Part shown: piece after piece, positions 1-60,247 of the stretch
Position numbering within the stretch: the first letter of the stretch is position 1
How the letters are laid out: each line of letters begins with the position of its first letter
NCBI GenBank assembly: GCA_000378905.1
Contig: KB900573.1
Location: forward strand, 1-60,247
DNA length: 60,247 nt
Reading direction: 5' to 3'
Origin: an actinobacterium SCGC AAA028-A23
GTDB taxonomy: Bacteria; Actinomycetota; Actinomycetes; Nanopelagicales; Nanopelagicaceae
The notes under the pieces: model-generated
Seen by the model: the letters and a program-made list of their open reading frames with translations, nothing else
Database searches by the model: none
What the model was told of the DNA's origin: nothing
Position numbers and translations under genes: made by a program

Positions 1-396
1 AACTTCAACGCCGGAACCTTGGGTAAATCAATGGTTGAAGGAAGAATTAGTGCAGGTGTAGTGGTCGGTGATGGAAGTGACATCGGTGGCGGTGCATCAA
101 TTATGGGAACACTAAGTGGTGGTGGCAAAGAGATTATTTCAGTTGGCCAACGCACTCTGCTGGGAGCTAATTCTGGAATTGGAATTAGCTTAGGAGATGA
201 CTGCATAGTTGAGGCTGGCATTTACATAACAGCTGGTTCAAAAATAACTTTGCCTGATGGAAAAATCGTTAAGGCTAAGGATTTAAGTGGCGCAAACAAC
301 CTACTATTTAGAAGAAATTCTCAATCTGGTTCACTTGAAGTATTATCTAAAACCGGCACTTGGAGTGGCTTAAACTCAGTTCTCCACAACAACTAA
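1..396 (+). CDS. dapD: 2,3,4,5-tetrahydropyridine-2,6-dicarboxylate N-succinyltransferase, C-terminal part
   Basis: This is the 3' part of a gene whose start lies before the window; the reading frame is open from base 1 (NFNAGT...). The protein would transfer a succinyl group from succinyl-CoA to tetrahydrodipicolinate in lysine and diaminopimelate synthesis, which also feeds peptidoglycan. The visible part carries left-handed beta-helix hexapeptide repeats ([20 protein letters not shown], then a segment with [14 protein letters not shown]) typical of actinobacterial DapD, followed by the short C-terminal tail. The TTG at base 19 is internal, not a start. The stop overlaps the stop of the convergent glycosyltransferase gene by 4 bases, and no terminator hairpin lies between them. 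The identification is confident; completeness upstream cannot be judged. Confidence 0.93.
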
Positions 397-1367
397 CCTT
401 TAAGTAAGTTTTTTGGCGATGTAATAAAGCCAACTCCCCAAGACATGTGCATGGTTGCTAAAACTAAAGGCATAAGAAGTTTGTCAGTAATTTTCCTACC
501 GATCATAAATCCACCAATTACTATGGTAAAGATATAAACCATTAATGGAAGCAGTAATAGCGGAGTAACAAAAACTCCTGAAACTAAAGAAAATAGATTT
601 ACAACCAATGCAAATGGTGGAGCTAAATAGCGGAAGCTGCTTGTATTACTGTGAGTTCGAGTTATAACTCGACGCCACCTGCCATACTGGAAATACTGTC
701 GGGCTAACTTAGAAAAGGTTTTCCGAGGTCGATATGTAACAACTAATCTTGGATCAAACCAGATTAATCCACCTTGTTTTCGAATTCTATAATTTAACTC
801 CCAATCTTGTGCCCTAATGAATCTCTCATCAAAACCGCCTGCGGCCAAAATTGCTGATTTCTTAAATGTTCCTAAATAAACAGTCTCTGACTCACCCGCA
901 CCGCCACCGGTGTGAAATTTAGATGGTCCTACTCCCAATTTAGAGCGCATTGCCTGCGCAATAGTTCTTTGCAAGCCTTGATCACTATCTGCAAACATAA
1001 TTCCGCCAACATTTACCGCGCCTGTTTCTTTCATAATTGATACCGCACTCTTGATATATGTTTTGGATATCTCAGCATGGCCATCAATCCGGCAAATAAT
1101 CTCAAAAGAGCTCGCCTTTATTGCCAAGTTCAATCCTGCAGCAGTTAAACCAGTTGGATTTTTAACTAATTTAACTCTTTTGTCTTTTGCAGCTATTTTC
1201 TGTGCAATCAAATCAGTTGAATCTTTAGATGGTCCTAGAGCTAAAATTACTTCTAATTCACCATCATAATCTTGCTGAAGAATGGCTGTGATGCAATTTT
1301 CTAAATCAGACTCTTCGTTTAAAATCGGCAAAATTACCGAGACTGAAGGTGCAGATAAATCATTCAT
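393..1367 (-). CDS. Family 2 glycosyltransferase with C-terminal membrane segments
   Basis: A 324-residue GT2 (GT-A fold) transferase of the ExoA/succinoglycan type that likely adds a sugar to a lipid-linked surface polysaccharide at the inner face of the membrane. The N-terminus has the nucleotide-binding strand [11 protein letters not shown], the Asp of the DXD-like motif is in RIDGH (about residue 95), and [18 protein letters not shown] holds the acceptor/base region. Hydrophobic segments near residues 250-280 and 280-310 anchor it. The start is supported by a strong GGAGGG ribosome site a few bases upstream. It is divergent from the LytR-CpsA-Psr gene and near ugd, which suggests a small surface-glycan locus. 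The exact sugar and acceptor are not readable from sequence. Confidence 0.85.
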
Positions 1368-1414
1368 GCCCCCTCCATTCTTTATTTGTACCCAACTATT
1401 CCCTGCCCATAATC

Positions 1415-1420
1415 TAGGAT
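1415..1420 (+). promoter_or_regulatory. -10 box TAGGAT for a probable leaderless transcript
   Basis: TAGGAT lies exactly 6 bases before the ATG of the LytR-CpsA-Psr gene. This puts the expected transcription start at or next to the A of the ATG. No Shine-Dalgarno sequence precedes the ATG. Confidence 0.55.
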
Positions 1421-1426
1421 AAGAAG

Positions 1427-2527
1427 ATGAAATCTGCTCGAAGCATCAGGATCTTTACCGGTATTTCGCTGGCAACTCTAGCAATATCTGCAATTAGCGC
1501 CTTAGCTTTTGGGACAGTCACCGCATCTATAAACAAAATAGATGCATTCGCTGGAATAGATGATCGACCTGACAAGAAGTCTTCAGCAGTTAACTATTTA
1601 CTTGTTGGATCAGATACACGAGAAGGATTATCTAAGGCCGAGTTAAAAGCACTTCGTGTTGGATCGGTTGCAACAGCTGCTGGAAAACGATCTGACACTA
1701 TGTTGCTTGTTCATATTTCAAAGGCTCGAGATAAGGCTGTTCTAGTTTCGATCCCTCGTGATACATATGCACTAATTCCTGAACATCTAAACAAATCAGG
1801 TAAAATGGTTCCCGCTACTCACTCAAAAATTAACTCAGCTTTTAATTGGGGTGGAGCTCCTTTACTAATTCAAACTCTGGAGCAAATGACCCAATTAAAA
1901 ATTGATCACTATGTAGAGGTAAATTTTGCTGGGTTTGCAAGAGTTGTTGATTCATTAGGTGGAATTGAAGTTTGTACTAAGAAAGACATTGATGACCCAA
2001 AGAGCCATTTAGTCCTTGCCGCAGGAGTGCATACATTAAATGGAATTGAAGCTTTGAAATATGTGCGAACAAGAGAGTTTGATGGATTAGGAGATCTTGG
2101 CAGAATGCAAAGACAGCAAGCATTTATGTCTTCGGTGATTAAAAAAGCAACAAGTGCTGGAGTTCTTTTAAATCCAATTACAATGACTAATTTCATAAAC
2201 TCATCCCTTGCAGCAGTAACAACTGATGAAGGGCTTAAAAACTCAGATTTAATTACACTTGCCAAGCAAATGAAATCACTAGCAACCTCAAATGTAAGAA
2301 CGTTGACTGTACCGCTATCGAATTTAAATTATTATGCAAATGGCGTGACTGCATCAGTTCTTTGGGATCCAGTTCTTGCCCCTGAATTATGGGATCGTTT
2401 GCGTGAGGACAGGGCTGTAATTGATGAGGTAACCCCATCACCTTCACCATCATCAACAAAAAGTGCTGAAGTTGAAATCGTGGATAAGTTTAAAACCCGA
2501 ACGGCCGAAGATAATATCTGCCGATAA
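1427..2527 (+). CDS. LytR-CpsA-Psr (LCP) family cell-wall glycopolymer ligase
   Basis: A 366-residue membrane-anchored LCP protein. The family transfers lipid-linked glycopolymers (teichoic acid, arabinogalactan or capsule) to peptidoglycan outside the membrane. A single N-terminal membrane segment spans about residues 8-35. The LCP domain follows with NYLLVGSDTR, RSDTMLLVHI, the Arg-rich SIPRDTYALIP segment, HSKINSAFNWGG and DSLGGIEVC, and the conserved KYVRTR...GDLGRMQRQQ block that contacts the pyrophosphate lipid. The C-terminal tail is Ser/Pro rich with no recognised domain. It is followed after 28 bases by ugd, and the divergent neighbour is a glycosyltransferase, so it probably attaches a uronic-acid-containing polymer to the wall. 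The start is set by a -10-like box 6 bases upstream. The polymer itself is unknown. Confidence 0.9.
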   Translation: MKSARSIRIFTGISLATLAISAISALAFGTVTASINKIDAFAGIDDRPDKKSSAVNYLLVGSDTREGLSKAELKALRVGSVATAAGKRSDTMLLVHISKARDKAVLVSIPRDTYALIPEHLNKSGKMVPATHSKINSAFNWGGAPLLIQTLEQMTQLKIDHYVEVNFAGFARVVDSLGGIEVCTKKDIDDPKSHLVLAAGVHTLNGIEALKYVRTREFDGLGDLGRMQRQQAFMSSVIKKATSAGVLLNPITMTNFINSSLAAVTTDEGLKNSDLITLAKQMKSLATSNVRTLTVPLSNLNYYANGVTASVLWDPVLAPELWDRLREDRAVIDEVTPSPSPSSTKSAEVEIVDKFKTRTAEDNICR

Positions 2528-2543
2528 TTATCTAACTCTTAGA

Positions 2544-2549
2544 TAGGCT
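2544..2549 (+). promoter_or_regulatory. -10 box TAGGCT for ugd, probable leaderless start
   Basis: TAGGCT sits 6 bases before the ugd ATG in the short gap after the LCP stop codon, and no ribosome-binding sequence is visible. It suggests ugd has its own promoter rather than relying only on read-through. Confidence 0.5.
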
Positions 2550-2555
2550 CTTGTC

Positions 2556-3872
2556 ATGACGTTGAAGCTTTCAGTAATTGGTACTGGATATCTAGGTGCT
2601 ACGCACGCAGCATGTATGGCCAGCCTTGGATTTGAAGTTATCGGCTTTGATACAGATGCAAACAAAATTCAAACGTTGAGCAAAGGTAAAGTCCCATTTT
2701 ATGAGCCAGATTTAGAAGAGTTGTTAACTGCTCAGATTGACTCTGGCAGACTTAAATTTACAACTCAGATAGAAGATTTGGGTTCTGCCGATGTGCATTT
2801 TATTTGTGTAGGAACTCCTCAAGTTTCAAATGGAAATGCGGCAGACCTAACCTATGTGAATTCTGCCCTTGAGGCGATAGCAAAGTTTGTAAAACCTGGT
2901 GGATTAGTAGTCGGCAAATCAACTGTTCCAGTAGGAACTGCATCTAGATTGCGACAAAGATTACAAGAGATTAATTCAGGTGCTGATCTTGCATGGAATC
3001 CAGAATTTCTAAGAGAAGGTTTTGCGGTTGAAGATACTCTTAAACCAAACCGGCTAGTCGTTGGAGTAGTTAGTGACAAAGCAGAGAACATTTTAAAAGA
3101 AGTTTATGCAACTAACTTAAAAGAAAATACGCCATGGGTAAGAGCTGATTTACCAACTGCAGAGCTAGTAAAGGTGGCAGCGAATTCGTTTTTAGCCACT
3201 AAAATTTCTTTTATTAATGCAATGGCTGAAGTCTGCGAGGCATCTGGCGGCGATGTAACGGTACTTGCAAAGGCCATTGGGTATGACCCAAGAATTGGTA
3301 GTCGATTCTTACAAGCAGGAATTGGATTTGGTGGCGGTTGCTTACCAAAAGATATTAGAGCATTCATGGCGCGAGCTGAAGAATTAGGCGCTAAACAAGC
3401 CGTTGAATTTCTCAAAGAAGTAGATGCTATTAACCTACGTGCTCGTCAAAGAATTATTGAATTGGTTCGTAAAGATTTATCAAATGATTTGGTCGGAAAA
3501 AAGATTGCAGTCTTGGGCGCAGCATTTAAACCAGATAGTGATGATGTTCGTGACTCCCCTGCATTGGATATTTGTGCACAAATTCAGGCAGCTGGCGCGG
3601 ATGTAACTGTTCATGATCCTAAAGCAATTGCTAATGCACAAAAACGCTTCCCTGGTTTGAAATTTTCTGAAGAGATAAACCAAACCTTGCAGGATGCCGA
3701 ACTTGTATTACACCTGACTGAATGGAAAATTTATCGTGAAATTAATCCAGCACAGGTAAAGGCGTTGGTAAAGAAGGCAATAATTATTGATGGTCGAAAC
3801 GCACTAGATCGAGATTTATGGGTTAAGGCTGGATGGAAATTTAGAGCACTTGGTCGATCAAGCCATGAATAA
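2556..3872 (+). CDS. ugd: UDP-glucose 6-dehydrogenase
   Basis: A full-length (438 aa) nucleotide-sugar dehydrogenase that oxidises UDP-glucose twice with NAD to UDP-glucuronate, a precursor for surface polysaccharide. The N-terminal Rossmann motif is VIGTGYLGATHAACMASLG with the acidic FDTD that selects NAD. GTPQ...GNAADLTYV and KSTVPVGT are the usual substrate/cofactor loops. The catalytic cysteine is Cys262 in GIGFGGGCLPKD. The C-terminal domain starts near residue 315 with VAVLGAAFKPDSDDVRDSPA (variant KIAVLG). GDP-mannose dehydrogenase is the main alternative, but the pattern fits UGD better. It overlaps the next gene by 8 bases if that gene starts at its ATG. Confidence 0.93.
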   Translation: MTLKLSVIGTGYLGATHAACMASLGFEVIGFDTDANKIQTLSKGKVPFYEPDLEELLTAQIDSGRLKFTTQIEDLGSADVHFICVGTPQVSNGNAADLTYVNSALEAIAKFVKPGGLVVGKSTVPVGTASRLRQRLQEINSGADLAWNPEFLREGFAVEDTLKPNRLVVGVVSDKAENILKEVYATNLKENTPWVRADLPTAELVKVAANSFLATKISFINAMAEVCEASGGDVTVLAKAIGYDPRIGSRFLQAGIGFGGGCLPKDIRAFMARAEELGAKQAVEFLKEVDAINLRARQRIIELVRKDLSNDLVGKKIAVLGAAFKPDSDDVRDSPALDICAQIQAAGADVTVHDPKAIANAQKRFPGLKFSEEINQTLQDAELVLHLTEWKIYREINPAQVKALVKKAIIIDGRNALDRDLWVKAGWKFRALGRSSHE

Positions 3873-4257
3873 TGCAATTGATCAACTGCTTGCTTTAAAA
3901 ACCTGGGCTGTTGTTGGCTTAAGTGATAACCCAGATAGAGCGGCTTATTCAGTTGCCAAAAAACTTATTGATAAAGGCCACACTGTCATTCCCGTCCACC
4001 CAAAGGCTGAAACTGTTCATGGCCAAAAAGGTTATGCAACGTTAGCTGAAGTACCAGTATCGATTGATGTTGTAGATATTTTTGTAAACTCACAAGTTGC
4101 AGGTGAGGTAGTAGATCAAGCAATCACAGTAGGTGCTAAAGGTGTTTGGCTACAACTTGATGTGATAGATGAAAACGCAGTTAAGCGAGCATCTGATGCC
4201 GGATTAATAGCAGTTATGAATCGTTGCCCTGCGATTGAGTACGCAAAAAGAGTTTAA
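3865..4257 (+). CDS. CoA-binding domain protein (YccU-like)
   Basis: A small (130 aa) single-domain protein with a CoA_binding Rossmann fold, recognised from TWAVVGLSDNPDRAAYSVAKKL near the N-terminus, the VIPVHPKAE strand and VDIFVNSQVAGEVVDQAI. The family is widespread and the fold matches succinyl-CoA synthetase alpha, but its cellular role is not established. I start it at ATG 3865; an in-frame TTG at 3850 would add five residues. It overlaps the 3' end of ugd and its stop directly abuts the stop of the convergent PurK-like gene. It should not be read as PurE, although PurE often neighbours PurK in actinobacteria; none of PurE's signature motifs are present. Confidence 0.8.
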   Translation: MNNAIDQLLALKTWAVVGLSDNPDRAAYSVAKKLIDKGHTVIPVHPKAETVHGQKGYATLAEVPVSIDVVDIFVNSQVAGEVVDQAITVGAKGVWLQLDVIDENAVKRASDAGLIAVMNRCPAIEYAKRV

Positions 4258-5079
4258 TTACTCCTCTATCTTTCCACTGTAATAATCTTGAGTGTGAATA
4301 ATTTCAGTCAACAAATACTCTAAATCATCACCTGCAATTCCAACCTGCTTTATTGATTGGTCAAACTTTAAGCTTGGATTTCTAGCCATCAGATGCAAAT
4401 ATGGACGATAGTCATCACTATCTTTATCAGTTTCTAAGTTGCCGGTTACTACAAATCTTTCAGCAATTTTTGTGCTCCCAAGAGGTAAATCTAAAACCGC
4501 TCTTAGACTTTGTTCATAAAAACTTGTTACTGAGCCAAATTGGCTCCAATATTTTGCATCTGGTGTTACCCAGTTAAACCCAATTAATTTCTTATAGTCC
4601 GCCGCATCAACTAGGAGCTCAAACCCTCCAATTAAGTTGAGCTCTGCTGCTAAATTCATAACTGACTGCTGAATTTGCGCAGAGATTTCATCTGTAATTC
4701 CAGGAAGAGGAGTGATTGACAGTTGATTTGAAATTAGTGTAATTGGCCAAGAAGAAAGTTGTGCATGGGCAGATCTAGCTACAAATATCGATAGGTAATC
4801 TCCACTAATTGGGAAAGTCTCAATCTTTTCAAGTTGCTCAAGGGTTTTAGATGTTGGATAAATTGTTATGCCTAATTTCTCTGCACTCTTGATTGTTGGA
4901 AGCTTTACTATTCTTGGATCAACAAACAAAAATGATTGATCTTCTGCAAATTTAACTAAATCTGTTGCAGACATGGGCTGGCTACTGCATTTAATGCTAA
5001 CGCCTAATTTTCGAGCCTGTTCGGCATAAACAATCTGCCCCCACTCTTGGGTGATTAGACCAATTGATGGTGTGCTCAT
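4258..5079 (-). CDS. PurK-derived protein lacking the ATP-grasp core
   Basis: A 273-residue protein that I recognise as a derivative of PurK (N5-carboxyaminoimidazole ribonucleotide synthase, normally about 370-400 aa). The N-terminal IGLITQEWGQ...KLGVSIK region resembles the PurK Rossmann-like domain. Residues about 160-190 onward retain SVTSFYEQSLRAVLDLPLGST, a near-signature PurK block, and the C-terminus RPYLHLMARNPSLKF...GDDLEYLL matches the PurK C-terminal domain. Between them about 100 residues are missing, including the glycine-rich ATP-binding loop, and the usual metal/substrate motif NE-x-PRPHNSGHW is replaced by FNWVTPDAKYW. It is therefore unlikely to make N5-CAIR. The frame is intact over 273 codons, arguing for a retained, possibly repurposed, function. 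It is divergent from maf with 20 bases between the starts. Homology is an inference by eye. Confidence 0.7.
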   Translation of the reverse strand: MSTPSIGLITQEWGQIVYAEQARKLGVSIKCSSQPMSATDLVKFAEDQSFLFVDPRIVKLPTIKSAEKLGITIYPTSKTLEQLEKIETFPISGDYLSIFVARSAHAQLSSWPITLISNQLSITPLPGITDEISAQIQQSVMNLAAELNLIGGFELLVDAADYKKLIGFNWVTPDAKYWSQFGSVTSFYEQSLRAVLDLPLGSTKIAERFVVTGNLETDKDSDDYRPYLHLMARNPSLKFDQSIKQVGIAGDDLEYLLTEIIHTQDYYSGKIEE

Positions 5080-5099
5080 GTATTAAGGTTACCTGCATA

Positions 5100-5699
5100 A
5101 TGGTTCAGATAATTCTTGCCTCGGCCTCACCTTCACGCTACCGATTACTGGAAAGTGTTGGCATTATTCCTGAAGTTATAGTCAGTGGCGTTAATGAAGA
5201 GTCGCCTGAATTTGATCTTCTTAATCCTTCAGAATTAGTCCTAGCTTTAGCCACACTAAAAGCACAAGCCGTTAAAGAGTTGGCGCCAGCTAATTCGATC
5301 ATTATTGGTTGCGATTCAACCTTTGAGTTTGAAGGTAAATCCTTAGGTAAACCTGGCAGTTATGAGAATGCAATTCAAAGGTGTAAGCAATTAAGTGGTA
5401 AATCAGGTTTGCTCCACACTGGACACTGCGCAATAGATTTAAGATCAGGAAAAGAAGTTTCAAAGTTATCAACTTCAAAAGTGCAATTTGCTCAGATGAC
5501 AGATGAGGAAATTACTGATTATGTTAATTCAGGTGAGCCTCTAAACGTGGCAGGTGGATTTACCCTCGATGGATTGAGTGCACCATATATTTCAAATATT
5601 GAGGGTGAGCCAAGCGGGATCATTGGACTCTCACTACCCCTACTTAGAATGATGATTATCTCGCTCGGCTATAGCTGGCCTGAACTTAAGAATAAGTAA
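5100..5699 (+). CDS. maf: Maf-family nucleoside triphosphate pyrophosphatase
   Basis: A 199-residue Maf/Ham1-fold protein, likely hydrolysing non-canonical or dTTP/UTP nucleotides to monophosphates as house-cleaning. The N-terminal signature IILASASPSRYRLLESVGI is the Maf P-loop-like motif. CDSTFEFEGKSLGKP carries the conserved acidic metal site, and VAGGFTLDGLSAPYISNIEGEPSGIIGLSLP is the C-terminal signature. I use the ATG at 5100 because homology begins there; an upstream in-frame ATG at 5064 would run into the divergent neighbour. A TAAGGT box 10 bases upstream could serve as the -10, giving a leader of only a few bases. In actinobacteria maf often lies near purK or acyl-CoA carboxylase genes. 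Confidence 0.9.
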   Translation: MVQIILASASPSRYRLLESVGIIPEVIVSGVNEESPEFDLLNPSELVLALATLKAQAVKELAPANSIIIGCDSTFEFEGKSLGKPGSYENAIQRCKQLSGKSGLLHTGHCAIDLRSGKEVSKLSTSKVQFAQMTDEEITDYVNSGEPLNVAGGFTLDGLSAPYISNIEGEPSGIIGLSLPLLRMMIISLGYSWPELKNK

Positions 5700-5704
5700 T
5701 TATT

Positions 5705-5710
5705 TAGGAT
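5705..5710 (+). promoter_or_regulatory. -10 box TAGGAT upstream of the nucleoside catabolic operon
   Basis: TAGGAT lies 11 bases before the ATG of the purine nucleoside phosphorylase gene, in the 22-base gap after maf. The predicted transcript would have a leader of about 4-5 bases. The hexamer is identical to the one before the LCP gene. Confidence 0.45.
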
Positions 5711-5721
5711 AAGTTTGCCTT

Positions 5722-6531
5722 ATGAACAAGCTGTATAAAGACCCAATTGGTACCGCTGAGAAAGCGGCAAAAGCTATTGCAAAAATTACTGGCAAAGAAA
5801 AGCATGATGTTGCACTAATTATGGGTTCAGGATGGATCTCAGCAGCTGATGCACTTGGCAAACCAACACATGAATTTTCAGTTACAGATTTACCAGGATT
5901 TCCAGCTCCAACTGTGGCAGGCCATGGCGGAAAGATTCGTTCTTACACTTTATCCAATGGAACTAACGCGCTAGTTTTCCTAGGTCGCACACATTTGTAT
6001 GAAGGTTTGGGCATGGAACCTGTTGTCCATGGAGTTAGAACCGCAGTAAAGGCTGGATGTAAAAGTATTGTTTTAACCAATGCCTGTGGTGGGATCAATA
6101 CAGAATATAAAGTAGGTCAACCAGTTCTCATTAGAGATCACATATCTTTGACTGCTACTTCACCTCTAATTGGTGCTGATTTTGTAGATCTAACTGATTT
6201 GTACAGCAAACGCTTAAGAGAGATAGTTAAATCTGAAGATTCATCACTTGCCGAAGGTGTTTATGTACATTGGCGAGGCCCAGCATATGAAACTCCTGCC
6301 GAAATTAAAATGATGAGAACTTTAGGAGCAGATTTGGTAGGTATGTCAACGGTACCTGAAGCAATTGCTGCACATGCACTGGGTGCACAAATTCTTGCGA
6401 TTTCACTAGTTACAAATGCAGCAGCTGGTGTAACGGGCGAAAAGTTAAATCATGCTGAAGTTATTGCAGCAGGTAAAGCAGCGGCAGATCGTATGGGTAA
6501 TTTATTAGCAAAGGTTTTACCTAAGTTGTGA
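5722..6531 (+). CDS. punA: Purine nucleoside phosphorylase
   Basis: A 269-residue trimeric-type (PNP/MTAP family) phosphorylase that splits purine (deoxy)nucleosides with phosphate to base and (deoxy)ribose-1-phosphate. The phosphate loop is ALIMGSGW, followed by GHGGKIRSY, FLGRTHLYEG and TNACGGIN. The C-terminal VGMSTVPEAIAA and LVTNAAAG segments line the base site; the Asn of TNAAAG fits a 6-oxopurine (inosine/guanosine) preference. It is the first gene of a five-gene operon whose remaining members convert the sugar phosphate. The stop overlaps the GTG start of the next gene by 4 bases (GTGA), which indicates translational coupling. Confidence 0.93.
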   Translation: MNKLYKDPIGTAEKAAKAIAKITGKEKHDVALIMGSGWISAADALGKPTHEFSVTDLPGFPAPTVAGHGGKIRSYTLSNGTNALVFLGRTHLYEGLGMEPVVHGVRTAVKAGCKSIVLTNACGGINTEYKVGQPVLIRDHISLTATSPLIGADFVDLTDLYSKRLREIVKSEDSSLAEGVYVHWRGPAYETPAEIKMMRTLGADLVGMSTVPEAIAAHALGAQILAISLVTNAAAGVTGEKLNHAEVIAAGKAAADRMGNLLAKVLPKL

Positions 6532-8141
6532 TCTCAGATCAACTGCGTTTAGAGGCTAAGGATTGGATCAAACACGATCCAGATAGATCTACCGCACTGC
6601 AATTAGAAAAAATGTTGTCTGAGAGCGATAGCTCTGCTTTAGAAAAATGCTTTTCTGGCTTTCTAAAATTTGGCACAGCAGGCTTACGGGGTCCTATGGG
6701 ACCTGGCCCTTCCTGCATGAATAGAGCTGTTGTAAGCAGAACAGCCACAGCAATCGCCACATTCATGAAAAAACATGATTTCAATTCTGTAGTTATTGGT
6801 CGCGATGCAAGATATGGTTCTGATGATTTTGCAAAAGATAGTGCCGAAATATTTGCAGGAGCTGGATTTACAACATACGTATTACCTAGGCCCCTTCCAA
6901 CCCCAGTGCTTGCATATGCAATAAATAAGTTGAAGGCTAATGTTGGAATTATGGTTACCGCAAGCCATAATCCCGCTTCAGATAATGGATACAAGGTTTA
7001 TTTGGGTGGAGTTTTTGATGGTGTTAACTACCATGGATCACAAATAATCTCACCAGTAGATAATCAGATTTCAGATTACATATTAAATGTTGATAAAAAC
7101 CCTTCTCGCTCTTCAAACTACCAACTTGTTAGTGAATCTTTAATTGATGAGTATGTGGAGTGCGTTGCAGCCATAGCAACTGAACCAAATAACTTAAAGA
7201 TTGTTTACACTCCACTTCATGGTGTTGGGGCAGAAACACTAATTAAAGTTTTTAGCAAAGCTAAATTTCAAACACCAATTTTGGTCAAAGAACAAGAGGC
7301 TGCAGATCCAGACTTTCCCACTACTTTGTTTCCAAATCCTGAGGAGCAAGGAGTGCTAGATCTTGCAATCAAATATGCACAAGAAAATGCTGCGGATTTA
7401 ATCATCGCAAATGATCCAGATGCAGATCGTTGTGCTGTGGCAATAAACGACATAAATCTCGGATGGAAAATGCTTACCGGAGATCAAGTAGGTTCAATAA
7501 TAGGAAGTTATCTGATTCCAAAGAATCAATCAGTCAATGCTCAGGTAGCAAACTCTTTAGTTTCATCATCACTTTTAAGTAAAATTGCTGCAAAACACAA
7601 CCTGACTCACAAAGAAACCTTAACTGGCTTCAAATGGATTTCTAAAGTTGAAAATCTCATTTTTGGTTATGAGGAAGCCCTTGGATATTGCATTGACCCA
7701 ACTAATGTTAATGATAAAGATGGAATTAGTGCCGCATTAATAATTGCTCAAATTGCAGCTGATCTAAAAAATCAAGGCACAACTATTAATGATTATTTGC
7801 TTCAATTAGGCCAAGAGTATGGATTCCACTCAACTGAGCAAATATCAATTCGGTATGCAAAACTAGATTTAATCGATCAAACTTTGGTTAAAGTTACAAA
7901 TAATCCTCCAAAAGCACTTGGAGAATTTGAGCTAAAATCTATCGAAGATTTAAATAACTCTAAAAGCATGCCAACTGTCGGTATTAGATTGAATTATGGA
8001 AATAACATTCGGGTGATAATTAGACCAAGTGGTACTGAACCCAAATTAAAGTGCTACATCGAGGTAGTTTCTACCAGTCAAGAAGAGTCAGTTTTAATCA
8101 CCTCGCAAATTAAACAAGCATTGACTAAAGTACTCTCATGA
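6528..8141 (+). CDS. Phosphohexomutase-family enzyme, probable phosphopentomutase role
   Basis: A 537-residue alpha-D-phosphohexomutase superfamily enzyme. FGTAGLRGPMGPGP begins domain 1, the phosphoserine loop is TASHNP with Ser146, the metal loop is DPDADR, the sugar-binding loop is GYEEALGY, and the phosphate-binding loop is RPSGTEPKLKCY. Family members act on glucose, mannose or pentose phosphates. Being coupled between purine nucleoside phosphorylase and DeoC, it most likely interconverts (deoxy)ribose-1-phosphate and the 5-phosphate, replacing DeoB, which I do not see. It starts at GTG, overlapping the previous stop, and ends in an ATGA overlap with deoC. Phosphoglucomutase or phosphomannomutase activity cannot be excluded from sequence. 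Confidence 0.85.
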   Translation: MISDQLRLEAKDWIKHDPDRSTALQLEKMLSESDSSALEKCFSGFLKFGTAGLRGPMGPGPSCMNRAVVSRTATAIATFMKKHDFNSVVIGRDARYGSDDFAKDSAEIFAGAGFTTYVLPRPLPTPVLAYAINKLKANVGIMVTASHNPASDNGYKVYLGGVFDGVNYHGSQIISPVDNQISDYILNVDKNPSRSSNYQLVSESLIDEYVECVAAIATEPNNLKIVYTPLHGVGAETLIKVFSKAKFQTPILVKEQEAADPDFPTTLFPNPEEQGVLDLAIKYAQENAADLIIANDPDADRCAVAINDINLGWKMLTGDQVGSIIGSYLIPKNQSVNAQVANSLVSSSLLSKIAAKHNLTHKETLTGFKWISKVENLIFGYEEALGYCIDPTNVNDKDGISAALIIAQIAADLKNQGTTINDYLLQLGQEYGFHSTEQISIRYAKLDLIDQTLVKVTNNPPKALGEFELKSIEDLNNSKSMPTVGIRLNYGNNIRVIIRPSGTEPKLKCYIEVVSTSQEESVLITSQIKQALTKVLS

Positions 8142-9073
8142 TTATTGATGGAAGTGAGAAATCACTTCGTAAATTCCTATCTGAACTCTCACCTGTCGAT
8201 CAGGTAGGCGCAGAAGCTCGCGCAGCAATGCTTGCCACCCGCAGCATTAAAACTTCAAGTAAAGCTTGGGCAATTGATATGGCAATCAGCATGGTTGATC
8301 TGACCACGCTAGAAGGTGCTGATACGCCAGGGAAGATAAAAACACTTTGCGCTAAAGCGGTAAGACCAGATCCAACAGATTCAACTGTGCCCTCAGTGGG
8401 TGCTATTTGTGTTTATAACGACATGGTAAGAATTGCTCGTAGTGAATTAGATTCAATTGGAGGAAACTCTGTTCCAGTTGCCGCTGTGGCAACAGCTTTT
8501 CCATCAGGTCGCGCAAGTTTGGCTGTGAAGAAAATTGATACGCAAGATGCTCTAAATGCAGGCGCTAGCGAGATAGATATGGTTATTGATAGAGGAGCAT
8601 TTCTTTCTGGCAGGTTAATGGAAGTTTTTGAAGAGATTCGAACAATTAAAGAGCTTTGTGGAAATAAGGCACACCTGAAAGTGATTTTAGAAACTGGAGA
8701 ATTAGTTACATATGACAATGTGCGTAAGGCCTCATATTTAGCCATGTTGGCTGGAGCAGATTTTATTAAAACAAGTACGGGCAAGGTTGCACCTGCAGCC
8801 ACCGCACCAGTTGTATTGGTAATGCTTGAGGCGGTCCGTGATTACTTTGCACTTACTGGGACTAAAATCGGAGTTAAACCCGCTGGCGGAATCCGAACCA
8901 CCAAAGATGCTATAAAGCAGTTGGTGCTCGTCAAGGAAACTGCAGGAGATCAATGGTTGACGCCAGATTTATTTAGAATTGGCGCAAGTGCATTATTAAA
9001 CGATTTACTTATGCAGCGGATGAAATTACGTTCTGGGCACTACGCTAGTGCCAACTACGTAACAGTGGATTAG
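8138..9073 (+). CDS. deoC: Deoxyribose-phosphate aldolase
   Basis: A 311-residue class I aldolase, longer than the E. coli-type enzyme (about 250) and like the animal/actinobacterial form. It cleaves 2-deoxyribose-5-phosphate into glyceraldehyde-3-phosphate and acetaldehyde. The TIM-barrel motifs GASEIDMVIDRGAF and HLKVILETGEL are present, the Schiff-base lysine is Lys211 in DFIKTSTGK, and the second conserved lysine is Lys247 in GVKPAGGIRT. It overlaps the mutase by 4 bases (ATGA) and is followed after 7 bases by an aldehyde dehydrogenase that can remove its acetaldehyde product. This pairing explains the operon as a route from nucleosides to central carbon metabolism. Confidence 0.95.
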   Translation: MIIDGSEKSLRKFLSELSPVDQVGAEARAAMLATRSIKTSSKAWAIDMAISMVDLTTLEGADTPGKIKTLCAKAVRPDPTDSTVPSVGAICVYNDMVRIARSELDSIGGNSVPVAAVATAFPSGRASLAVKKIDTQDALNAGASEIDMVIDRGAFLSGRLMEVFEEIRTIKELCGNKAHLKVILETGELVTYDNVRKASYLAMLAGADFIKTSTGKVAPAATAPVVLVMLEAVRDYFALTGTKIGVKPAGGIRTTKDAIKQLVLVKETAGDQWLTPDLFRIGASALLNDLLMQRMKLRSGHYASANYVTVD

Positions 9074-9080
9074 GAGCGTC

Positions 9081-10535
9081 ATGAGCGATTTTGAGTATGC
9101 CAACGCACCTGAATCTCCTGCTATTGCAAATATTGCAAGTAATTATGGATTGTTTATTGGTGGAAAATTTGTTCAACCAAAAAAAGGTAAGAGCTTTAAT
9201 ACGATAAATCCTGCAACCGAAGAGGTGCTTTCGAAAATTGGTTATGCGGATAAATCTGATATTGATGCAGCTGTAAAGAGTGCTAGATCGGCATACTTGA
9301 AAGTTTGGTCCAAAATGCCGGCTAAAGAGCGTGGTAAGTACCTTTACCGAATTGCAAGAATTATGCAGGAACGGGCTAGAGAATTTGCGGTTGTCGAAAC
9401 TTTAGATAATGGAAAACCAATTAGGGAATCTCGAGATACTGATGTTCCTCTAGCCGCAGCTCATTTTTTCTATCACGCGGGATGGGCAGACAAGTTAGAG
9501 TTTGCAGGATTTGGTTCTAAACCTAAATCACTTGGTGTCGTAGGGCAAGTAATTCCTTGGAATTTTCCATTACTAATGTTGGCTTGGAAGATCGCACCAG
9601 CACTTGCAGCAGGAAACACAGTTGTGTTAAAACCTGCTGAAACCACTCCACTAACTGCATTGTTATTTGCCGAAGTTTGCCAACAAGCCGGTTTGCCAGA
9701 GGGTGTTGTAAACATAGTAACTGGAGATGGTGTAACAGGTGCTGCATTAGTAAATCACCCAGACATCAATAAAATTGCATTTACAGGTTCAACTGAGGTT
9801 GGTAAATCAATTGCTCGCGCAATTTCTGGCTCCAAGAAGACTGCCACCTTAGAGCTTGGTGGAAAGGCTGCAAATATAGTTTTTGATGATGCCGCAATTG
9901 ATGAAGCAGTTGAAGGAATTGTTAATGGTATTTTCTTTAATCAGGGCCATGTTTGCTGTGCTGGATCACGTTTGATTCTTCAGGAAAATGTCGCAGAAGA
10001 GGTTTTGGATAAACTCAAGAAGAGAATGAGCTTAATTCGAGTTGGTGATCCAATGGATAAAAACACCGATTTAGGAGCAATAAACTCAAAAGAGCAACTT
10101 AACAAGATTAATGAAATATCAAATGCAGGAGATAAAGAGGGTGCTAACCGCTGGTCACCAGAGTTAAAGCTGCCTAGTAAAGGTTTTTGGTTCCCACCAA
10201 CTATTTTCACTGGTGTAACGCAATCGCATCGAATTGCTAGAGAAGAGATTTTTGGACCAGTTCTTTCAGTACTAACTTTCAGAACTCCAGCTGAAGCAAT
10301 TGAGAAGGCAAACAACACTATGTATGGCCTATCAGCTGGTATTTGGAGTGATAAAGGTTCAAAGGTTTTGTGGGCAGCCAAGCAATTAAAGGCAGGAGTT
10401 ATCTGGAGCAATACCTTTAATAAATTTGATCCAGCAAGCCCATTTGGTGGCTATAAAGAGTCTGGTTGGGGTCGAGAAGGTGGCCGCCATGGCTTATCTG
10501 GCTACTTAACTGCTGAAGCAAAGGTAAACAAATGA
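9081..10535 (+). CDS. NAD(P)-dependent aldehyde dehydrogenase, catalytic
   Basis: A full-length (484 aa) ALDH-superfamily enzyme. VIPWNFPLLMLAWKIAPALAAGN and LKPAE form the cofactor site, FTGSTEVGKSI follows, the general base is Glu258 in LELGGK, and the nucleophile is in the GHVCCAG motif (Cys292/293). EEIFGPVLSV closes the active site. Next to deoC the natural substrate is acetaldehyde, giving acetate. It starts at an ATG with an AGGAG ribosome site 5 bases upstream that overlaps the end of deoC. It overlaps the next ALDH-like gene by 4 bases (ATGA). Compared with usual ALDHs nothing essential is missing. Substrate specificity is inferred only from context. Confidence 0.92.
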   Translation: MSDFEYANAPESPAIANIASNYGLFIGGKFVQPKKGKSFNTINPATEEVLSKIGYADKSDIDAAVKSARSAYLKVWSKMPAKERGKYLYRIARIMQERAREFAVVETLDNGKPIRESRDTDVPLAAAHFFYHAGWADKLEFAGFGSKPKSLGVVGQVIPWNFPLLMLAWKIAPALAAGNTVVLKPAETTPLTALLFAEVCQQAGLPEGVVNIVTGDGVTGAALVNHPDINKIAFTGSTEVGKSIARAISGSKKTATLELGGKAANIVFDDAAIDEAVEGIVNGIFFNQGHVCCAGSRLILQENVAEEVLDKLKKRMSLIRVGDPMDKNTDLGAINSKEQLNKINEISNAGDKEGANRWSPELKLPSKGFWFPPTIFTGVTQSHRIAREEIFGPVLSVLTFRTPAEAIEKANNTMYGLSAGIWSDKGSKVLWAAKQLKAGVIWSNTFNKFDPASPFGGYKESGWGREGGRHGLSGYLTAEAKVNK

Positions 10536-11374
10536 GCAGAATTGATGTGAACAAAACATACAAACTCTTCATTGGCGGAGCTTTTCCAAGAAGTGAATCA
10601 GGCCGAGTTTATGAAATAAAAGGTGCAGATAAGAAATTTATTGCAAACCCTGCATTAGCTTCTAGAAAAGATTTACGTGATGCTGTTGTTGCTGCCAAAA
10701 CTGCCCAACCTGGCTGGGCAAATGCCACTGCATTTAATCGAGGTCAGATTCTTTATCGCATGGCCGAGATGTTAGAAGGCAAAAGTGAGCAATTCATTAA
10801 TGAAATTATCAGCTTGGAAGGTGTAACAAAGAAAGCAGCACAACTGCAAGTTTCTCAAGCAATTGATTGCTTAGTTTGGTATTCCGGATGGTGTGACAAA
10901 TTAGCCTCAATTTCTGGTTCACAAAATCAGGTTTCTGGCCCTTTCTATAATTTCACAACACCAGAGTCATTAGGAGTAGTTGCAGTTTTTGCAGAAGCAA
11001 AACCTTCATTACTAGCAACCGTAAGGGCGCTTGCACCAGTTCTCGCTGGTGGTAATTCAGCAATCTTGATTGCCAGCGAAAATTTCCCACTTCCAGCAAT
11101 TTCACTGGGAGAAGTGATCGCTACTAGTGATTTACCAGGTGGGGTTGTAAACATACTCACCGGAAAAGCCTCTGAATTAATCCCTTGGGTTGGCTCTCAT
11201 ATGGAAATCGATGGCATAGATCTAACTGGAGTTAGCAAAAAGCAGGAAGAAGAATTAAGACTTGCAGGTGTAGATAATCTAAAACGAATATTTAGATTCT
11301 CAAATACAGATCATCCAGAGAGAATCCTTAGCTTTATGGAACAAAAAACTATCTGGCATCCAATTGGAATTTAA
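10532..11374 (+). CDS. Truncated aldehyde dehydrogenase-like protein without catalytic domain
   Basis: A 280-residue protein homologous to the N-terminal half of ALDH. KLFIGGAFPRSESGRVYE and the SLEGVTKKAAQLQVSQ helix resemble the oligomerisation/N-terminal region, and ESLGVVAVFAEAKPSLLATVRALAPVLAGGN aligns with the cofactor-domain strand and helix. The usual PWNFP is FAEAKPS, the KPSE element is IASEN, and FTGS is replaced by DLTGVS. The catalytic Cys and Glu region and the whole C-terminal half are absent, so it cannot be an active ALDH. Its translational coupling to the complete ALDH suggests a stoichiometric partner, comparable to the second, non-catalytic ALDH unit of ALDH16 proteins; this is inference. 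The stop lies 5 bases from the convergent add stop. Confidence 0.8.
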   Translation: MSRIDVNKTYKLFIGGAFPRSESGRVYEIKGADKKFIANPALASRKDLRDAVVAAKTAQPGWANATAFNRGQILYRMAEMLEGKSEQFINEIISLEGVTKKAAQLQVSQAIDCLVWYSGWCDKLASISGSQNQVSGPFYNFTTPESLGVVAVFAEAKPSLLATVRALAPVLAGGNSAILIASENFPLPAISLGEVIATSDLPGGVVNILTGKASELIPWVGSHMEIDGIDLTGVSKKQEEELRLAGVDNLKRIFRFSNTDHPERILSFMEQKTIWHPIGI

Positions 11375-11379
11375 GTAAA

Positions 11380-12474
11380 TTACTCAGCTGAAATAGCTGC
11401 ATAAGCTGGCTTTACAGTATTTTCAATAATCTCAAGTCTTTCCTCAAATGGAATGAATGAGCTTTTAAGGGCATTTACAGTTACTCGCTGAAGATCTGCA
11501 AACTTCCAATCAAAAGACTTGACACATTGAGTCATTTCATTACTCATAGATGTGTTACTCATTAATCTATTGTCAGTATTTAAAGTAACTCTGAATCTTA
11601 ATTTAGCTAATTTTCCAATTGGGTGCTCGGAGTAAGTCTTTACTGCACCTGTTTGTAAATTCGAGGTCGGACACAATTCAAGTGGAATTCTGCGATCTCT
11701 TATATATGACGCTAAAGCGCCCAATTTCGGCGATGGCGTTGAGAAATCAATATCATCAATTATCCGAACTCCATGTCCTAAGCGTTCAGCGCCACAAATT
11801 TGAATCGCCTCCCAAATCGATGGCAGACCATATGCCTCACCAGCGTGAATAGTGAAATGAGCATTTTCTTTTCTTAGATATTCAAATGTAGAGAGCTGAT
11901 TAGTGGGAGGAAACCCATCTTCGGGTCCTGCAATATCAAAACCAACCACTCCTTGATTTCTATACTTAACTACCGCAGCTGCAGTCTCTTGTGATTTATT
12001 GTTTTGCCTCATTCCGCAAAGTAAGGACTCAACACGAATTTTTCTTCCCTCTTTTGCTGCCTCTGCCATACCTTGTTTATAACCTTCAGTTGTGGCTTCA
12101 ATTACTTCATTAAGAGTTAAACCTTTTTCAGTAAATAACTCTGGTGCACCTCTTACTTCGGCGTAAACAACGCCATCGCGGGCTAAATCAATTGCACACT
12201 CTCTGGCAACTTGAACTATTGCTTCTTTACTTTGCATAACAGCGATTGTGTGAGAAAAAGTTTCTAGGTATCTAACTAATGAGCCTGAATTACAAGATTC
12301 TTCAAACCATTGAGCTAATTTAAGTGGATCTTGGGTTGGTAATTTGTCATAACCAATTTTTTGAGCCAACTCAACAATTGTTTCTGTCCGCAAACCACCA
12401 TCCAAATGATCATGCAAAAGCGCTTTTGGTAAACGCTTAATCTGATCTGGACTTGGAGTATTTGTTAGCGACAC
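11380..12474 (-). CDS. add: Adenosine deaminase
   Basis: A 364-residue amidohydrolase-fold deaminase converting (deoxy)adenosine to (deoxy)inosine, which then suits the 6-oxopurine phosphorylase encoded opposite. The zinc ligands are in LLHDHLDGGL near the N-terminus, FTIHAGEAYG carries the proton-shuttling Glu, ERLGHGVRI and LELCPTSNLQTGA follow, and TLNTDNRLMSN holds the metal-binding Asp. It is the last gene of the minus-strand nucleoside operon, directly abutting deoA with no gap. Length and all catalytic motifs match the family. Confidence 0.95.
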   Translation of the reverse strand: MSLTNTPSPDQIKRLPKALLHDHLDGGLRTETIVELAQKIGYDKLPTQDPLKLAQWFEESCNSGSLVRYLETFSHTIAVMQSKEAIVQVARECAIDLARDGVVYAEVRGAPELFTEKGLTLNEVIEATTEGYKQGMAEAAKEGRKIRVESLLCGMRQNNKSQETAAAVVKYRNQGVVGFDIAGPEDGFPPTNQLSTFEYLRKENAHFTIHAGEAYGLPSIWEAIQICGAERLGHGVRIIDDIDFSTPSPKLGALASYIRDRRIPLELCPTSNLQTGAVKTYSEHPIGKLAKLRFRVTLNTDNRLMSNTSMSNEMTQCVKSFDWKFADLQRVTVNALKSSFIPFEERLEIIENTVKPAYAAISAE

Positions 12475-13770
12475 TTATCCCTCAATTCTTTCAATTACCA
12501 ATGGTAATCGGTTTATCTGTGCTTCTTTACTTCCAATTGAATATCCACCCTCTAGGGCCTCAACTGCTCGAGTAAATCTTGCTGCTTCATCTGTGTGAAG
12601 CGTTAACAAAGTTTGTCCTTCAGATACTAAATCACCAGGCTTAGCGTGCATTTCAATTCCTGAACCAAGTTGCAAAGTTTCACCTTGTTTTTGCCTGCCA
12701 GCACCAAGTCGCCAAGCTGCAACTCCAACCTTCATAGCATCTAAAGTTAATAGCTTTCCAGATGATGAGGCTTTGATTTCCATTTTTTCTTTTGCAGTTG
12801 GCAGAGGCGCATTGTTGTCTCCACCTTGAGCTTCGATCATTTTGCGCCAGACATCCATTGCCATTCCATTTTGCAATGCGGTTTCTGGGTCAACCTTTGG
12901 CTTAATTCCAGCTGCATCAAGCATCTCATTTGCAAGTATTACCGTAAGTTCGACAACATCACTTGGCCCGCCACCTGACAATACCTCTAGGGTTTCCCTA
13001 ATTTCTAAAGCATTTCCAGCTGTTTTTCCAAGAGGTACATCCATCGCAGTTACAAGTGCTCTAGTTACAACCCCTGCGCGTTTTCCTAAATCAACCATCG
13101 TTCTAGCCAAAAGAACTGCATTTTTTGGATCGCTCATAAAAGCACCAGAGCCTGTCTTAACATCTAAAACTAGAGCACCCGTGCCCTCTGCAATCTTTTT
13201 ACTCATAATCGATGAAGCTATCAAAGGTATCGCTTCTACAGTTCCTGTTACATCACGTAATGCATAAAGCTTTTTATCAGCTGGTGCCAGTCCAGCACCT
13301 GCTGCACAAATTACCGCACCGCACTCTTGTAATACTTTTAACATTTGGTCATTTGAAAGATTAGCTTTCCAACCCTTTATAGATTCTAATTTATCTAATG
13401 TTCCGCCTGTGTGACCAAGTCCTCTACCAGATAACTGAGGTACCGCAGCACCACATGCTGCAACAAGTGGGGCCAGTGGTAATGTGATTTTGTCGCCAAC
13501 TCCCCCAGTTGAATGTTTATCAACTGTTGGGCGGTCTAACATTTTCCAATTCATTCTCTCGCCACTTGAAATCATCGCATCAGTCCATCTAGAAATTTCA
13601 CGGTTGTTCATTCCATTTAACAAAATAGCCATCAAAAGTGCTGACATTTGTTCATCTGCAATTACGCCCCTGGTATAGGCATCAACTGTCCAGTCAATCT
13701 GATCATCACTTAATTCAAACTTGTCGCGCTTTGCTGAAATTATCTCTACTGCTGCATACCGTTCATTCAT
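12475..13770 (-). CDS. deoA: Thymidine phosphorylase
   Basis: A 431-residue pyrimidine nucleoside phosphorylase that converts thymidine or deoxyuridine and phosphate to base and 2-deoxyribose-1-phosphate. KHSTGGVGDKITLPLAPLVAACG is the glycosyl-transferase family signature; SGRGLGHTGGTLDKLESI and LVLDVKTGSGAFM form the phosphate and base sites. The C-terminal PYNP domain (about residues 340-420) is present. The start overlaps the stop of cdd by 4 bases (ATGA). It receives deoxyuridine from cytidine deaminase, and its sugar phosphate goes to the mutase and DeoC of the opposite operon. Confidence 0.95.
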   Translation of the reverse strand: MNERYAAVEIISAKRDKFELSDDQIDWTVDAYTRGVIADEQMSALLMAILLNGMNNREISRWTDAMISSGERMNWKMLDRPTVDKHSTGGVGDKITLPLAPLVAACGAAVPQLSGRGLGHTGGTLDKLESIKGWKANLSNDQMLKVLQECGAVICAAGAGLAPADKKLYALRDVTGTVEAIPLIASSIMSKKIAEGTGALVLDVKTGSGAFMSDPKNAVLLARTMVDLGKRAGVVTRALVTAMDVPLGKTAGNALEIRETLEVLSGGGPSDVVELTVILANEMLDAAGIKPKVDPETALQNGMAMDVWRKMIEAQGGDNNAPLPTAKEKMEIKASSSGKLLTLDAMKVGVAAWRLGAGRQKQGETLQLGSGIEMHAKPGDLVSEGQTLLTLHTDEAARFTRAVEALEGGYSIGSKEAQINRLPLVIERIEG

Positions 13771-14153
13771 TTAAGATCCTCAGGGCCAAATCCCCACGGA
13801 AGTAAATATGACAAAGGTTTTGGTCCTTCTGGTGTCATGAATAGCATTTCATTTCCACCATGTTCAAAAAGTAATTGCCGGCAACGACCACACGGTGAAA
13901 GATATTCACCATTGCCATCAACGCAAACAACTGCAACTAATCTTCCGCCTCCGGAAGCAGTTAAACTTGAAATTAATCCACATTCAGCACAAAGGCCAAC
14001 ACCATAACTTGCATTCTCACTATTGCAACCAACAACTACGCGACCATCTGAAACTAAACCAGCTACCCCTACTTTAAAATTAGAGTAAGGCGCATAAGCT
14101 TTCACCATTACATCTTTTGCAGCCTGGTGAAGTTGGGCCCAGTCAATATCCAT
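13767..14153 (-). CDS. cdd: Cytidine deaminase
   Basis: A 128-residue tetrameric-type, zinc-dependent deaminase turning (deoxy)cytidine into (deoxy)uridine. The catalytic motif is NASYGVGLCAECG with the active Glu after the first Cys, and the second zinc motif is SPCGRCRQLL. Length is standard for the short form. The ATG is preceded by a GGAGA ribosome site about 10 bases upstream, in the 25-base gap after the permease gene, and the 3' end overlaps deoA. It is part of the import-and-degradation operon for nucleosides. Confidence 0.95.
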   Translation of the reverse strand: MDIDWAQLHQAAKDVMVKAYAPYSNFKVGVAGLVSDGRVVVGCNSENASYGVGLCAECGLISSLTASGGGRLVAVVCVDGNGEYLSPCGRCRQLLFEHGGNEMLFMTPEGPKPLSYLLPWGFGPEDLK

Positions 14154-14178
14154 GGGCTAATTCTCCTACGAAAACCTA

Positions 14179-15435
14179 TTACTTTTTACCGCGTATGTAA
14201 GGGATTCCATCGGCGGCTGGTGCACGAACACGTCCAACAACGCCAGAAACGGCAATAATTGTTGCAATATAGGGAATCATCAACATGAATTCAGAAGGGA
14301 TTGGAACTCCAATAATGGATAAGGTTCCTTGCAGATTATTAGCAAAACCAAAGAATAGCGCTGCAAGTATTGCTCCTCTTGGCGTCCATTTTCCAAAGAT
14401 TAAGCATGCCAAAGCGATGAAGCCCGCACCTGAAGTCATGTTCTGAGAAAAGGTTCCAATAGTTCCTACAGTGAAATACGCTCCACCAGTTCCTGCAACT
14501 AAGCCTGACAAAAGTACATTTCTAAATCTTAATTTATTTACATCAATTCCGACGCTATCGGCCGCAACTGGTAACTCTCCAATTGCTCGAGTTCTTAAAC
14601 CCCATCTAGTTTTAAATAATGCAATTTGAATGAAAACAACAAATGCATACATCAAATAAACAATTATGGTTTGGTTAAATAATGTCGGACCAATTATTGG
14701 TATCTTTGATAACAGCGGGATTGGAATCGTGGATAAGCTACCGCCAATGTTCCAAGTGCTTTCATATGGAACAAGTAAGGTTGTGTAAAAGAAATTAGTT
14801 AAACCTAAGACTAAAACATTTATTACGAATCCTAGAATAACTTGATCAACTTGGAATCTAATGGAGAAAAATGCCAATATCAATGAAACTAAGGCGCCAG
14901 CAATTGGTGCAGCGATAATTCCATAGAAAACGTTTTGAGTAACGCTTGCAACCACTGCAGCGGTGAAAGCAGCAAAAAGCAATTGGCCTTCGATTGCGAT
15001 ATTGATAACACCTGATTTCTCACAGAGTAGGCCAGCCATTGAACCAAAAATTAGTGGAACAGAGAGCATGATTGCGCCTTGCAACAAGCCAGTCACTGGA
15101 ATGAATTTTCCTGCACCAGCCCAGCACATAAATGACATGATGCTGCCTAACCCAAAGATATAAACACCGAGGTTTATGCCCTTACCGCGACTGAAACTAC
15201 GAAGAGAAGTTAAAACGCCAAGCAAAGTTAAAACTAAAAATATTAAGGCACCTGTCCTTGGATCAATCTTCCATTCATTAATCAATTTCCACTCATCACC
15301 TAAAATAAAGGCGAAAACTACATCCTCTGATTTATTTGAATTTAAATAGAAAATAATGAAAAATACAAACAGCATTACGGCCATTGCAATAATGCCGCGT
15401 TTTTGTCGCTTTTGCTGACTGCTCAATACATTCAT
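14179..15435 (-). CDS. Nucleoside ABC transporter permease (BmpC/NupQ type)
   Basis: A 418-residue inner-membrane permease of the BPD_transp_2 family (same fold as ribose and branched-chain amino-acid permeases) with about ten hydrophobic segments. Family blocks visible include EKSGVINIAIEGQLLFAAF and ELPVAADSVGIDVNKLRFRNVLLSGLVAGTGGAY (the cytoplasmic loop that contacts the ATPase). The N-terminus is an extended lysine-rich tail before the first helix. I start at the ATG at 15435, which overlaps the upstream stop as TAATG; an in-frame ATG at 15447 would add four residues. Together with the next two genes and the BMP protein it forms a nucleoside importer. Confidence 0.88.
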   Translation of the reverse strand: MNVLSSQQKRQKRGIIAMAVMLFVFFIIFYLNSNKSEDVVFAFILGDEWKLINEWKIDPRTGALIFLVLTLLGVLTSLRSFSRGKGINLGVYIFGLGSIMSFMCWAGAGKFIPVTGLLQGAIMLSVPLIFGSMAGLLCEKSGVINIAIEGQLLFAAFTAAVVASVTQNVFYGIIAAPIAGALVSLILAFFSIRFQVDQVILGFVINVLVLGLTNFFYTTLLVPYESTWNIGGSLSTIPIPLLSKIPIIGPTLFNQTIIVYLMYAFVVFIQIALFKTRWGLRTRAIGELPVAADSVGIDVNKLRFRNVLLSGLVAGTGGAYFTVGTIGTFSQNMTSGAGFIALACLIFGKWTPRGAILAALFFGFANNLQGTLSIIGVPIPSEFMLMIPYIATIIAVSGVVGRVRAPAADGIPYIRGKK

Positions 15436-16607
15436 TAACCGTTCCATCCTTTGGCAGCCATGGATTTATCGTTTAAATTCTTCTTGATTCTGAAAATTGT
15501 TTTCATCAGGGTTGGAGCAGCAATAAATAGGACTATTAATGCTTGAATAACCTGAACAATATCGGGAGAGGTTCCAGTATTTGAAAGCAATGTTCTACTT
15601 CCGGTTTGTAAGGCGCCAAACAAAAGCGCTCCAAACAAAGTTCCAATCGGAGTTGCCTGACCAAGTAGTGCCACTGTTATGGCATCAAAACCTAAACTGC
15701 CAGCAATTCCTGCTCCAAGTGCATACTCAGTACCGATCAAGTGAATGGCGCCGCCTAACCCAGCTAAACCACCGCATATAAACATTGTTGATGTTGTAAC
15801 AAACGGTACCGAAATACCCGCTGTTCTTGCAGCACTTGCATTGGAACCCACGGCACGAAACTTAAATCCAAGCGTACTTGTTTTCAATAACCAAGCCACA
15901 AATATTGTTGCAAGAATCGCAAGGATAATTCCAGAGTGAATTCTTAAATTTTCGCCAAACAATTTTGGCAATTGAGCGCTTGGATTTACTTCAGGTGCAA
16001 TTGGATCTAAGCGACCTGGACGTAAAAACAAACTTGTCTTTAATAACCAAAGAATAAACAAAGCCGCAATGTAATTGAGCATGATTGTAACGATTACTTC
16101 GTGTGCTCCAGTTTTTGCTTTTAGCACTCCAACAAGCCCACCATAAAGTCCACCAAATAAGATTGCTACCAAAAGCACAAGAACAACATGCAAAATAGGA
16201 TTCAGGCTAAAAGTAAATCCAACATAAGAAGCACCGATTGCTCCAAAAATAAACTGTCCTTGTGCGCCAATGTTAAATAAACCTGATCTAAATGCCAGAG
16301 CGACAGAAAGACCGCAAAGTATTAATGGCGTTGCGGTAACAATAGTTTCAGAAAGTGGATAGAAGCCTCTCAGAAAACCAGAACCTCTTGCCAGATTTAT
16401 ATCAAAAATTGAACCTTGGAAAATTGCTAGGTATGAATTACCTATTTTTGAACCTGCAGAGGTCAGGAACTTACCAGGTGAAGAAATTTGCCCCATAATT
16501 AATGGATCTGAAATAACAATAACAATTCCGCCGATAAGGAATGCAAATATAAACGCGACAAAAGGCAGCAGGGTGTTATTCCTAAAATTCTTTATCGCAT
16601 TTATCAT
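15435..16607 (-). CDS. Nucleoside ABC transporter permease (BmpB/NupP type)
   Basis: A 390-residue second permease of the same BPD_transp_2 family. Evidence includes RSGLFNIGAQGQFIFGAIGASYVG, KTGAHEVIVTIMLNYIAALFILWLL and RAVGSNASAARTAGISVPF, the typical coupling loop. About eight to ten membrane segments are predicted from hydrophobicity. The start overlaps the ATPase stop by 4 bases and the stop overlaps the next permease start by 1, so the three transporter genes are translationally coupled. A sugar permease is the alternative on fold alone, but the BMP partner and salvage genes around favour nucleosides. Confidence 0.88.
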   Translation of the reverse strand: MINAIKNFRNNTLLPFVAFIFAFLIGGIVIVISDPLIMGQISSPGKFLTSAGSKIGNSYLAIFQGSIFDINLARGSGFLRGFYPLSETIVTATPLILCGLSVALAFRSGLFNIGAQGQFIFGAIGASYVGFTFSLNPILHVVLVLLVAILFGGLYGGLVGVLKAKTGAHEVIVTIMLNYIAALFILWLLKTSLFLRPGRLDPIAPEVNPSAQLPKLFGENLRIHSGIILAILATIFVAWLLKTSTLGFKFRAVGSNASAARTAGISVPFVTTSTMFICGGLAGLGGAIHLIGTEYALGAGIAGSLGFDAITVALLGQATPIGTLFGALLFGALQTGSRTLLSNTGTSPDIVQVIQALIVLFIAAPTLMKTIFRIKKNLNDKSMAAKGWNG

Positions 16608-18100
16608 GAGGTGATTCCAGCCATCATAAGGCCTAATTTTTCCCTCGAAACATTCGAATCAACTATTCCAACAATTTCTCCCTTGTATATAACTGCAATC
16701 CTGTCAGCTAGCGCCACTACCTCATCTAATTCGCTGCTTATCAATAACACTGCTTTATTTGCTTCTCTTTCGGCCAATAATTTCTCGTACACAAACTCTA
16801 TTGATCCAACATCTAATCCTCGAGTTGGCTGTGAAGCAACAACAAGCTCTACTTTTCTCGTAAGCTCTCGCGCCAGTACAACTTTTTGCTTATTTCCCCC
16901 AGAAAGTGATGAAGCGTGATCAAAAATGCTTTGAGTTCTAATATCAAACTCTTTTGTTAAAGTCGTCGCACTGTTGTTTATTGAGTTTCGTGCAAGTTGC
17001 ATATTCTTTGAATATTGCGGAAGTTCGTGTGTATCCAAAATTAGATTCTCGGCAATAGTGAAACTTTCGATTAATCCATCAATTTCCCGAGATTCAGGAA
17101 TAAAGGCAATCCCAGCTTCTAATGAGTTCTTTACGGTTTGCCCCAAAATTTCTTTTCCGTTAACCATGATTGAGCCTGTTACATGTGGCTCAAGATTGAT
17201 AATGGCTCTGGCTATTTCAGATTGACCATTACCTTGAACGCCAGCTATAGCCAATATTTCACCGGCTCGAATTTCAAATGAAACTTGCTTAACGATATTT
17301 CTTCCAACACTATTGAAAATATTCAAGTTATTAATGCTCAAAATAGTTTTTCCTGGCGCTTTTATAGATTTATTCGGGATCAAATCCACCTCACGCCCAA
17401 CCATCATGCTGGCGAGTTCTCCCTGAGTGCTAGAAGGTGAAGCCATTCCAACAACTTTTCCCAATCTAATGATTGTTATCTTGTCAGCAACCGCCTTAAC
17501 CTCTCTCAATTTATGTGTAATAAAGATGATTGAGGTACCTTTTGCGCTTAAAGTTCTCATGATGTTCAAAAGTTCATCAGTTTCCTGCGGAGTTAACACA
17601 GCAGTTGGTTCATCTAAAATCAAAACCTTTGCGTCATACATCAATGCACGAATGATTTCTACCCGTTGTTGAAGCCCAACTGGCAAATCCTCAATAATTG
17701 CATCAGGATCAATATCAAATTTGAATTCATCGGCAATTTGTTTAATTCGCTTTTTTGCTTCACTTAGCGAAAGAATTCCCTTATTGGTTTTCTCTTGACC
17801 TAAAACGATATTTTCAGCCACCGTAAAGACTGGAACAAGCATAAAATGCTGGTGGACCATTCCAATGCCGAATTTTAAAGCGTCGGCTGGTTCATTTATT
17901 TCAACTTTTTTGCCATCTACCAAGATGGAGCCAGAATCTGCGTTTACTAGCCCATAAACAATATTCATCAGCGTAGATTTTCCTGCACCATTCTCACCGA
18001 GAATTGCGTGGATTTCGCCGTTTTCAACCTTTAAATCAATTTGGTCATTAGCTAAAAGCGAACCAAATTTCTTGGTTATTTGCTTTAGCTCTAACGACAC
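16604..18100 (-). CDS. Nucleoside ABC transporter ATP-binding protein (tandem ATPase)
   Basis: A 498-residue protein with two fused ABC domains, as in sugar/nucleoside importers. Domain 1 has Walker A GENGAGKST, a divergent signature LPVGLQQRVEI and Walker B VLILDEPTAVL. Domain 2 has a degenerate Walker A GVQGNGQSE, signature SLSGGNKQKVVLA and a Walker B region ending SQPTRGLD in which the usual D-E pair is changed to ASQ, the normal pattern in this subfamily. Translation begins at a GTG with an AAAGGAG site upstream. It lies 85 bases downstream of the BMP gene, behind a 15-bp hairpin that probably lowers its expression relative to the binding protein. Confidence 0.92.
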   Translation of the reverse strand: MSLELKQITKKFGSLLANDQIDLKVENGEIHAILGENGAGKSTLMNIVYGLVNADSGSILVDGKKVEINEPADALKFGIGMVHQHFMLVPVFTVAENIVLGQEKTNKGILSLSEAKKRIKQIADEFKFDIDPDAIIEDLPVGLQQRVEIIRALMYDAKVLILDEPTAVLTPQETDELLNIMRTLSAKGTSIIFITHKLREVKAVADKITIIRLGKVVGMASPSSTQGELASMMVGREVDLIPNKSIKAPGKTILSINNLNIFNSVGRNIVKQVSFEIRAGEILAIAGVQGNGQSEIARAIINLEPHVTGSIMVNGKEILGQTVKNSLEAGIAFIPESREIDGLIESFTIAENLILDTHELPQYSKNMQLARNSINNSATTLTKEFDIRTQSIFDHASSLSGGNKQKVVLARELTRKVELVVASQPTRGLDVGSIEFVYEKLLAEREANKAVLLISSELDEVVALADRIAVIYKGEIVGIVDSNVSREKLGLMMAGITS

Positions 18101-18118
18101 TTTCTCTCCTTTAAATAA

Positions 18119-18152
18119 AGCTAGGTGAGTTAGAAATCTAACTCACCTAGCT
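18119..18152 (-). terminator. Perfect 15-bp hairpin between binding protein and transporter genes
   Basis: AGCTAGGTGAGTTAG and its exact complement are separated by a 4-base loop. In the minus-strand transcript the hairpin follows the BMP stop codon by about 33 bases and is followed by TTTATTT, then the ribosome site of the ATPase gene. It is best read as a leaky terminator or 3'-end stabiliser allowing more binding protein than membrane components. Confidence 0.7.
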
Positions 18153-18185
18153 GTACTACTAAGTGACCAGCTATTTAACGATCAA

Positions 18186-19217
18186 TTACTTGATCGTGAT
18201 AATGCCAGCTCCAACATCAGCTGCTAGGTCCTTAAGTTCTGCTTGAAGTTTTGCAGGAACTTTCTTTGACCATGATGGTGTAATTACATAACCTACGCCC
18301 TTGTTTTTAAGTGTTCCAAGGTATGCCTTGTTAGTGAATTTTCCATCGAAGCCTTCTTTGATTGTTGCAAGTACGCCCTCTTTAAGGCCCTTTGTTGCAG
18401 AAACTGGAGTCACACTTGCGTACTGTGGTCCTGTTCCCATAACTGTTGCATCAACCCAAATTACGCTTGATTTCTTTGTTTTGATGCTGTTGGCTGCAGT
18501 AACTGCTTGCATTCCGCCAGATACACCGAAAATAAAGTCAGCACCTTGTTGTTCAAATGCAATAGATGCTGCAAGTGCTTCAGCTGTTGCTTCAAATCCG
18601 CCAAGCATCTTTCCTGTTTGAGTCTTTGGATCCCAACCAAGCAGAGTTACGTTTTTATCGTTAACTTGGTTGTAGTACTTAATTCCGTATGCGTATCCAT
18701 CCATCCAGATAGTAACTGGAGGAATATTAACACCACCATAAGTAGCAACCTTTCCAGTTTTAGTCATTGCTGCAGCAAGGTAACCAACTAGGAATGCGCT
18801 CTCATCTGTAGCGTACTCAATACCCTTTAGGTTAGATGCTGGGCCAGATGGCTGATCAACAATTGCGAATTTAATTCCAGGATTCTTAGTTGCTGCTGCC
18901 TTCATTGCATCACCAAGTAAGTATCCGATACCAATGATCATGGTGCACTTCTTATCCACGAACTTCTGGATATTTGGTACGAAGTCTGCAGTTGATTTTG
19001 CAGGTAAGTATTCAATTGTTGATGCGTATCCGGCAGCCTTTGCAGCCTTTGCACCCTCATATGATGTTTGGTTAAATGATTTGTCGTTAATACCAGCGGT
19101 ATCTAACGCAACGCAAACCTTTTGCTTTGTTCCTGCTGCATTTGCTGGCGCAACTGCAAGTGATGTGATTAATGATGCTGCAGCGATAGCTACAACAACT
19201 TTGTATGTATTTTTCAA
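18186..19217 (-). CDS. BMP-family nucleoside-binding protein, secreted
   Basis: A 343-residue BMP (basic membrane protein/PnrA-like) substrate-binding protein. Residues about 1-28 form a signal peptide with a hydrophobic core ending APANA-AG. The mature part starts KQKVCVALDTAGINDKSFNQTSYEGA, the BMP family hallmark, and includes KGIEYATDESAFLVGYLAA and FIFGVSGGMQAV. Most BMP proteins are lipoproteins with a lipobox Cys directly after the signal peptide; here no Cys is at the cleavage site, so it appears to be released or held otherwise. The start is a TTG closely preceded by GGAGGG. It is first in the uptake operon with a 5' gap of 170 bases to trpS, which should hold the promoter, though I cannot define it. 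Confidence 0.9.
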   Translation of the reverse strand: MKNTYKVVVAIAAASLITSLAVAPANAAGTKQKVCVALDTAGINDKSFNQTSYEGAKAAKAAGYASTIEYLPAKSTADFVPNIQKFVDKKCTMIIGIGYLLGDAMKAAATKNPGIKFAIVDQPSGPASNLKGIEYATDESAFLVGYLAAAMTKTGKVATYGGVNIPPVTIWMDGYAYGIKYYNQVNDKNVTLLGWDPKTQTGKMLGGFEATAEALAASIAFEQQGADFIFGVSGGMQAVTAANSIKTKKSSVIWVDATVMGTGPQYASVTPVSATKGLKEGVLATIKEGFDGKFTNKAYLGTLKNKGVGYVITPSWSKKVPAKLQAELKDLAADVGAGIITIK

Positions 19218-19387
19218 AATCCCTCCAAAGGACTAATACCCACTAAACGATTGGGTTGATTGTGTCCTGACCCTATCGCTACAACCTGATACGGACGGGC
19301 TGAATCTCATGAGCGGTTTATTACATTTTATTTAGAAATGGGTAAACCCTGAAGTAAGAGTTAAGAGTTATTTGTGGATAAGTTTGC
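19218..19387 (-). promoter_or_regulatory. 170-base leader/promoter region of the nucleoside uptake operon
   Basis: This is the longest gap in the first half of the window and must hold the operon promoter. I see a GGAGGG ribosome site next to the TTG start and an 8-base palindrome CTCATGAG at 19306-19313, but no convincing -35/-10 pair or known riboswitch fold. Confidence 0.4.
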
Positions 19388-20389
19388 TTAAATGGCTAAA
19401 CCAATTGCCTCGTAAACCTTTTTTAAGGTTTCACTTGCTACTTGGTTAGCTTTTTCTCCACCAATTTTGAGAATTCTCATTAACTCCGCTGGATCTTGCA
19501 TAAGTGTTGCAGTTTTTTCTCTAATTGGAGCAAGCTCAGAATTTACAACATCAGCAACTGCGGTTTTAAAGTCGCCATACCCTTTATCTGAAAATTCATT
19601 CTCAACCTCAGTAATGCTCTTGCCTGAGAAGGCTGAATGTATGGTGAGAAGATTTGAGATTCCTGGTTTTGATTTTTCATCATATTTAACTTCTTTACCG
19701 GCATCTGTAACACTTGATTTAAATTTCTTAAGAATTACATCTGAGGAATCTAGCAACTCAATTACCCCTGACATTGAAGCAGCTGATTTGCTCATTTTAG
19801 AATTAGGATCTTGAAGATCGTTAATTTTGGCTAGTGCTTTAATTATCTGAGCTTGTGGAATATTGAAAACCTCTGAATATCTGTTGTTAAATCTCTGACC
19901 TAAATCTCTGGTTAGCTCAATGTGTTGGCGTTGATCCTCGCCAACTGGAACTAAATCTGCTTGGTAGAGCAAAATATCTGCAGCTTGCAGAATTGGGTAT
20001 GTAAACAATCCAACGTTGGTTCGATCTGCGCCACCTTTTTGTGATTTATCTTTAAATTGTGTCATTCGACCTGCTTCACCAAAACCAGTCATGCATTCAA
20101 GCACCCAGGCCAATTGATTATGCGCTGGTACATGAGATTGAATAAACAGTGTGCACTTATTTGGATCCAAGCCAATAGCAATTAATTGAGCGGCTGAAAG
20201 TAGGGTGCGCTTTTGCAGCAATTTTGGATCAGTTTCAACTGTTAGAGCGTGTAAATCTACAACACAATAAAACGCATCATTTTCTTCTTGCAATTGAGCC
20301 CACTGCTTAATCGCACCAAGGTAATTTCCGAGGTGAAATGAATCATGAGTTGGTTGAATTCCAGATAGAACTCTCTTCTTGCTCATCAC
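19388..20389 (-). CDS. trpS: Tryptophanyl-tRNA synthetase
   Basis: A 333-residue class I aminoacyl-tRNA synthetase charging tRNA-Trp. [22 protein letters not shown] contains the HIGH-type motif as [29 protein letters not shown] is the family-specific tryptophan pocket, and SKMSKS is the KMSKS loop. Length is normal for bacterial TrpRS. Its start overlaps the upstream CNNM/CBS gene stop by 4 bases (ATGA), so the two are translated together. No T-box or Trp leader is possible here because the gene has no leader of its own. Confidence 0.96.
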
Positions 20390-21675
20390 TTCACATCATC
20401 TCTGGCAAGAAGTAATTGACCTACACGTTTTCCGCTCATACTGATAATTGTAAAGCGTGCACCGTTAATTCGAACTACATCGTTAACCTGCGCAATTCGC
20501 CCTAAATAATGCATTACGAAACCACTTAAGGTCTCATAAGGACCATCGGGTAGAGAAATACCAGTTAAGTCTTGTAAATCTTCCAATGAAATCAATCCAT
20601 CTAATTCCATGTCACCAGTTCGCTGCTCAAGCTTTGGCTCAGATTCATGGCCGTCATACTCATCATGAATTTCTCCAATTAAGCATTCGACTAGATTTTC
20701 AAGTGTGATAATTCCATCTGTTCCACCATATTCATCCAAAACAATTGCAATATGTTGACGCTTTCCGCGCATTTCTGTCAAAGCAGGCAGTACACCTTTT
20801 GTGCCAGGTAGAAACATTACATTTCTAACAATCTCCATAATGGTAATTTGTGCATCATCTAACTTTGGATTTAGTAAATCTCTAACATGCAAGAATCCAA
20901 TTACTTCATCACTGCTACCGCGCACTACCGGATATCTTGAATGGGCAAGTTCAACGGCAACTTTTCGTGCCTGAGAGATAGTAAGTGAGGCGTCGAGGAA
21001 ATCCACCTCAGTGCGAGGAACCATAACCTCATGAATGAATCGGTCGCTGGTATTAAACACCTCTTCAACAATATCGCGCTCTTCTTTTGTTAAATCAGCA
21101 TGGCCACTTACTAGCTCCATTAACTCAAGTTCAGAGATCTGATTTCTCTCACTTTTGGAAGTTATGCCAAATACTCTAACTATTAAATCTGTTGATTTAG
21201 ATAACAGCCAAATAATCGGGCGAAAAACAATTGCTACCCGATCAACAGTTGCAGCGGTAGCTAGTGCAATATTTTCAGTTTTATACAGTGCCAATCTTTT
21301 TGGCACTAATTCACCAAACACTAGGGAGATATAAACAATCACAAGGGTAATTCCAAGTATTGAGAGAAATTCACTAGTCCCTGGAGAAAAGCCTAATTCT
21401 TCTAATCTAGGAATGACATAAACGCCAAGTTGTTCTGCGCCAAAAGCTGCAGATAGAAAGCCACAAAATGTAATGCCAACCTGCACCGCTGCTAAGAATC
21501 GATTTGGATTACTTGTTAATTTAGCAACACGTGCCCCACGTTTGCTTTTATTAGATAGCTGCTTTACCTGGGAATCTCGAAGAGAGATCAAGGCAATCTC
21601 AGCGGCAACAAAGATTCCGCCCACTGCAATTAAACCTAAAACTATCGCGATACTGGGAAAAACACTTTCAGCCAT
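20386..21675 (-). CDS. CNNM/CBS/CorC-HlyC transporter-associated membrane protein
   Basis: A 429-residue protein of the hemolysin C/CorC/CNNM family, implicated in Mg2+/Co2+ homeostasis. The N-terminal CNNM domain has about four hydrophobic segments ([17 protein letters not shown], then [18 protein letters not shown]). Two CBS domains follow, starting near [12 protein letters not shown] and including [22 protein letters not shown] and [19 protein letters not shown]. The C-terminal CorC_HlyC domain covers about the last 80 residues. I prefer the ATG at 21675, because it is preceded by TATCAT 7 bases upstream and begins exactly at the conserved N-terminus; an in-frame ATG at 21693 adds six residues. 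Hemolytic activity should not be assumed from the family name. Confidence 0.88.
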
Positions 21676-21784
21676 ATATCTAATGATATCCATTCATTTG
21701 GTCATCTCGCCGCTGGCAGCCAAACCCACGCTTGCCAACTCTGAGAAAACCCCTGATACCTGCCATTTTGAATCTAATGACTGG

Positions 21785-23005
21785 TTATTTACTGGACATC
21801 GCTTTCTTAAGGTTTTCATCGATTGCTGCAAGAAATTCCTGAGTGTTAAGCCAAGGTGCATCTTTGGTAATCAAGAGCGCAAGATCCTTAGTCATTTTTC
21901 CGCTCTCAACAGTTTCAATACATACACGCTCTAAAGTTTTAGCAAACTCTGCAACCTTAGGGGTGTTATCAAGTTTGGCACGGTGTGCTAATCCTTGTGT
22001 CCAGGCAAAAATTGATGCAATTGGATTTGTTGAGGTTGCTTTTCCAGCTTGGTGATCACGGAAGTGACGAGTAACCGTTCCATGCGCTGCTTCTGCTTCA
22101 ACTGTTTTTCCGTCTGGAGTCATTAAAACTGAGGTCATTAATCCAAGGGATCCATAACCTTGTGCAACTGTGTCAGATTGAACATCGCCGTCATAGTTCT
22201 TACATGCCCAGATATATCCACCCTCCCAGCGCAGTGAAGTGGCAACCATGTCATCGATTAATCTATGGTCATACTCCAGATTGTTTTTAGCAAACTCAGA
22301 TTTGAACTCTTGTTCAAATACTTCAGCAAAAATATCTTTGAATCGGCCATCGTATGCTTTCAAGATTGTGTTTTTAGTTGAAAGAAAGACCGGATACTTT
22401 CGAATTAATCCATAGTTAAATGAAGCACGAGCAAAATCTCTAATTGAGTCATCCAGGTTATACATTGCCATTGCTACACCTGAGGATGGAAAATCAAATA
22501 CATTAAACTCCATCGGCTTTGAGCCATCTGTTGGCGTGAATGTAACTGTAAGTTTTCCAGGGCCTGGAACTTTAAAATCTGTTGCGCGGTACTGGTCACC
22601 GAATGCGTGGCGGCCAATCACAATTGGTTTAGTCCAATGTGGGATTAATCTAGGAACATTCTTGATAATAATTGGTTCACGGAAAATTACTCCGCCTAGG
22701 ATGTTTCGAATAGTTCCGTTTGGAGATTTCCACATTTTTTTCAACTTAAACTCTTCAACGCGGGCTTCATCCGGTGTAATAGTTGCGCATTTAACACCGA
22801 CGCCATGCTTTTGGATCGCATGAGCTGAATCAATAGTTACTTGATCATCAGTTTTATCGCGGTATTCAATTCCTAAATCGTAATATTCCAGATTCACATC
22901 AAGGTAGGGCAGAATCAAAGAATCTTTAATGAATTGCCAGATAATTCTGGTCATCTCATCGCCATCTAGTTCAACAACAGTTCCCTCTACTTTGATTTTA
23001 TTCAT
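21785..23005 (-). CDS. icd: NADP-dependent isocitrate dehydrogenase
   Basis: A 406-residue homodimeric enzyme of the eukaryote-like type II ICD subfamily that decarboxylates isocitrate to 2-oxoglutarate with [22 protein letters not shown] opens the fold; [21 protein letters not shown] contains the substrate-binding Ser/Asn/Arg set, and [27 protein letters not shown] carries the metal-binding aspartates; [15 protein letters not shown] is the cofactor loop. A GAGGGG site precedes the ATG. It follows mdh after 16 bases, so two TCA-cycle enzymes are cotranscribed, an order seen in other actinobacteria. Confidence 0.96.
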
Positions 23006-23021
23006 GGCTTATCCCCTCGAT

Positions 23022-23978
23022 TTATAGATCTTTAACATCTGCTTGTTTGGTACGGACTGCTTCAGCTGCAACTTTCAAGGAATCTAATTCATCTGAGGTT
23101 AGCTTGGTTTCAACAACTTTGTTTATGCCATTCTTGCCAATCTGAGCTTCAACCCCTAAATAAACTCCATTAATTCCATACTCTCCGTTAACCCAAGCAC
23201 AAACTGGCATTACCTCATTTGAGTCGGTGATTACAGCTTTTGCCATCCTGGCAGCAGCAGCAGAGGGTGCGTAATACGCTGAACCAGTTTTTAGTAATGC
23301 AACAATCTCTGCGCCACCATTTCGAGTGCGATCTACTAAATCTTTTATTTCATCAGCAGATAAAACCTCAGAAAGTGGTTTGCCGTTTACAGTGCATCTA
23401 CTTGGCACCGGCACCATAGTTTCTCCATGTGAACCTAGTGTTAATGTCTTTACTGATGCAGTTGGTACTGCACATTTTTCAGCAACAAAGTTTGTAAAGC
23501 GCGCGGTATCTAACATTCCAGCTTGACCCATAACTTTGTTGTATGGAAACTTGGTTGCAATTTGAGCAAGAGCGGTCATTTCATCAAGTGGATTTGATAC
23601 AACAATGATCACAGCATTTGGTGAGTGCTTGGCAATATTCTCTGCAACCCCGCGAACAATTCCTGCATTTACGCCAATTAAATCCATTCGGCTCATTCCT
23701 GGCTTACGAGGAAGTCCAGCAGTAATGACAACAACATCTGAGTTAGCGGTTTTTTCATATCCTGAACCATCAGGTGAGGTAGTTGCACCGATTACTTTTG
23801 TTTCAAAATTTTCAATTGATCTTGATTGATTTATATCTAGAGCAAGACCTTCTGATTTGCCTTCTAAAATATCGGTTAATACAACGGTTTCAAATACATC
23901 ATATTCGGCCAGTCTGAGTGCGGTTGTTGAACCATAAAACCCAGCTCCTACGACTGTAACTTTTCCAGATCTGCTCAT
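23022..23978 (-). CDS. mdh: Malate dehydrogenase (lactate dehydrogenase-like type)
   Basis: A 318-residue NAD-dependent enzyme interconverting malate and oxaloacetate. The Rossmann loop is VTVVGAGFYGSTTA, the acidic residue after strand 2 (VLTDI) fits NAD, AGLPRKPGMSRMDLIGVN contains the mobile-loop substrate arginines, and VSNPLDEM and GQAGMLDTARF are conserved. The catalytic His is in LTLGSHGETMVP. It resembles the tetrameric MDH type rather than the dimeric MDH of many actinobacteria. An AGAGGA ribosome site precedes the ATG. A 64-base gap separates it from DUF3017 upstream. Confidence 0.94.
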   Translation of the reverse strand: MSRSGKVTVVGAGFYGSTTALRLAEYDVFETVVLTDILEGKSEGLALDINQSRSIENFETKVIGATTSPDGSGYEKTANSDVVVITAGLPRKPGMSRMDLIGVNAGIVRGVAENIAKHSPNAVIIVVSNPLDEMTALAQIATKFPYNKVMGQAGMLDTARFTNFVAEKCAVPTASVKTLTLGSHGETMVPVPSRCTVNGKPLSEVLSADEIKDLVDRTRNGGAEIVALLKTGSAYYAPSAAAARMAKAVITDSNEVMPVCAWVNGEYGINGVYLGVEAQIGKNGINKVVETKLTSDELDSLKVAAEAVRTKQADVKDL

Positions 23979-24042
23979 TTGGTCCTCTCGCTGCTTAGGA
24001 CCAATATTACTGATTCAAGCCAAATCAACTAAATCGGTAGAA

Positions 24043-24309
24043 CTACCTCGCGTTTGGCAGAGAAAGTGCTAATCCGAACAACATGATGCAGATCATAATT
24101 GGCAAGATAAGTTCGATATTTCGCTTAATCTTAAGTTGAGAGTATCGAGCCAGCACAAAAGCAGAAGCTCCTAGCGACAAAATTATTGATCCAGTTCTAA
24201 CGGCGCCACTAATTCCAACTACTATCCCAATGACTACTACCGCCAATGAAAATCGGCGAATTTGGTCTAAAGTAAAACTATCTTTCATTTGTTGCCAATT
24301 CAAAAACAT
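24043..24309 (-). CDS. DUF3017 family small membrane protein
   Basis: An 88-residue protein with three hydrophobic segments (about residues 19-37, 40-54 and 66-83) and little else. Its place immediately after folD, before mdh, matches the actinobacterial DUF3017 family. Function is unknown. As called it overlaps the end of folD by 32 bases; an in-frame ATG at 24288 would reduce the overlap to 11 and still keep the membrane segments. The last residues (LPNAR) are polar. Confidence 0.75.
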   Translation of the reverse strand: MFLNWQQMKDSFTLDQIRRFSLAVVVIGIVVGISGAVRTGSIILSLGASAFVLARYSQLKIKRNIELILPIMICIMLFGLALSLPNAR

Positions 24310-25117
24310 TTTGCAGCAACATTGCTCTGGTTAATGGACCAACACCACCTGGCATTGGTGCCATCGCACTAGCAATCTGCGCAACAGTTGGATCGACATC
24401 ACCAACTAGTTTGTTATCAACTCTAGTAATTCCAACATCAACAATTACCGCACCTGGCTTTACCATCTCAGGTTTAACAAAATGAGCAGAACCAATTGCT
24501 GCAATTACAACATCTGATTCATTAATCAAGGCGCTTAGGTTTGATGTCGCAGAATGTGCCAAAGTAATTGTTGCGTTGATTGACTTCTGAGAAAGCAGAA
24601 TTGATAGCGGTCTACCAACCGTTAATCCCCGACCAATGATTAAAACCTTGGCTCCTGAAAGTTTTATCTTGTACTCACTAAGGAGCGCAACAATTGCTTT
24701 GGGTGTGCAGGGAATAATCTCATTAAAGGATAGGACGAGGTTTCCTAGGTTTGTTGGAGTTAAACCGTCTGCATCTTTCTTTGGATCAATTGCAGATAAC
24801 ACCTCTTGAACATCAATACCTGAAGGAAGCGGCAGCTGAACAATAAAACCAGTGCAATTTGGATCCTGATTTAACTTATTAACTGCTGCAACCACATCAG
24901 CGGTTAAAACCGAGTCAGGCAAGTTCACCTTGATTGATTTAATTCCAACTTGCGCACAATCTTTATGTTTGCCATCAACATAAGCCACAGAACCTGGGTC
25001 GCTACCAACAAGGATTGTGCCAAGTCCAATCGGAGTAGAAAGCTTTGCAACCTTACCTGCTATCTCTTTTCTAATGCGCTCGGCTATGACCTTGCCATCC
25101 ATCTTTAAAGCGCTCAT
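24278..25117 (-). CDS. folD: Methylenetetrahydrofolate dehydrogenase/cyclohydrolase
   Basis: A 279-residue bifunctional enzyme of one-carbon metabolism that interconverts 5,10-methylene- and 10-formyl-tetrahydrofolate. VGSDPGSVAYVDGKHKDCAQVGI holds the catalytic Lys and Tyr; GFIVQLPLPSG and the NADP-binding VLIIGRGLTVGRPLSILL are canonical, as is the C-terminal PMPGGVGPLTRAMLLQN. The start overlaps the DUF6350 gene stop (ATGA). In many actinobacteria purN and purH lie between these two genes; here they are absent from this position. Confidence 0.96.
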   Translation of the reverse strand: MSALKMDGKVIAERIRKEIAGKVAKLSTPIGLGTILVGSDPGSVAYVDGKHKDCAQVGIKSIKVNLPDSVLTADVVAAVNKLNQDPNCTGFIVQLPLPSGIDVQEVLSAIDPKKDADGLTPTNLGNLVLSFNEIIPCTPKAIVALLSEYKIKLSGAKVLIIGRGLTVGRPLSILLSQKSINATITLAHSATSNLSALINESDVVIAAIGSAHFVKPEMVKPGAVIVDVGITRVDNKLVGDVDPTVAQIASAMAPMPGGVGPLTRAMLLQNVFELATNER

Positions 25118-26205
25118 GAATCAAGCCTACTCTGCTTATCTTTCTTATTGAAGATTTTAGGAGCGAATTGAATTATTAAAAACGCTATAACTAAGTGGCT
25201 CAGTACAACTGCACTAATAAGTAGCGGATTAACACCGACAGGGTTCATATTTGCAGAAATCAAAGAACCGCTCGAAAGAAATGCAATTACGCCTGAACCA
25301 AATACGGAGATTACAACAAATCTTAAAATCAATTGCTGCTTTGATTTATCATCTATTTCAAGTTTGTTAATTCCGCCTAAGTTAATTACAGCGTATGCTA
25401 AGACCATAAACGTAAGAATGATTATCCAGGGATATTTGCCAGCAGGTAATGCTGCTAAAACTGGTATTGCCGGAATCTCTCGTAGGTCAAAAACAAATGG
25501 GTTTAAATCTGTTGCACTACCCAATGAAAATCCAGATCCCACAACATAACTAAGTGTTGCAATGTATAGGTTTGGTAAATAAAGAATTTGCAAGAAAAAG
25601 AGCAGTACCCCGCCTAGTATGCCTGGATGGATAACAATTGTTAAATTCTTCGCAATTGAGAAATTAGCTAGCAATGAAAACGTAAACACCAAACCAGCAA
25701 CCCCAAGCATGATTAGAAACATTTGATATGGTAATTTTACTAAAGGCTCAAATCTAAAAGTTGTTGTTGCTATAAGAAGTAGAATCATTAAAATCAATAA
25801 ACCTCTAAACCAATCCACCGAAACTTGAGAATTAGAGGCAGTTAGGCCAAGAATTAAATAGCAAAATAGATACGCCAATATGAAATATGCCCGGCTGAGC
25901 TTTTTATTCTCAAGAATTAAAACCACTCTTCGAAACCCTATTCGCATGGTTAGAAGCGGAAGTAGTGCAGCACCTAGTGGCAGGAAGGAAAGATAACCGG
26001 TTATTTCATTACTGGTTATGTTAAAAGGGGTTAAATGCGCACCTAGCCATAACCAAACTGCTGCACGCATTGGATCTGAAGTAGTTCCATATGTGCTTCC
26101 TGCGGTGGCCCAAGCAAACAAGGTTATAAAAGCTAATGGGAAAAGTACTATTAAAATTGATCTAATTACTTGTTGCAGCGATACCCAAAATCTCCGCGCA
26201 ACCAT
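25114..26205 (-). CDS. DUF6350-type multi-pass membrane protein
   Basis: A 363-residue integral membrane protein with about nine hydrophobic segments (for example SILIVLFPLAFITLFAWATA, and stretches near residues 105-125, 145-170, 185-210 and 310-350). Its position directly after sucCD and before folD is the conserved place of the actinobacterial DUF6350 family, sometimes annotated as a PerM-like cell-division protein. A short motif, SLGSATDLNPFVFD, sits between segments. I see no catalytic or transport signature, so function is unknown. An AGGAA ribosome site precedes the ATG. Confidence 0.7.
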   Translation of the reverse strand: MVARRFWVSLQQVIRSILIVLFPLAFITLFAWATAGSTYGTTSDPMRAAVWLWLGAHLTPFNITSNEITGYLSFLPLGAALLPLLTMRIGFRRVVLILENKKLSRAYFILAYLFCYLILGLTASNSQVSVDWFRGLLILMILLLIATTTFRFEPLVKLPYQMFLIMLGVAGLVFTFSLLANFSIAKNLTIVIHPGILGGVLLFFLQILYLPNLYIATLSYVVGSGFSLGSATDLNPFVFDLREIPAIPVLAALPAGKYPWIIILTFMVLAYAVINLGGINKLEIDDKSKQQLILRFVVISVFGSGVIAFLSSGSLISANMNPVGVNPLLISAVVLSHLVIAFLIIQFAPKIFNKKDKQSRLDS

Positions 26206-26223
26206 TATTTTCCTATCTGCGAT

Positions 26224-27105
26224 TTATCCATTCAATATCTTGCGCATCAAGTTAGCGGTTTCACTTGGTGTTTTACCAACCGCAACACCGACAGCCTCTA
26301 ATGCTTCTTTTTTAGCAGCTGCAGTTCCTGAAGATCCAGAAACAATCGCGCCTGCATGTCCCATGGTCTTTCCTTCTGGCGCGGTAAATCCAGCCACATA
26401 ACCAACAACAGGTTTGGTTACATACTCCTTGATAAATTGCGCCGCTCTCTCTTCAGCATCTCCACCAATTTCACCAATCATCACAATGGCCTTAGTTTCA
26501 GGATCATCTTGGAAAGCTCTTAAACAATCAATATGAGTAGTGCCAATTATTGGGTCCCCACCAATTCCAACAGCGGTTGTAAAGCCAAAATCTCTTAACT
26601 CAAACATCATTTGATAAGTAAGTGTTCCTGATTTAGATACCAAACCAATTTGTCCAGGACCAGTAATGTCTGCTGGAATGATTCCCAGATTTGTTTTACC
26701 CGGAGAGATTATGCCAGGACAATTTGGGCCAAGGATTTGTGTTTTACCTTTGCTGACTGAGTATGAGTAAAAAGCTGCAACATCATGAACTGGAATTCCT
26801 TCAGTAATTACGACAACTAAAGGCATTGCTGCATCAATTGCATCAATTACTGCAGCCTTTGCAAATTTTGGTGGCACAAAAACTACTGAAGCATTTGCAC
26901 CAGTAGCACCCATGGCTTCACTTACAGAGTTGAATACTGGAATCATTTTTCCATCCATATCAACACTTTGCCCACCCTTGCCAGGAGTAACTCCACCAAC
27001 AATATTGGTACCGGCCTTAAGCATTCGTTTTGTATGTTTTGTGCCTTCTGATCCAGTCATACCCTGCACAATTACTTTTGAATTCTCATTAACGAAAATG
27101 GCCAT
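26224..27105 (-). CDS. sucD: Succinyl-CoA synthetase (ADP-forming) alpha subunit
   Basis: A 293-residue alpha subunit binding CoA and carrying the phosphohistidine. [20 protein letters not shown] and [10 protein letters not shown] form the CoA site, [10 protein letters not shown] is conserved, and GHAGAIVSG contains the phosphorylated His (about residue 248). The enzyme makes ATP from succinyl-CoA in the TCA cycle. The start overlaps the sucC stop by one base (TAATG), giving coupled synthesis of the two subunits. Confidence 0.96.
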
Positions 27106-28265
27106 TATTTCGCCGCCAATTCTGCAGCCTTTGCCGCTGCGCCATCCATAGTTTCAAGTTGTTGTACCAGTGGATGATTTGAATCATTTAGAATTTTTCG
27201 ACCAAGCTCAACATTGTTTCCATCTAGTCTTACCACAATTGGCTTTGTTGCTTGATTGCCCAACATATTTAAGGCCTGCACAATTCCATTAGCAACTGCA
27301 TCACAAGCTGTGATTCCACCAAAGACATTCACAAATACACTTTTAACATCTTTATCACCCAAAATAATTGATAATCCATTTGCCATAACCTCAGCAGATG
27401 CACCGCCACCAATATCTAGGAAATTCGCTGGCTTAACACCATATTTCTCTCCTGCATAAGCAACAACATCTAATGTGCTCATAACCAAACCAGCACCGTT
27501 ACCTATAATTCCAACCTGACCATCTAATTTCACATAATTTAAATCTTTTTCTTTAGCCAACTTTTCCAATGGATTAGTTGATGCGTGATCAACTAATGCT
27601 TCATGATCTGGATGTCTAAAACTTGAATTGTCATCTAGGGTCACTTTTCCATCTAATGCAATGATTTTTCCATCTGAGGTTTTAACTAATGGATTGATCT
27701 CCATCAATGTTGCATCTTCTTTAACAAAGGCTTGCCACAACTTAACAAGTACATCTGCAACCTGATCAAGCACATCTGCCGGAAACATTCCGCCTTTTGC
27801 TATCTCTAAGGCTTTTGCTTTATCAATTCCGTTATTTGGGTTAATTCCAACTTTTGCTAATTTCTCAGGAGTTTTATGTGCAACCTCTTCAATTTCCATT
27901 CCACCGGCAACTGATGCCATAACTAAGAAGTTTCGGTTAGCGCGGTCAAGAAGTATTGCTAGGTAATACTCAGAATCAATTGGTGCAGCTTGCGCGATCA
28001 TAACTTTATTTACAGTATGACCTTTAATATCCATTCCTAAAATAGCTTTGGCTTTTTCTTTTGCATCAGTTGAGTTCTCGGCAAGTTTTACCCCACCTGC
28101 TTTTCCTCTGCCGCCAACTTTTACTTGAGCTTTAACAACAACTTTTCCGCCGATTTTTTCTGCGGCCGCAAATGCTTCATCAACGGTAGTAGCAACGGCG
28201 CCGGCTAATACTGGAATTTGGTGAGATTCAAAAAGATCGCGCGCCTGATACTCAAATAGATCCAC
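27105..28265 (-). CDS. sucC: Succinyl-CoA synthetase (ADP-forming) beta subunit
   Basis: A 386-residue beta subunit with an N-terminal ATP-grasp domain ([52 protein letters not shown]) and a C-terminal ligase domain ([47 protein letters not shown]). It provides the nucleotide site of the complex with SucD. Translation starts at GTG, preceded by GGGGA about 7 bases upstream. A 64-base gap separates it from pcrA and contains a perfect 8-base inverted repeat. Confidence 0.96.
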
Positions 28266-28281
28266 TAATTATCCCCGATCA

Positions 28282-28318
28282 ATCTCATTCAAGTGCAAGG
28301 TAGTAATAGTAATGAGAT
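28282..28318 (-). repeat. 8-base inverted repeat in the pcrA-sucC gap
   Basis: ATCTCATT at 28282-28289 and AATGAGAT at 28311-28318 are exact complements around a 21-base spacer. The element is just after the pcrA stop and before the sucC ribosome site. It might be a weak terminator or operator; there is no U-run. Confidence 0.4.
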
Positions 28319-28329
28319 AGCCGCTAAAT

Positions 28330-30543
28330 TTATAATTTCTCAACTGGGGCATACCGCAGCAGTAGGCGCTTTTCACCAAATGAGCCGAAATCAATGGTTG
28401 CCTCCGCACGATCACCATCACCTGAAACCAAAACCACTGTCCCTAATCCAAATGTGTCATGTGAAACTCGCTCACCAATCTCAAGCTTCATCGTATTGCT
28501 GACTTTGCCTGTTGGTTTAGGTGCATTAAAGCTTCGAGTTGTTGGAGTTTTTCTAATTGATATTTTCTCCTGGGCTTGATTCCACTCAATCACTGAATCA
28601 GGTATTTCACTTAAAAATCTTGATGCCGCGTTGTAGTTAGGAGCACCCCAAGAGGAGCGATACTCAGCCCTAGTTATAAATAAATTTTCACGAGCTCTGG
28701 TTAACCCGACATAGGCAAGTCTTCGTTCTTCTTGCAACTCATCTGGATCACCAAGTGTTCGAGAGTGCGGAAAAATTCCCTCTTCCATACCTGTTAAGAA
28801 AACTGTTGGAAACTCTAAACCCTTGGCGGTATGAAGTGTCATCATGGTAACAACGCCGCCATGATCTTCACCATCAGGAATTTGGTCAGCATCTGCAACC
28901 AATGAAACATCCTCTAGAAAACCAACTAGAGAAATTTCCTCTCCATCATCTACTTCACCCTCTTCATACTCAGTTGCTACCGCAACTAATTCTTCAAGGT
29001 TTTCAACTCGAACCTCATCCTGCGGATCTTTGCTTTCACTTAACTCTGCCAATAACCCAGATTGTTCAAGGACGGCTTGGGCAATTACCGATGGCCTCGT
29101 TTTGGCCTCAACTAATGTTTGTAAAGATTGAATCAATTTAACAAACTCAACTAACGAAAGGGTTGCTCGTTGGGCAATCTCGGGATTTTTCTCAACATCA
29201 CACAACGCTTGCCAAAAAGTGATGCCACGAGCTGCAGCATGTAAATCTAGTAACTCAAGAGCCCGGTCACCGATTCCTCTTTTTGGGGTATTAATAATTC
29301 TGCGCAGGGATACTTCATCTTCTGGATTTACAATTACCCGCAAATATGCCAAGAAATCTTTAATCTCTTTGCGTTCATAAAAGCGAACACCGCCAACAAC
29401 TTTATAAGGAATACCAACCCGCATAAACACCTCTTCAAAAACTCGAGATTGAGCATTTGTGCGGTAAAAAATTGCAGTATCTCCTGGGTTAGATTTTTCT
29501 AAATCTCGCAGCCTTCTTATCTCACTGACCACAAAATCAGCCTCATCATGTTCACTTTCTGCCACATAGCCTGTGATCATTGCGCCAGCTCCTGCTTGTG
29601 ACCAAAGGTTTTTCTCCTTGCGTCCTTCATTATTTGAAATTACAGCATTGGCCGCAGTTAATATGTTTTGGGTTGAGCGATAATTTTGCTCAAGCAAAAT
29701 AGTTTTTGCATTGGGGTAATCTGCTTCAAATTGCAGAATATTCCTGATGTTAGCCCCCCGAAATGCATAAATTGATTGATCGGCATCTCCAACTACGCAA
29801 AGTTCAGCAGGTGCAAATCCATCTCGATCACTTCCCACTAATTCTTTAATTAACACATACTGGGCATGGTTTGTATCTTGATACTCATCTACAAGAATAT
29901 GTTTAAATCTTGAGCGATACTTTGCCCGCACCTCAGGATGGCGCTGCATTACCTCAACTGTTTTAGCAATTAAGTCATCAAAATCCATTGAATTAGCACC
30001 AGTTAATCTTCTTTGATAAATGCTAAAAACTTGTGCCACCATCTCCTGGAATTGATCTTTGCTTTGATTTAAGTAATCGGCAGGTCCAAGCAGCTCATTC
30101 TTAGCTTGTGAAATTAGTGCAGCCACAGCTCGAGGAGCATATTTTTTAATATCAAGATTCAAATCTTTCATTACTAAATTAACCAAACGTAGTGAATCAC
30201 TTTGATCATAAATTGTGAATGAGTTTGTATAACCAAGCAATGAAGCTTCTTTTCTTAAAATTCTTACACAAGCTGAATGGAAGGTTGATACCCACATCAC
30301 TTTGGCGCGGTCTCCTACTAACTCAGTAACTCGCTCCTTCATTTCCCCAGCAGCTTTGTTGGTAAAAGTAATTGCCAAAACTTCATAAGGTGCAACATTT
30401 CGTTGCGCTAATAGGTAAGCAATTCGCCTGGTTAAAACTCGAGTTTTACCAGATCCAGCACCAGCCACAACAAGAAGAGGAGAGCCTTCATGTTTAACCG
30501 CTGCTAGTTGTTGCGGGTTTAAACCATCTAATAGCGCGGACAT
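28330..30543 (-). CDS. pcrA: ATP-dependent DNA helicase PcrA/UvrD
   Basis: A 737-residue superfamily 1A helicase for repair and removal of proteins or RNA polymerase from DNA. LNPQQLAAVKHEGSPLLVVAGAGSGKTRVLTRRI holds motif I (the P-loop AGAGSGKT), VDEYQDTNHAQY is motif II, GDADQSIYAFRGA motif III, LEQNYRST motif IV, and TLHTAKGLEFPTVFLTGMEEG and RRLAYVGLTRARENL motifs V-VI. The C-terminus ends in the Tudor-like domain found in PcrA (GERVSHDTFGLGTVV...ATIDFGSFGEKRLLL) that binds RNA polymerase. TAGACT lies 7 bases before the ATG with no ribosome site, a probable leaderless start. It is divergent from the PIG-L gene. Confidence 0.95.
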   Translation of the reverse strand: MSALLDGLNPQQLAAVKHEGSPLLVVAGAGSGKTRVLTRRIAYLLAQRNVAPYEVLAITFTNKAAGEMKERVTELVGDRAKVMWVSTFHSACVRILRKEASLLGYTNSFTIYDQSDSLRLVNLVMKDLNLDIKKYAPRAVAALISQAKNELLGPADYLNQSKDQFQEMVAQVFSIYQRRLTGANSMDFDDLIAKTVEVMQRHPEVRAKYRSRFKHILVDEYQDTNHAQYVLIKELVGSDRDGFAPAELCVVGDADQSIYAFRGANIRNILQFEADYPNAKTILLEQNYRSTQNILTAANAVISNNEGRKEKNLWSQAGAGAMITGYVAESEHDEADFVVSEIRRLRDLEKSNPGDTAIFYRTNAQSRVFEEVFMRVGIPYKVVGGVRFYERKEIKDFLAYLRVIVNPEDEVSLRRIINTPKRGIGDRALELLDLHAAARGITFWQALCDVEKNPEIAQRATLSLVEFVKLIQSLQTLVEAKTRPSVIAQAVLEQSGLLAELSESKDPQDEVRVENLEELVAVATEYEEGEVDDGEEISLVGFLEDVSLVADADQIPDGEDHGGVVTMMTLHTAKGLEFPTVFLTGMEEGIFPHSRTLGDPDELQEERRLAYVGLTRARENLFITRAEYRSSWGAPNYNAASRFLSEIPDSVIEWNQAQEKISIRKTPTTRSFNAPKPTGKVSNTMKLEIGERVSHDTFGLGTVVLVSGDGDRAEATIDFGSFGEKRLLLRYAPVEKL

Positions 30544-30550
30544 ATTGGTA

Positions 30551-30556
30551 AGTCTA
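30551..30556 (-). promoter_or_regulatory. -10 box TAGACT for pcrA, probable leaderless start
   Basis: On the minus strand TAGACT ends 7 bases before the pcrA ATG. There is no Shine-Dalgarno sequence. The plus-strand PIG-L gene has its own TAATCT box at 30588-30593, 8 bases before its ATG, so the 58-base gap carries two back-to-back promoters. Confidence 0.5.
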
Positions 30557-30601
30557 TCGGTGGGTAAGAGGCAGGTAATTGCTGCGGTAATCTTGGTGGT
30601 G

Positions 30602-31327
30602 ATGGAGCCTTTAGACGATAGCCAGATAGAACGCGTATTAGTAGTTACTGCGCACCCAGATGATTGCGATTTCGCAGCTGCAGGAACAATTGCACTCTGG
30701 ACCGCTAAGGGAATAAAGGTTTCTTACTGCATCTGCACCAATGGTGATCAAGGTGGTGAAGATCCAACTGTGCCACGGGATGAGATGCCAAAAATTCGGC
30801 AGAAAGAACAACGTGATGCAGGAGTGGCAGTTGGTGTCACAGATATTACTTTCCTTAATTATCGTGATGGTTGGTTAGAGCCAACTATTGAATTAAGAAA
30901 AGATATTGTTAGACAGATAAGAATTAGTAAGCCTGATCGAATGGTAATTCAATCTCCAGAACGTAACTGGGATCGATTATTTTCATCCCACCCAGATCAT
31001 ATGGCAGCCGGTGAGGCTGCAATTCAAGCGGTCTACCCAGATTCACGTAATGCTTTTGCATTTGAGGACTTGTTAAAGAATGAGGGATTAGAGCCTTGGC
31101 GGGTAAAAGAGGTTTGGGTTACATCAACCCAAAACCCAGATCACTTTGTGGACATCACAACTACATTTGATAAGAAGATGAAAGCACTTCACTCCCACGT
31201 TAGCCAAACTGCGCACAATGAGAACTTAGAAAATATGGTTCGTGAGTGGGGTGAGCGAAATGCTCAAGCTAATAATTTACCAGCAGGATCTGTTGCAGAA
31301 GTATTTAAAATCGTAAATACGAATTAA
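30602..31327 (+). CDS. PIG-L family N-acetylglucosaminyl deacetylase (LmbE-like)
   Basis: A 241-residue zinc-dependent deacetylase of the PIG-L/LmbE family. The metal motif is TAHPDDCDFA (His18, Asp20, Asp21) with the distal HPDH (about His130). Family members include MshB and Mca of mycothiol metabolism and bacillithiol BshB. This one has the short form and GDQGGEDPTVPRDE, which does not let me decide between them. I choose ATG 30602 over an upstream in-frame start at 30545 because homology begins at VLVVTAHPDD and because TAATCT lies 8 bases upstream. The stop overlaps the convergent cyclophilin stop by 4 bases. Confidence 0.85.
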   Translation: MEPLDDSQIERVLVVTAHPDDCDFAAAGTIALWTAKGIKVSYCICTNGDQGGEDPTVPRDEMPKIRQKEQRDAGVAVGVTDITFLNYRDGWLEPTIELRKDIVRQIRISKPDRMVIQSPERNWDRLFSSHPDHMAAGEAAIQAVYPDSRNAFAFEDLLKNEGLEPWRVKEVWVTSTQNPDHFVDITTTFDKKMKALHSHVSQTAHNENLENMVREWGERNAQANNLPAGSVAEVFKIVNTN

Positions 31328-31983
31328 CGAACCTTTACCTTTTCAATTGCCAAGGTACGCTTTGGTAAGCCATCATTGCTGCCATCGGCTACACCCTCTT
31401 TTGCAACCGCTTTTACTATGTCTAATCCTTTAATAACCTTGCCCCAGATTGAATAATTCGCTGGCAGAGTTGAATCTGCGTAAACCACAAAAAATTGACT
31501 GCCATTTGTGATCTCTTTTGAATTCCAAATTGCAACTGTTCCCTCTGGATAATTTCCTGGTGCAGCAACTGGCAGGTTTTCATTTTGATACTCAAAGTTT
31601 GGTCCACCCATACCAGTAGCAGTTGGGTCGCCACAATGTAAGAAATTACTATCAATCTTTGTTAATCGGTGACAGATAGTTTGATTAAAAAAACCGCCCT
31701 TAGCTAATGCCGAAATTGCTGCAACAGTTACAGGTGCTTGTCTAGGATCAGCCTCAATTACAACATCACCGCAGTTTGTGACCAATGTGATTTGGCGATT
31801 TTTCTGAGACACCTTCACTTGAGGCAGTTCAATATTTTTAATTGAATGGCCTTTTGCTGTTGTTACTTTACAATTTAAATTTATGGCTTTTTTATTTGGT
31901 GCAGCTGTGGCAGTTGCAGGCAATGCAGCAGAAATTAGCAAAATTGTCAGTGAAGAAATTATTGATTTTGCTGCGAAATTCAT
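31324..31983 (-). CDS. Secreted cyclophilin-type peptidyl-prolyl isomerase
   Basis: A 219-residue protein with a signal peptide (about residues 1-28, hydrophobic core then ATATAAP) and a cyclophilin domain from about residue 65. GFFNQTICHRLTKIDSNFLHCGDPTATGMG is the divergent FHRV-type motif, and NGSQFFVVYADSTLPANYSIWGKVIKGLDIV contains the conserved Gln/Phe. It would catalyse proline isomerisation in exported proteins. It begins at ATG 31983 with TAAACT 6 bases upstream and no ribosome site. Its gene follows guaB3 with a 96-base gap and ends convergently on the PIG-L gene. There is no lipobox. Confidence 0.88.
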   Translation of the reverse strand: MNFAAKSIISSLTILLISAALPATATAAPNKKAINLNCKVTTAKGHSIKNIELPQVKVSQKNRQITLVTNCGDVVIEADPRQAPVTVAAISALAKGGFFNQTICHRLTKIDSNFLHCGDPTATGMGGPNFEYQNENLPVAAPGNYPEGTVAIWNSKEITNGSQFFVVYADSTLPANYSIWGKVIKGLDIVKAVAKEGVADGSNDGLPKRTLAIEKVKVR

Positions 31984-31989
31984 GGTCTT

Positions 31990-31995
31990 AGTTTA
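31990..31995 (-). promoter_or_regulatory. -10 box TAAACT for the cyclophilin gene
   Basis: On the minus strand TAAACT is followed by 6 bases and then the ATG, which predicts a leaderless mRNA. No clear -35 hexamer is visible. Confidence 0.5.
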
Positions 31996-32079
31996 AGCCT
32001 TTAAATTAAGTATTGATAACAAGATTTAGTAATTAAGGCGGATTTACTATCTAACTTTAAGCACATTCACAGCGAAAGA

Positions 32080-33189
32080 TTAAGGTTGAACGATGATCTC
32101 AACCCGTTGAAACTCCTTTAAGTCTGAGTAGCCGCAAGTGGCCATAGATCTACGAAGTGCGCCAAATAGATTCATTGAGCCATCTGAGGTGTGTGATGGT
32201 CCAGTTAAGACTTCATTCAAATTACCAACAGTTCCAACCTGAACACGATTGCCACGTGGTAATTCACCATGATGGGCCTCAAGTCCCCAATGCCAACCTT
32301 TGCCTGGTGCCTCTGATGCTCTAGCAAGTGGAGATCCCATCATTACTGCATCCGCGCCACATGCAACAGCTTTAGCAATCTCACCGCTTGCTCCAACTGA
32401 ACCATCAGCAATCACATGAACATAGCGACCGCCAGACTCCTCTAAATAATCTCGACGAGCAGATGAAACCTCTGCAACAGCTGAGGCCATTGGTACTGAT
32501 ATTCCTAATACTTTTTTAGTTGTATGGGCAGATCCGCCACCAAAACCAACTAAAACTCCAGCTGCCCCTGATCTCATTAAATGCAGCGCCCCTTGGGCGG
32601 TGGCGCAACCACCAACAATCACTGGAGTATCTAATTCATAAATAAATTTCTTTAAATTTAATGGTGCGATCTTCTCCGAAACATGCTCTGCTGAAACTGT
32701 TGTTCCGCGAATTACAAATATATCAACGCCTGCATCAATGACTGCTTTGTGGAACTCAGCTGTTCGTTGAGGTGAAAGTGCACCTGCCACAGTTACACCA
32801 GCTGCTCTAATTTGAGCAATACGCTCCTTGATCAGTGTTGGTTGAATTGGAGCGGAGTAAATCTCCTGCATTTTTTTAATTGCTTTTTCTTCACTTAGTT
32901 TAGCCATTTCAGATAATTGTTTTTCAGCATCCTCATAGCGAGTCCAGATACCTTCCAAATTTAAAACACCTAAACCACCAGCTTTACCAATTGCAATTGC
33001 AGTTTCAGGAGAGACAACTGAATCCATTGGTGCTGCTAGGAATGGAAGATCAAATTTATACGCATCTATTTGCCAGGCGATTGAAACCTCTTCAGGATCT
33101 CTTGTTCTACGAGATGGAACAATTGCAATATCATCAAATGAGTAGGCTGCTCGAGCACGCTTACCTGGACCTACTTCGATATCGGACAT
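32080..33189 (-). CDS. guaB3: IMP dehydrogenase-related protein, GuaB3 family
   Basis: A 369-residue IMPDH/GMP-reductase-fold protein. Its opening IEVGPGKRARAAYSFDDIAIVPSRRTRDPEEVS and FLAAPMDSVVSPETA match actinobacterial GuaB3. It has no CBS domains. The IMPDH catalytic loop GxGPGSxCTT is GFGGGSAHTT here, so the catalytic Cys is His222. It therefore should not be a normal IMP dehydrogenase; a GMP-reductase-like or regulatory role has been considered for related proteins. In other actinobacteria it follows guaB, but no guaB is next to it here. TAGCAT lies 7 bases before its ATG. A ROK kinase gene ends 40 bases upstream of the start. Confidence 0.9.
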   Translation of the reverse strand: MSDIEVGPGKRARAAYSFDDIAIVPSRRTRDPEEVSIAWQIDAYKFDLPFLAAPMDSVVSPETAIAIGKAGGLGVLNLEGIWTRYEDAEKQLSEMAKLSEEKAIKKMQEIYSAPIQPTLIKERIAQIRAAGVTVAGALSPQRTAEFHKAVIDAGVDIFVIRGTTVSAEHVSEKIAPLNLKKFIYELDTPVIVGGCATAQGALHLMRSGAAGVLVGFGGGSAHTTKKVLGISVPMASAVAEVSSARRDYLEESGGRYVHVIADGSVGASGEIAKAVACGADAVMMGSPLARASEAPGKGWHWGLEAHHGELPRGNRVQVGTVGNLNEVLTGPSHTSDGSMNLFGALRRSMATCGYSDLKEFQRVEIIVQP

Positions 33190-33196
33190 ATGGGCA

Positions 33197-33202
33197 ATGC
33201 TA
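33197..33202 (-). promoter_or_regulatory. -10 box TAGCAT for guaB3
   Basis: On the minus strand TAGCAT precedes the ATG by 7 bases and there is no ribosome site, so a leaderless transcript is likely. Confidence 0.45.
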
Positions 33203-33228
33203 TATCCAATGAGTTAGCAAATTGAAAT

Positions 33229-33981
33229 TTAAGCCAGCAACTCCCAAGCCGCAACCCCGCCAGCAACCCCTGCAGAGTTAGGAATCAACCGAACTTTATA
33301 ATCAAAACTCTTTAATGCTGATTTACTAATTCTTTGTGCATTACCGCCGCCGATATATAACTTATCCCAAACAATCATTGGATAAAGCTCCTCAATTAAT
33401 CGCTTAACCCTTCTTGACCACAAGGTATTTCCCATCCGCTTTCGAGCAGCTTCGCCAATCCAAGCATCGATTGATTTTCCATAACGTATGGTGGCATGTG
33501 ATATTTCTAGATGCGGTGATAATTTGCCATTGCTAAATATCGCATTCCCTAACCCGGTGCCAAAAGTTAATACCAACTCCAAACCCTTGCCCTCAATAAC
33601 AGCTGCAGCGTGTACCTGGGCATCATTTAATACCAAGGTAGGAAGGCCTAATTGCTTGCCTAACTTTTTTTGCAGATCTAATCCAAACCACTCACTCTTT
33701 AGTTTTAAATCAACTGGTGAGTTTGGCCCGCGCTTATTTATGTAGTGTGGGATTGCGATTACTTTGCCATCACGAATCATTCCGGGAAGACCTACCGTAA
33801 CCCGCTTTACCCGCTTATCTTGATTAACATAATCTTGAATAATCTGGATTAATTTTTTGGGTGAAAGTGGATAAGGTGTTTTCAAATAAGGAAAGTCTCT
33901 TAGTAATTTGCCGCTCTTATCAAGTACAGAGGCCTTGATCCCAGTGCCACCGCAATCAACGGCTAGCGTTGTAACTTTCAT
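33229..33981 (-). CDS. ppgK: ROK-family kinase, polyphosphate glucokinase-like
   Basis: A 250-residue short ROK kinase. The phosphate-1 motif is LAVDCGGTGIKASVLD, GLPGMI contacts sugar, LNDAQVHAAA has the catalytic Asp, and LTFGTGLGNAIFSNGKL and LEISH make up the sugar site where GHE is normal. The zinc-binding Cys motif of classical ROK proteins is missing, as in actinobacterial polyphosphate/ATP glucokinases, which supports PpgK. It would phosphorylate glucose with polyphosphate or ATP. The ATG is preceded 6 bases upstream by TAACAT, and a 20-base palindrome covers both. Specificity for polyphosphate cannot be proven from sequence. Confidence 0.8.
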   Translation of the reverse strand: MKVTTLAVDCGGTGIKASVLDKSGKLLRDFPYLKTPYPLSPKKLIQIIQDYVNQDKRVKRVTVGLPGMIRDGKVIAIPHYINKRGPNSPVDLKLKSEWFGLDLQKKLGKQLGLPTLVLNDAQVHAAAVIEGKGLELVLTFGTGLGNAIFSNGKLSPHLEISHATIRYGKSIDAWIGEAARKRMGNTLWSRRVKRLIEELYPMIVWDKLYIGGGNAQRISKSALKSFDYKVRLIPNSAGVAGGVAAWELLA

Positions 33982-33999
33982 CGATTGATGTTAATCGAT
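33980..33999 (-). promoter_or_regulatory. Palindrome over the ppgK -10 box and start codon
   Basis: ATCGATT (33980-33986) and AATCGAT (33993-33999) are exact inverted repeats around six bases. The predicted -10 box TAACAT (33988-33993 on the minus strand) lies in the middle and the ATG at one edge. A repressor bound here would block RNA polymerase, and in a leaderless mRNA the same bases would form the 5' end. Confidence 0.45.
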
Positions 34000-34042
34000 C
34001 AAAGCAACTTTGAGAACAAGGCCTTGAGTAGTTAATTGCTTT

Positions 34043-35976
<1,934 letters not shown>

Positions 35977-36031
35977 CGTGATAACTCCTTTTTAGTTTCG
36001 GTATTACCCTCTGAAGTACCCCATTTAAGAA

Positions 36032-36058
36032 TTAGCACACGGGGGCTTAGAGTGCTAA
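36032..36058 (-). promoter_or_regulatory. CIRCE operator (HrcA-binding site) for groES-groEL
   Basis: TTAGCACAC - 9 bases - GAGTGCTAA on the plus strand matches the CIRCE consensus TTAGCACTC-N9-GAGTGCTAA with one mismatch in one arm. It lies about 55 bases before the groES start, just downstream of the predicted -10. HrcA would repress the operon at normal temperature. Confidence 0.9.
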
Positions 36059-36063
36059 AGCCA

Positions 36064-36092
36064 ACTTTAAAGGGGCAGATCAAGCAGTGCAA
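36064..36092 (-). promoter_or_regulatory. Sigma-70 type promoter of groES-groEL
   Basis: On the minus strand TTGCAC (36092-36087) and TAAAGT (36069-36064) are separated by 17 bases. The predicted start site falls within or at the edge of the CIRCE element, the expected layout for HrcA repression. Confidence 0.65.
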
Positions 36093-36104
36093 ATTAAGGC
36101 TTGG

Positions 36105-37130
36105 CTACCAGATGATCTGTGCGATTGCAGCGGCTGAATCAGCCTCTATGCCGATCTGAGAGGGCTTTGCGCCATGATTTATGGCAAGGCTGCCAAGGGC
36201 TGCAACCATTGCGCCATTATCGGTGCAGAGCTGAATTGGTGGAATTGAAAGCTTTATTCCGGCTGCATTACATCTATCAACTGCTAATTGACGAAGCCTT
36301 GAGTTTGCGGCAACTCCGCCGGCAATAACTAGGCTATCAATACCACTTTCTTTGCAGGCGGAAATAGATTTTGTAATCAAGACATCAACTACTGCTTCTT
36401 GAAAAGATGCAGCAACATCTGCTTTTTTATAATCTGCACTCTTTTCTAAGTACCTTGAGACTGCAGTTTTTAACCCAGAAAATGAAAAATCAAATCTATG
36501 ATTTATCAAATCAGATGATGAAGATAGACCTCGTGGAAATTGAATTTTAGCGAAATCACCATCATTTGCAGTTCGATCAATAATTGGCCCACCAGGAAAA
36601 CCAAGGCCCATAATTCTTGCCACCTTATCAAATGCCTCACCTGCTGCATCATCAATAGTTGCACCAAGCACTTCAATATCACTTACCAAGTTATTAACTT
36701 TTAACAATGATGTGTGACCACCGCTTACAAGTAGGGCAATAGTGGGAGTTAGTTTCTTCTCATTATCTAATGAGTCAACAGCAATATGAGATGATAGGTG
36801 ATTTACTCCATACAACGGTTTATCTAGGGCAAGTGAAAGAGCAGATGCGCTGCTTACACCAACTAATAATGCTCCAATTAATCCAGGACCTGCAGTAACT
36901 GCGATTGCATCAATATCATTTAAACCAACCTTGGCATCAGCTAATGCTTGTTTAATCACCTGCTGCATGGATTCAAGATGAGCTCTACTTGCAACTTCTG
37001 GGACTACGCCACCAAACCTTGCATGCTCTGCAACACTTGAAGAAATAACATTGGCCAGCAATTTACGATCATCGACAATTCCTACCGCTGTTTCATCGCA
37101 TGAGGTTTCAATTCCTAATACCAGTGCCAT
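36105..37130 (-). CDS. tsaD: tRNA N6-adenosine threonylcarbamoyltransferase
   Basis: A 341-residue ASKHA-fold enzyme (Kae1/Qri7/YgjD family) that transfers the threonylcarbamoyl group to A37 of ANN-decoding tRNAs. [14 protein letters not shown] begins the fold; [11 protein letters not shown] carries the metal-binding histidines (HxxxH variant); [31 protein letters not shown] and [12 protein letters not shown] are conserved. The start abuts the tsaB-rimI stop in a one-base overlap, so tsaE, tsaB-rimI and tsaD form one operon. Confidence 0.96.
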
Positions 37131-38128
37131 TACATAAGCTCCTTGCGCATTACAACTGCAGTAAGCCCTGGTCCATAATAATTTTCTCGTTTTGAAACCT
37201 TACTAAATCCAAAAGATTCATATAAGGGACGGGCTTGGTCATTTCCTAATCGCATCTCAAGCATGATTGCCATTGCTTGTTTGACTCTTGCCCAATCAAT
37301 TAACCGCTTTAATAACTCTCGGCCAATCCCCTTACGTCGGTATTTCTCACTCACGGTAATGGTGTGAATATCTGCAACATCGGCTACGAAAAATATCCCA
37401 GCATAGGCAACTAACTCCCCCTCATGCTCTGCCACTAAGTACTGAGCATTTTTAGGTGCTTTGGCAAACTCCTCTTTGAACTGCGCAATAGACCAAGCAG
37501 CGTTTTGATAAACCTCTTTTTCAATTACGGATGCTGGAACTAAATCAAGGGATGTCATTGCTCGAAACTTTATTCCCTCTGGAAGTGGATATGCATCAGG
37601 CTTTCGTAAATAAATGGGTTGCAACACTGATTCATTGCTTAATGCAATCTTTGCGATAGCCACTGGATCTGGAAAGTATTGACCCTCTTCGTAGATTGGA
37701 ACATCAAACTTATTTAACTCCTGCACTTGGTTTACAGCAGGTTCGGTAATTCGTGAGCCGTTTTTATATCTTGCCCAATATCTTTCCTTACGCCTTGCAT
37801 CTGTTGAAACAATAAAGTCAGAATCAGAGATTGAATTAGCCATTGCATCTAATGAGCACACTCCAACCCAATTAATTCCACAGGCAAGTGCGTAGCTTTG
37901 GGCAAAAACTATTCCAACTCTTAATCCAGTAAATGGACCAGGCCCCATACCAACCGCCACTAAATCAATCTTTGGAACACCTTGTAATGCTTGTGCTACT
38001 AACTTAGGAAGATACTCACCATGAGCTAATGGATCATTATGGCTTTGGGTGAATAAAACCTGCCCATCCTTAACAACCGCAACTGATGTCTGTGAGGTTG
38101 AGGTGTCAATTGCTAGAACGGTACTCAC
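37130..38128 (-). CDS. TsaB-RimI fusion (t6A complex subunit plus ribosomal-protein acetyltransferase)
   Basis: A 332-residue two-domain protein. Residues about 1-200 are TsaB, the structural partner of TsaD ([41 protein letters not shown]). From about residue 200 a GNAT domain of the RimI type follows ([19 protein letters not shown] binds acetyl-CoA; [19 protein letters not shown] is the RimI C-terminal signature). The two are usually separate adjacent genes. I start at GTG 38128, where the 4-base GTGA overlaps the tsaE stop; an in-frame ATG at 38146 would add six residues. The shortened TsaB half has no obvious loss in its core motifs. Confidence 0.88.
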
Positions 38129-38568
38129 AATTGGAACCCAGCCCATCTTTCACCAATTGGAATAACGCTGACAATTCTTGAATTCTCATTTTCACCTTGC
38201 TTGATAATTATCTCTAGAAATTGGTCAGTAAGGGTGTTAACAAAATCTGATCCCCACTCAATGACAAAAACACTATTTTTCAAATAACTTTCAAAATCTA
38301 AATCCGCAAATGCGTTTAAATCGCTTCCAACTAATCGGTATGCATCAACATGAATAAAATTTGGCTCACCCTTGTGAACTCGGCTAATCACAAATGTTGG
38401 AGATGTAACTGATGCAACTCCAAAAGCTGAACCAATTCCTTGCGTCAATGTGGTTTTTCCACTTCCTAATTCCCCAGTTAAAACAACCACATCACCGCTT
38501 TTAAGCTTTGCACCAATTTTGGCGCCAAGCTGGTGCATTTGCTCTACTGAGTCGATCAGGATTCCCAT
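38125..38568 (-). CDS. tsaE: tRNA threonylcarbamoyladenosine biosynthesis ATPase
   Basis: A 147-residue P-loop protein of the TsaE/YjeE family that powers turnover of the TsaB-TsaD complex. Walker A is LTGELGSGKTTLTQGI, followed by VTSPTFVISRVH with the conserved Thr-Ser-Pro-Thr-Phe, HVDAYRL (Walker B-like) and VFVIEWG. It is first in the t6A operon, directly after the strong terminator of the hydrolase gene, so its promoter must lie in the 24 bases at 38569-38592; TAAACT is visible 10 bases before the ATG. Confidence 0.95.
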   Translation of the reverse strand: MGILIDSVEQMHQLGAKIGAKLKSGDVVVLTGELGSGKTTLTQGIGSAFGVASVTSPTFVISRVHKGEPNFIHVDAYRLVGSDLNAFADLDFESYLKNSVFVIEWGSDFVNTLTDQFLEIIIKQGENENSRIVSVIPIGERWAGFQL

Positions 38569-38592
38569 AGTGGTGGTTAGTTTATAGATAAA

Positions 38593-38622
38593 GAAAGGGC
38601 CCCAGTTTCCTGGGGCCCTTTC
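38593..38622 (-). terminator. Strong intrinsic terminator after the transporter-hydrolase operon
   Basis: GAAAGGGCCCCAG and CTGGGGCCCTTTC form a perfect 13-bp stem with a 4-base loop TTTC, followed on the minus strand by TTTATCT. It lies 28 bases past the alpha/beta hydrolase stop and before tsaE. Confidence 0.85.
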
Positions 38623-38650
38623 AACTAGATTTCTAGCGGATTCGCATTAC

Positions 38651-40252
38651 TTATTGACGATACTTAAGTAATGGAGCGCGGTAGTTAGGATCAACAAACA
38701 AGTTTGAATCATTCTTGATTGCTGCACTAACTGTCTTTGCAGATGGAGCCTTGCCTGATTTGGCAGCAGCACCCAGCAACTTAGCAACAGTCATGTATTG
38801 ACTTGTTGTGAAGTTACAGTGGCCAACTCCATTGACTGCAACAGTTTGCCTATTAGGAACTTGTCCAGTAAAGGTTGTGTACTCATCTGGTGGTTTATTC
38901 CAAATGTTTACAAGTAAACCTTTAGTGCTCTCACCCTTAGTTACAGAGCTTGCATACTGATCAGCCAAGTACTGGGTAGCACCTGGAGGAGTAATGTGAT
39001 CTGCAAGTGCAGTTATGGTCACAGTTGGTGCAGTGATCTTTCCTTGAATCTGATACAACTGATTGTGTCTTGCTAATGCATCTGGATCAGCCTTAACACG
39101 AGGAGCAGCTGGATTTAACTTATTCAAATAAGCACCAAATCCTGCAAGTCCTTTTGAAGCACCAGATAAGCCAGATGTGAAGATTTCAGCATCTGCACCT
39201 AAGCGAGCAATGTAATCAGTGTTGGTGTTGTCATAGAAACGACCACCAGCACGACGCTCTAGATCATAGTTTGCGATGAAGCCTAGAACTGCAGCCTCAG
39301 AACCATTTTCCAGAATTGCTAACACTGGACTCAAAAGACCACCAAATGCTGTCTCTAGTGGACCTACTGGACCGCTTGAGCTATCAAATGATTTTGATTG
39401 AGTTGAGATTCCTGACATTAAGCCAATCATCAGCAATGCACTTCGGCTAGGTAAACCAGCAGAAATTAATGCAGTAGCTGTTGAAGTTGCAGGCCATGCA
39501 GGAGTTAGTGGATTAACAGTGAACTCATTTGATAAGAATGTGAAAATTGCAACAGCCTTACCAATATCTGTCTGTAATTCAGTTAATCCTGCTTGTCCTG
39601 CTGAATATCCTGAGCCCTTAATTGTTGGATCAAAGAAGGTTTTTAGTCCCCAGATGAAATCAAGGAAGCCAGTTAACTGTGCGCTTGCTGAATCAGCAAG
39701 GCAAAGTGGTCCAACTGCATCAAAGAGACCTGGATACTGCTCAACCATTGCTTGAGTTGAAAGTGCTCCAAGGGATTGTCCCCAAGCAACAACTTTGTTG
39801 ATGGCTGGGAATTGTGTACGAGCAGCATTATTAACAAATAATGATGCATATACCTGTTCAGTTTGATTCCAGCCTTGAACTTGAACTCCAGCTCCTGCAA
39901 GTGCAAAACCTTGAGAAAGAAGTTGTTCGCCAACCTCTTCTGAAGGCGCAATGTCAGGTGCGTCGTTGTAAGTTAAACCAAGTGCAGGAAGCGCAAACGG
40001 ATATCTAATTCCGTGTGAGTAAAGCATCATGGTTCCATTGAACTTGGCAGGCATTCTAATTTCATACTTAGAGCCGCGGTCATCAGTGCCTGTGCACTTC
40101 TGGAAATCAACAAACTTACCATTTACGGTTAAGTAGTCTTTTTCACATGTTGTTGCAGCAGTTGCAGAGCTTGGGATAGCTACTGCAAAGACTGAAACTA
40201 GTGCAGCCGTTGTAAGAGCAACAAGGCTCTTTTTAAGGTTTAAGTTTTTCAT
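38651..40252 (-). CDS. Secreted alpha/beta hydrolase of unknown substrate
   Basis: A 533-residue exported hydrolase. A signal peptide covers about residues 1-32 (positively charged start, hydrophobic core, end SSATA-AT). The nucleophile elbow is AWGQSLGA with Ser160; LYSHGIRYP near residue 80 is the oxyanion region; the acid is probably the Asp in LADHITPPG (about 420) and the base the His in NGVGHCNFT (about 490). It has a large insertion between the nucleophile and acid, as in lid-bearing esterases, tannase-like enzymes or peptidases. Its start overlaps the stop of the upstream substrate-binding protein gene by one base (TAATG), so the two are translationally coupled. It may release the ligand taken up by that importer; this is inference. 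Confidence 0.85.
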   Translation of the reverse strand: MKNLNLKKSLVALTTAALVSVFAVAIPSSATAATTCEKDYLTVNGKFVDFQKCTGTDDRGSKYEIRMPAKFNGTMMLYSHGIRYPFALPALGLTYNDAPDIAPSEEVGEQLLSQGFALAGAGVQVQGWNQTEQVYASLFVNNAARTQFPAINKVVAWGQSLGALSTQAMVEQYPGLFDAVGPLCLADSASAQLTGFLDFIWGLKTFFDPTIKGSGYSAGQAGLTELQTDIGKAVAIFTFLSNEFTVNPLTPAWPATSTATALISAGLPSRSALLMIGLMSGISTQSKSFDSSSGPVGPLETAFGGLLSPVLAILENGSEAAVLGFIANYDLERRAGGRFYDNTNTDYIARLGADAEIFTSGLSGASKGLAGFGAYLNKLNPAAPRVKADPDALARHNQLYQIQGKITAPTVTITALADHITPPGATQYLADQYASSVTKGESTKGLLVNIWNKPPDEYTTFTGQVPNRQTVAVNGVGHCNFTTSQYMTVAKLLGAAAKSGKAPSAKTVSAAIKNDSNLFVDPNYRAPLLKYRQ

Positions 40253-41577
40253 TAGTTTGTTGGTATCCCGTTCTTTGGAAGTGGCTTACGTGTGTAAGTC
40301 GATAGAACTGGTGCAGTAGCAGTGGCTGAGTCTGTTGTGTACAAAGTTACTTTGCCACCAACAGGCTTTAGCTCGCCCTTTGCATTCAGTTGTCCGAACC
40401 AGTATCCGTTGTAACCCACACGGCTTGTAGCTGAGTAGTTAAGAGGAGCAAGACCTGCGCTAGCAAATGTTGATCCCTTATCTTCAATAGCTTTCATTAA
40501 TCCAGCGCGAGTTAAATTCTTGCCAGCTGCGCGCAAAGCTTGAACTGTCAGCATTGCTGAGTTCATTGCTTGCAGTACAACGTTGTCAAAAGTTACACCC
40601 TTGTTGTACTTCTCATTTATCTTCATAAATTGAGCAACATACTCATCAGTGGTGTCTTTTGCATCTGGGAAGAAGCTTGCAGCGTAGGCGCCATCAATTG
40701 TTGCTGGTTTAACACCAAGTGCTAACAATGTATTGGCATCTCCACCAACTGAACCTGCGATCCAAGTAAATCTTGAGGTTAGAGACAACTTCTCAGCAGC
40801 CTTCAAAATTAAAGCTGTTGAATCAGTTGTTCCCATCAATACCATTACTGGCTTTGCAGCAGCAGGAACGGCAGCATTGATCTTGGCAAGTGCGCCTTCA
40901 GCAAGAGCTGCAGTTAGTGAGCCTGCTGGGTAAAGAATTGGTGTGTCAGAAAATTTATGCCCTGCTAACGCAAATCCCTTAACGCCATCCTTACCAAACT
41001 CATCATCTTGAGCGATCAAGAATGATGGCATTGGCTTAAGTGTTGGTGTGTCAGCAATTAACTTAGCAATAATTTTTGCTTCCATTGCATAGCTTGGAAG
41101 AACCAAGAATGTTGTTGGGTATTTAGTTTTATCATCAAAACCGCTAAATCCGGTGTTAACAAATAGATCAGGGACATTGTTCTTAGCTAATTGAGCTGCA
41201 ACATATGCCTTTGTGTGAGTTGCTGTACCAAGCGCGCCAACGATTGCAAATACCTTGTCAGAAAGAACTAGATTTCTGGTTTGGGTTGCGGCTTGTTGTG
41301 GCAAGTACTTGTCATCACGGGAAACCAAAGTAATTTTTCGACCATTTACACCGCCATTAGCGTTGATGTAGTCAAAGTACGCCTTCATGGCGCCAGGCAG
41401 TTTTCCGTAGGACAGTGCCACGGTGCCAGTCTTAGGTGATGTGATGCCTAGCTTGATCTCTGTGGCGGTAACGCCAGGATCGGCAGCATTGGCTGGAACT
41501 GTGCTTAACAGCATCGCTCCGGCAACAACTACAGTTGAAACGAACGAGATTCGTTTCATACGAGTATTTCTGATCAT
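40252..41577 (-). CDS. Branched-chain amino-acid-type ABC substrate-binding protein
   Basis: A 441-residue type I periplasmic-fold binding protein of the LivK/Peripla_BP_6 family. A signal peptide of about 31 residues ends STVPANA-ADPGV. The mature region starts with TEIKLGITSPKTG and has INANGGVNGRKITLVSRDDKY (family signature) and IVGALGTATHTKA (ligand Ser/Thr loop). There is no lipobox Cys, unlike most Gram-positive binding proteins. A GGAAGGA ribosome site lies 5 bases before the first ATG. Ligands in this family range from branched-chain amino acids to amides, urea and aromatic acids; the coupled hydrolase hints at a hydrolysis product. Confidence 0.88.
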   Translation of the reverse strand: MIRNTRMKRISFVSTVVVAGAMLLSTVPANAADPGVTATEIKLGITSPKTGTVALSYGKLPGAMKAYFDYINANGGVNGRKITLVSRDDKYLPQQAATQTRNLVLSDKVFAIVGALGTATHTKAYVAAQLAKNNVPDLFVNTGFSGFDDKTKYPTTFLVLPSYAMEAKIIAKLIADTPTLKPMPSFLIAQDDEFGKDGVKGFALAGHKFSDTPILYPAGSLTAALAEGALAKINAAVPAAAKPVMVLMGTTDSTALILKAAEKLSLTSRFTWIAGSVGGDANTLLALGVKPATIDGAYAASFFPDAKDTTDEYVAQFMKINEKYNKGVTFDNVVLQAMNSAMLTVQALRAAGKNLTRAGLMKAIEDKGSTFASAGLAPLNYSATSRVGYNGYWFGQLNAKGELKPVGGKVTLYTTDSATATAPVLSTYTRKPLPKNGIPTN

Positions 41578-41614
41578 TTATTTCCTTCCGTATGGTTGTC
41601 TTACTTATTACAGG

Positions 41615-42586
41615 TTAATGCTTCTTCTTATGTAGTAAATGTCCCGGTCCGTTTGGTGTAAATACAACTGCCAAGATCAGCAGTGCACTCACCAAGAAAC
41701 CAGGCAAGGCTACGGTGAATCCTTCCGAACCTCCTATGCGGGATACTACCGATTCGGCGATTTCGGGTATAGCCACCAAGATCAGTCCCCCTAGCATCAC
41801 ACCTTTTAGGTTATACACGCCAGTAACAACCGCGCCTGTCAGCAGGGAAAATGAGAGGCTAAGCGGAAAAGCACTCGGAGAGACGCCACTTATCAGCATT
41901 ACCAGCAATCCCCCAGCCAATCCTGCAACACCTGCACTTAGAGAAAATGCCACCACCTTTAATCTGCCGACATTGATTCCAGAAAGAGATGCTGCAACTG
42001 GATTATCTCGTAATGCTCTGAAAATGCGGCCATACCTTGAAGCTAAAATATTAGAAATTAGCCAAATCATTAATAGGGCAGCAAGTGCGCAAATCCAGAA
42101 AAACCATTTGTACTGTGAAAACTCTTCACCAAATCTTGCAGGTGGTAGACCAATATCAAATGCAACTCCTTGCTCACCACCTAAAATTGCAAATTGATTT
42201 GCAATCGTTGGGAGTGAAACTGCTAGAGCTAAAGTTGTTCCAGCAAGGTATGGTCCACTTAATCTTGCAACTCCAAAACCTAATATCAATCCAAAAAGAC
42301 CTGCGACAAAAGCTGCCACAACTAAAGCAATGGCAGGGGATAATCCAAGATTATTAGTACTTAAAGCAGCAGCGTATGCACCAACTGCCATCAATGCACT
42401 ATGTCCTAGAGATAACTGTCCTGAATATCCAGTCAATAAAATAATTGAGGCAATAGCAAGTGCGTAGGTTGCAACTAAGGCTCCTTGAGAAAGTGCTAAC
42501 TCATCAACACGATCACCAATCAGTAAAAGTGCCCAACCAATGGCAATAAAAATTAAGCCTCTTTTTCTAACTGAAGTATTTTTCAT
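41615..42586 (-). CDS. livM: Branched-chain amino-acid-type ABC permease LivM
   Basis: A 323-residue BPD_transp_2 permease with about nine hydrophobic segments. The family block SGQLSLGHSALMAVGAYAAA and the coupling loop ASRYGRIFRALRDNPVAASLSGINVGRLK are clear. I start at ATG 42586, one base after the livH stop and 11 bases downstream of GGGGAG, rather than at an upstream in-frame ATG (42625) that would overlap livH. It makes the translocation path together with LivH. Confidence 0.9.
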   Translation of the reverse strand: MKNTSVRKRGLIFIAIGWALLLIGDRVDELALSQGALVATYALAIASIILLTGYSGQLSLGHSALMAVGAYAAALSTNNLGLSPAIALVVAAFVAGLFGLILGFGVARLSGPYLAGTTLALAVSLPTIANQFAILGGEQGVAFDIGLPPARFGEEFSQYKWFFWICALAALLMIWLISNILASRYGRIFRALRDNPVAASLSGINVGRLKVVAFSLSAGVAGLAGGLLVMLISGVSPSAFPLSLSFSLLTGAVVTGVYNLKGVMLGGLILVAIPEIAESVVSRIGGSEGFTVALPGFLVSALLILAVVFTPNGPGHLLHKKKH

Positions 42587-42587
42587 C

Positions 42588-43484
42588 TTAATCTTTTCTC
42601 CCCTTGCTTGAAGAGAAAATTCCATTTGGTTTAACCAATAGAACTGTAATCAAAAGAGCAAAAGCGGTTATAAAGACTAGTTTGTAACTTATATAAGAAG
42701 TAGCAAAGTTAATTGCAAAACCTAGAATCATGGCACCTGCTACTGCGCCAAATAAACTATCTAGACCACCAATTACTGCTGCAATAAAACCAAATACCAA
42801 TAAAACATCCATAGCATTTGGATGTAAATAAGAGCCTGGTACATACAACATTCCAGCTAATCCACCAGCAGCACCTGCAATTGCCCAACCAAGGGTGCGA
42901 ACAGCATCAACTTTAATTCCCGATAATCGCGCAATCTCAGGTGAAAATGCTGAAGCACGAAGTGCTAAACCAATATTAGTTTTTTGGAATAAAAGTGTTA
43001 GCAACAACATTGCAATGGTGGCTGCCACCAATACCATCAGATTAAATGGGCTAAAGGCAACCACAGTTCCAAATAAGTTATAGCCATCTGTTGAAACTGG
43101 AGCTTCTATTGAAACATAGGTAAAGCCCCAAATAAATCCGATAATAGCTTGAATCAAACCAAGCAATCCTAAGGTTGCAACAACTGGTGCGATCATCACA
43201 ATTGGACCACTCTTAACCCGCTTGAAGATTGGTCGCATAAAAAATCTATCAATAATTGCGCCAACTAGCGCGCCACTTATTACCGCTGCAATTAATCCAA
43301 TCCAATAAGAACCACTTCTAACCGTTACCTCATACCCGATAAAGGTTGTTAGAACTGCTTGGCCTGCTTGTGCAAAATTAACAACTCGAGTTGATCTCCA
43401 TACCAAAACTAATGAGATAGACATCAAGGCATAAATGGCACCTGATGAAAGTGAGGTTAAAACTGCGGTAATAAATTGGTTCAT
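42588..43484 (-). CDS. livH: Branched-chain amino-acid-type ABC permease LivH
   Basis: A 298-residue permease of the LivH family with about eight hydrophobic segments. SGAIYALMSISLVLVWRSTRVVNFAQAG is the N-terminal family signature and RASAFSPEIARLSGIKVDAVRTLGWAIAG the coupling loop. I begin at ATG 43484, immediately after the livF stop (TAATATG arrangement), rather than at an in-frame ATG 39 bases upstream. Its substrate is not defined by sequence. Confidence 0.9.
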   Translation of the reverse strand: MNQFITAVLTSLSSGAIYALMSISLVLVWRSTRVVNFAQAGQAVLTTFIGYEVTVRSGSYWIGLIAAVISGALVGAIIDRFFMRPIFKRVKSGPIVMIAPVVATLGLLGLIQAIIGFIWGFTYVSIEAPVSTDGYNLFGTVVAFSPFNLMVLVAATIAMLLLTLLFQKTNIGLALRASAFSPEIARLSGIKVDAVRTLGWAIAGAAGGLAGMLYVPGSYLHPNAMDVLLVFGFIAAVIGGLDSLFGAVAGAMILGFAINFATSYISYKLVFITAFALLITVLLVKPNGIFSSSKGRKD

Positions 43485-43485
43485 A

Positions 43486-44196
43486 TTAAAATCCCAAATA
43501 AGCTGATCGAACGACGGGGTCATTTAACAAATTTGCCGCAGAATCCACCGCAACTACTGAACCTAAATTTAGAACTACACCCTGATCTGCAATCTTTAGC
43601 GCACCAACTGCATTTTGCTCAACTAATACAACTGTTAAATCCATTTTTGTAACAAAAGTTTTAATCGTTTGGAAAATCTGCTCAATAATTAATGGCGCAA
43701 GCCCTAATGATGGCTCATCTAATAAAAGTAGTTTTGGCCTTGCAATCAATGCTCTGCCAATTGCCAACATCTGGCGCTCACCACCTGAAAGTGAGCCAGA
43801 AATCTGGCCAAGCCTTTGGCCAAGTATTGGGGAAATCTCAATTACTTCCTCCGTTGCCTTTGCAACATCCTTTTTATCTTTTCGCCAAAGACCTGAAAGC
43901 GCCAAGTTATCTTTAACAGTTAACTCTGAAATTACAGATTTTCCATCTGAAACATGCATGATTCCAGAACGGGCTAAATCCTCAGGTTTTCGGTTTAAGA
44001 CTGATTCACCATTCCAGGTTGCACTGCCAGAGTTTGGTTCTTTCAAACCTGACAATGTGCGAAGCAAAGTTGTCTTGCCGGCACCATTTGCACCAATGAT
44101 TGCGGTTAACTTACTTTTTGGAACTATAAATGAGACATTATTTATTGCTCTAATAGCACCGTGGTCAATAGTTAGGTTATCAACAATTAAACTCAA
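43486..44196 (-). CDS. livF: ABC transporter ATPase LivF
   Basis: A 236-residue single-domain ABC ATPase. Walker A is GANGAGKTTLL, the signature is SLSGGERQMLAIGRAL, Walker B LLLDEPSLGLAP and the switch His is replaced in VVLVEQNA, as is normal in LivF. The start overlaps livG by 4 bases. It pairs with LivG to drive the importer. Confidence 0.93.
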   Translation of the reverse strand: MSLIVDNLTIDHGAIRAINNVSFIVPKSKLTAIIGANGAGKTTLLRTLSGLKEPNSGSATWNGESVLNRKPEDLARSGIMHVSDGKSVISELTVKDNLALSGLWRKDKKDVAKATEEVIEISPILGQRLGQISGSLSGGERQMLAIGRALIARPKLLLLDEPSLGLAPLIIEQIFQTIKTFVTKMDLTVVLVEQNAVGALKIADQGVVLNLGSVVAVDSAANLLNDPVVRSAYLGF

Positions 44197-44954
44197 TTGT
44201 TTACTCCTAAATATGCCGCAACCACAGCCGGATCGCGCCTTACGGTTTCAACCTCACCGGATGAAATTAATTCGCCAAAGTTCAATACATATAAGCGATC
44301 ACAGACTGACATAACAACATCCATGTGGTGTTCAACTAAAATTACTGAGCATTGAGTTGCAAGATTATGAATAATTGAATTCATCCAGTCAATATCTTGG
44401 GCCCCTAGACCTCCAGCTGGCTCATCAAGTAATAATATTTTTGGCTCACTTACTAATGCGCGAGCGATTGCAACACGTTTGGTCACTGGGTAAGGCAAGG
44501 TATCGGCTCTGCGATCTGCAATTCCAGATGCATAAACTCTTTCCAAAGCGCTCATTGCCCGATTTCTTAATTTTGCTTCATCTCGGCCATTAATACCAAG
44601 TGCTGCTGAAATCAATCCGCTCTTTGAATTCTTGTTATCACCAATCATTACATTTTCTAAAACAGTTAACTCTGGAAATAAACCAACACCTTGTAATGTT
44701 CTTGAGATTCCAAGATCCACTAAATCATGAGCTTTAGGCCACTTATGAGATTTTCCATTAATTTCTAATTCACCAGATGCAACTGGTGCTAACCCTGATA
44801 GGGCGTTAAATAAAGTTGTCTTACCTGCGCCGTTTGGACCAATTAATCCAACTACCTCATTTTTATGTAAATCTAAATTAACATTTGAAAGAGCTTTTAA
44901 ACCGCCGAAATTAACCGATAAAGATTTTATCGACAGTAAAGTTTCGTTACTCAC
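44193..44954 (-). CDS. livG: ABC transporter ATPase LivG
   Basis: A 253-residue ABC ATPase with Walker A GPNGAGKTTLFNAL, a shortened signature LPYPVTKRVAIARAL in place of LPYGDQR, and Walker B LLLDEPAGGLGAQD; VILVEHHMD is the switch. The GTG at 44954 overlaps the alr stop by 8 bases and leaves a natural N-terminus SNETLLSIKSLSVNFGG; an in-frame ATG at 44975 would add seven residues. It is the first gene of the transporter group, which follows alr with no gap. Confidence 0.9.
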   Translation of the reverse strand: MSNETLLSIKSLSVNFGGLKALSNVNLDLHKNEVVGLIGPNGAGKTTLFNALSGLAPVASGELEINGKSHKWPKAHDLVDLGISRTLQGVGLFPELTVLENVMIGDNKNSKSGLISAALGINGRDEAKLRNRAMSALERVYASGIADRRADTLPYPVTKRVAIARALVSEPKILLLDEPAGGLGAQDIDWMNSIIHNLATQCSVILVEHHMDVVMSVCDRLYVLNFGELISSGEVETVRRDPAVVAAYLGVNN

Positions 44955-46071
44955 GGGAGTAGATTCTAGGCACACGCGGACCTATTCGGGTAACTATCTC
45001 GTAATTTATGGTGCCAGAAGCCTTGGCCCATTCATCTACGGTGTATTCACCACCGCTGCCATCACCGAAAACAATCACCTCATCCCCAGTTTTCGCATTT
45101 GATGAAGCTCCAAGATCTACAACAAATTGATCCATTGAAACCCGACCAATAATTGGTGCCCGTTTGCCATCGACAAATACACCAGCGCTTTGATTGGTAT
45201 TTCTTGGAATTCCATCTGCATAACCCATCGCAACAACACCAAGCTTGGTATCACTCTTTGTTGTTGCAGTGCTGCCGTAACCAACCCCAACACCTGATTT
45301 AACTGATTTTACTAATTGCAGTTTTGCCTTTAACTTCATTGCAGGAATTAATCCTAAATCCTTTGAACTTCCAAGATTATTAACATCAGGGCTTAATCCA
45401 TATAAGCCAATTCCCCATCTAATAATATTTTTATGAGCCTGCGAATGCTTTAGTGAAGCAGCAGAGTTAGCAATATGGCAATACTGGAAATTAATACCGC
45501 TTTTCTTTAAATCCTCAACTCTTTTTTCAAACTCAACAAGTTGATCTTGATTCATCTTTTCCGCAGGTTCATCAGCTCTAGCAAAGTGAGACCAAACGCC
45601 GATCAAGTTTATTCCTTTATCAGCAACTGATTTAGCAAGAAGTGGCAGGACGGTGCTCCACTCATCACCAAACCCACCTCGGTTCATGCCGGTATCTAAT
45701 TCAATATGCACTCTTGGAGTTTTATTGACAGCCTTTCCGGCTGAAACAATTTCTTGTAATAACTCTGGTGATGAAATTGATAGATCAATATCTAGCTCAA
45801 TTGCATTTTTAAAATCTTCACCAATTGGAGTCATCCAAGAGATTATTGGTGTGCTAATCCCACTCTTTCGAAGCCGAATGCCTTCTTCTAATAATGCAGT
45901 TCCTATCCAATCGGCACCAGCTGCAACCACCTGCTGAGCCACCTCAATTAAGCCATGGCCATAAGCATCTGCCTTAACAACTGCCAAAACCTGCGCTTTG
46001 GTTTGGCCCTTAATAAATTTTAAATTTTTTGAGATTGCAGAAAGATTTATTTCAGCACTAGCGCGACTCAT
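44947..46071 (-). CDS. alr: Alanine racemase
   Basis: A 374-residue PLP enzyme that makes D-alanine for peptidoglycan. The PLP lysine is in AVVKADAYGHG (about Lys33), the second base Tyr is in GVGYGST, and RVSMDQFVVDLG plus DEVIVFGDG are family blocks. TAGGCT lies 9 bases before the ATG at 46081-46086 on the minus strand, with no ribosome site. Cotranscription with the downstream transporter is likely because of the overlap, although the functions look unrelated. Confidence 0.96.
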   Translation of the reverse strand: MSRASAEINLSAISKNLKFIKGQTKAQVLAVVKADAYGHGLIEVAQQVVAAGADWIGTALLEEGIRLRKSGISTPIISWMTPIGEDFKNAIELDIDLSISSPELLQEIVSAGKAVNKTPRVHIELDTGMNRGGFGDEWSTVLPLLAKSVADKGINLIGVWSHFARADEPAEKMNQDQLVEFEKRVEDLKKSGINFQYCHIANSAASLKHSQAHKNIIRWGIGLYGLSPDVNNLGSSKDLGLIPAMKLKAKLQLVKSVKSGVGVGYGSTATTKSDTKLGVVAMGYADGIPRNTNQSAGVFVDGKRAPIIGRVSMDQFVVDLGASSNAKTGDEVIVFGDGSGGEYTVDEWAKASGTINYEIVTRIGPRVPRIYSRE

Positions 46072-46093
46072 AATATGGCAAGCCTACTTTGAT

Positions 46094-46759
46094 TTAGGAA
46101 GGCTGGCGATCTGATGTAATGGATCTATCCACGGCAATAATTGCCACAAGTAAGGCGGAGCCAATAAATAGTCCGCCAAGTAGGTCTGAGAACCAGTGAG
46201 TATTTCGATATAGAGAAGCAAGGCAAACCCCGATAGTTGTGATTGAAACAAACCAAGTAAGCCGCATGCCTTCAAATGGATATTTATGTGAGTATCTAAA
46301 AATCAAATAGGCGATCATTCCCCAAGTTAAAATCGCATTAGCTGCGTGACCACTTGGATAAGAAAGTCCGCTATCTGTAAAAACTAAATCAAAACCTGAG
46401 TTTGGCTTGGTTCTACCAAAAAACAACTTAGAGACACCAACAACTAAATTCAAAAGCACCAAGGAAAGTATTGAAAGATTAACTGGTCGCCAGGATTTAA
46501 ATCTGCGACTAATCAAAATGGCTGTTACTAATAAGAAGAAAGCGGTCACAGCTCTTAGGCCCAAGTCATCCACCAGCATCACTAGGGTTGGAGTTTTTCC
46601 AGGAGTCACTAGTAGAAAATCTCGCCCATATATCCATTCATCAAGTCGCCTTAGCCAAGAGTCGGCTAAAACTTGTTGGGTTATGAGTGCATATAATGAT
46701 AAAAACAATATTGTTAATTTGATTGCAGAGTTCATCTGCTTTTTTCTCTGTGCGGGCAT
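46094..46759 (-). CDS. PAP2-family membrane phosphatase
   Basis: A 221-residue protein with about six hydrophobic segments and the three PAP2 phosphatase motifs: KLFFGRTKP, PSGHAAN with the catalytic Ser-Gly-His, and YRNTHWFSDLLGG with the nucleophilic His. Such enzymes dephosphorylate lipid pyrophosphates, for example undecaprenyl-PP or phosphatidate. It lies between glmS (5 bases upstream) and alr, all cell-envelope genes, so recycling of a lipid carrier is plausible. A later in-frame ATG eight codons on is a possible alternative start. Confidence 0.85.
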   Translation of the reverse strand: MPAQRKKQMNSAIKLTILFLSLYALITQQVLADSWLRRLDEWIYGRDFLLVTPGKTPTLVMLVDDLGLRAVTAFFLLVTAILISRRFKSWRPVNLSILSLVLLNLVVGVSKLFFGRTKPNSGFDLVFTDSGLSYPSGHAANAILTWGMIAYLIFRYSHKYPFEGMRLTWFVSITTIGVCLASLYRNTHWFSDLLGGLFIGSALLVAIIAVDRSITSDRQPS

Positions 46760-46764
46760 CTTAC

Positions 46765-48570
46765 TTACTCAACAGTTACAGATTTAGCAAGGTTTCTTGG
46801 TTGGTCAACATCATTGCCTCGTGCTACTGCCATTTCATATGCAATTACTTGAAGTGGAACAACTGATAAAACTGGTTGCAAAAGTAAATCAACGGTTGGA
46901 ATTCGAATCAGATGATCTGCGCCCACAAAATCAAATTCGCTAATTGCAATAACAACAGCTCCTCTTGCCTTTACCTCTTGAATATTACTAGCCATTTTTT
47001 CGGCAAGCACAGAATCCTGAGTTGGCATAATTGCAACAACTGGTGTTCCATTATCAATTAATGCAATTGGTCCATGTTTTAATTCGCCCCCTGCAAAACC
47101 TTCAGCATGCATATAAGCAAGCTCTTTAAGTTTTAACGCCCCCTCGAGTGCTGTTGGATAACCAACGTGGCGTCCTAAGAAGAGGATTGATCCAGCATCT
47201 TTAAATTTTCTAGTTAACTCTCTAAGTGGTTCAACAGTTTCAAGCACCTGCTCTACCTTGGCCGGTAGCGCTGTTAGTTGTTCGGTAATTGATTTAACTT
47301 CTTTCTTGCTCAAATGTCCTAATTGTTTTCCGATCTCAAGGGCTATTAAATACATCGCAATAAGTTGAGTAGCAAAAGCTTTTGTGGAGGCAACCGCTAT
47401 TTCAGGGCCTGCGTATGTATATAGAACTGAATCTGATTCTCGGCCAATTGTTGAACCGTTTGTATTGCATACGGAAAATATCGTGGCTCCCTTTGATTTG
47501 GCATACCTAAGCGCCATCAAAGTGTCCATGGTTTCACCAGATTGAGAAATTGGAATTACTAGAGTTTTCTTATTCAAACTTGGTTCGCGATATCGATACT
47601 CAGAGGCAAGTTCAACATCAACTGGAATTTGACCCCATTTTTCAATTGCATATTTACCAACAAGCCCTGCGTTATATGCAGTACCACAAGCAATAATTAC
47701 AATTTTCTCAAACTTCTTAAACTTAATTTTTAGATCTAAACCTGCAGATCTACCAATTAATGTGTCAGCAATAGCCTTTGGTTGTTCATAAATCTCTTTC
47801 AACATAAAGTGTGGGAAGCCACCTCGTTCAGCAGCAGATGCATCCCAAGAAATTTCATACTGTTTAGATTTAACTATCTGTCCAGAAAGGTCTGTAACCA
47901 CAACAGAGCCTGGAGTAATCTCAACTACCTCATCTTGTCCTAGCTCTAGCGCAATTTTTGTGTGAGCAATAAATGCTGCAACATCAGAGGCTAAGAAATT
48001 CTCACCCTGACCAACACCAACTACCAAAGGAGAGTTTCGTCTTGCGCCCACGATTGTAGATGGAGCATCTGCGTGAATCGCTAACAATGTGAAGGAGCCT
48101 TTAATCTGTTTGCAAACAGATCTCATCGCGGCAGCCAGATCTCCATTGTTTTCTTTTCTAGCATCACTTAATAAATGAACAACAGATTCACTATCTGTTT
48201 CAGACTTAAATTTATGGCCCCGCTTTTCTAACTCTGCCCTTAACTGAACATAATTTTCAATAATTCCATTATGGATTAACGCCAGCTTTCCTTCATTGTC
48301 TAAATGAGGATGCGCATTGGTATCGGTAGGTCCACCATGTGTTGCCCACCTAGTATGGCCAATACCACTAGTTGAGTTTGGGGTTTTATTTAAAGCATCT
48401 TCTAAATTTTTTAACTTACCTGCTCGCTTTTCAATAAATAATGGTTTACCAATCTGCGTTGGTAGAGCGATTCCGGCTGAGTCATAGCCACGGTATTCAA
48501 GTCTTCGTAGGCCATCAATGACTGGTGAAAGTGCGGAGCTTTTACCGGTGTAGCCGATGATGCCGCACAT
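46765..48570 (-). CDS. glmS: Glutamine-fructose-6-phosphate aminotransferase
   Basis: A 601-residue enzyme that makes glucosamine-6-phosphate for cell-wall amino sugars. The N-terminal Ntn glutaminase starts with CGIIGYTG (catalytic Cys2) and has RWATHG and GIIENY. Two SIS domains follow (ACGTAYNAG, ISQSGETMDTL, STKAFATQL) and the C-terminus ends QPRNLAKSVTVE. An AAAGGAG ribosome site precedes the ATG by 7-8 bases. It directly follows glmM, which uses its product. Confidence 0.97.
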   Translation of the reverse strand: MCGIIGYTGKSSALSPVIDGLRRLEYRGYDSAGIALPTQIGKPLFIEKRAGKLKNLEDALNKTPNSTSGIGHTRWATHGGPTDTNAHPHLDNEGKLALIHNGIIENYVQLRAELEKRGHKFKSETDSESVVHLLSDARKENNGDLAAAMRSVCKQIKGSFTLLAIHADAPSTIVGARRNSPLVVGVGQGENFLASDVAAFIAHTKIALELGQDEVVEITPGSVVVTDLSGQIVKSKQYEISWDASAAERGGFPHFMLKEIYEQPKAIADTLIGRSAGLDLKIKFKKFEKIVIIACGTAYNAGLVGKYAIEKWGQIPVDVELASEYRYREPSLNKKTLVIPISQSGETMDTLMALRYAKSKGATIFSVCNTNGSTIGRESDSVLYTYAGPEIAVASTKAFATQLIAMYLIALEIGKQLGHLSKKEVKSITEQLTALPAKVEQVLETVEPLRELTRKFKDAGSILFLGRHVGYPTALEGALKLKELAYMHAEGFAGGELKHGPIALIDNGTPVVAIMPTQDSVLAEKMASNIQEVKARGAVVIAISEFDFVGADHLIRIPTVDLLLQPVLSVVPLQVIAYEMAVARGNDVDQPRNLAKSVTVE

Positions 48571-48586
48571 TAATAAACTCCTTTGA

Positions 48587-49927
48587 CTACTTAAGCTCTA
48601 ATCTTACTAGTTGGGCTAATGAATCGGCGACTTTATTGGCTAATTGCAAATCATTTGCTTCCACCATAACCCGAACCAAAGATTCAGTTCCTGAGGCACG
48701 AAGCAATACTCTGCCAACTCCTGCTAAATCCTTTTCGGCATCAATAACTGCTTGCTTAATTTTGGCTGAGGAGGCAAGTTTTTCTTTTGCAACATCTTTA
48801 ACATTGATTAAAACCTGAGGATATTTACTCATACTAGATGACAGATCTAAAAGAGATTGCTTTGTCTTTGCCATAACTTGCATGATTTGTAGTGCGGTTA
48901 AAAGACCATCACCTGAGTTTGAAAACTGTCGCATAATAATATGCCCAGATTGTTCCCCACCTAATACATAATCCTTTTCTAACATTTTTTCCAACACATA
49001 ACGATCACCCACCGCTGTTTTTTCAACATTTATTCCAGCAGATTCCATAGATTTAATAAAACCAAGGTTGCTCATAACTGTGCCAACAACGGTATTTTTC
49101 TTTAACTTGCCATCATCAAAATATGATCTAGCTAGAATGTTTAAGATGTAATCACCATCTATTACATCACCATTGCTTGCAACCAATAGGCATCGATCGG
49201 CATCTCCATCATGGGCTACCCCTAGATCTGCCCCTATTTTCTTAACCTCTGCAATTAGATTTTCTAGATGAGTTGAACCGCAATTTTCATTGATATTCCA
49301 ACCGGTAGGAGAAGCTGAGATAGCTGTTACCAATGCACCAGCATTTTTATAGGCAAGTGGGGCAACGCTTGATGAAGCACCATTTGCGCAATCAACTACT
49401 ACCTTTAAACCAGCTAGATCAGTTGAGATCGTGGCGAGTAAGTAATTTACATATCTTGTACTTGCACCCTCATCTGTGAAAATACGACCAACATCTAAGC
49501 CAGTTGGCCTGCTCCATGGCTCACCTAATCTGGCCTCAATTTGTGCTTCAAGTGAATCAGCAAGTTTGTCGCCTCCTTTGGCAAAGAACTTAATCCCGTT
49601 ATCAGGCATTGGATTGTGGGATGCACTAATCATTACGCCCAGATCTGCATTGCTTTCCTTAACTAAATACGCAACCGCAGGAGTTGGTAATACGCCAACC
49701 CGATAAACATCAACGCCAGCACTTGTTAAGCCTGAGATGATTGCTGATTCTAAGAAATCACCAGATGCTCTGGAATCTTGGCCAACAATTGCTTTTGGGC
49801 GATGGCCAGCAAATAATCCGATTTCACCTAAGACGTGAGCGGCTGCAACTGCTAAATCAACAGCAAGTTCAGCGGTTAAATCAATGTTTGCAACGCCTCG
49901 TACACCGTCGGTGCCGAAGAGGGCCAT
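48587..49927 (-). CDS. glmM: Phosphoglucosamine mutase
   Basis: A 446-residue phosphohexomutase that interconverts glucosamine-6- and -1-phosphate on the way to UDP-GlcNAc. FGTDGVRGVAN is the GlmM N-terminal signature, the phosphoserine loop is ISASHNP (Ser103), the metal loop DGDADR, and the sugar loop GGEQSGHI; RASGTESLVRVMVE binds phosphate. TAAAAT lies 5 bases before the ATG, so a promoter of its own is possible in the 24-base gap after rpsI. Confidence 0.97.
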   Translation of the reverse strand: MALFGTDGVRGVANIDLTAELAVDLAVAAAHVLGEIGLFAGHRPKAIVGQDSRASGDFLESAIISGLTSAGVDVYRVGVLPTPAVAYLVKESNADLGVMISASHNPMPDNGIKFFAKGGDKLADSLEAQIEARLGEPWSRPTGLDVGRIFTDEGASTRYVNYLLATISTDLAGLKVVVDCANGASSSVAPLAYKNAGALVTAISASPTGWNINENCGSTHLENLIAEVKKIGADLGVAHDGDADRCLLVASNGDVIDGDYILNILARSYFDDGKLKKNTVVGTVMSNLGFIKSMESAGINVEKTAVGDRYVLEKMLEKDYVLGGEQSGHIIMRQFSNSGDGLLTALQIMQVMAKTKQSLLDLSSSMSKYPQVLINVKDVAKEKLASSAKIKQAVIDAEKDLAGVGRVLLRASGTESLVRVMVEANDLQLANKVADSLAQLVRLELK

Positions 49928-49932
49928 ATTAG

Positions 49933-49938
49933 ATTTTA
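49933..49938 (-). promoter_or_regulatory. -10 box TAAAAT for glmM
   Basis: On the minus strand TAAAAT ends 5 bases before the glmM ATG with no ribosome site, fitting the leaderless pattern seen elsewhere in the window. Confidence 0.4.
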
Positions 49939-49951
49939 AGCGAGTAAGTAA

Positions 49952-50434
49952 TTAACGCTTGCTGTATTGAGAACGCTTACGAGCCTTTTTCAGACCGTAC
50001 TTCTTACGTTCAATTACACGTGCATCACGTCTTAAGAAGCCAGCTTTTTTCAAAGTTGGACGATTTGCATCAATATCAATTTCATTAAGTGCACGAGCAA
50101 CACCTAAACGAAGTGCGCCGGCTTGACCTGAAGTTCCACCACCATTGATCCGAGCGAAAACATCATATGTTCCCTCTGCGCCAACAGTCTTAAATGGTTC
50201 TGCAACTGATTGTTGGTGCACCTTGTTTGGAAAATAAACCTCAAGTGGTTTGCCATTAACAACCCAACGACCAGATCCTGGAACTAGGCGAACTCGGGCA
50301 ACTGCCTCTTTACGTCGACCAACGCCACCACCAGGGGCTGTGATCGCTTTGCGATTTGTTGCAGCAGCTGGAGTGCTAGAGCTGTATGAGGTTGGTAGTG
50401 CCTCATCAGTTGAATCTAAATTCTCGTTAGACAT
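49952..50434 (-). CDS. rpsI: 30S ribosomal protein S9
   Basis: A 160-residue S9 with a Ser/Thr/Ala-rich N-terminal extension (about 40 residues) before [17 protein letters not shown]. The C-terminus ends in the P-site-contacting tail [13 protein letters not shown] use ATG 50434, preceded by AGGAGAG, because further upstream in-frame starts lie inside rplM. It follows rplM by 10 bases as usual. Confidence 0.97.
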
Positions 50435-50444
50435 TTCTCTCCTA

Positions 50445-50906
50445 TTACTTCTTTGAAATCTGGGAAACTTGGTTGAACTCAAAAACCTTTGGGTTTTGAG
50501 CGGCATGTGGATGCTCACTACCTGCATAAACTTTTAACTTAGTTGCAGCTGAGCGACCAACATGGTTCTTAGGCAACATTCCTTTGATTGCTTTTTCAAC
50601 CGCACGGGTTGGGAATTTTTCAAACATATCTGAGTAAACAGTTGATGTCATACCACCTGGATAACCAGAGTGTTGGTGAGCAAATTTTTGTGTGCTCTTT
50701 GAACCAGTTAGTGCAACCTTGTCAGCATTGATAACAATTACAAAGTCACCCATGTCCATGTGAGGAGCAAATGTGGTTTTATGTTTTCCGCGTAGAAGAT
50801 TTGCCGCGTGAGTTGCAAGACGTCCAAGCACAACATCTTGAGCATCAATGAGATACCAACTACGGGTGATCTCACCAGCTTTAGGTGTAAATGTGCGCAC
50901 GAGCAT
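50445..50906 (-). CDS. rplM: 50S ribosomal protein L13
   Basis: A 153-residue L13 with the signature [31 protein letters not shown]. The start region reads [31 protein letters not shown]. It is transcribed from its own promoter in the 110-base gap after truA and is followed by rpsI. Confidence 0.97.
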
Positions 50907-50960
50907 CTGCCTTTCTTATCATTTTAGGATTGTCCCTGATGGGTCATTTCCAGAGGCCAA

Positions 50961-50990
50961 AGATTACCCGCAGGTGTGGGATAAGGTCAA
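50961..50990 (-). promoter_or_regulatory. Sigma-70 type promoter of rplM-rpsI
   Basis: On the minus strand TTGACC (50990-50985) and TAATCT (50966-50961) are 18 bases apart. They lie about 55 bases before the rplM start, leaving a short leader that could carry L13 autoregulation, although I see no clear structure. Confidence 0.6.
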
Positions 50991-51016
50991 AACCGCATTC
51001 CCTTCCCGCTTAGATA

Positions 51017-51859
51017 TCAGCCCTCATCCTCTTGCTCCTGAGGATTTAGATGATTTTCGTTGTACTTGGCCAAATACTGATCTGCTGGTGGAAAATCAAC
51101 CTTTATCAAACTTAATCCCTGTGGTGGAAATACATAACTATCTGAGATCCGAATTTTTTCAGTCAAAGTTTTTAACATCCACTCTGGCTTAAATCTTCCT
51201 TCTCCAACACAAACTGCTGCACCAACCAAATTTCTAACCATGTTATAGCCAAAAGAGTTGGCGGTTATCTGACCAATAACCACATCTTTTTCATCACGAT
51301 GCCACTCAAACTCCATCAAATTTTTAATGGTGCTTGTGCCCTCCCGATGCTTACAAAATGCAAAAAAATCATGCTCTCCCAATAGTAATTTTGATCCTTC
51401 ATTCATCAGCTCAACATCAAGTTGGCGAAACCATTTAGCGCTATCAAAGCGATCAAGGGGTGCAATAACCTTTCCGCCATCAATAATTTTGTATTGATAG
51501 GTGCGGCTATTTGGACCAAACCTGGCATGAAAATTTAAAGGTGCCCAGACTGCCTCTAGAACTCGAATATCTGATTTTAATAATTGATTTAATCGAAAAG
51601 CCAAGTTATCTACCTGCGTATCTTCGGGTAGATCAACATGTAAAACTTGATGTTTTGCGTGAACTCCAGCATCAGTTCGCCCTGCCACAATTGTTGAAAC
51701 CTCACCTTGAATTATGGTGGTAAGGGCTGCTTCAAACTCTGCCTGAATAGTTCTTAGCCCTGGTTGTTTTGCCCAGCCAGAAAAATTACTTCCGTCGTAG
51801 GTTAAATCAACTCTTAAACGAGAAAACCCACTCTTAACTTCAAGAGTGGGTTTAGTCAT
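51017..51859 (-). CDS. truA: tRNA pseudouridine(38-40) synthase
   Basis: A 280-residue pseudouridine synthase acting on the anticodon stem. LRVDLTYDGSNFSGWAKQPGLRTIQ opens the fold, the catalytic Asp is in VAGRTDAGVHAKHQVLHVD, and FHARFGPNSRTYQYKI and FCKHREGTSTIKNL follow. It lies between rplQ and rplM, its usual place in actinobacteria. Confidence 0.95.
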   Translation of the reverse strand: MTKPTLEVKSGFSRLRVDLTYDGSNFSGWAKQPGLRTIQAEFEAALTTIIQGEVSTIVAGRTDAGVHAKHQVLHVDLPEDTQVDNLAFRLNQLLKSDIRVLEAVWAPLNFHARFGPNSRTYQYKIIDGGKVIAPLDRFDSAKWFRQLDVELMNEGSKLLLGEHDFFAFCKHREGTSTIKNLMEFEWHRDEKDVVIGQITANSFGYNMVRNLVGAAVCVGEGRFKPEWMLKTLTEKIRISDSYVFPPQGLSLIKVDFPPADQYLAKYNENHLNPQEQEDEG

Positions 51860-51883
51860 AATCTTTACTTTAAGTTTGCGTTA

Positions 51884-52288
51884 TTACTCAGCTTTCGCTG
51901 CAGCTTTTTTAGCAACTTTTTTAACTGGTGTACCAGCCTCAACCATTTCGATCACTGCCATTGGTGCATTGTCACCTTTGCGTGGACCGATCTTGGTAAT
52001 ACGGGTATATCCACCATCGCGGCTTTCGAATCTCTTTGCAATATCTGTAAATAGTGTGTGCACTATTGATTTGCTAGAAATTCTTGCCATCACACGACGA
52101 CGAGCAGCAAGGTCACCTTTTTTAGCATGAGTGATTAATCGCTCAGCTAACGGACGAAGACGCTTTGCCTTTGCTTCAGTTGTGGTCAACTTTCCATTTT
52201 CAAAAAGTTGCGCAGCGAGTGTGCCCAGCAATAATTTCTCATGTGCTGGACCGCTACCTAAACGTGGGCCTTTACTTGGCTTTGGCAT
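51884..52288 (-). CDS. rplQ: 50S ribosomal protein L17
   Basis: A 134-residue L17. [33 protein letters not shown] is the family signature, and the C-terminus has a Lys/Ala tail ([13 protein letters not shown]). It is the last gene of the alpha operon, 8 bases after rpoA. Confidence 0.97.
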
Positions 52289-52296
52289 ATTCTCTC

Positions 52297-53310
52297 CTAG
52301 ACCTCTTCAGCGTCGACAAGTTCATCATCAACGTTACTTCCATAGTTTGCGTGCTTGGTTGGATCAAATCCAGCTGGACTGTCCTTTAATTGCATTCCCA
52401 TAGATTGTAGTTTCGCCTTAACCTCATCAATTGACTTGGAGCCGAAATTACGGATATCCATAAGATCTGCTTCAGAACGTGAAAGCAACTCACCAACGGT
52501 GTGAATACCCTCGCGCTTTAGGCAGTTGTAAGAACGAACAGTTAGATCTAGATCTTCGATTGGTAGCGCCATATCTGCAGCAAGTGCTGCATCTTGAATG
52601 GAAGGTCCCATTTCAATTCCTTCGGCGTTAGCATTTAACTCGCGAGCTAAACCAAACAACTCAACCAATGTCTTTCCAGCTGATGCCATAGCATCTGCTG
52701 GCTTCATTGATCGCTTTGTCTCAACATCAACAACTAAACGATCAAAGTCGGTGCGTTGTTCAACGCGAGTTGCTTCAACTTTGTAGGTTACGCGCAATAC
52801 TGGTGAATAAATAGAGTCAACTGGAATACGGCCAATCTCTCCACCTGCTTGCTTGTTTTGAACTGCGGTGATGTATCCACGACCGCGCTCAACCGTTAAC
52901 TCAATCTCAAACTTTGCCTTTGAGTTTAAGGTGGCGATATGTAGCTCTGGATTGTGTAATTGCACACCTGCTGGAGCTGCGATATCTGCACCAGTAACAA
53001 TTCCCTCACCATTTTTACGGATGTAAAGAAGTGATGGCTCATCATTATCTGAGGATAAAACTAGGTTTTTGATGTTCAAGACGATCTCAGTTAGATCCTC
53101 TTTCACACCTTCAAGAGCTGTGAACTCATGCAATGCATTGTTAACTCTAATTCCAGTAACAGCTGCTCCTGGAATTGAAGATAACAAGGTGCGACGAATT
53201 GAATTACCAAGGGTGTAACCGAAACCTGGTTCTAGCGGCTCAATAATGAACCGTGAACGGTACTCGCTTACTACTTCCTCAGTGAGGATGGGGCGTTGTG
53301 CAATTAGCAC
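52297..53310 (-). CDS. rpoA: DNA-directed RNA polymerase alpha subunit
   Basis: A 337-residue alpha subunit. The N-terminal domain has [32 protein letters not shown], the assembly core. The C-terminal domain (about residues 255-315) has [36 protein letters not shown] for UP-element and activator contact. It starts at GTG with GGAGG 7 bases upstream, after a 102-base gap from rpsD that might hold an internal promoter or processing site. Confidence 0.98.
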
Positions 53311-53412
53311 TGTTTTCCTCCGTATGTTCTGGAAGACCCTCTATTTGATCTTCCGGTTGGCTTACGATATTTAGTTTTACTGCGGTAAATCTTTACTGCT
53401 TTAAGTTCTTGA

Positions 53413-54039
53413 TTACTTGGAGTAAAGCTCAACGATTAGTTGCTCTTGTACTTGAGTATCAATAATTGGTCGGGTTGGAATTGCGTGAACCAGGATTCGC
53501 ATCTTTGATCCCACAACCTCCATCCAGGCTGGAACTGCTTTCTCACCAAGTTCAGCGCTTGCCACAATGAATGGTGTGGTGTCCAGCGAAGCTGGTACAA
53601 CATCAATTACATCCATTGGTGTTACGCGAAATGATGGAATGTTTACGCTCTTACCATTTACTAAGAAGTGACCGTGGCGAACTAATTGACGTGCCATGTC
53701 ACGGCTCTTTGCAAAGCCAGCGCGGAAAACTACGTTATCTAAACGAGTTTCCAGAAGTACAAGAAGGTTTTCACCAGTCTTACCTTGCAGACGGTTTGCC
53801 TCTTCGTAGTAACCACGGAACTGACGTTCTAGAATTCCGTAAATACGTGCACACTTTTGCTTCTCACGCATCTGTAGTAAGTACTCAGAATCCTTTGAGC
53901 GAGCGCGACCATGTTGTCCTGGTGGATATGGACGAGACTCAATTGGACACTTTGGTCCATCACACTTAGAGCCCTTAAGGAAGAGCTTTACTTTTTCTCG
54001 ACGGCATCTTTTGCAATCTGCACCGGTATAGCGAGCCAT
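53413..54039 (-). CDS. rpsD: 30S ribosomal protein S4 (zinc-binding C+ form)
   Basis: A 208-residue S4 with four cysteines near the N-terminus in CKRCR...CDGPKCP, so the zinc-binding form. The S4 RNA-binding domain covers LETRLDNVVFRAGFAKSRDMARQLVRHGHFLVNGK. In E. coli S4 represses translation of this same operon by binding a pseudoknot before rpsM; a candidate structure is present here upstream of rpsM. Confidence 0.97.
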   Translation of the reverse strand: MARYTGADCKRCRREKVKLFLKGSKCDGPKCPIESRPYPPGQHGRARSKDSEYLLQMREKQKCARIYGILERQFRGYYEEANRLQGKTGENLLVLLETRLDNVVFRAGFAKSRDMARQLVRHGHFLVNGKSVNIPSFRVTPMDVIDVVPASLDTTPFIVASAELGEKAVPAWMEVVGSKMRILVHAIPTRPIIDTQVQEQLIVELYSK

Positions 54040-54055
54040 AGTTTTCTCCCTTTCC

Positions 54056-54487
54056 TTATACTCGACGTGGTTTACGTGGACGGCAACCGTTATGAGGTGC
54101 TGGAGTTACATCTGCGATGGCTCCAACCTCAAGACCTGCTGCTTGTAATGAACGAATTGCAGTTTCCCGGCCTGAACCAGGTCCCTTAACAAATACATCA
54201 ACCTTCTTTAAACCATGCTCAGCTGCTTTACGAGCTGCAGCCTCTGCCGCCATTTGCGCAGCAAATGGAGTTGATTTACGAGAACCTTTAAATCCAACCT
54301 GACCAGATGATGACCAGGCAATTACTGCGCCAGCTGGATCTGTGATTGAAACAATGGTGTTGTTAAATGTGCTCTTGATGTAAGCATGACCGAAGGCAAC
54401 ATTCTTCTTATCCTTCTTACGTGCTTTAATTTTCTTAGGTGCAGCCTTAGCTGCATCCTTAGCTGGTTTAGTCTTTTCGGCGGCCAT
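54056..54487 (-). CDS. rpsK: 30S ribosomal protein S11
   Basis: A 143-residue S11 with a Lys/Ala-rich N-terminal extension and the core [40 protein letters not shown], and the C-terminal signature [17 protein letters not shown]. The start overlaps the rpsM stop by one base (TAATG). Confidence 0.98.
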
Positions 54488-54864
54488 TACTTGGTCTCCT
54501 TCTTCTTACCAGCAATTGCAACACGTGGACCCTTACGAGTACGAGCGTTGGTATGTGTACGTTGTCCGCGGACTGGTAATCCTTTACGGTGACGTGAACC
54601 TTGGTAGCTTTGAATTTCAACTTTGCGACGGATGTCGCCAGCGACCTCACGACGAAGATCACCCTCAATTTTGTAATTGGCTTCAATGAACTCACGAAGC
54701 TTTGCCAAATCTGGCTCTTGTAAATCTTTAACGCGGATATCTGGTGAGATACCGGTAGCAGCAAGTGTTGCCTGCGCACGGGTAAGTCCCATTCCGAAAA
54801 TATAGGTAAGTGCAATCTCAACACGCTTTTCGCGGGGAAGATCGACACCAACAAGACGTGCCAT
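54487..54864 (-). CDS. rpsM: 30S ribosomal protein S13
   Basis: A 125-residue S13: [25 protein letters not shown], then [23 protein letters not shown] near the C-terminus, which contacts tRNA and 16S RNA. It is the first gene of the alpha operon segment and is preceded by an unusually long 135-base leader with strong RNA-structure potential. Confidence 0.98.
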
Positions 54865-54999
54865 ATCGCTAACCTGTTTCTTTTATCCGAAAAGTCCTCC
54901 GCAATGCCTCCAAATAATTTCTTATCTGGCCTCAGCTTTTCGGACTGAGGGTCTTAATTAAGTTTGACCTTAACTAAGTCGCATCACGCGTTTTTTAAA
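54865..54999 (-). promoter_or_regulatory. Structured rpsM leader with candidate pseudoknot
   Basis: In the minus-strand RNA, CCTCAG (54950-54945), a 9-base loop TCCGAAAAG (54944-54936) and CTGAGG (54935-54930) form a hairpin. The whole loop is exactly complementary to CTTTTCGGA (54894-54886), which lies 35 bases further on and ends 21 bases before the rpsM ATG. Two GGAGG sequences with no adjacent start codon (54896-54900 and 54907-54911 in complement) lie between. This is an H-type pseudoknot or a two-state switch and is positioned like the E. coli S4 operator. S4 binding is inference. Confidence 0.6.
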
Positions 55000-55113
55000 T
55001 TAACCCTGACGTTGTTTGTGGCGTAGGTTTTCGCAGATCACCATTACGCGACCATTACGACGAATGACTTTGCACTTGTCGCAAATCTTCTTCACGCTTG
55101 GTTTAACCTTCAC
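55000..55113 (-). CDS. rpmJ: 50S ribosomal protein L36 (zinc-binding C+ form)
   Basis: A 37-codon gene: [19 protein letters not shown], then [18 protein letters not shown]. The zinc ligands are Cys-x2-Cys, a third Cys and a His (Cys11, Cys14, Cys27, His32). It starts with GTG, preceded by GGAAAGG, and lies between infA and rpsM as in other bacteria. It is too short to be caught by length-filtered gene finding, but the match is unmistakable. Confidence 0.96.
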
Positions 55114-55149
55114 GATTACCTTTCCAACAACTTAAGATTAAAAAATTAT

Positions 55150-55371
55150 TTATTTGTAACGATAAATAATTCGACCTCTGGTGAGGTCATATGGACTAAG
55201 TTCAACAATCACTTTATCCTCCGGCAAAATGCGAATGTAGTTCTGTCGCATCTTTCCGCTGATGTGTGCTAAAACTTTGTGTCCATTTGTTAACTCAACT
55301 CGGAACATTGCGTTAGGTAATGCTTCAGCAACAGTGCCTTCGATTTCAATTGCACCGTCTTTCTTGGCCAA
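55150..55371 (-). CDS. infA: Translation initiation factor IF-1
   Basis: A 73-residue OB-fold factor: [26 protein letters not shown], then [36 protein letters not shown]. It starts at TTG, chosen because homology begins exactly there; TTG at the IF-1 start is unusual and might limit its level. It follows a terminator-like structure in the 131-base gap after map. Confidence 0.97.
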
Positions 55372-55445
55372 GCGATACCTACTTTTCTGTTCTAAATTAG
55401 GTTTACCCCTTTCGAGGCAGGAGGGTTAGTTTAGGCGGGGTGGGT

Positions 55446-55498
55446 AAAAAAGAAAAATCCGCTCAAGATCACCCAAATCCATGCGGGGATTTCGGGTG
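55446..55498 (-). terminator. Terminator or attenuator between map and infA
   Basis: In the minus-strand RNA, CACCCGAAATCC pairs with GGATTTGGGTG (one bulged G, loop CCGCAT). About 11 bases later a T-rich run ATTTTTCTTTTTT occurs. The bases CCGC of the loop can instead pair with GCGG right before the T-run, so two competing folds exist. This would separate the secY-adk-map group from infA. Confidence 0.55.
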
Positions 55499-55502
55499 CA
55501 AA

Positions 55503-56312
55503 TCAGATCAAATCTGAGATCTCAACGCCCAATCGAGCCAACTGCTCTTGGCCACCATCTTTTGCCGTTAATACGAAAACTTTGCCATCAGGTGCAATTG
55601 TGTAGCTGTGTTCAAAGTGAGCACCCTTTGATGAATCATGTGAGACCACAGTCCAATCATCACTTAAAACTTTAGTGCGTTCATGGCCCCGAGTGATCAT
55701 TGGTTCAATGGCAAGTGCCATACCTTCAATTAATTCAGGACCATTTCCAGCTGGTCCAAAATTTAAAATATGTGGCTCTTGATGCATTGCACTACCAATG
55801 CCATGGCCACCATACTCACGCAAAATTCCATACTTACCTTGGGAGTTTATGTAACTCTCAATTGCAGCTGAGATATCAGTTAACTTTGCACCCTTCTTGC
55901 CTGCAGCAATTCCCCGCCACATCGACTCCTGGCAAACATCCATTAACTTTTGATCAGCTGGATCAATCTCTCCTAATCCAAATGAGATTGCAGCATCACC
56001 ATGCCAGCCTTCAATTATTGCGCCAAAATCAATAGACAAAAGATCTCCGGAAACGAGTTTTCTTTTATTTGGGATGCCGTGAACAACCTCTTCATTTACT
56101 GATGCGCAGATCACCGCAGGAAACCCGTGGTAGCCAAGAAAGGATGAGGTTGCCCCATGCTTTACTAAATTTGTTGCTGCAATTTCATCTAAGTCTAAAG
56201 TTGTCATGCCAATTTGAGCAGATCTCTTAAGTAGCTCCAAGGTATCGGCCACAACTAAGCCAGCTTTTCGCATGGATTTTAATTGCTCTAAATTCTTTAC
56301 CTCAATTGCCAT
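55503..56312 (-). CDS. map: Methionine aminopeptidase, type I
   Basis: A 269-residue metalloprotease removing N-terminal Met. The metal ligands are in LLSIDFGAIIEGWHGDAAISF (two Asp), GGHGIGSAMHQEPHI (His) and near the C-terminus in ALAIEPM (Glu) and FEHSYTI (Glu). It has no N-terminal extension. It lies 4 bases after adk in the conserved secY-adk-map order. Confidence 0.97.
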   Translation of the reverse strand: MAIEVKNLEQLKSMRKAGLVVADTLELLKRSAQIGMTTLDLDEIAATNLVKHGATSSFLGYHGFPAVICASVNEEVVHGIPNKRKLVSGDLLSIDFGAIIEGWHGDAAISFGLGEIDPADQKLMDVCQESMWRGIAAGKKGAKLTDISAAIESYINSQGKYGILREYGGHGIGSAMHQEPHILNFGPAGNGPELIEGMALAIEPMITRGHERTKVLSDDWTVVSHDSSKGAHFEHSYTIAPDGKVFVLTAKDGGQEQLARLGVEISDLI

Positions 56313-56316
56313 TTTA

Positions 56317-56958
56317 CTAACCTAAAATTGAGATAGCTGTTTTGGTAATCTCAGCAACATCACCTAGCGCTGAGATATTTTTTAATAAACCAGCAGATTT
56401 ATAAAACTCAACAATTGGCGCAGTTTGCTCGGTATAAATCTCAAGCCGGCGAGCGATAACCTCTTCTTTGTCATCTTCTCTTTGGTACAACTGACCCTGA
56501 CACTTATCACAAACACCATCAACTTTTGGTTTTTCAAAAACCACATGTGATGAAGCACCACAGCCACGACAGGTGCGACGACCAGCTAGGCGTTTAATAA
56601 TCTCTGCATTATCAATCTTTAATTCCAGTACTGCATCTAGTGGCATCTTCTTTTCTGAAAGGATTGAATCTAAAACCTGAGCTTGATTGGTATTACGTGG
56701 AAAGCCATCAAGTAGGAAGCCATTGGCAACATCGGCAATTCCAAGGCGATCTTTAACCATTTCATTGGTAACTGAGTCTGGAACTAACTCGCCCTTGTCC
56801 ATAAAGCTTTGGGCTTGTTTGCCTAACTCGGTGCCATTTTTTAAATTTGCACGAAAAATATCGCCAGTTGAAATGTGTGGAATTTTGTAATGAGCAGCTA
56901 GGTGAACTGCTTGTGTTCCTTTACCAGCACCTGGTGGTCCAACCAGGATTAATCGCAT
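56317..56958 (-). CDS. adk: Adenylate kinase (zinc-lid form)
   Basis: A 213-residue AMP kinase: P-loop LVGPPGAGKGTQA, ISTGDIFRANLKN for AMP, LDGFPRNTNQAQ, and a long LID with four cysteines (CRGCG...CDKCQG), so a structural zinc site. Start and secY stop overlap by one base (TAATG). Confidence 0.97.
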   Translation of the reverse strand: MRLILVGPPGAGKGTQAVHLAAHYKIPHISTGDIFRANLKNGTELGKQAQSFMDKGELVPDSVTNEMVKDRLGIADVANGFLLDGFPRNTNQAQVLDSILSEKKMPLDAVLELKIDNAEIIKRLAGRRTCRGCGASSHVVFEKPKVDGVCDKCQGQLYQREDDKEEVIARRLEIYTEQTAPIVEFYKSAGLLKNISALGDVAEITKTAISILG

Positions 56959-58256
56959 TAGCGCAAGAACCCCTCATAGGAACGTTGTTGTAGTTGAGAT
57001 TCAATCTGCTTGGCAGTATCTAGACCAACACCAACAACGATCAAAATAGCGGTTCCTCCGAATGGGAAGTTTTGTGAAGCCTGGAAAAGAATTAATGCGA
57101 TAAATGGGATGATCGCAACAATTGAAAGATATAGCGCACCTGGCGCAGTAATTCTAGATAACACATACTGCAAGTACTCAGAGGTTGGCTTACCAGCTCT
57201 AATTCCTGGAATAAAGCCACCATACTTCTTCATATTGTCAGATACTTCATCTGGATTAAATGTGATCGCGACATAGAAGTAGGTAAAGAAGACAATAAGC
57301 AGTGCATAAACACCGATGTAAAAGAAGTTGTCTCCGCTTACTAAGTTCTTAGAGATCCATGTTGCCCAAGCAGCTTGGCTGCCGCTGAAGTTAACAATCA
57401 GAGATGGAATATAAAGCAAAGAGGATGCGAAAATTACTGGAATAACTCCAGATTGGTTCACCTTAATTGGAATATAGGTGCTGGTTCCGCCGTATTGCTG
57501 ACGACCAACCTGACGCTTTGCATACTGAACTGGAATTCTTCGTTGCGCCTGCTCCACGAATACAACTGCAGCGACAATTAGAACGCCAACTGCCATGATG
57601 AATAGGAATGCAAACCAGCCTTTTTGTAATTTGATTGACCAAAGTTGTCCAGGAAAACTTGCTGCAATTGATGTGAAAATCAAAATAGACATTCCATTTC
57701 CAACACCACGGTCAGTGATTAACTCACCTAACCACATAATTACTGAGGTTCCCGCAGTCATAACTGCAATCATGGTGATGATTCGCTGCCATGAGGTGTC
57801 AGGAATAATTGGAAGTGAGCAATTTGGGAAGATTCTGCCGGTAATTCTTGCCACTGCAATTAAGCCAGTTGATTGCAAGATCGCCAAACCAATTGTTAGG
57901 TAGCGAGTGTATTGAGTTAACTTGGCAGTTCCTGCTTGACCCTCTTTTTTCAAAGTTTCAAAACGAGGAATTACAACCGTTAACAACTGAACAATAATTG
58001 AGCTGGTGATGTAAGGCATGATTCCAAGTGCGAACACACTTAATTGAAGTAATGCGCCACCGCTAAATAGGTTGATCAATCCAAATAAGCCACCGGTATT
58101 TGCAGTCGCTAAACACTCCTGCACATTCACATATGAAACACCAGGGGTTGGAATTACTGAACCCAATCGGAAAAGCGCCATGATCGAAAGGGTGAAGAAA
58201 ATCTTCTTACGCAAATCTGGCGTCTTAAACGCCTTACCAAATGCTGATAACAACAA
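56958..58256 (-). CDS. secY: Preprotein translocase subunit SecY
   Basis: A 432-residue, ten-segment channel protein. GSVIPTPGVSY begins near the first helix, GGALLQLSVFALGIMPYITSSIIVQLL is the plug/TM2 signature, and IRAGKPTSEYLQYVLSRITAPGALYL the TM9-10 region. Translation begins at one of two consecutive TTG codons after GGGGA. It exports the signal-peptide proteins found elsewhere in the window. Confidence 0.97.
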   Translation of the reverse strand: MLLSAFGKAFKTPDLRKKIFFTLSIMALFRLGSVIPTPGVSYVNVQECLATANTGGLFGLINLFSGGALLQLSVFALGIMPYITSSIIVQLLTVVIPRFETLKKEGQAGTAKLTQYTRYLTIGLAILQSTGLIAVARITGRIFPNCSLPIIPDTSWQRIITMIAVMTAGTSVIMWLGELITDRGVGNGMSILIFTSIAASFPGQLWSIKLQKGWFAFLFIMAVGVLIVAAVVFVEQAQRRIPVQYAKRQVGRQQYGGTSTYIPIKVNQSGVIPVIFASSLLYIPSLIVNFSGSQAAWATWISKNLVSGDNFFYIGVYALLIVFFTYFYVAITFNPDEVSDNMKKYGGFIPGIRAGKPTSEYLQYVLSRITAPGALYLSIVAIIPFIALILFQASQNFPFGGTAILIVVGVGLDTAKQIESQLQQRSYEGFLR

Positions 58257-58286
58257 GATCTTCCCCTTTCGTTCTATTCGAAATTC

Positions 58287-58727
58287 TTAAAGTGTCTTTG
58301 CAGATCCGCCAGCAGCTGAAATCTTTGCAGTTGCTGATGTTGAGAATGCATGAGCTACTACAGTAACTTTGACAGAAATATCGCCATTACCAAGTACCTT
58401 AACTGGATGACCCTTGCGAGCCGCACCCTTTTTCACTAAATCTTCAACTGTTACATTTCCACCCTTTGGGTAAAGTGAGTTAATAGTTGAGATATTTACA
58501 GCCTGGTATTCAACTCTTTCAGGATTCTTAAATCCGCGAAGTTTAGGTAAACGCATTACTAATGGCAGCTGACCGCCCTCAAATCCTGCGCGAACTACGT
58601 TACGAGCACGAGTTCCTTTACCGCCACGTCCGGCAGTCTTTCCCTTAGAAGCCTCACCACGACCCTTACGAGTCTTAGCTTTTTTGGCTCCAGGAGCTGG
58701 ACGTAAATGATGAACCTTTAGCACCAT
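58287..58727 (-). CDS. rplO: 50S ribosomal protein L15
   Basis: A 146-residue L15 with [39 protein letters not shown] (Lys/Arg/Gly-rich start) and [18 protein letters not shown]. It follows rpmD by 2 bases and is 30 bases before secY. Confidence 0.97.
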
Positions 58728-58729
58728 TG

Positions 58730-58912
58730 TTATTCAACCTCCTCAACTGCAATTAAATGACGCACGGAGTAAACCATGCCACGAATCTCAGGACGATCTT
58801 CCTTAACTACTACATCACCAATTCGCTTCAAGCCAAGTGAGCGAAGAGTGTTTCGTTGATCAGGAGGATTTCCAACCTTAGATCTAATTTGAGTAACTTT
58901 TAATCTTGGCAT
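58730..58912 (-). CDS. rpmD: 50S ribosomal protein L30
   Basis: A 60-residue L30: [30 protein letters not shown], then [11 protein letters not shown]. It overlaps the rpsE stop by one base. Confidence 0.97.
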
Positions 58913-59535
58913 TAGGCACCAACCTTTACTTGCTCTGCAATCAAACGAGTAATCGCAGCAGGTGCAACATCCTCGAGTGGGCGACCACGACGAGCTGCAA
59001 TTGCAGTTGGGTTTTCCAACATCTTAAGCGCAGCAGCTGTTGCGTGCACCATGTTGATTGGATTACCTGAACCTAAAGATTTTGATAATACGTCAGTAAT
59101 TCCAGCGCACTCAAGTACTGCACGAACTGGACCACCAGCGATTACACCAGTACCAGGAGATGCTGGGCGAAGCAAAATAACTCCGGCAGCTTTCTCACCT
59201 TGAACTGGATGAGGAATAGTTCCATTTAGTAATGGCACCTTAAAGAAATTCTTCTTGCCATCTTCAACTGCTTTAGCAATAGCTTGTGGAACCTCTTTGG
59301 CTTTTCCATATCCAACGCCAACCATTCCTTTGCCATCGCCAACCACAATTAATGCAGTAAAGGAGAAACGACGTCCACCCTTAACTACCTTGGCAACACG
59401 ATTAATAAATACCACGCGCTCGGTGTATGGAGATTTTTCCTTTTGGAAATCACCATCACGACGTTCGCGCTTTTCGCGTCCGCCCTTTGGCTTATCCTCA
59501 CGGGCACCGGTGTTAGTAGCTGATGTACCGGCCAT
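58912..59535 (-). CDS. rpsE: 30S ribosomal protein S5
   Basis: A 207-residue S5 with a charged N-terminal extension of about 35 residues (Lys/Arg/Glu rich), then the S5 domain [32 protein letters not shown] and the C-terminal [17 protein letters not shown]. It overlaps rplR by one base. Confidence 0.97.
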
Positions 59536-59912
59536 TAGAACTCCAATCCATTTGCACGAGCACTTGTTGCAACAGCTGCAACTCGGCCGTGGAACTTATT
59601 ACCACCGCGATCAAAGACCACAGTAGAAATTCCTTTTTCTTTCGCACGCTTTGCGATTAACTCGCCAACCTGCTTTGCCTTTGCGGTTTTATCACCAGCA
59701 AATGCGCGCAACTCTTTCTCCATTGTGGAGGCAGAAGCTAAAGTCTTTGAAGTTGAATCATCAACTACCTGCACAAATAAATGGCGGGCAGAGCGGGAAA
59801 CAACTAGGCGTGGACGATCTGCAGTGCCAACTACTCGCTTACGCAGACGGAAGTGACGACGGGCACGGGCCTTTGTTGGTGAACCCTTAACGACCTTATA
59901 ACCGATAGCCAT
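59535..59912 (-). CDS. rplR: 50S ribosomal protein L18
   Basis: A 125-residue L18 binding 5S r[42 protein letters not shown] and [26 protein letters not shown]. It overlaps rplF by one base. Confidence 0.97.
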
Positions 59913-60247
59913 TATTTCTTACCTGTCTTTCCTTGCTTGCGGCGAATATGAGCGCCTTCCAGATGTAGACCCTTACCTTTGTAAGGATCTGATTTACGAA
60001 GTTTTTGAATCTTCGCAGCAGTCTCACCAACTAATTGCTTGTTGATTCCTACTACCGTAATTTCAGTTGGGGAATCAATTTTGAAAGTGATTCCTTCATC
60101 GGCAATAAAATTAATTGGATGGCTGTAACCAAGTGCAAACTCAAGATCTTTACCTTTTGCTGCAACTTTGTAACCAACACCAACGATATTAATCTTCTTG
60201 GTATATCCCTTTGTCACACCCTCGATCATGTTTGAGATCATGGTGCG
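59912..60247 (-). CDS. rplF: 50S ribosomal protein L6, C-terminal part
   Basis: The C-terminal 111 residues of L6; the gene continues past the end of the window (frame open to base 60247, reading ...RT before [16 protein letters not shown]). The second L6 domain has [25 protein letters not shown] and [32 protein letters not shown], the L6 signature. The Met at 60241 is internal. Confidence 0.96.

Follow-up and report, generated by a model that had tools for sequence, protein, structure and literature searches.

The locus lies on the minus strand of a window of 60,247 nt (the whole stretch of DNA analysed, contig KB900573.1) from the actinobacterium SCGC AAA028-A23, the assembly of which comprises 833 kb and is 69% complete. 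The gene order is adk-map-infA-rpmJ-rpsM-rpsK-rpsD-rpoA-rplQ-truA, with a gap of 135 nt between rpmJ (ribosomal protein L36; 55000–55113), which adjoins the leader on its upstream side, and rpsM (ribosomal protein S13; 54487–54864), the first gene 3' of it. The gene for ribosomal protein S4, rpsD (53413–54039), is here the third gene of the rpsM-rpsK-rpsD-rpoA-rplQ operon. The Shine-Dalgarno (SD) sequence of rpsM is a weak AGGU (54872–54875), placed 3' of the pseudoknot described below and outside it; relatives have AGGU, AGGGU or, in GC-rich taxa, AGGAG in the same place.

A preliminary description of this gap had proposed a 6-bp hairpin with a 9-base loop perfectly complementary to a segment 35 bases downstream. 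These elements are exact on the minus (coding) strand: CCTCAG (54950–54945), the loop TCCGAAAAG (54944–54936) and CTGAGG (54935–54930), with the complement of the loop, CTTTTCGGA (54894–54886), lying 35 nt 3' of the hairpin. The match had been judged unlikely by chance, and when the 135-nt gap was shuffled 20,000 times with dinucleotide composition preserved, one as good arose only once, a match being defined as a hairpin of at least 6 bp with at least 9 loop nucleotides perfectly complementary to sequence outside the hairpin. When both strands of the 60 kb were tested in segments sliding by five bases, a score of 9 was obtained in only 29 segments, about as many as the real site would produce by itself, and nowhere else in the 60 kb does the score seem to reach 9.

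This hairpin belongs to a more extensive fold in which a closing helix, P1, encloses three hairpins, P2, P3 and P4, and the loop of P3 pairs just 3' of P1. P1 is formed by CGUGAUGC (54981–54988) and GCAUUGCG (54900–54907). P2 (54953–54978) has 10 bp in this genome and varies in length among relatives, while P4 (CCAGAUAA/UUAUUUGG; 54910–54929) is variable and missing in part of the family. P3, identified through the hairpin search and covariation, consists of CCUCAG (54945–54950) and CUGAGG (54930–54935) around the loop UCCGAAAAG (54936–54944), the last 8 nt of which serve as the 5' strand of the pseudoknot, as supported by the swap test below. P1 is followed by the linker GAGGA (54895–54899), whose AGGA end, together with the base that opens the following strand, makes up an AGGAC that is invariant in the sequence alignment, and then by the 3' strand of the pseudoknot, CUUUUCGGA (54886–54894), which ends 21 nt 5' of the rpsM AUG. 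The nested part of the fold has a predicted energy of -39.8 kcal/mol (z = -4.67), with none of 200 shuffles equally good. Pairing of the full loop, which had raised a concern about steric fit, held up in part: all 9 nt are complementary here, but pairing of the first loop base is not preserved among relatives. The pseudoknot is effectively one of 6–8 bp with a crossing loop of 0–2 nt, and other lineages often have loops of 7–8 nt with 6–8 nt paired. It is thus a compact H-type pseudoknot, the long third loop of which holds P4 and the 3' strand of P1; with the first loop base unpaired and a crossing loop of 0–2 nt, the steric worry is largely removed. Two GGAGG strings (54911–54907 and 54900–54896), previously suggested to be SD-like sites masked or exposed by the fold, are parts of P4/P1 and of the linker between P1 and the pseudoknot, and other families do not conserve them as such, so that suggestion was not borne out.

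Covariation was studied in 120 rpmJ-rpsM gaps, all from a single family of actinobacteria with small genomes, with 39 representatives aligned by sequence alone using MAFFT; the order-level and family-level genome sets were identical (296 genomes). In this alignment the fold of P1 (8 bp), P2, P3, P4 and the pseudoknot has 91% of its cells paired, and double-sided changes occur in 27 of 32 pairs. There were 224 double-change cells as against the 79.7 expected from shuffles, a count reached by none of 500 shuffles, and sliding the partners by 1–3 columns reduced pairing from 91% to 36–42%. By helix, 98% of cells are paired in P1 (both-side changes in 7/8 pairs), 92% in the outer five pairs of P2 (double-sided changes in all five), 96.5% in P3 (5/6 pairs covarying) and 89% in P4 (4/5). 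The pseudoknot helix is 79% paired in this alignment, in which MAFFT misregisters loops that differ in length, and some genomes have a central U-U mismatch. An alignment-free test settled the matter for this helix: the P3 loop and 3' strand of the same genome scored 16.6, against 12.2 ± 0.46 for pairs swapped between genomes, and none of 1000 swaps attained 16.6 (best swap, 13.6), a few hairpins having been mis-parsed by the script. The motif [AG]GGAC stands 29–35 nt before the rpsM AUG in all 120 gaps. Conservation and covariation of both 9-base segments in close relatives, the absence of which had been named as the outcome that would count against the structure, are strongly present in both the alignment and the swap test. 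The hairpin and pseudoknot are therefore confirmed as a real conserved RNA feature within a four-helix fold. Chance complementarity without function has nothing in its favor beyond the view from a single sequence; it is refuted by covariation and conservation, and the shuffle, model-search and class-distribution results leave it a practically negligible probability.

The same architecture extends well beyond the family. A search with a covariance model of P1–P4, from which the pseudoknot was left out, found 19 genomes from other families of the class, every best hit being full-length. The tally from this search (61/388) is a lower bound, as many divergent members of the class were missed under strict filters; gaps were instead read one by one. 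In sets selected through S13, and so independent of the model, the fold was present in 35 of 35 gaps from class Actinomycetes outside the family, 30 recognized by an automatic finder and five by eye (four from Curtobacterium, with a 5-bp GGAGG/CCUCC pairing, and one from Actinomadura, with an 11-nt loop). The taxa include Streptomyces, Kitasatospora, Streptacidiphilus, Frankia, Catellatospora, Actinomadura, Gardnerella, Arcanobacterium, Rothia and Curtobacterium, as well as Micrococcales, five further families (f3, f4, f17, f26 and f28) and others. The loop and its partner change together across the class, with pairs such as CGGAGG/CCUCCG, GCGCAGG/CCUGCGU, CCGAAAG/CUUUCGG, CACGGGG/CCCCGUG, CGAGAGG/CCUCUCG and CGGGGG/CCCCCG. 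A swap test across the class gave 18.4 for matched strands and 14.7 ± 0.36 for swapped ones (0/500), a comparison that is partly selected since the hairpins were picked with pairing in mind. The element always lies just upstream of rpsM, with 17–26 nt between the end of the pseudoknot and the AUG. The fold was not found in the rpmJ-rpsM gaps of Coriobacteriia, Acidimicrobiia, Clostridia and other classes, which are mostly 1–50 nt long; the finder gave a hit in three of 14 stretches of more than 60 nt taken from other classes, namely two stretches without a detected rpmJ end and one Clostridium gap. The leader appears ancestral to class Actinomycetes, Streptomyces included.

The preliminary description knew of no actinobacterial version of such a leader, and this holds for Rfam and for the open papers searched. 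No Rfam 15 family scored at or above its gathering score at the leader, in the window or at 20 diverse loci, and permissive scans gave the same result. The only match above gathering in these scans was the L17 leader (RF03132) near rplQ; its detection before rplQ in the scanned loci shows that the Rfam search works. No earlier description was found in the open-licence full texts searched, and one elsewhere is possible. A survey publishing 20 new r-leaders included S4 leaders for Clostridia, Fusobacteriales, Bacteroidia and Flavobacteria, and none for Actinobacteria (PMC7247131). The leader is probably a new structural class of r-leader. One study of Mycobacterium tuberculosis reports a region upstream of rpsM that is 216 nt long and strongly transcribed and proposes coordinate regulation with rpoA, with no structure given in the text consulted (PMC3207917). 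The same study reports homology between the 5' UTRs of rpsM and rpoA, and for this reason a second copy of the pseudoknot was sought upstream of rpoA; none was seen, and the rpoA gap has a different conserved hairpin. This hairpin, GGAAGAUCAAAUAGAGGGUCUUCC (53358–53335, minus strand), lies in the rpsD-rpoA gap just 5' of the rpoA ribosome-binding site. In about 20 operons of class Actinomycetes it has a conserved loop of the form UCAWAUNGNGG and a changing stem (e.g., GGCAUCAAAUAGCGGGUGCC), and it had no Rfam match in those of the loci that were scanned.

A conserved, covarying structure consistently upstream of r-protein genes is what generally marks an r-leader, and it is what is found here. 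From comparative sequence analysis, the leader is probably (a probability of about 0.8) a cis-acting r-leader in the rpmJ-rpsM gap that exerts feedback control on rpsM translation throughout the class. In the proposed mechanism, P1 gathers P2, P3 and P4 into a multi-branch junction, after which the P3 loop pairs 3' of P1. The H-type pseudoknot so formed leaves about 20 nt to the AUG and about 10 nt to the SD. Excess ribosomal protein would bind and stabilize this fold, and the 30S subunit would then be blocked from a productive initiation complex on rpsM, its docking being hindered or the subunit being trapped, as for E. coli S4. Through translational coupling, the output of rpsM-rpsK-(rpsD)-rpoA-rplQ may be lowered as a whole. 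Much is known about the autoregulation of r-protein operons in E. coli and Bacillus; in Actinobacteria it is almost unexplored, with almost nothing known of it (PMC8470358). Since S13, S11, RNA polymerase alpha and L17 are all encoded in this operon, its leader would tie together the supply of ribosome and polymerase.

Two other accounts of the same structure dispense with a ribosomal protein. The 3' strand of the pseudoknot (ACCU/CCUCC) might pair either with the P3 loop, leaving the SD open, or with the SD, closing it, as a ligand-free switch responding to transcription speed, temperature or Mg2+. The strand does resemble an anti-SD sequence in many taxa (CUCC/GGAG), and the minimum free energy fold contains a local hairpin that competes with the pseudoknot. 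However, strand/SD pairing scored 10.11 for matched and 10.12 for swapped genomes, so there is no covariation, and Gardnerella, Arcanobacterium and others can form little such pairing. A switch of this kind, which corresponds to the two-state behavior raised at the outset, is therefore improbable. The leader is also an intercistronic structured segment, as would suit a role in stabilizing or processing the mRNA between rpmJ and rpsM, or in transcription attenuation, with no r-protein feedback; this too has little to commend it, and somewhat less than the switch. No U-tract follows the fold, a terminator scan gave no coding-strand site in the gap, and translation initiation is indicated both by the near-constant spacing of 17–26 nt from the AUG and by the fact that the fold is strictly tied to rpsM.

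If the leader is a feedback r-leader, the candidate ligands can be ranked. S4 stands first, at a little below even odds, and would act in cis in operons that include rpsD and in trans in the others. S13 or S11, which continue to be encoded immediately 3' of the leader in every lineage examined, taken together come next as a tentative choice, and L17 follows as an outside candidate. S4 is favored because of the E. coli precedent and the presence of rpsD in this operon, as in many other genomes. Its case is weakened by the survival of the leader in lineages that no longer have rpsD in the operon, and by the lack of a copy at free-standing rpsD. The gene is outside the operon in Streptomyces, Kitasatospora, Streptacidiphilus, Gardnerella, Arcanobacterium, Rothia, Curtobacterium and several further genomes; all of these lineages retain the pseudoknot, and most also show P1. 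No copy of the leader was found at the free-standing rpsD genes examined. Zinc-free forms of S4 have been reported outside the operon (PMC3087516), in agreement with the rpsD positions seen here. With the leader kept in operons that lack rpsD and no copy at rpsD itself, the ligand would therefore be either S4 acting in trans, or S13, S11 or L17. The several lineages in which rpsD has left the operon offer a ready natural test of ligand identity.

The upstream regions of free-standing rpsD have conserved features of their own. In four members of the Streptomyces-like family f17 (L308, L309, L310 and L312), a long conserved segment unlike the rpsM leader lies 5' of free-standing zinc-free rpsD and is possibly a separate S4 leader. 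In three members of family f3 (L262–L264), rpsD is preceded by a conserved block, GGUUGGCCGAUGCUCUCC...GGAGGCCAGUAACACUGAC, that had no Rfam match; it contains GUAA, a tetranucleotide known from Firmicutes S4 leaders. Second, non-operon, zinc-free rpsD paralogues in families f15 and f17 (L267–L269 and L313) are preceded by an AT-rich palindrome of the UUAGGCUCACCUAA type, which resembles the metalloregulator boxes of actinobacteria.

That the ligand is S13, S11 or L17 rather than S4, with L17 perhaps recruited in Streptomyces, is quite conceivable, though less probable than not. The ligand would then be a protein encoded in the operon in all lineages, and several lineages keep the leader without rpsD. 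In Streptomyces and Kitasatospora, P4 resembles the L17 leader RF03132 in carrying GUACCUGNUACGGC. A P4 with GUACC...ACGGC was seen in six rpsM leaders of these two genera (L191, L193, L199, L202, L277 and L288), and GUACC...CGGC in nine rpsD-less members of this clade; neither was seen in the rpsD-bearing member (G367), nor was the latter in two other rpsD-less Streptomycetaceae (L176 and L186). RF03132 aligned full-length to one Streptomyces rpsM leader (L199) at 21.1 bits (E = 0.57), below its gathering score of 34.9. Against these proteins, the L17-like P4 occurs in a single clade and falls short of the family cut-off, an action of S4 in trans is conceivable, and S13 and S11 are not known as established r-leader ligands. 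The likeness of the P4 tip in Streptomyces to the L17 leader is a lead only. A class-wide leader with a non-S4 ligand, kept after S4 had left, with Streptomyces gaining the hairpin like that of the L17 leader, would be a possible natural case of r-leader ligand switching, a scenario that is rather unlikely.

Among known systems, the E. coli alpha leader (Alpha_RBS, RF00140) is a functionally proven S4-controlled pseudoknot (mechanism reviewed in PMC10931766), and the actinobacterial leader lies in the same rpmJ-rpsM gap (146 nt in E. coli), as was recognized at first sight, with a different sequence. The two precede the same downstream operon and are alike in outline topology, that of a nested pseudoknot in which an enclosed hairpin loop pairs 3' of an outer helix. 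In E. coli the loop ACGGGC faces GCCCGU at the first codons of rpsM. Whereas the E. coli partner lies at the rpsM start and first codons, the partner in Actinomycetes ends 17–26 nt before the AUG, and the P2/P4 junction, the sequence and the lengths all differ. RF00140 matches nothing in the window and the P1–P4 model has no match in E. coli. The best sub-threshold match to RF00140 (19.3 bits against a gathering score of 38; L151) was rejected, as it rests mainly on the conserved start of the S13 coding sequence, leaves the P1 and P3 pairs unused and mispairs the helix. The E. coli alpha leader is analogous and belongs to a different family.

The S4 leaders of Clostridia and Fusobacteriales likewise precede rpsM-rpsK-rpsD-rpoA-rplQ (Eckert and Weinberg, 2020; PMC7247131), and the rpsD leaders of Bacteroidia and Flavobacteria (PMC7247131) and of Firmicutes are likewise conserved leaders of S4-containing operons; the actinobacterial leader had no Rfam match to any of these. 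For Bacteroidia and Flavobacteria the published motifs are hairpins, and the GUAA rRNA mimic of the Firmicutes and Fusobacteria leaders is not a conserved feature of the leader in Actinomycetes. The L17-Actino-Proteobacteria leader (RF03132) belongs to the same actinobacterial operon and its apical part resembles P4 of Streptomyces, but it precedes another gene, rplQ, has no P1/pseudoknot architecture, and shows a likeness that is missing from most rpsM leaders. The mycobacterial rpsO (S15) leader, for which pseudoknot-based translational autoregulation has been shown in vivo (PMC8470358), is likewise an actinobacterial r-protein leader built on a pseudoknot, with a different gene and a different ligand.
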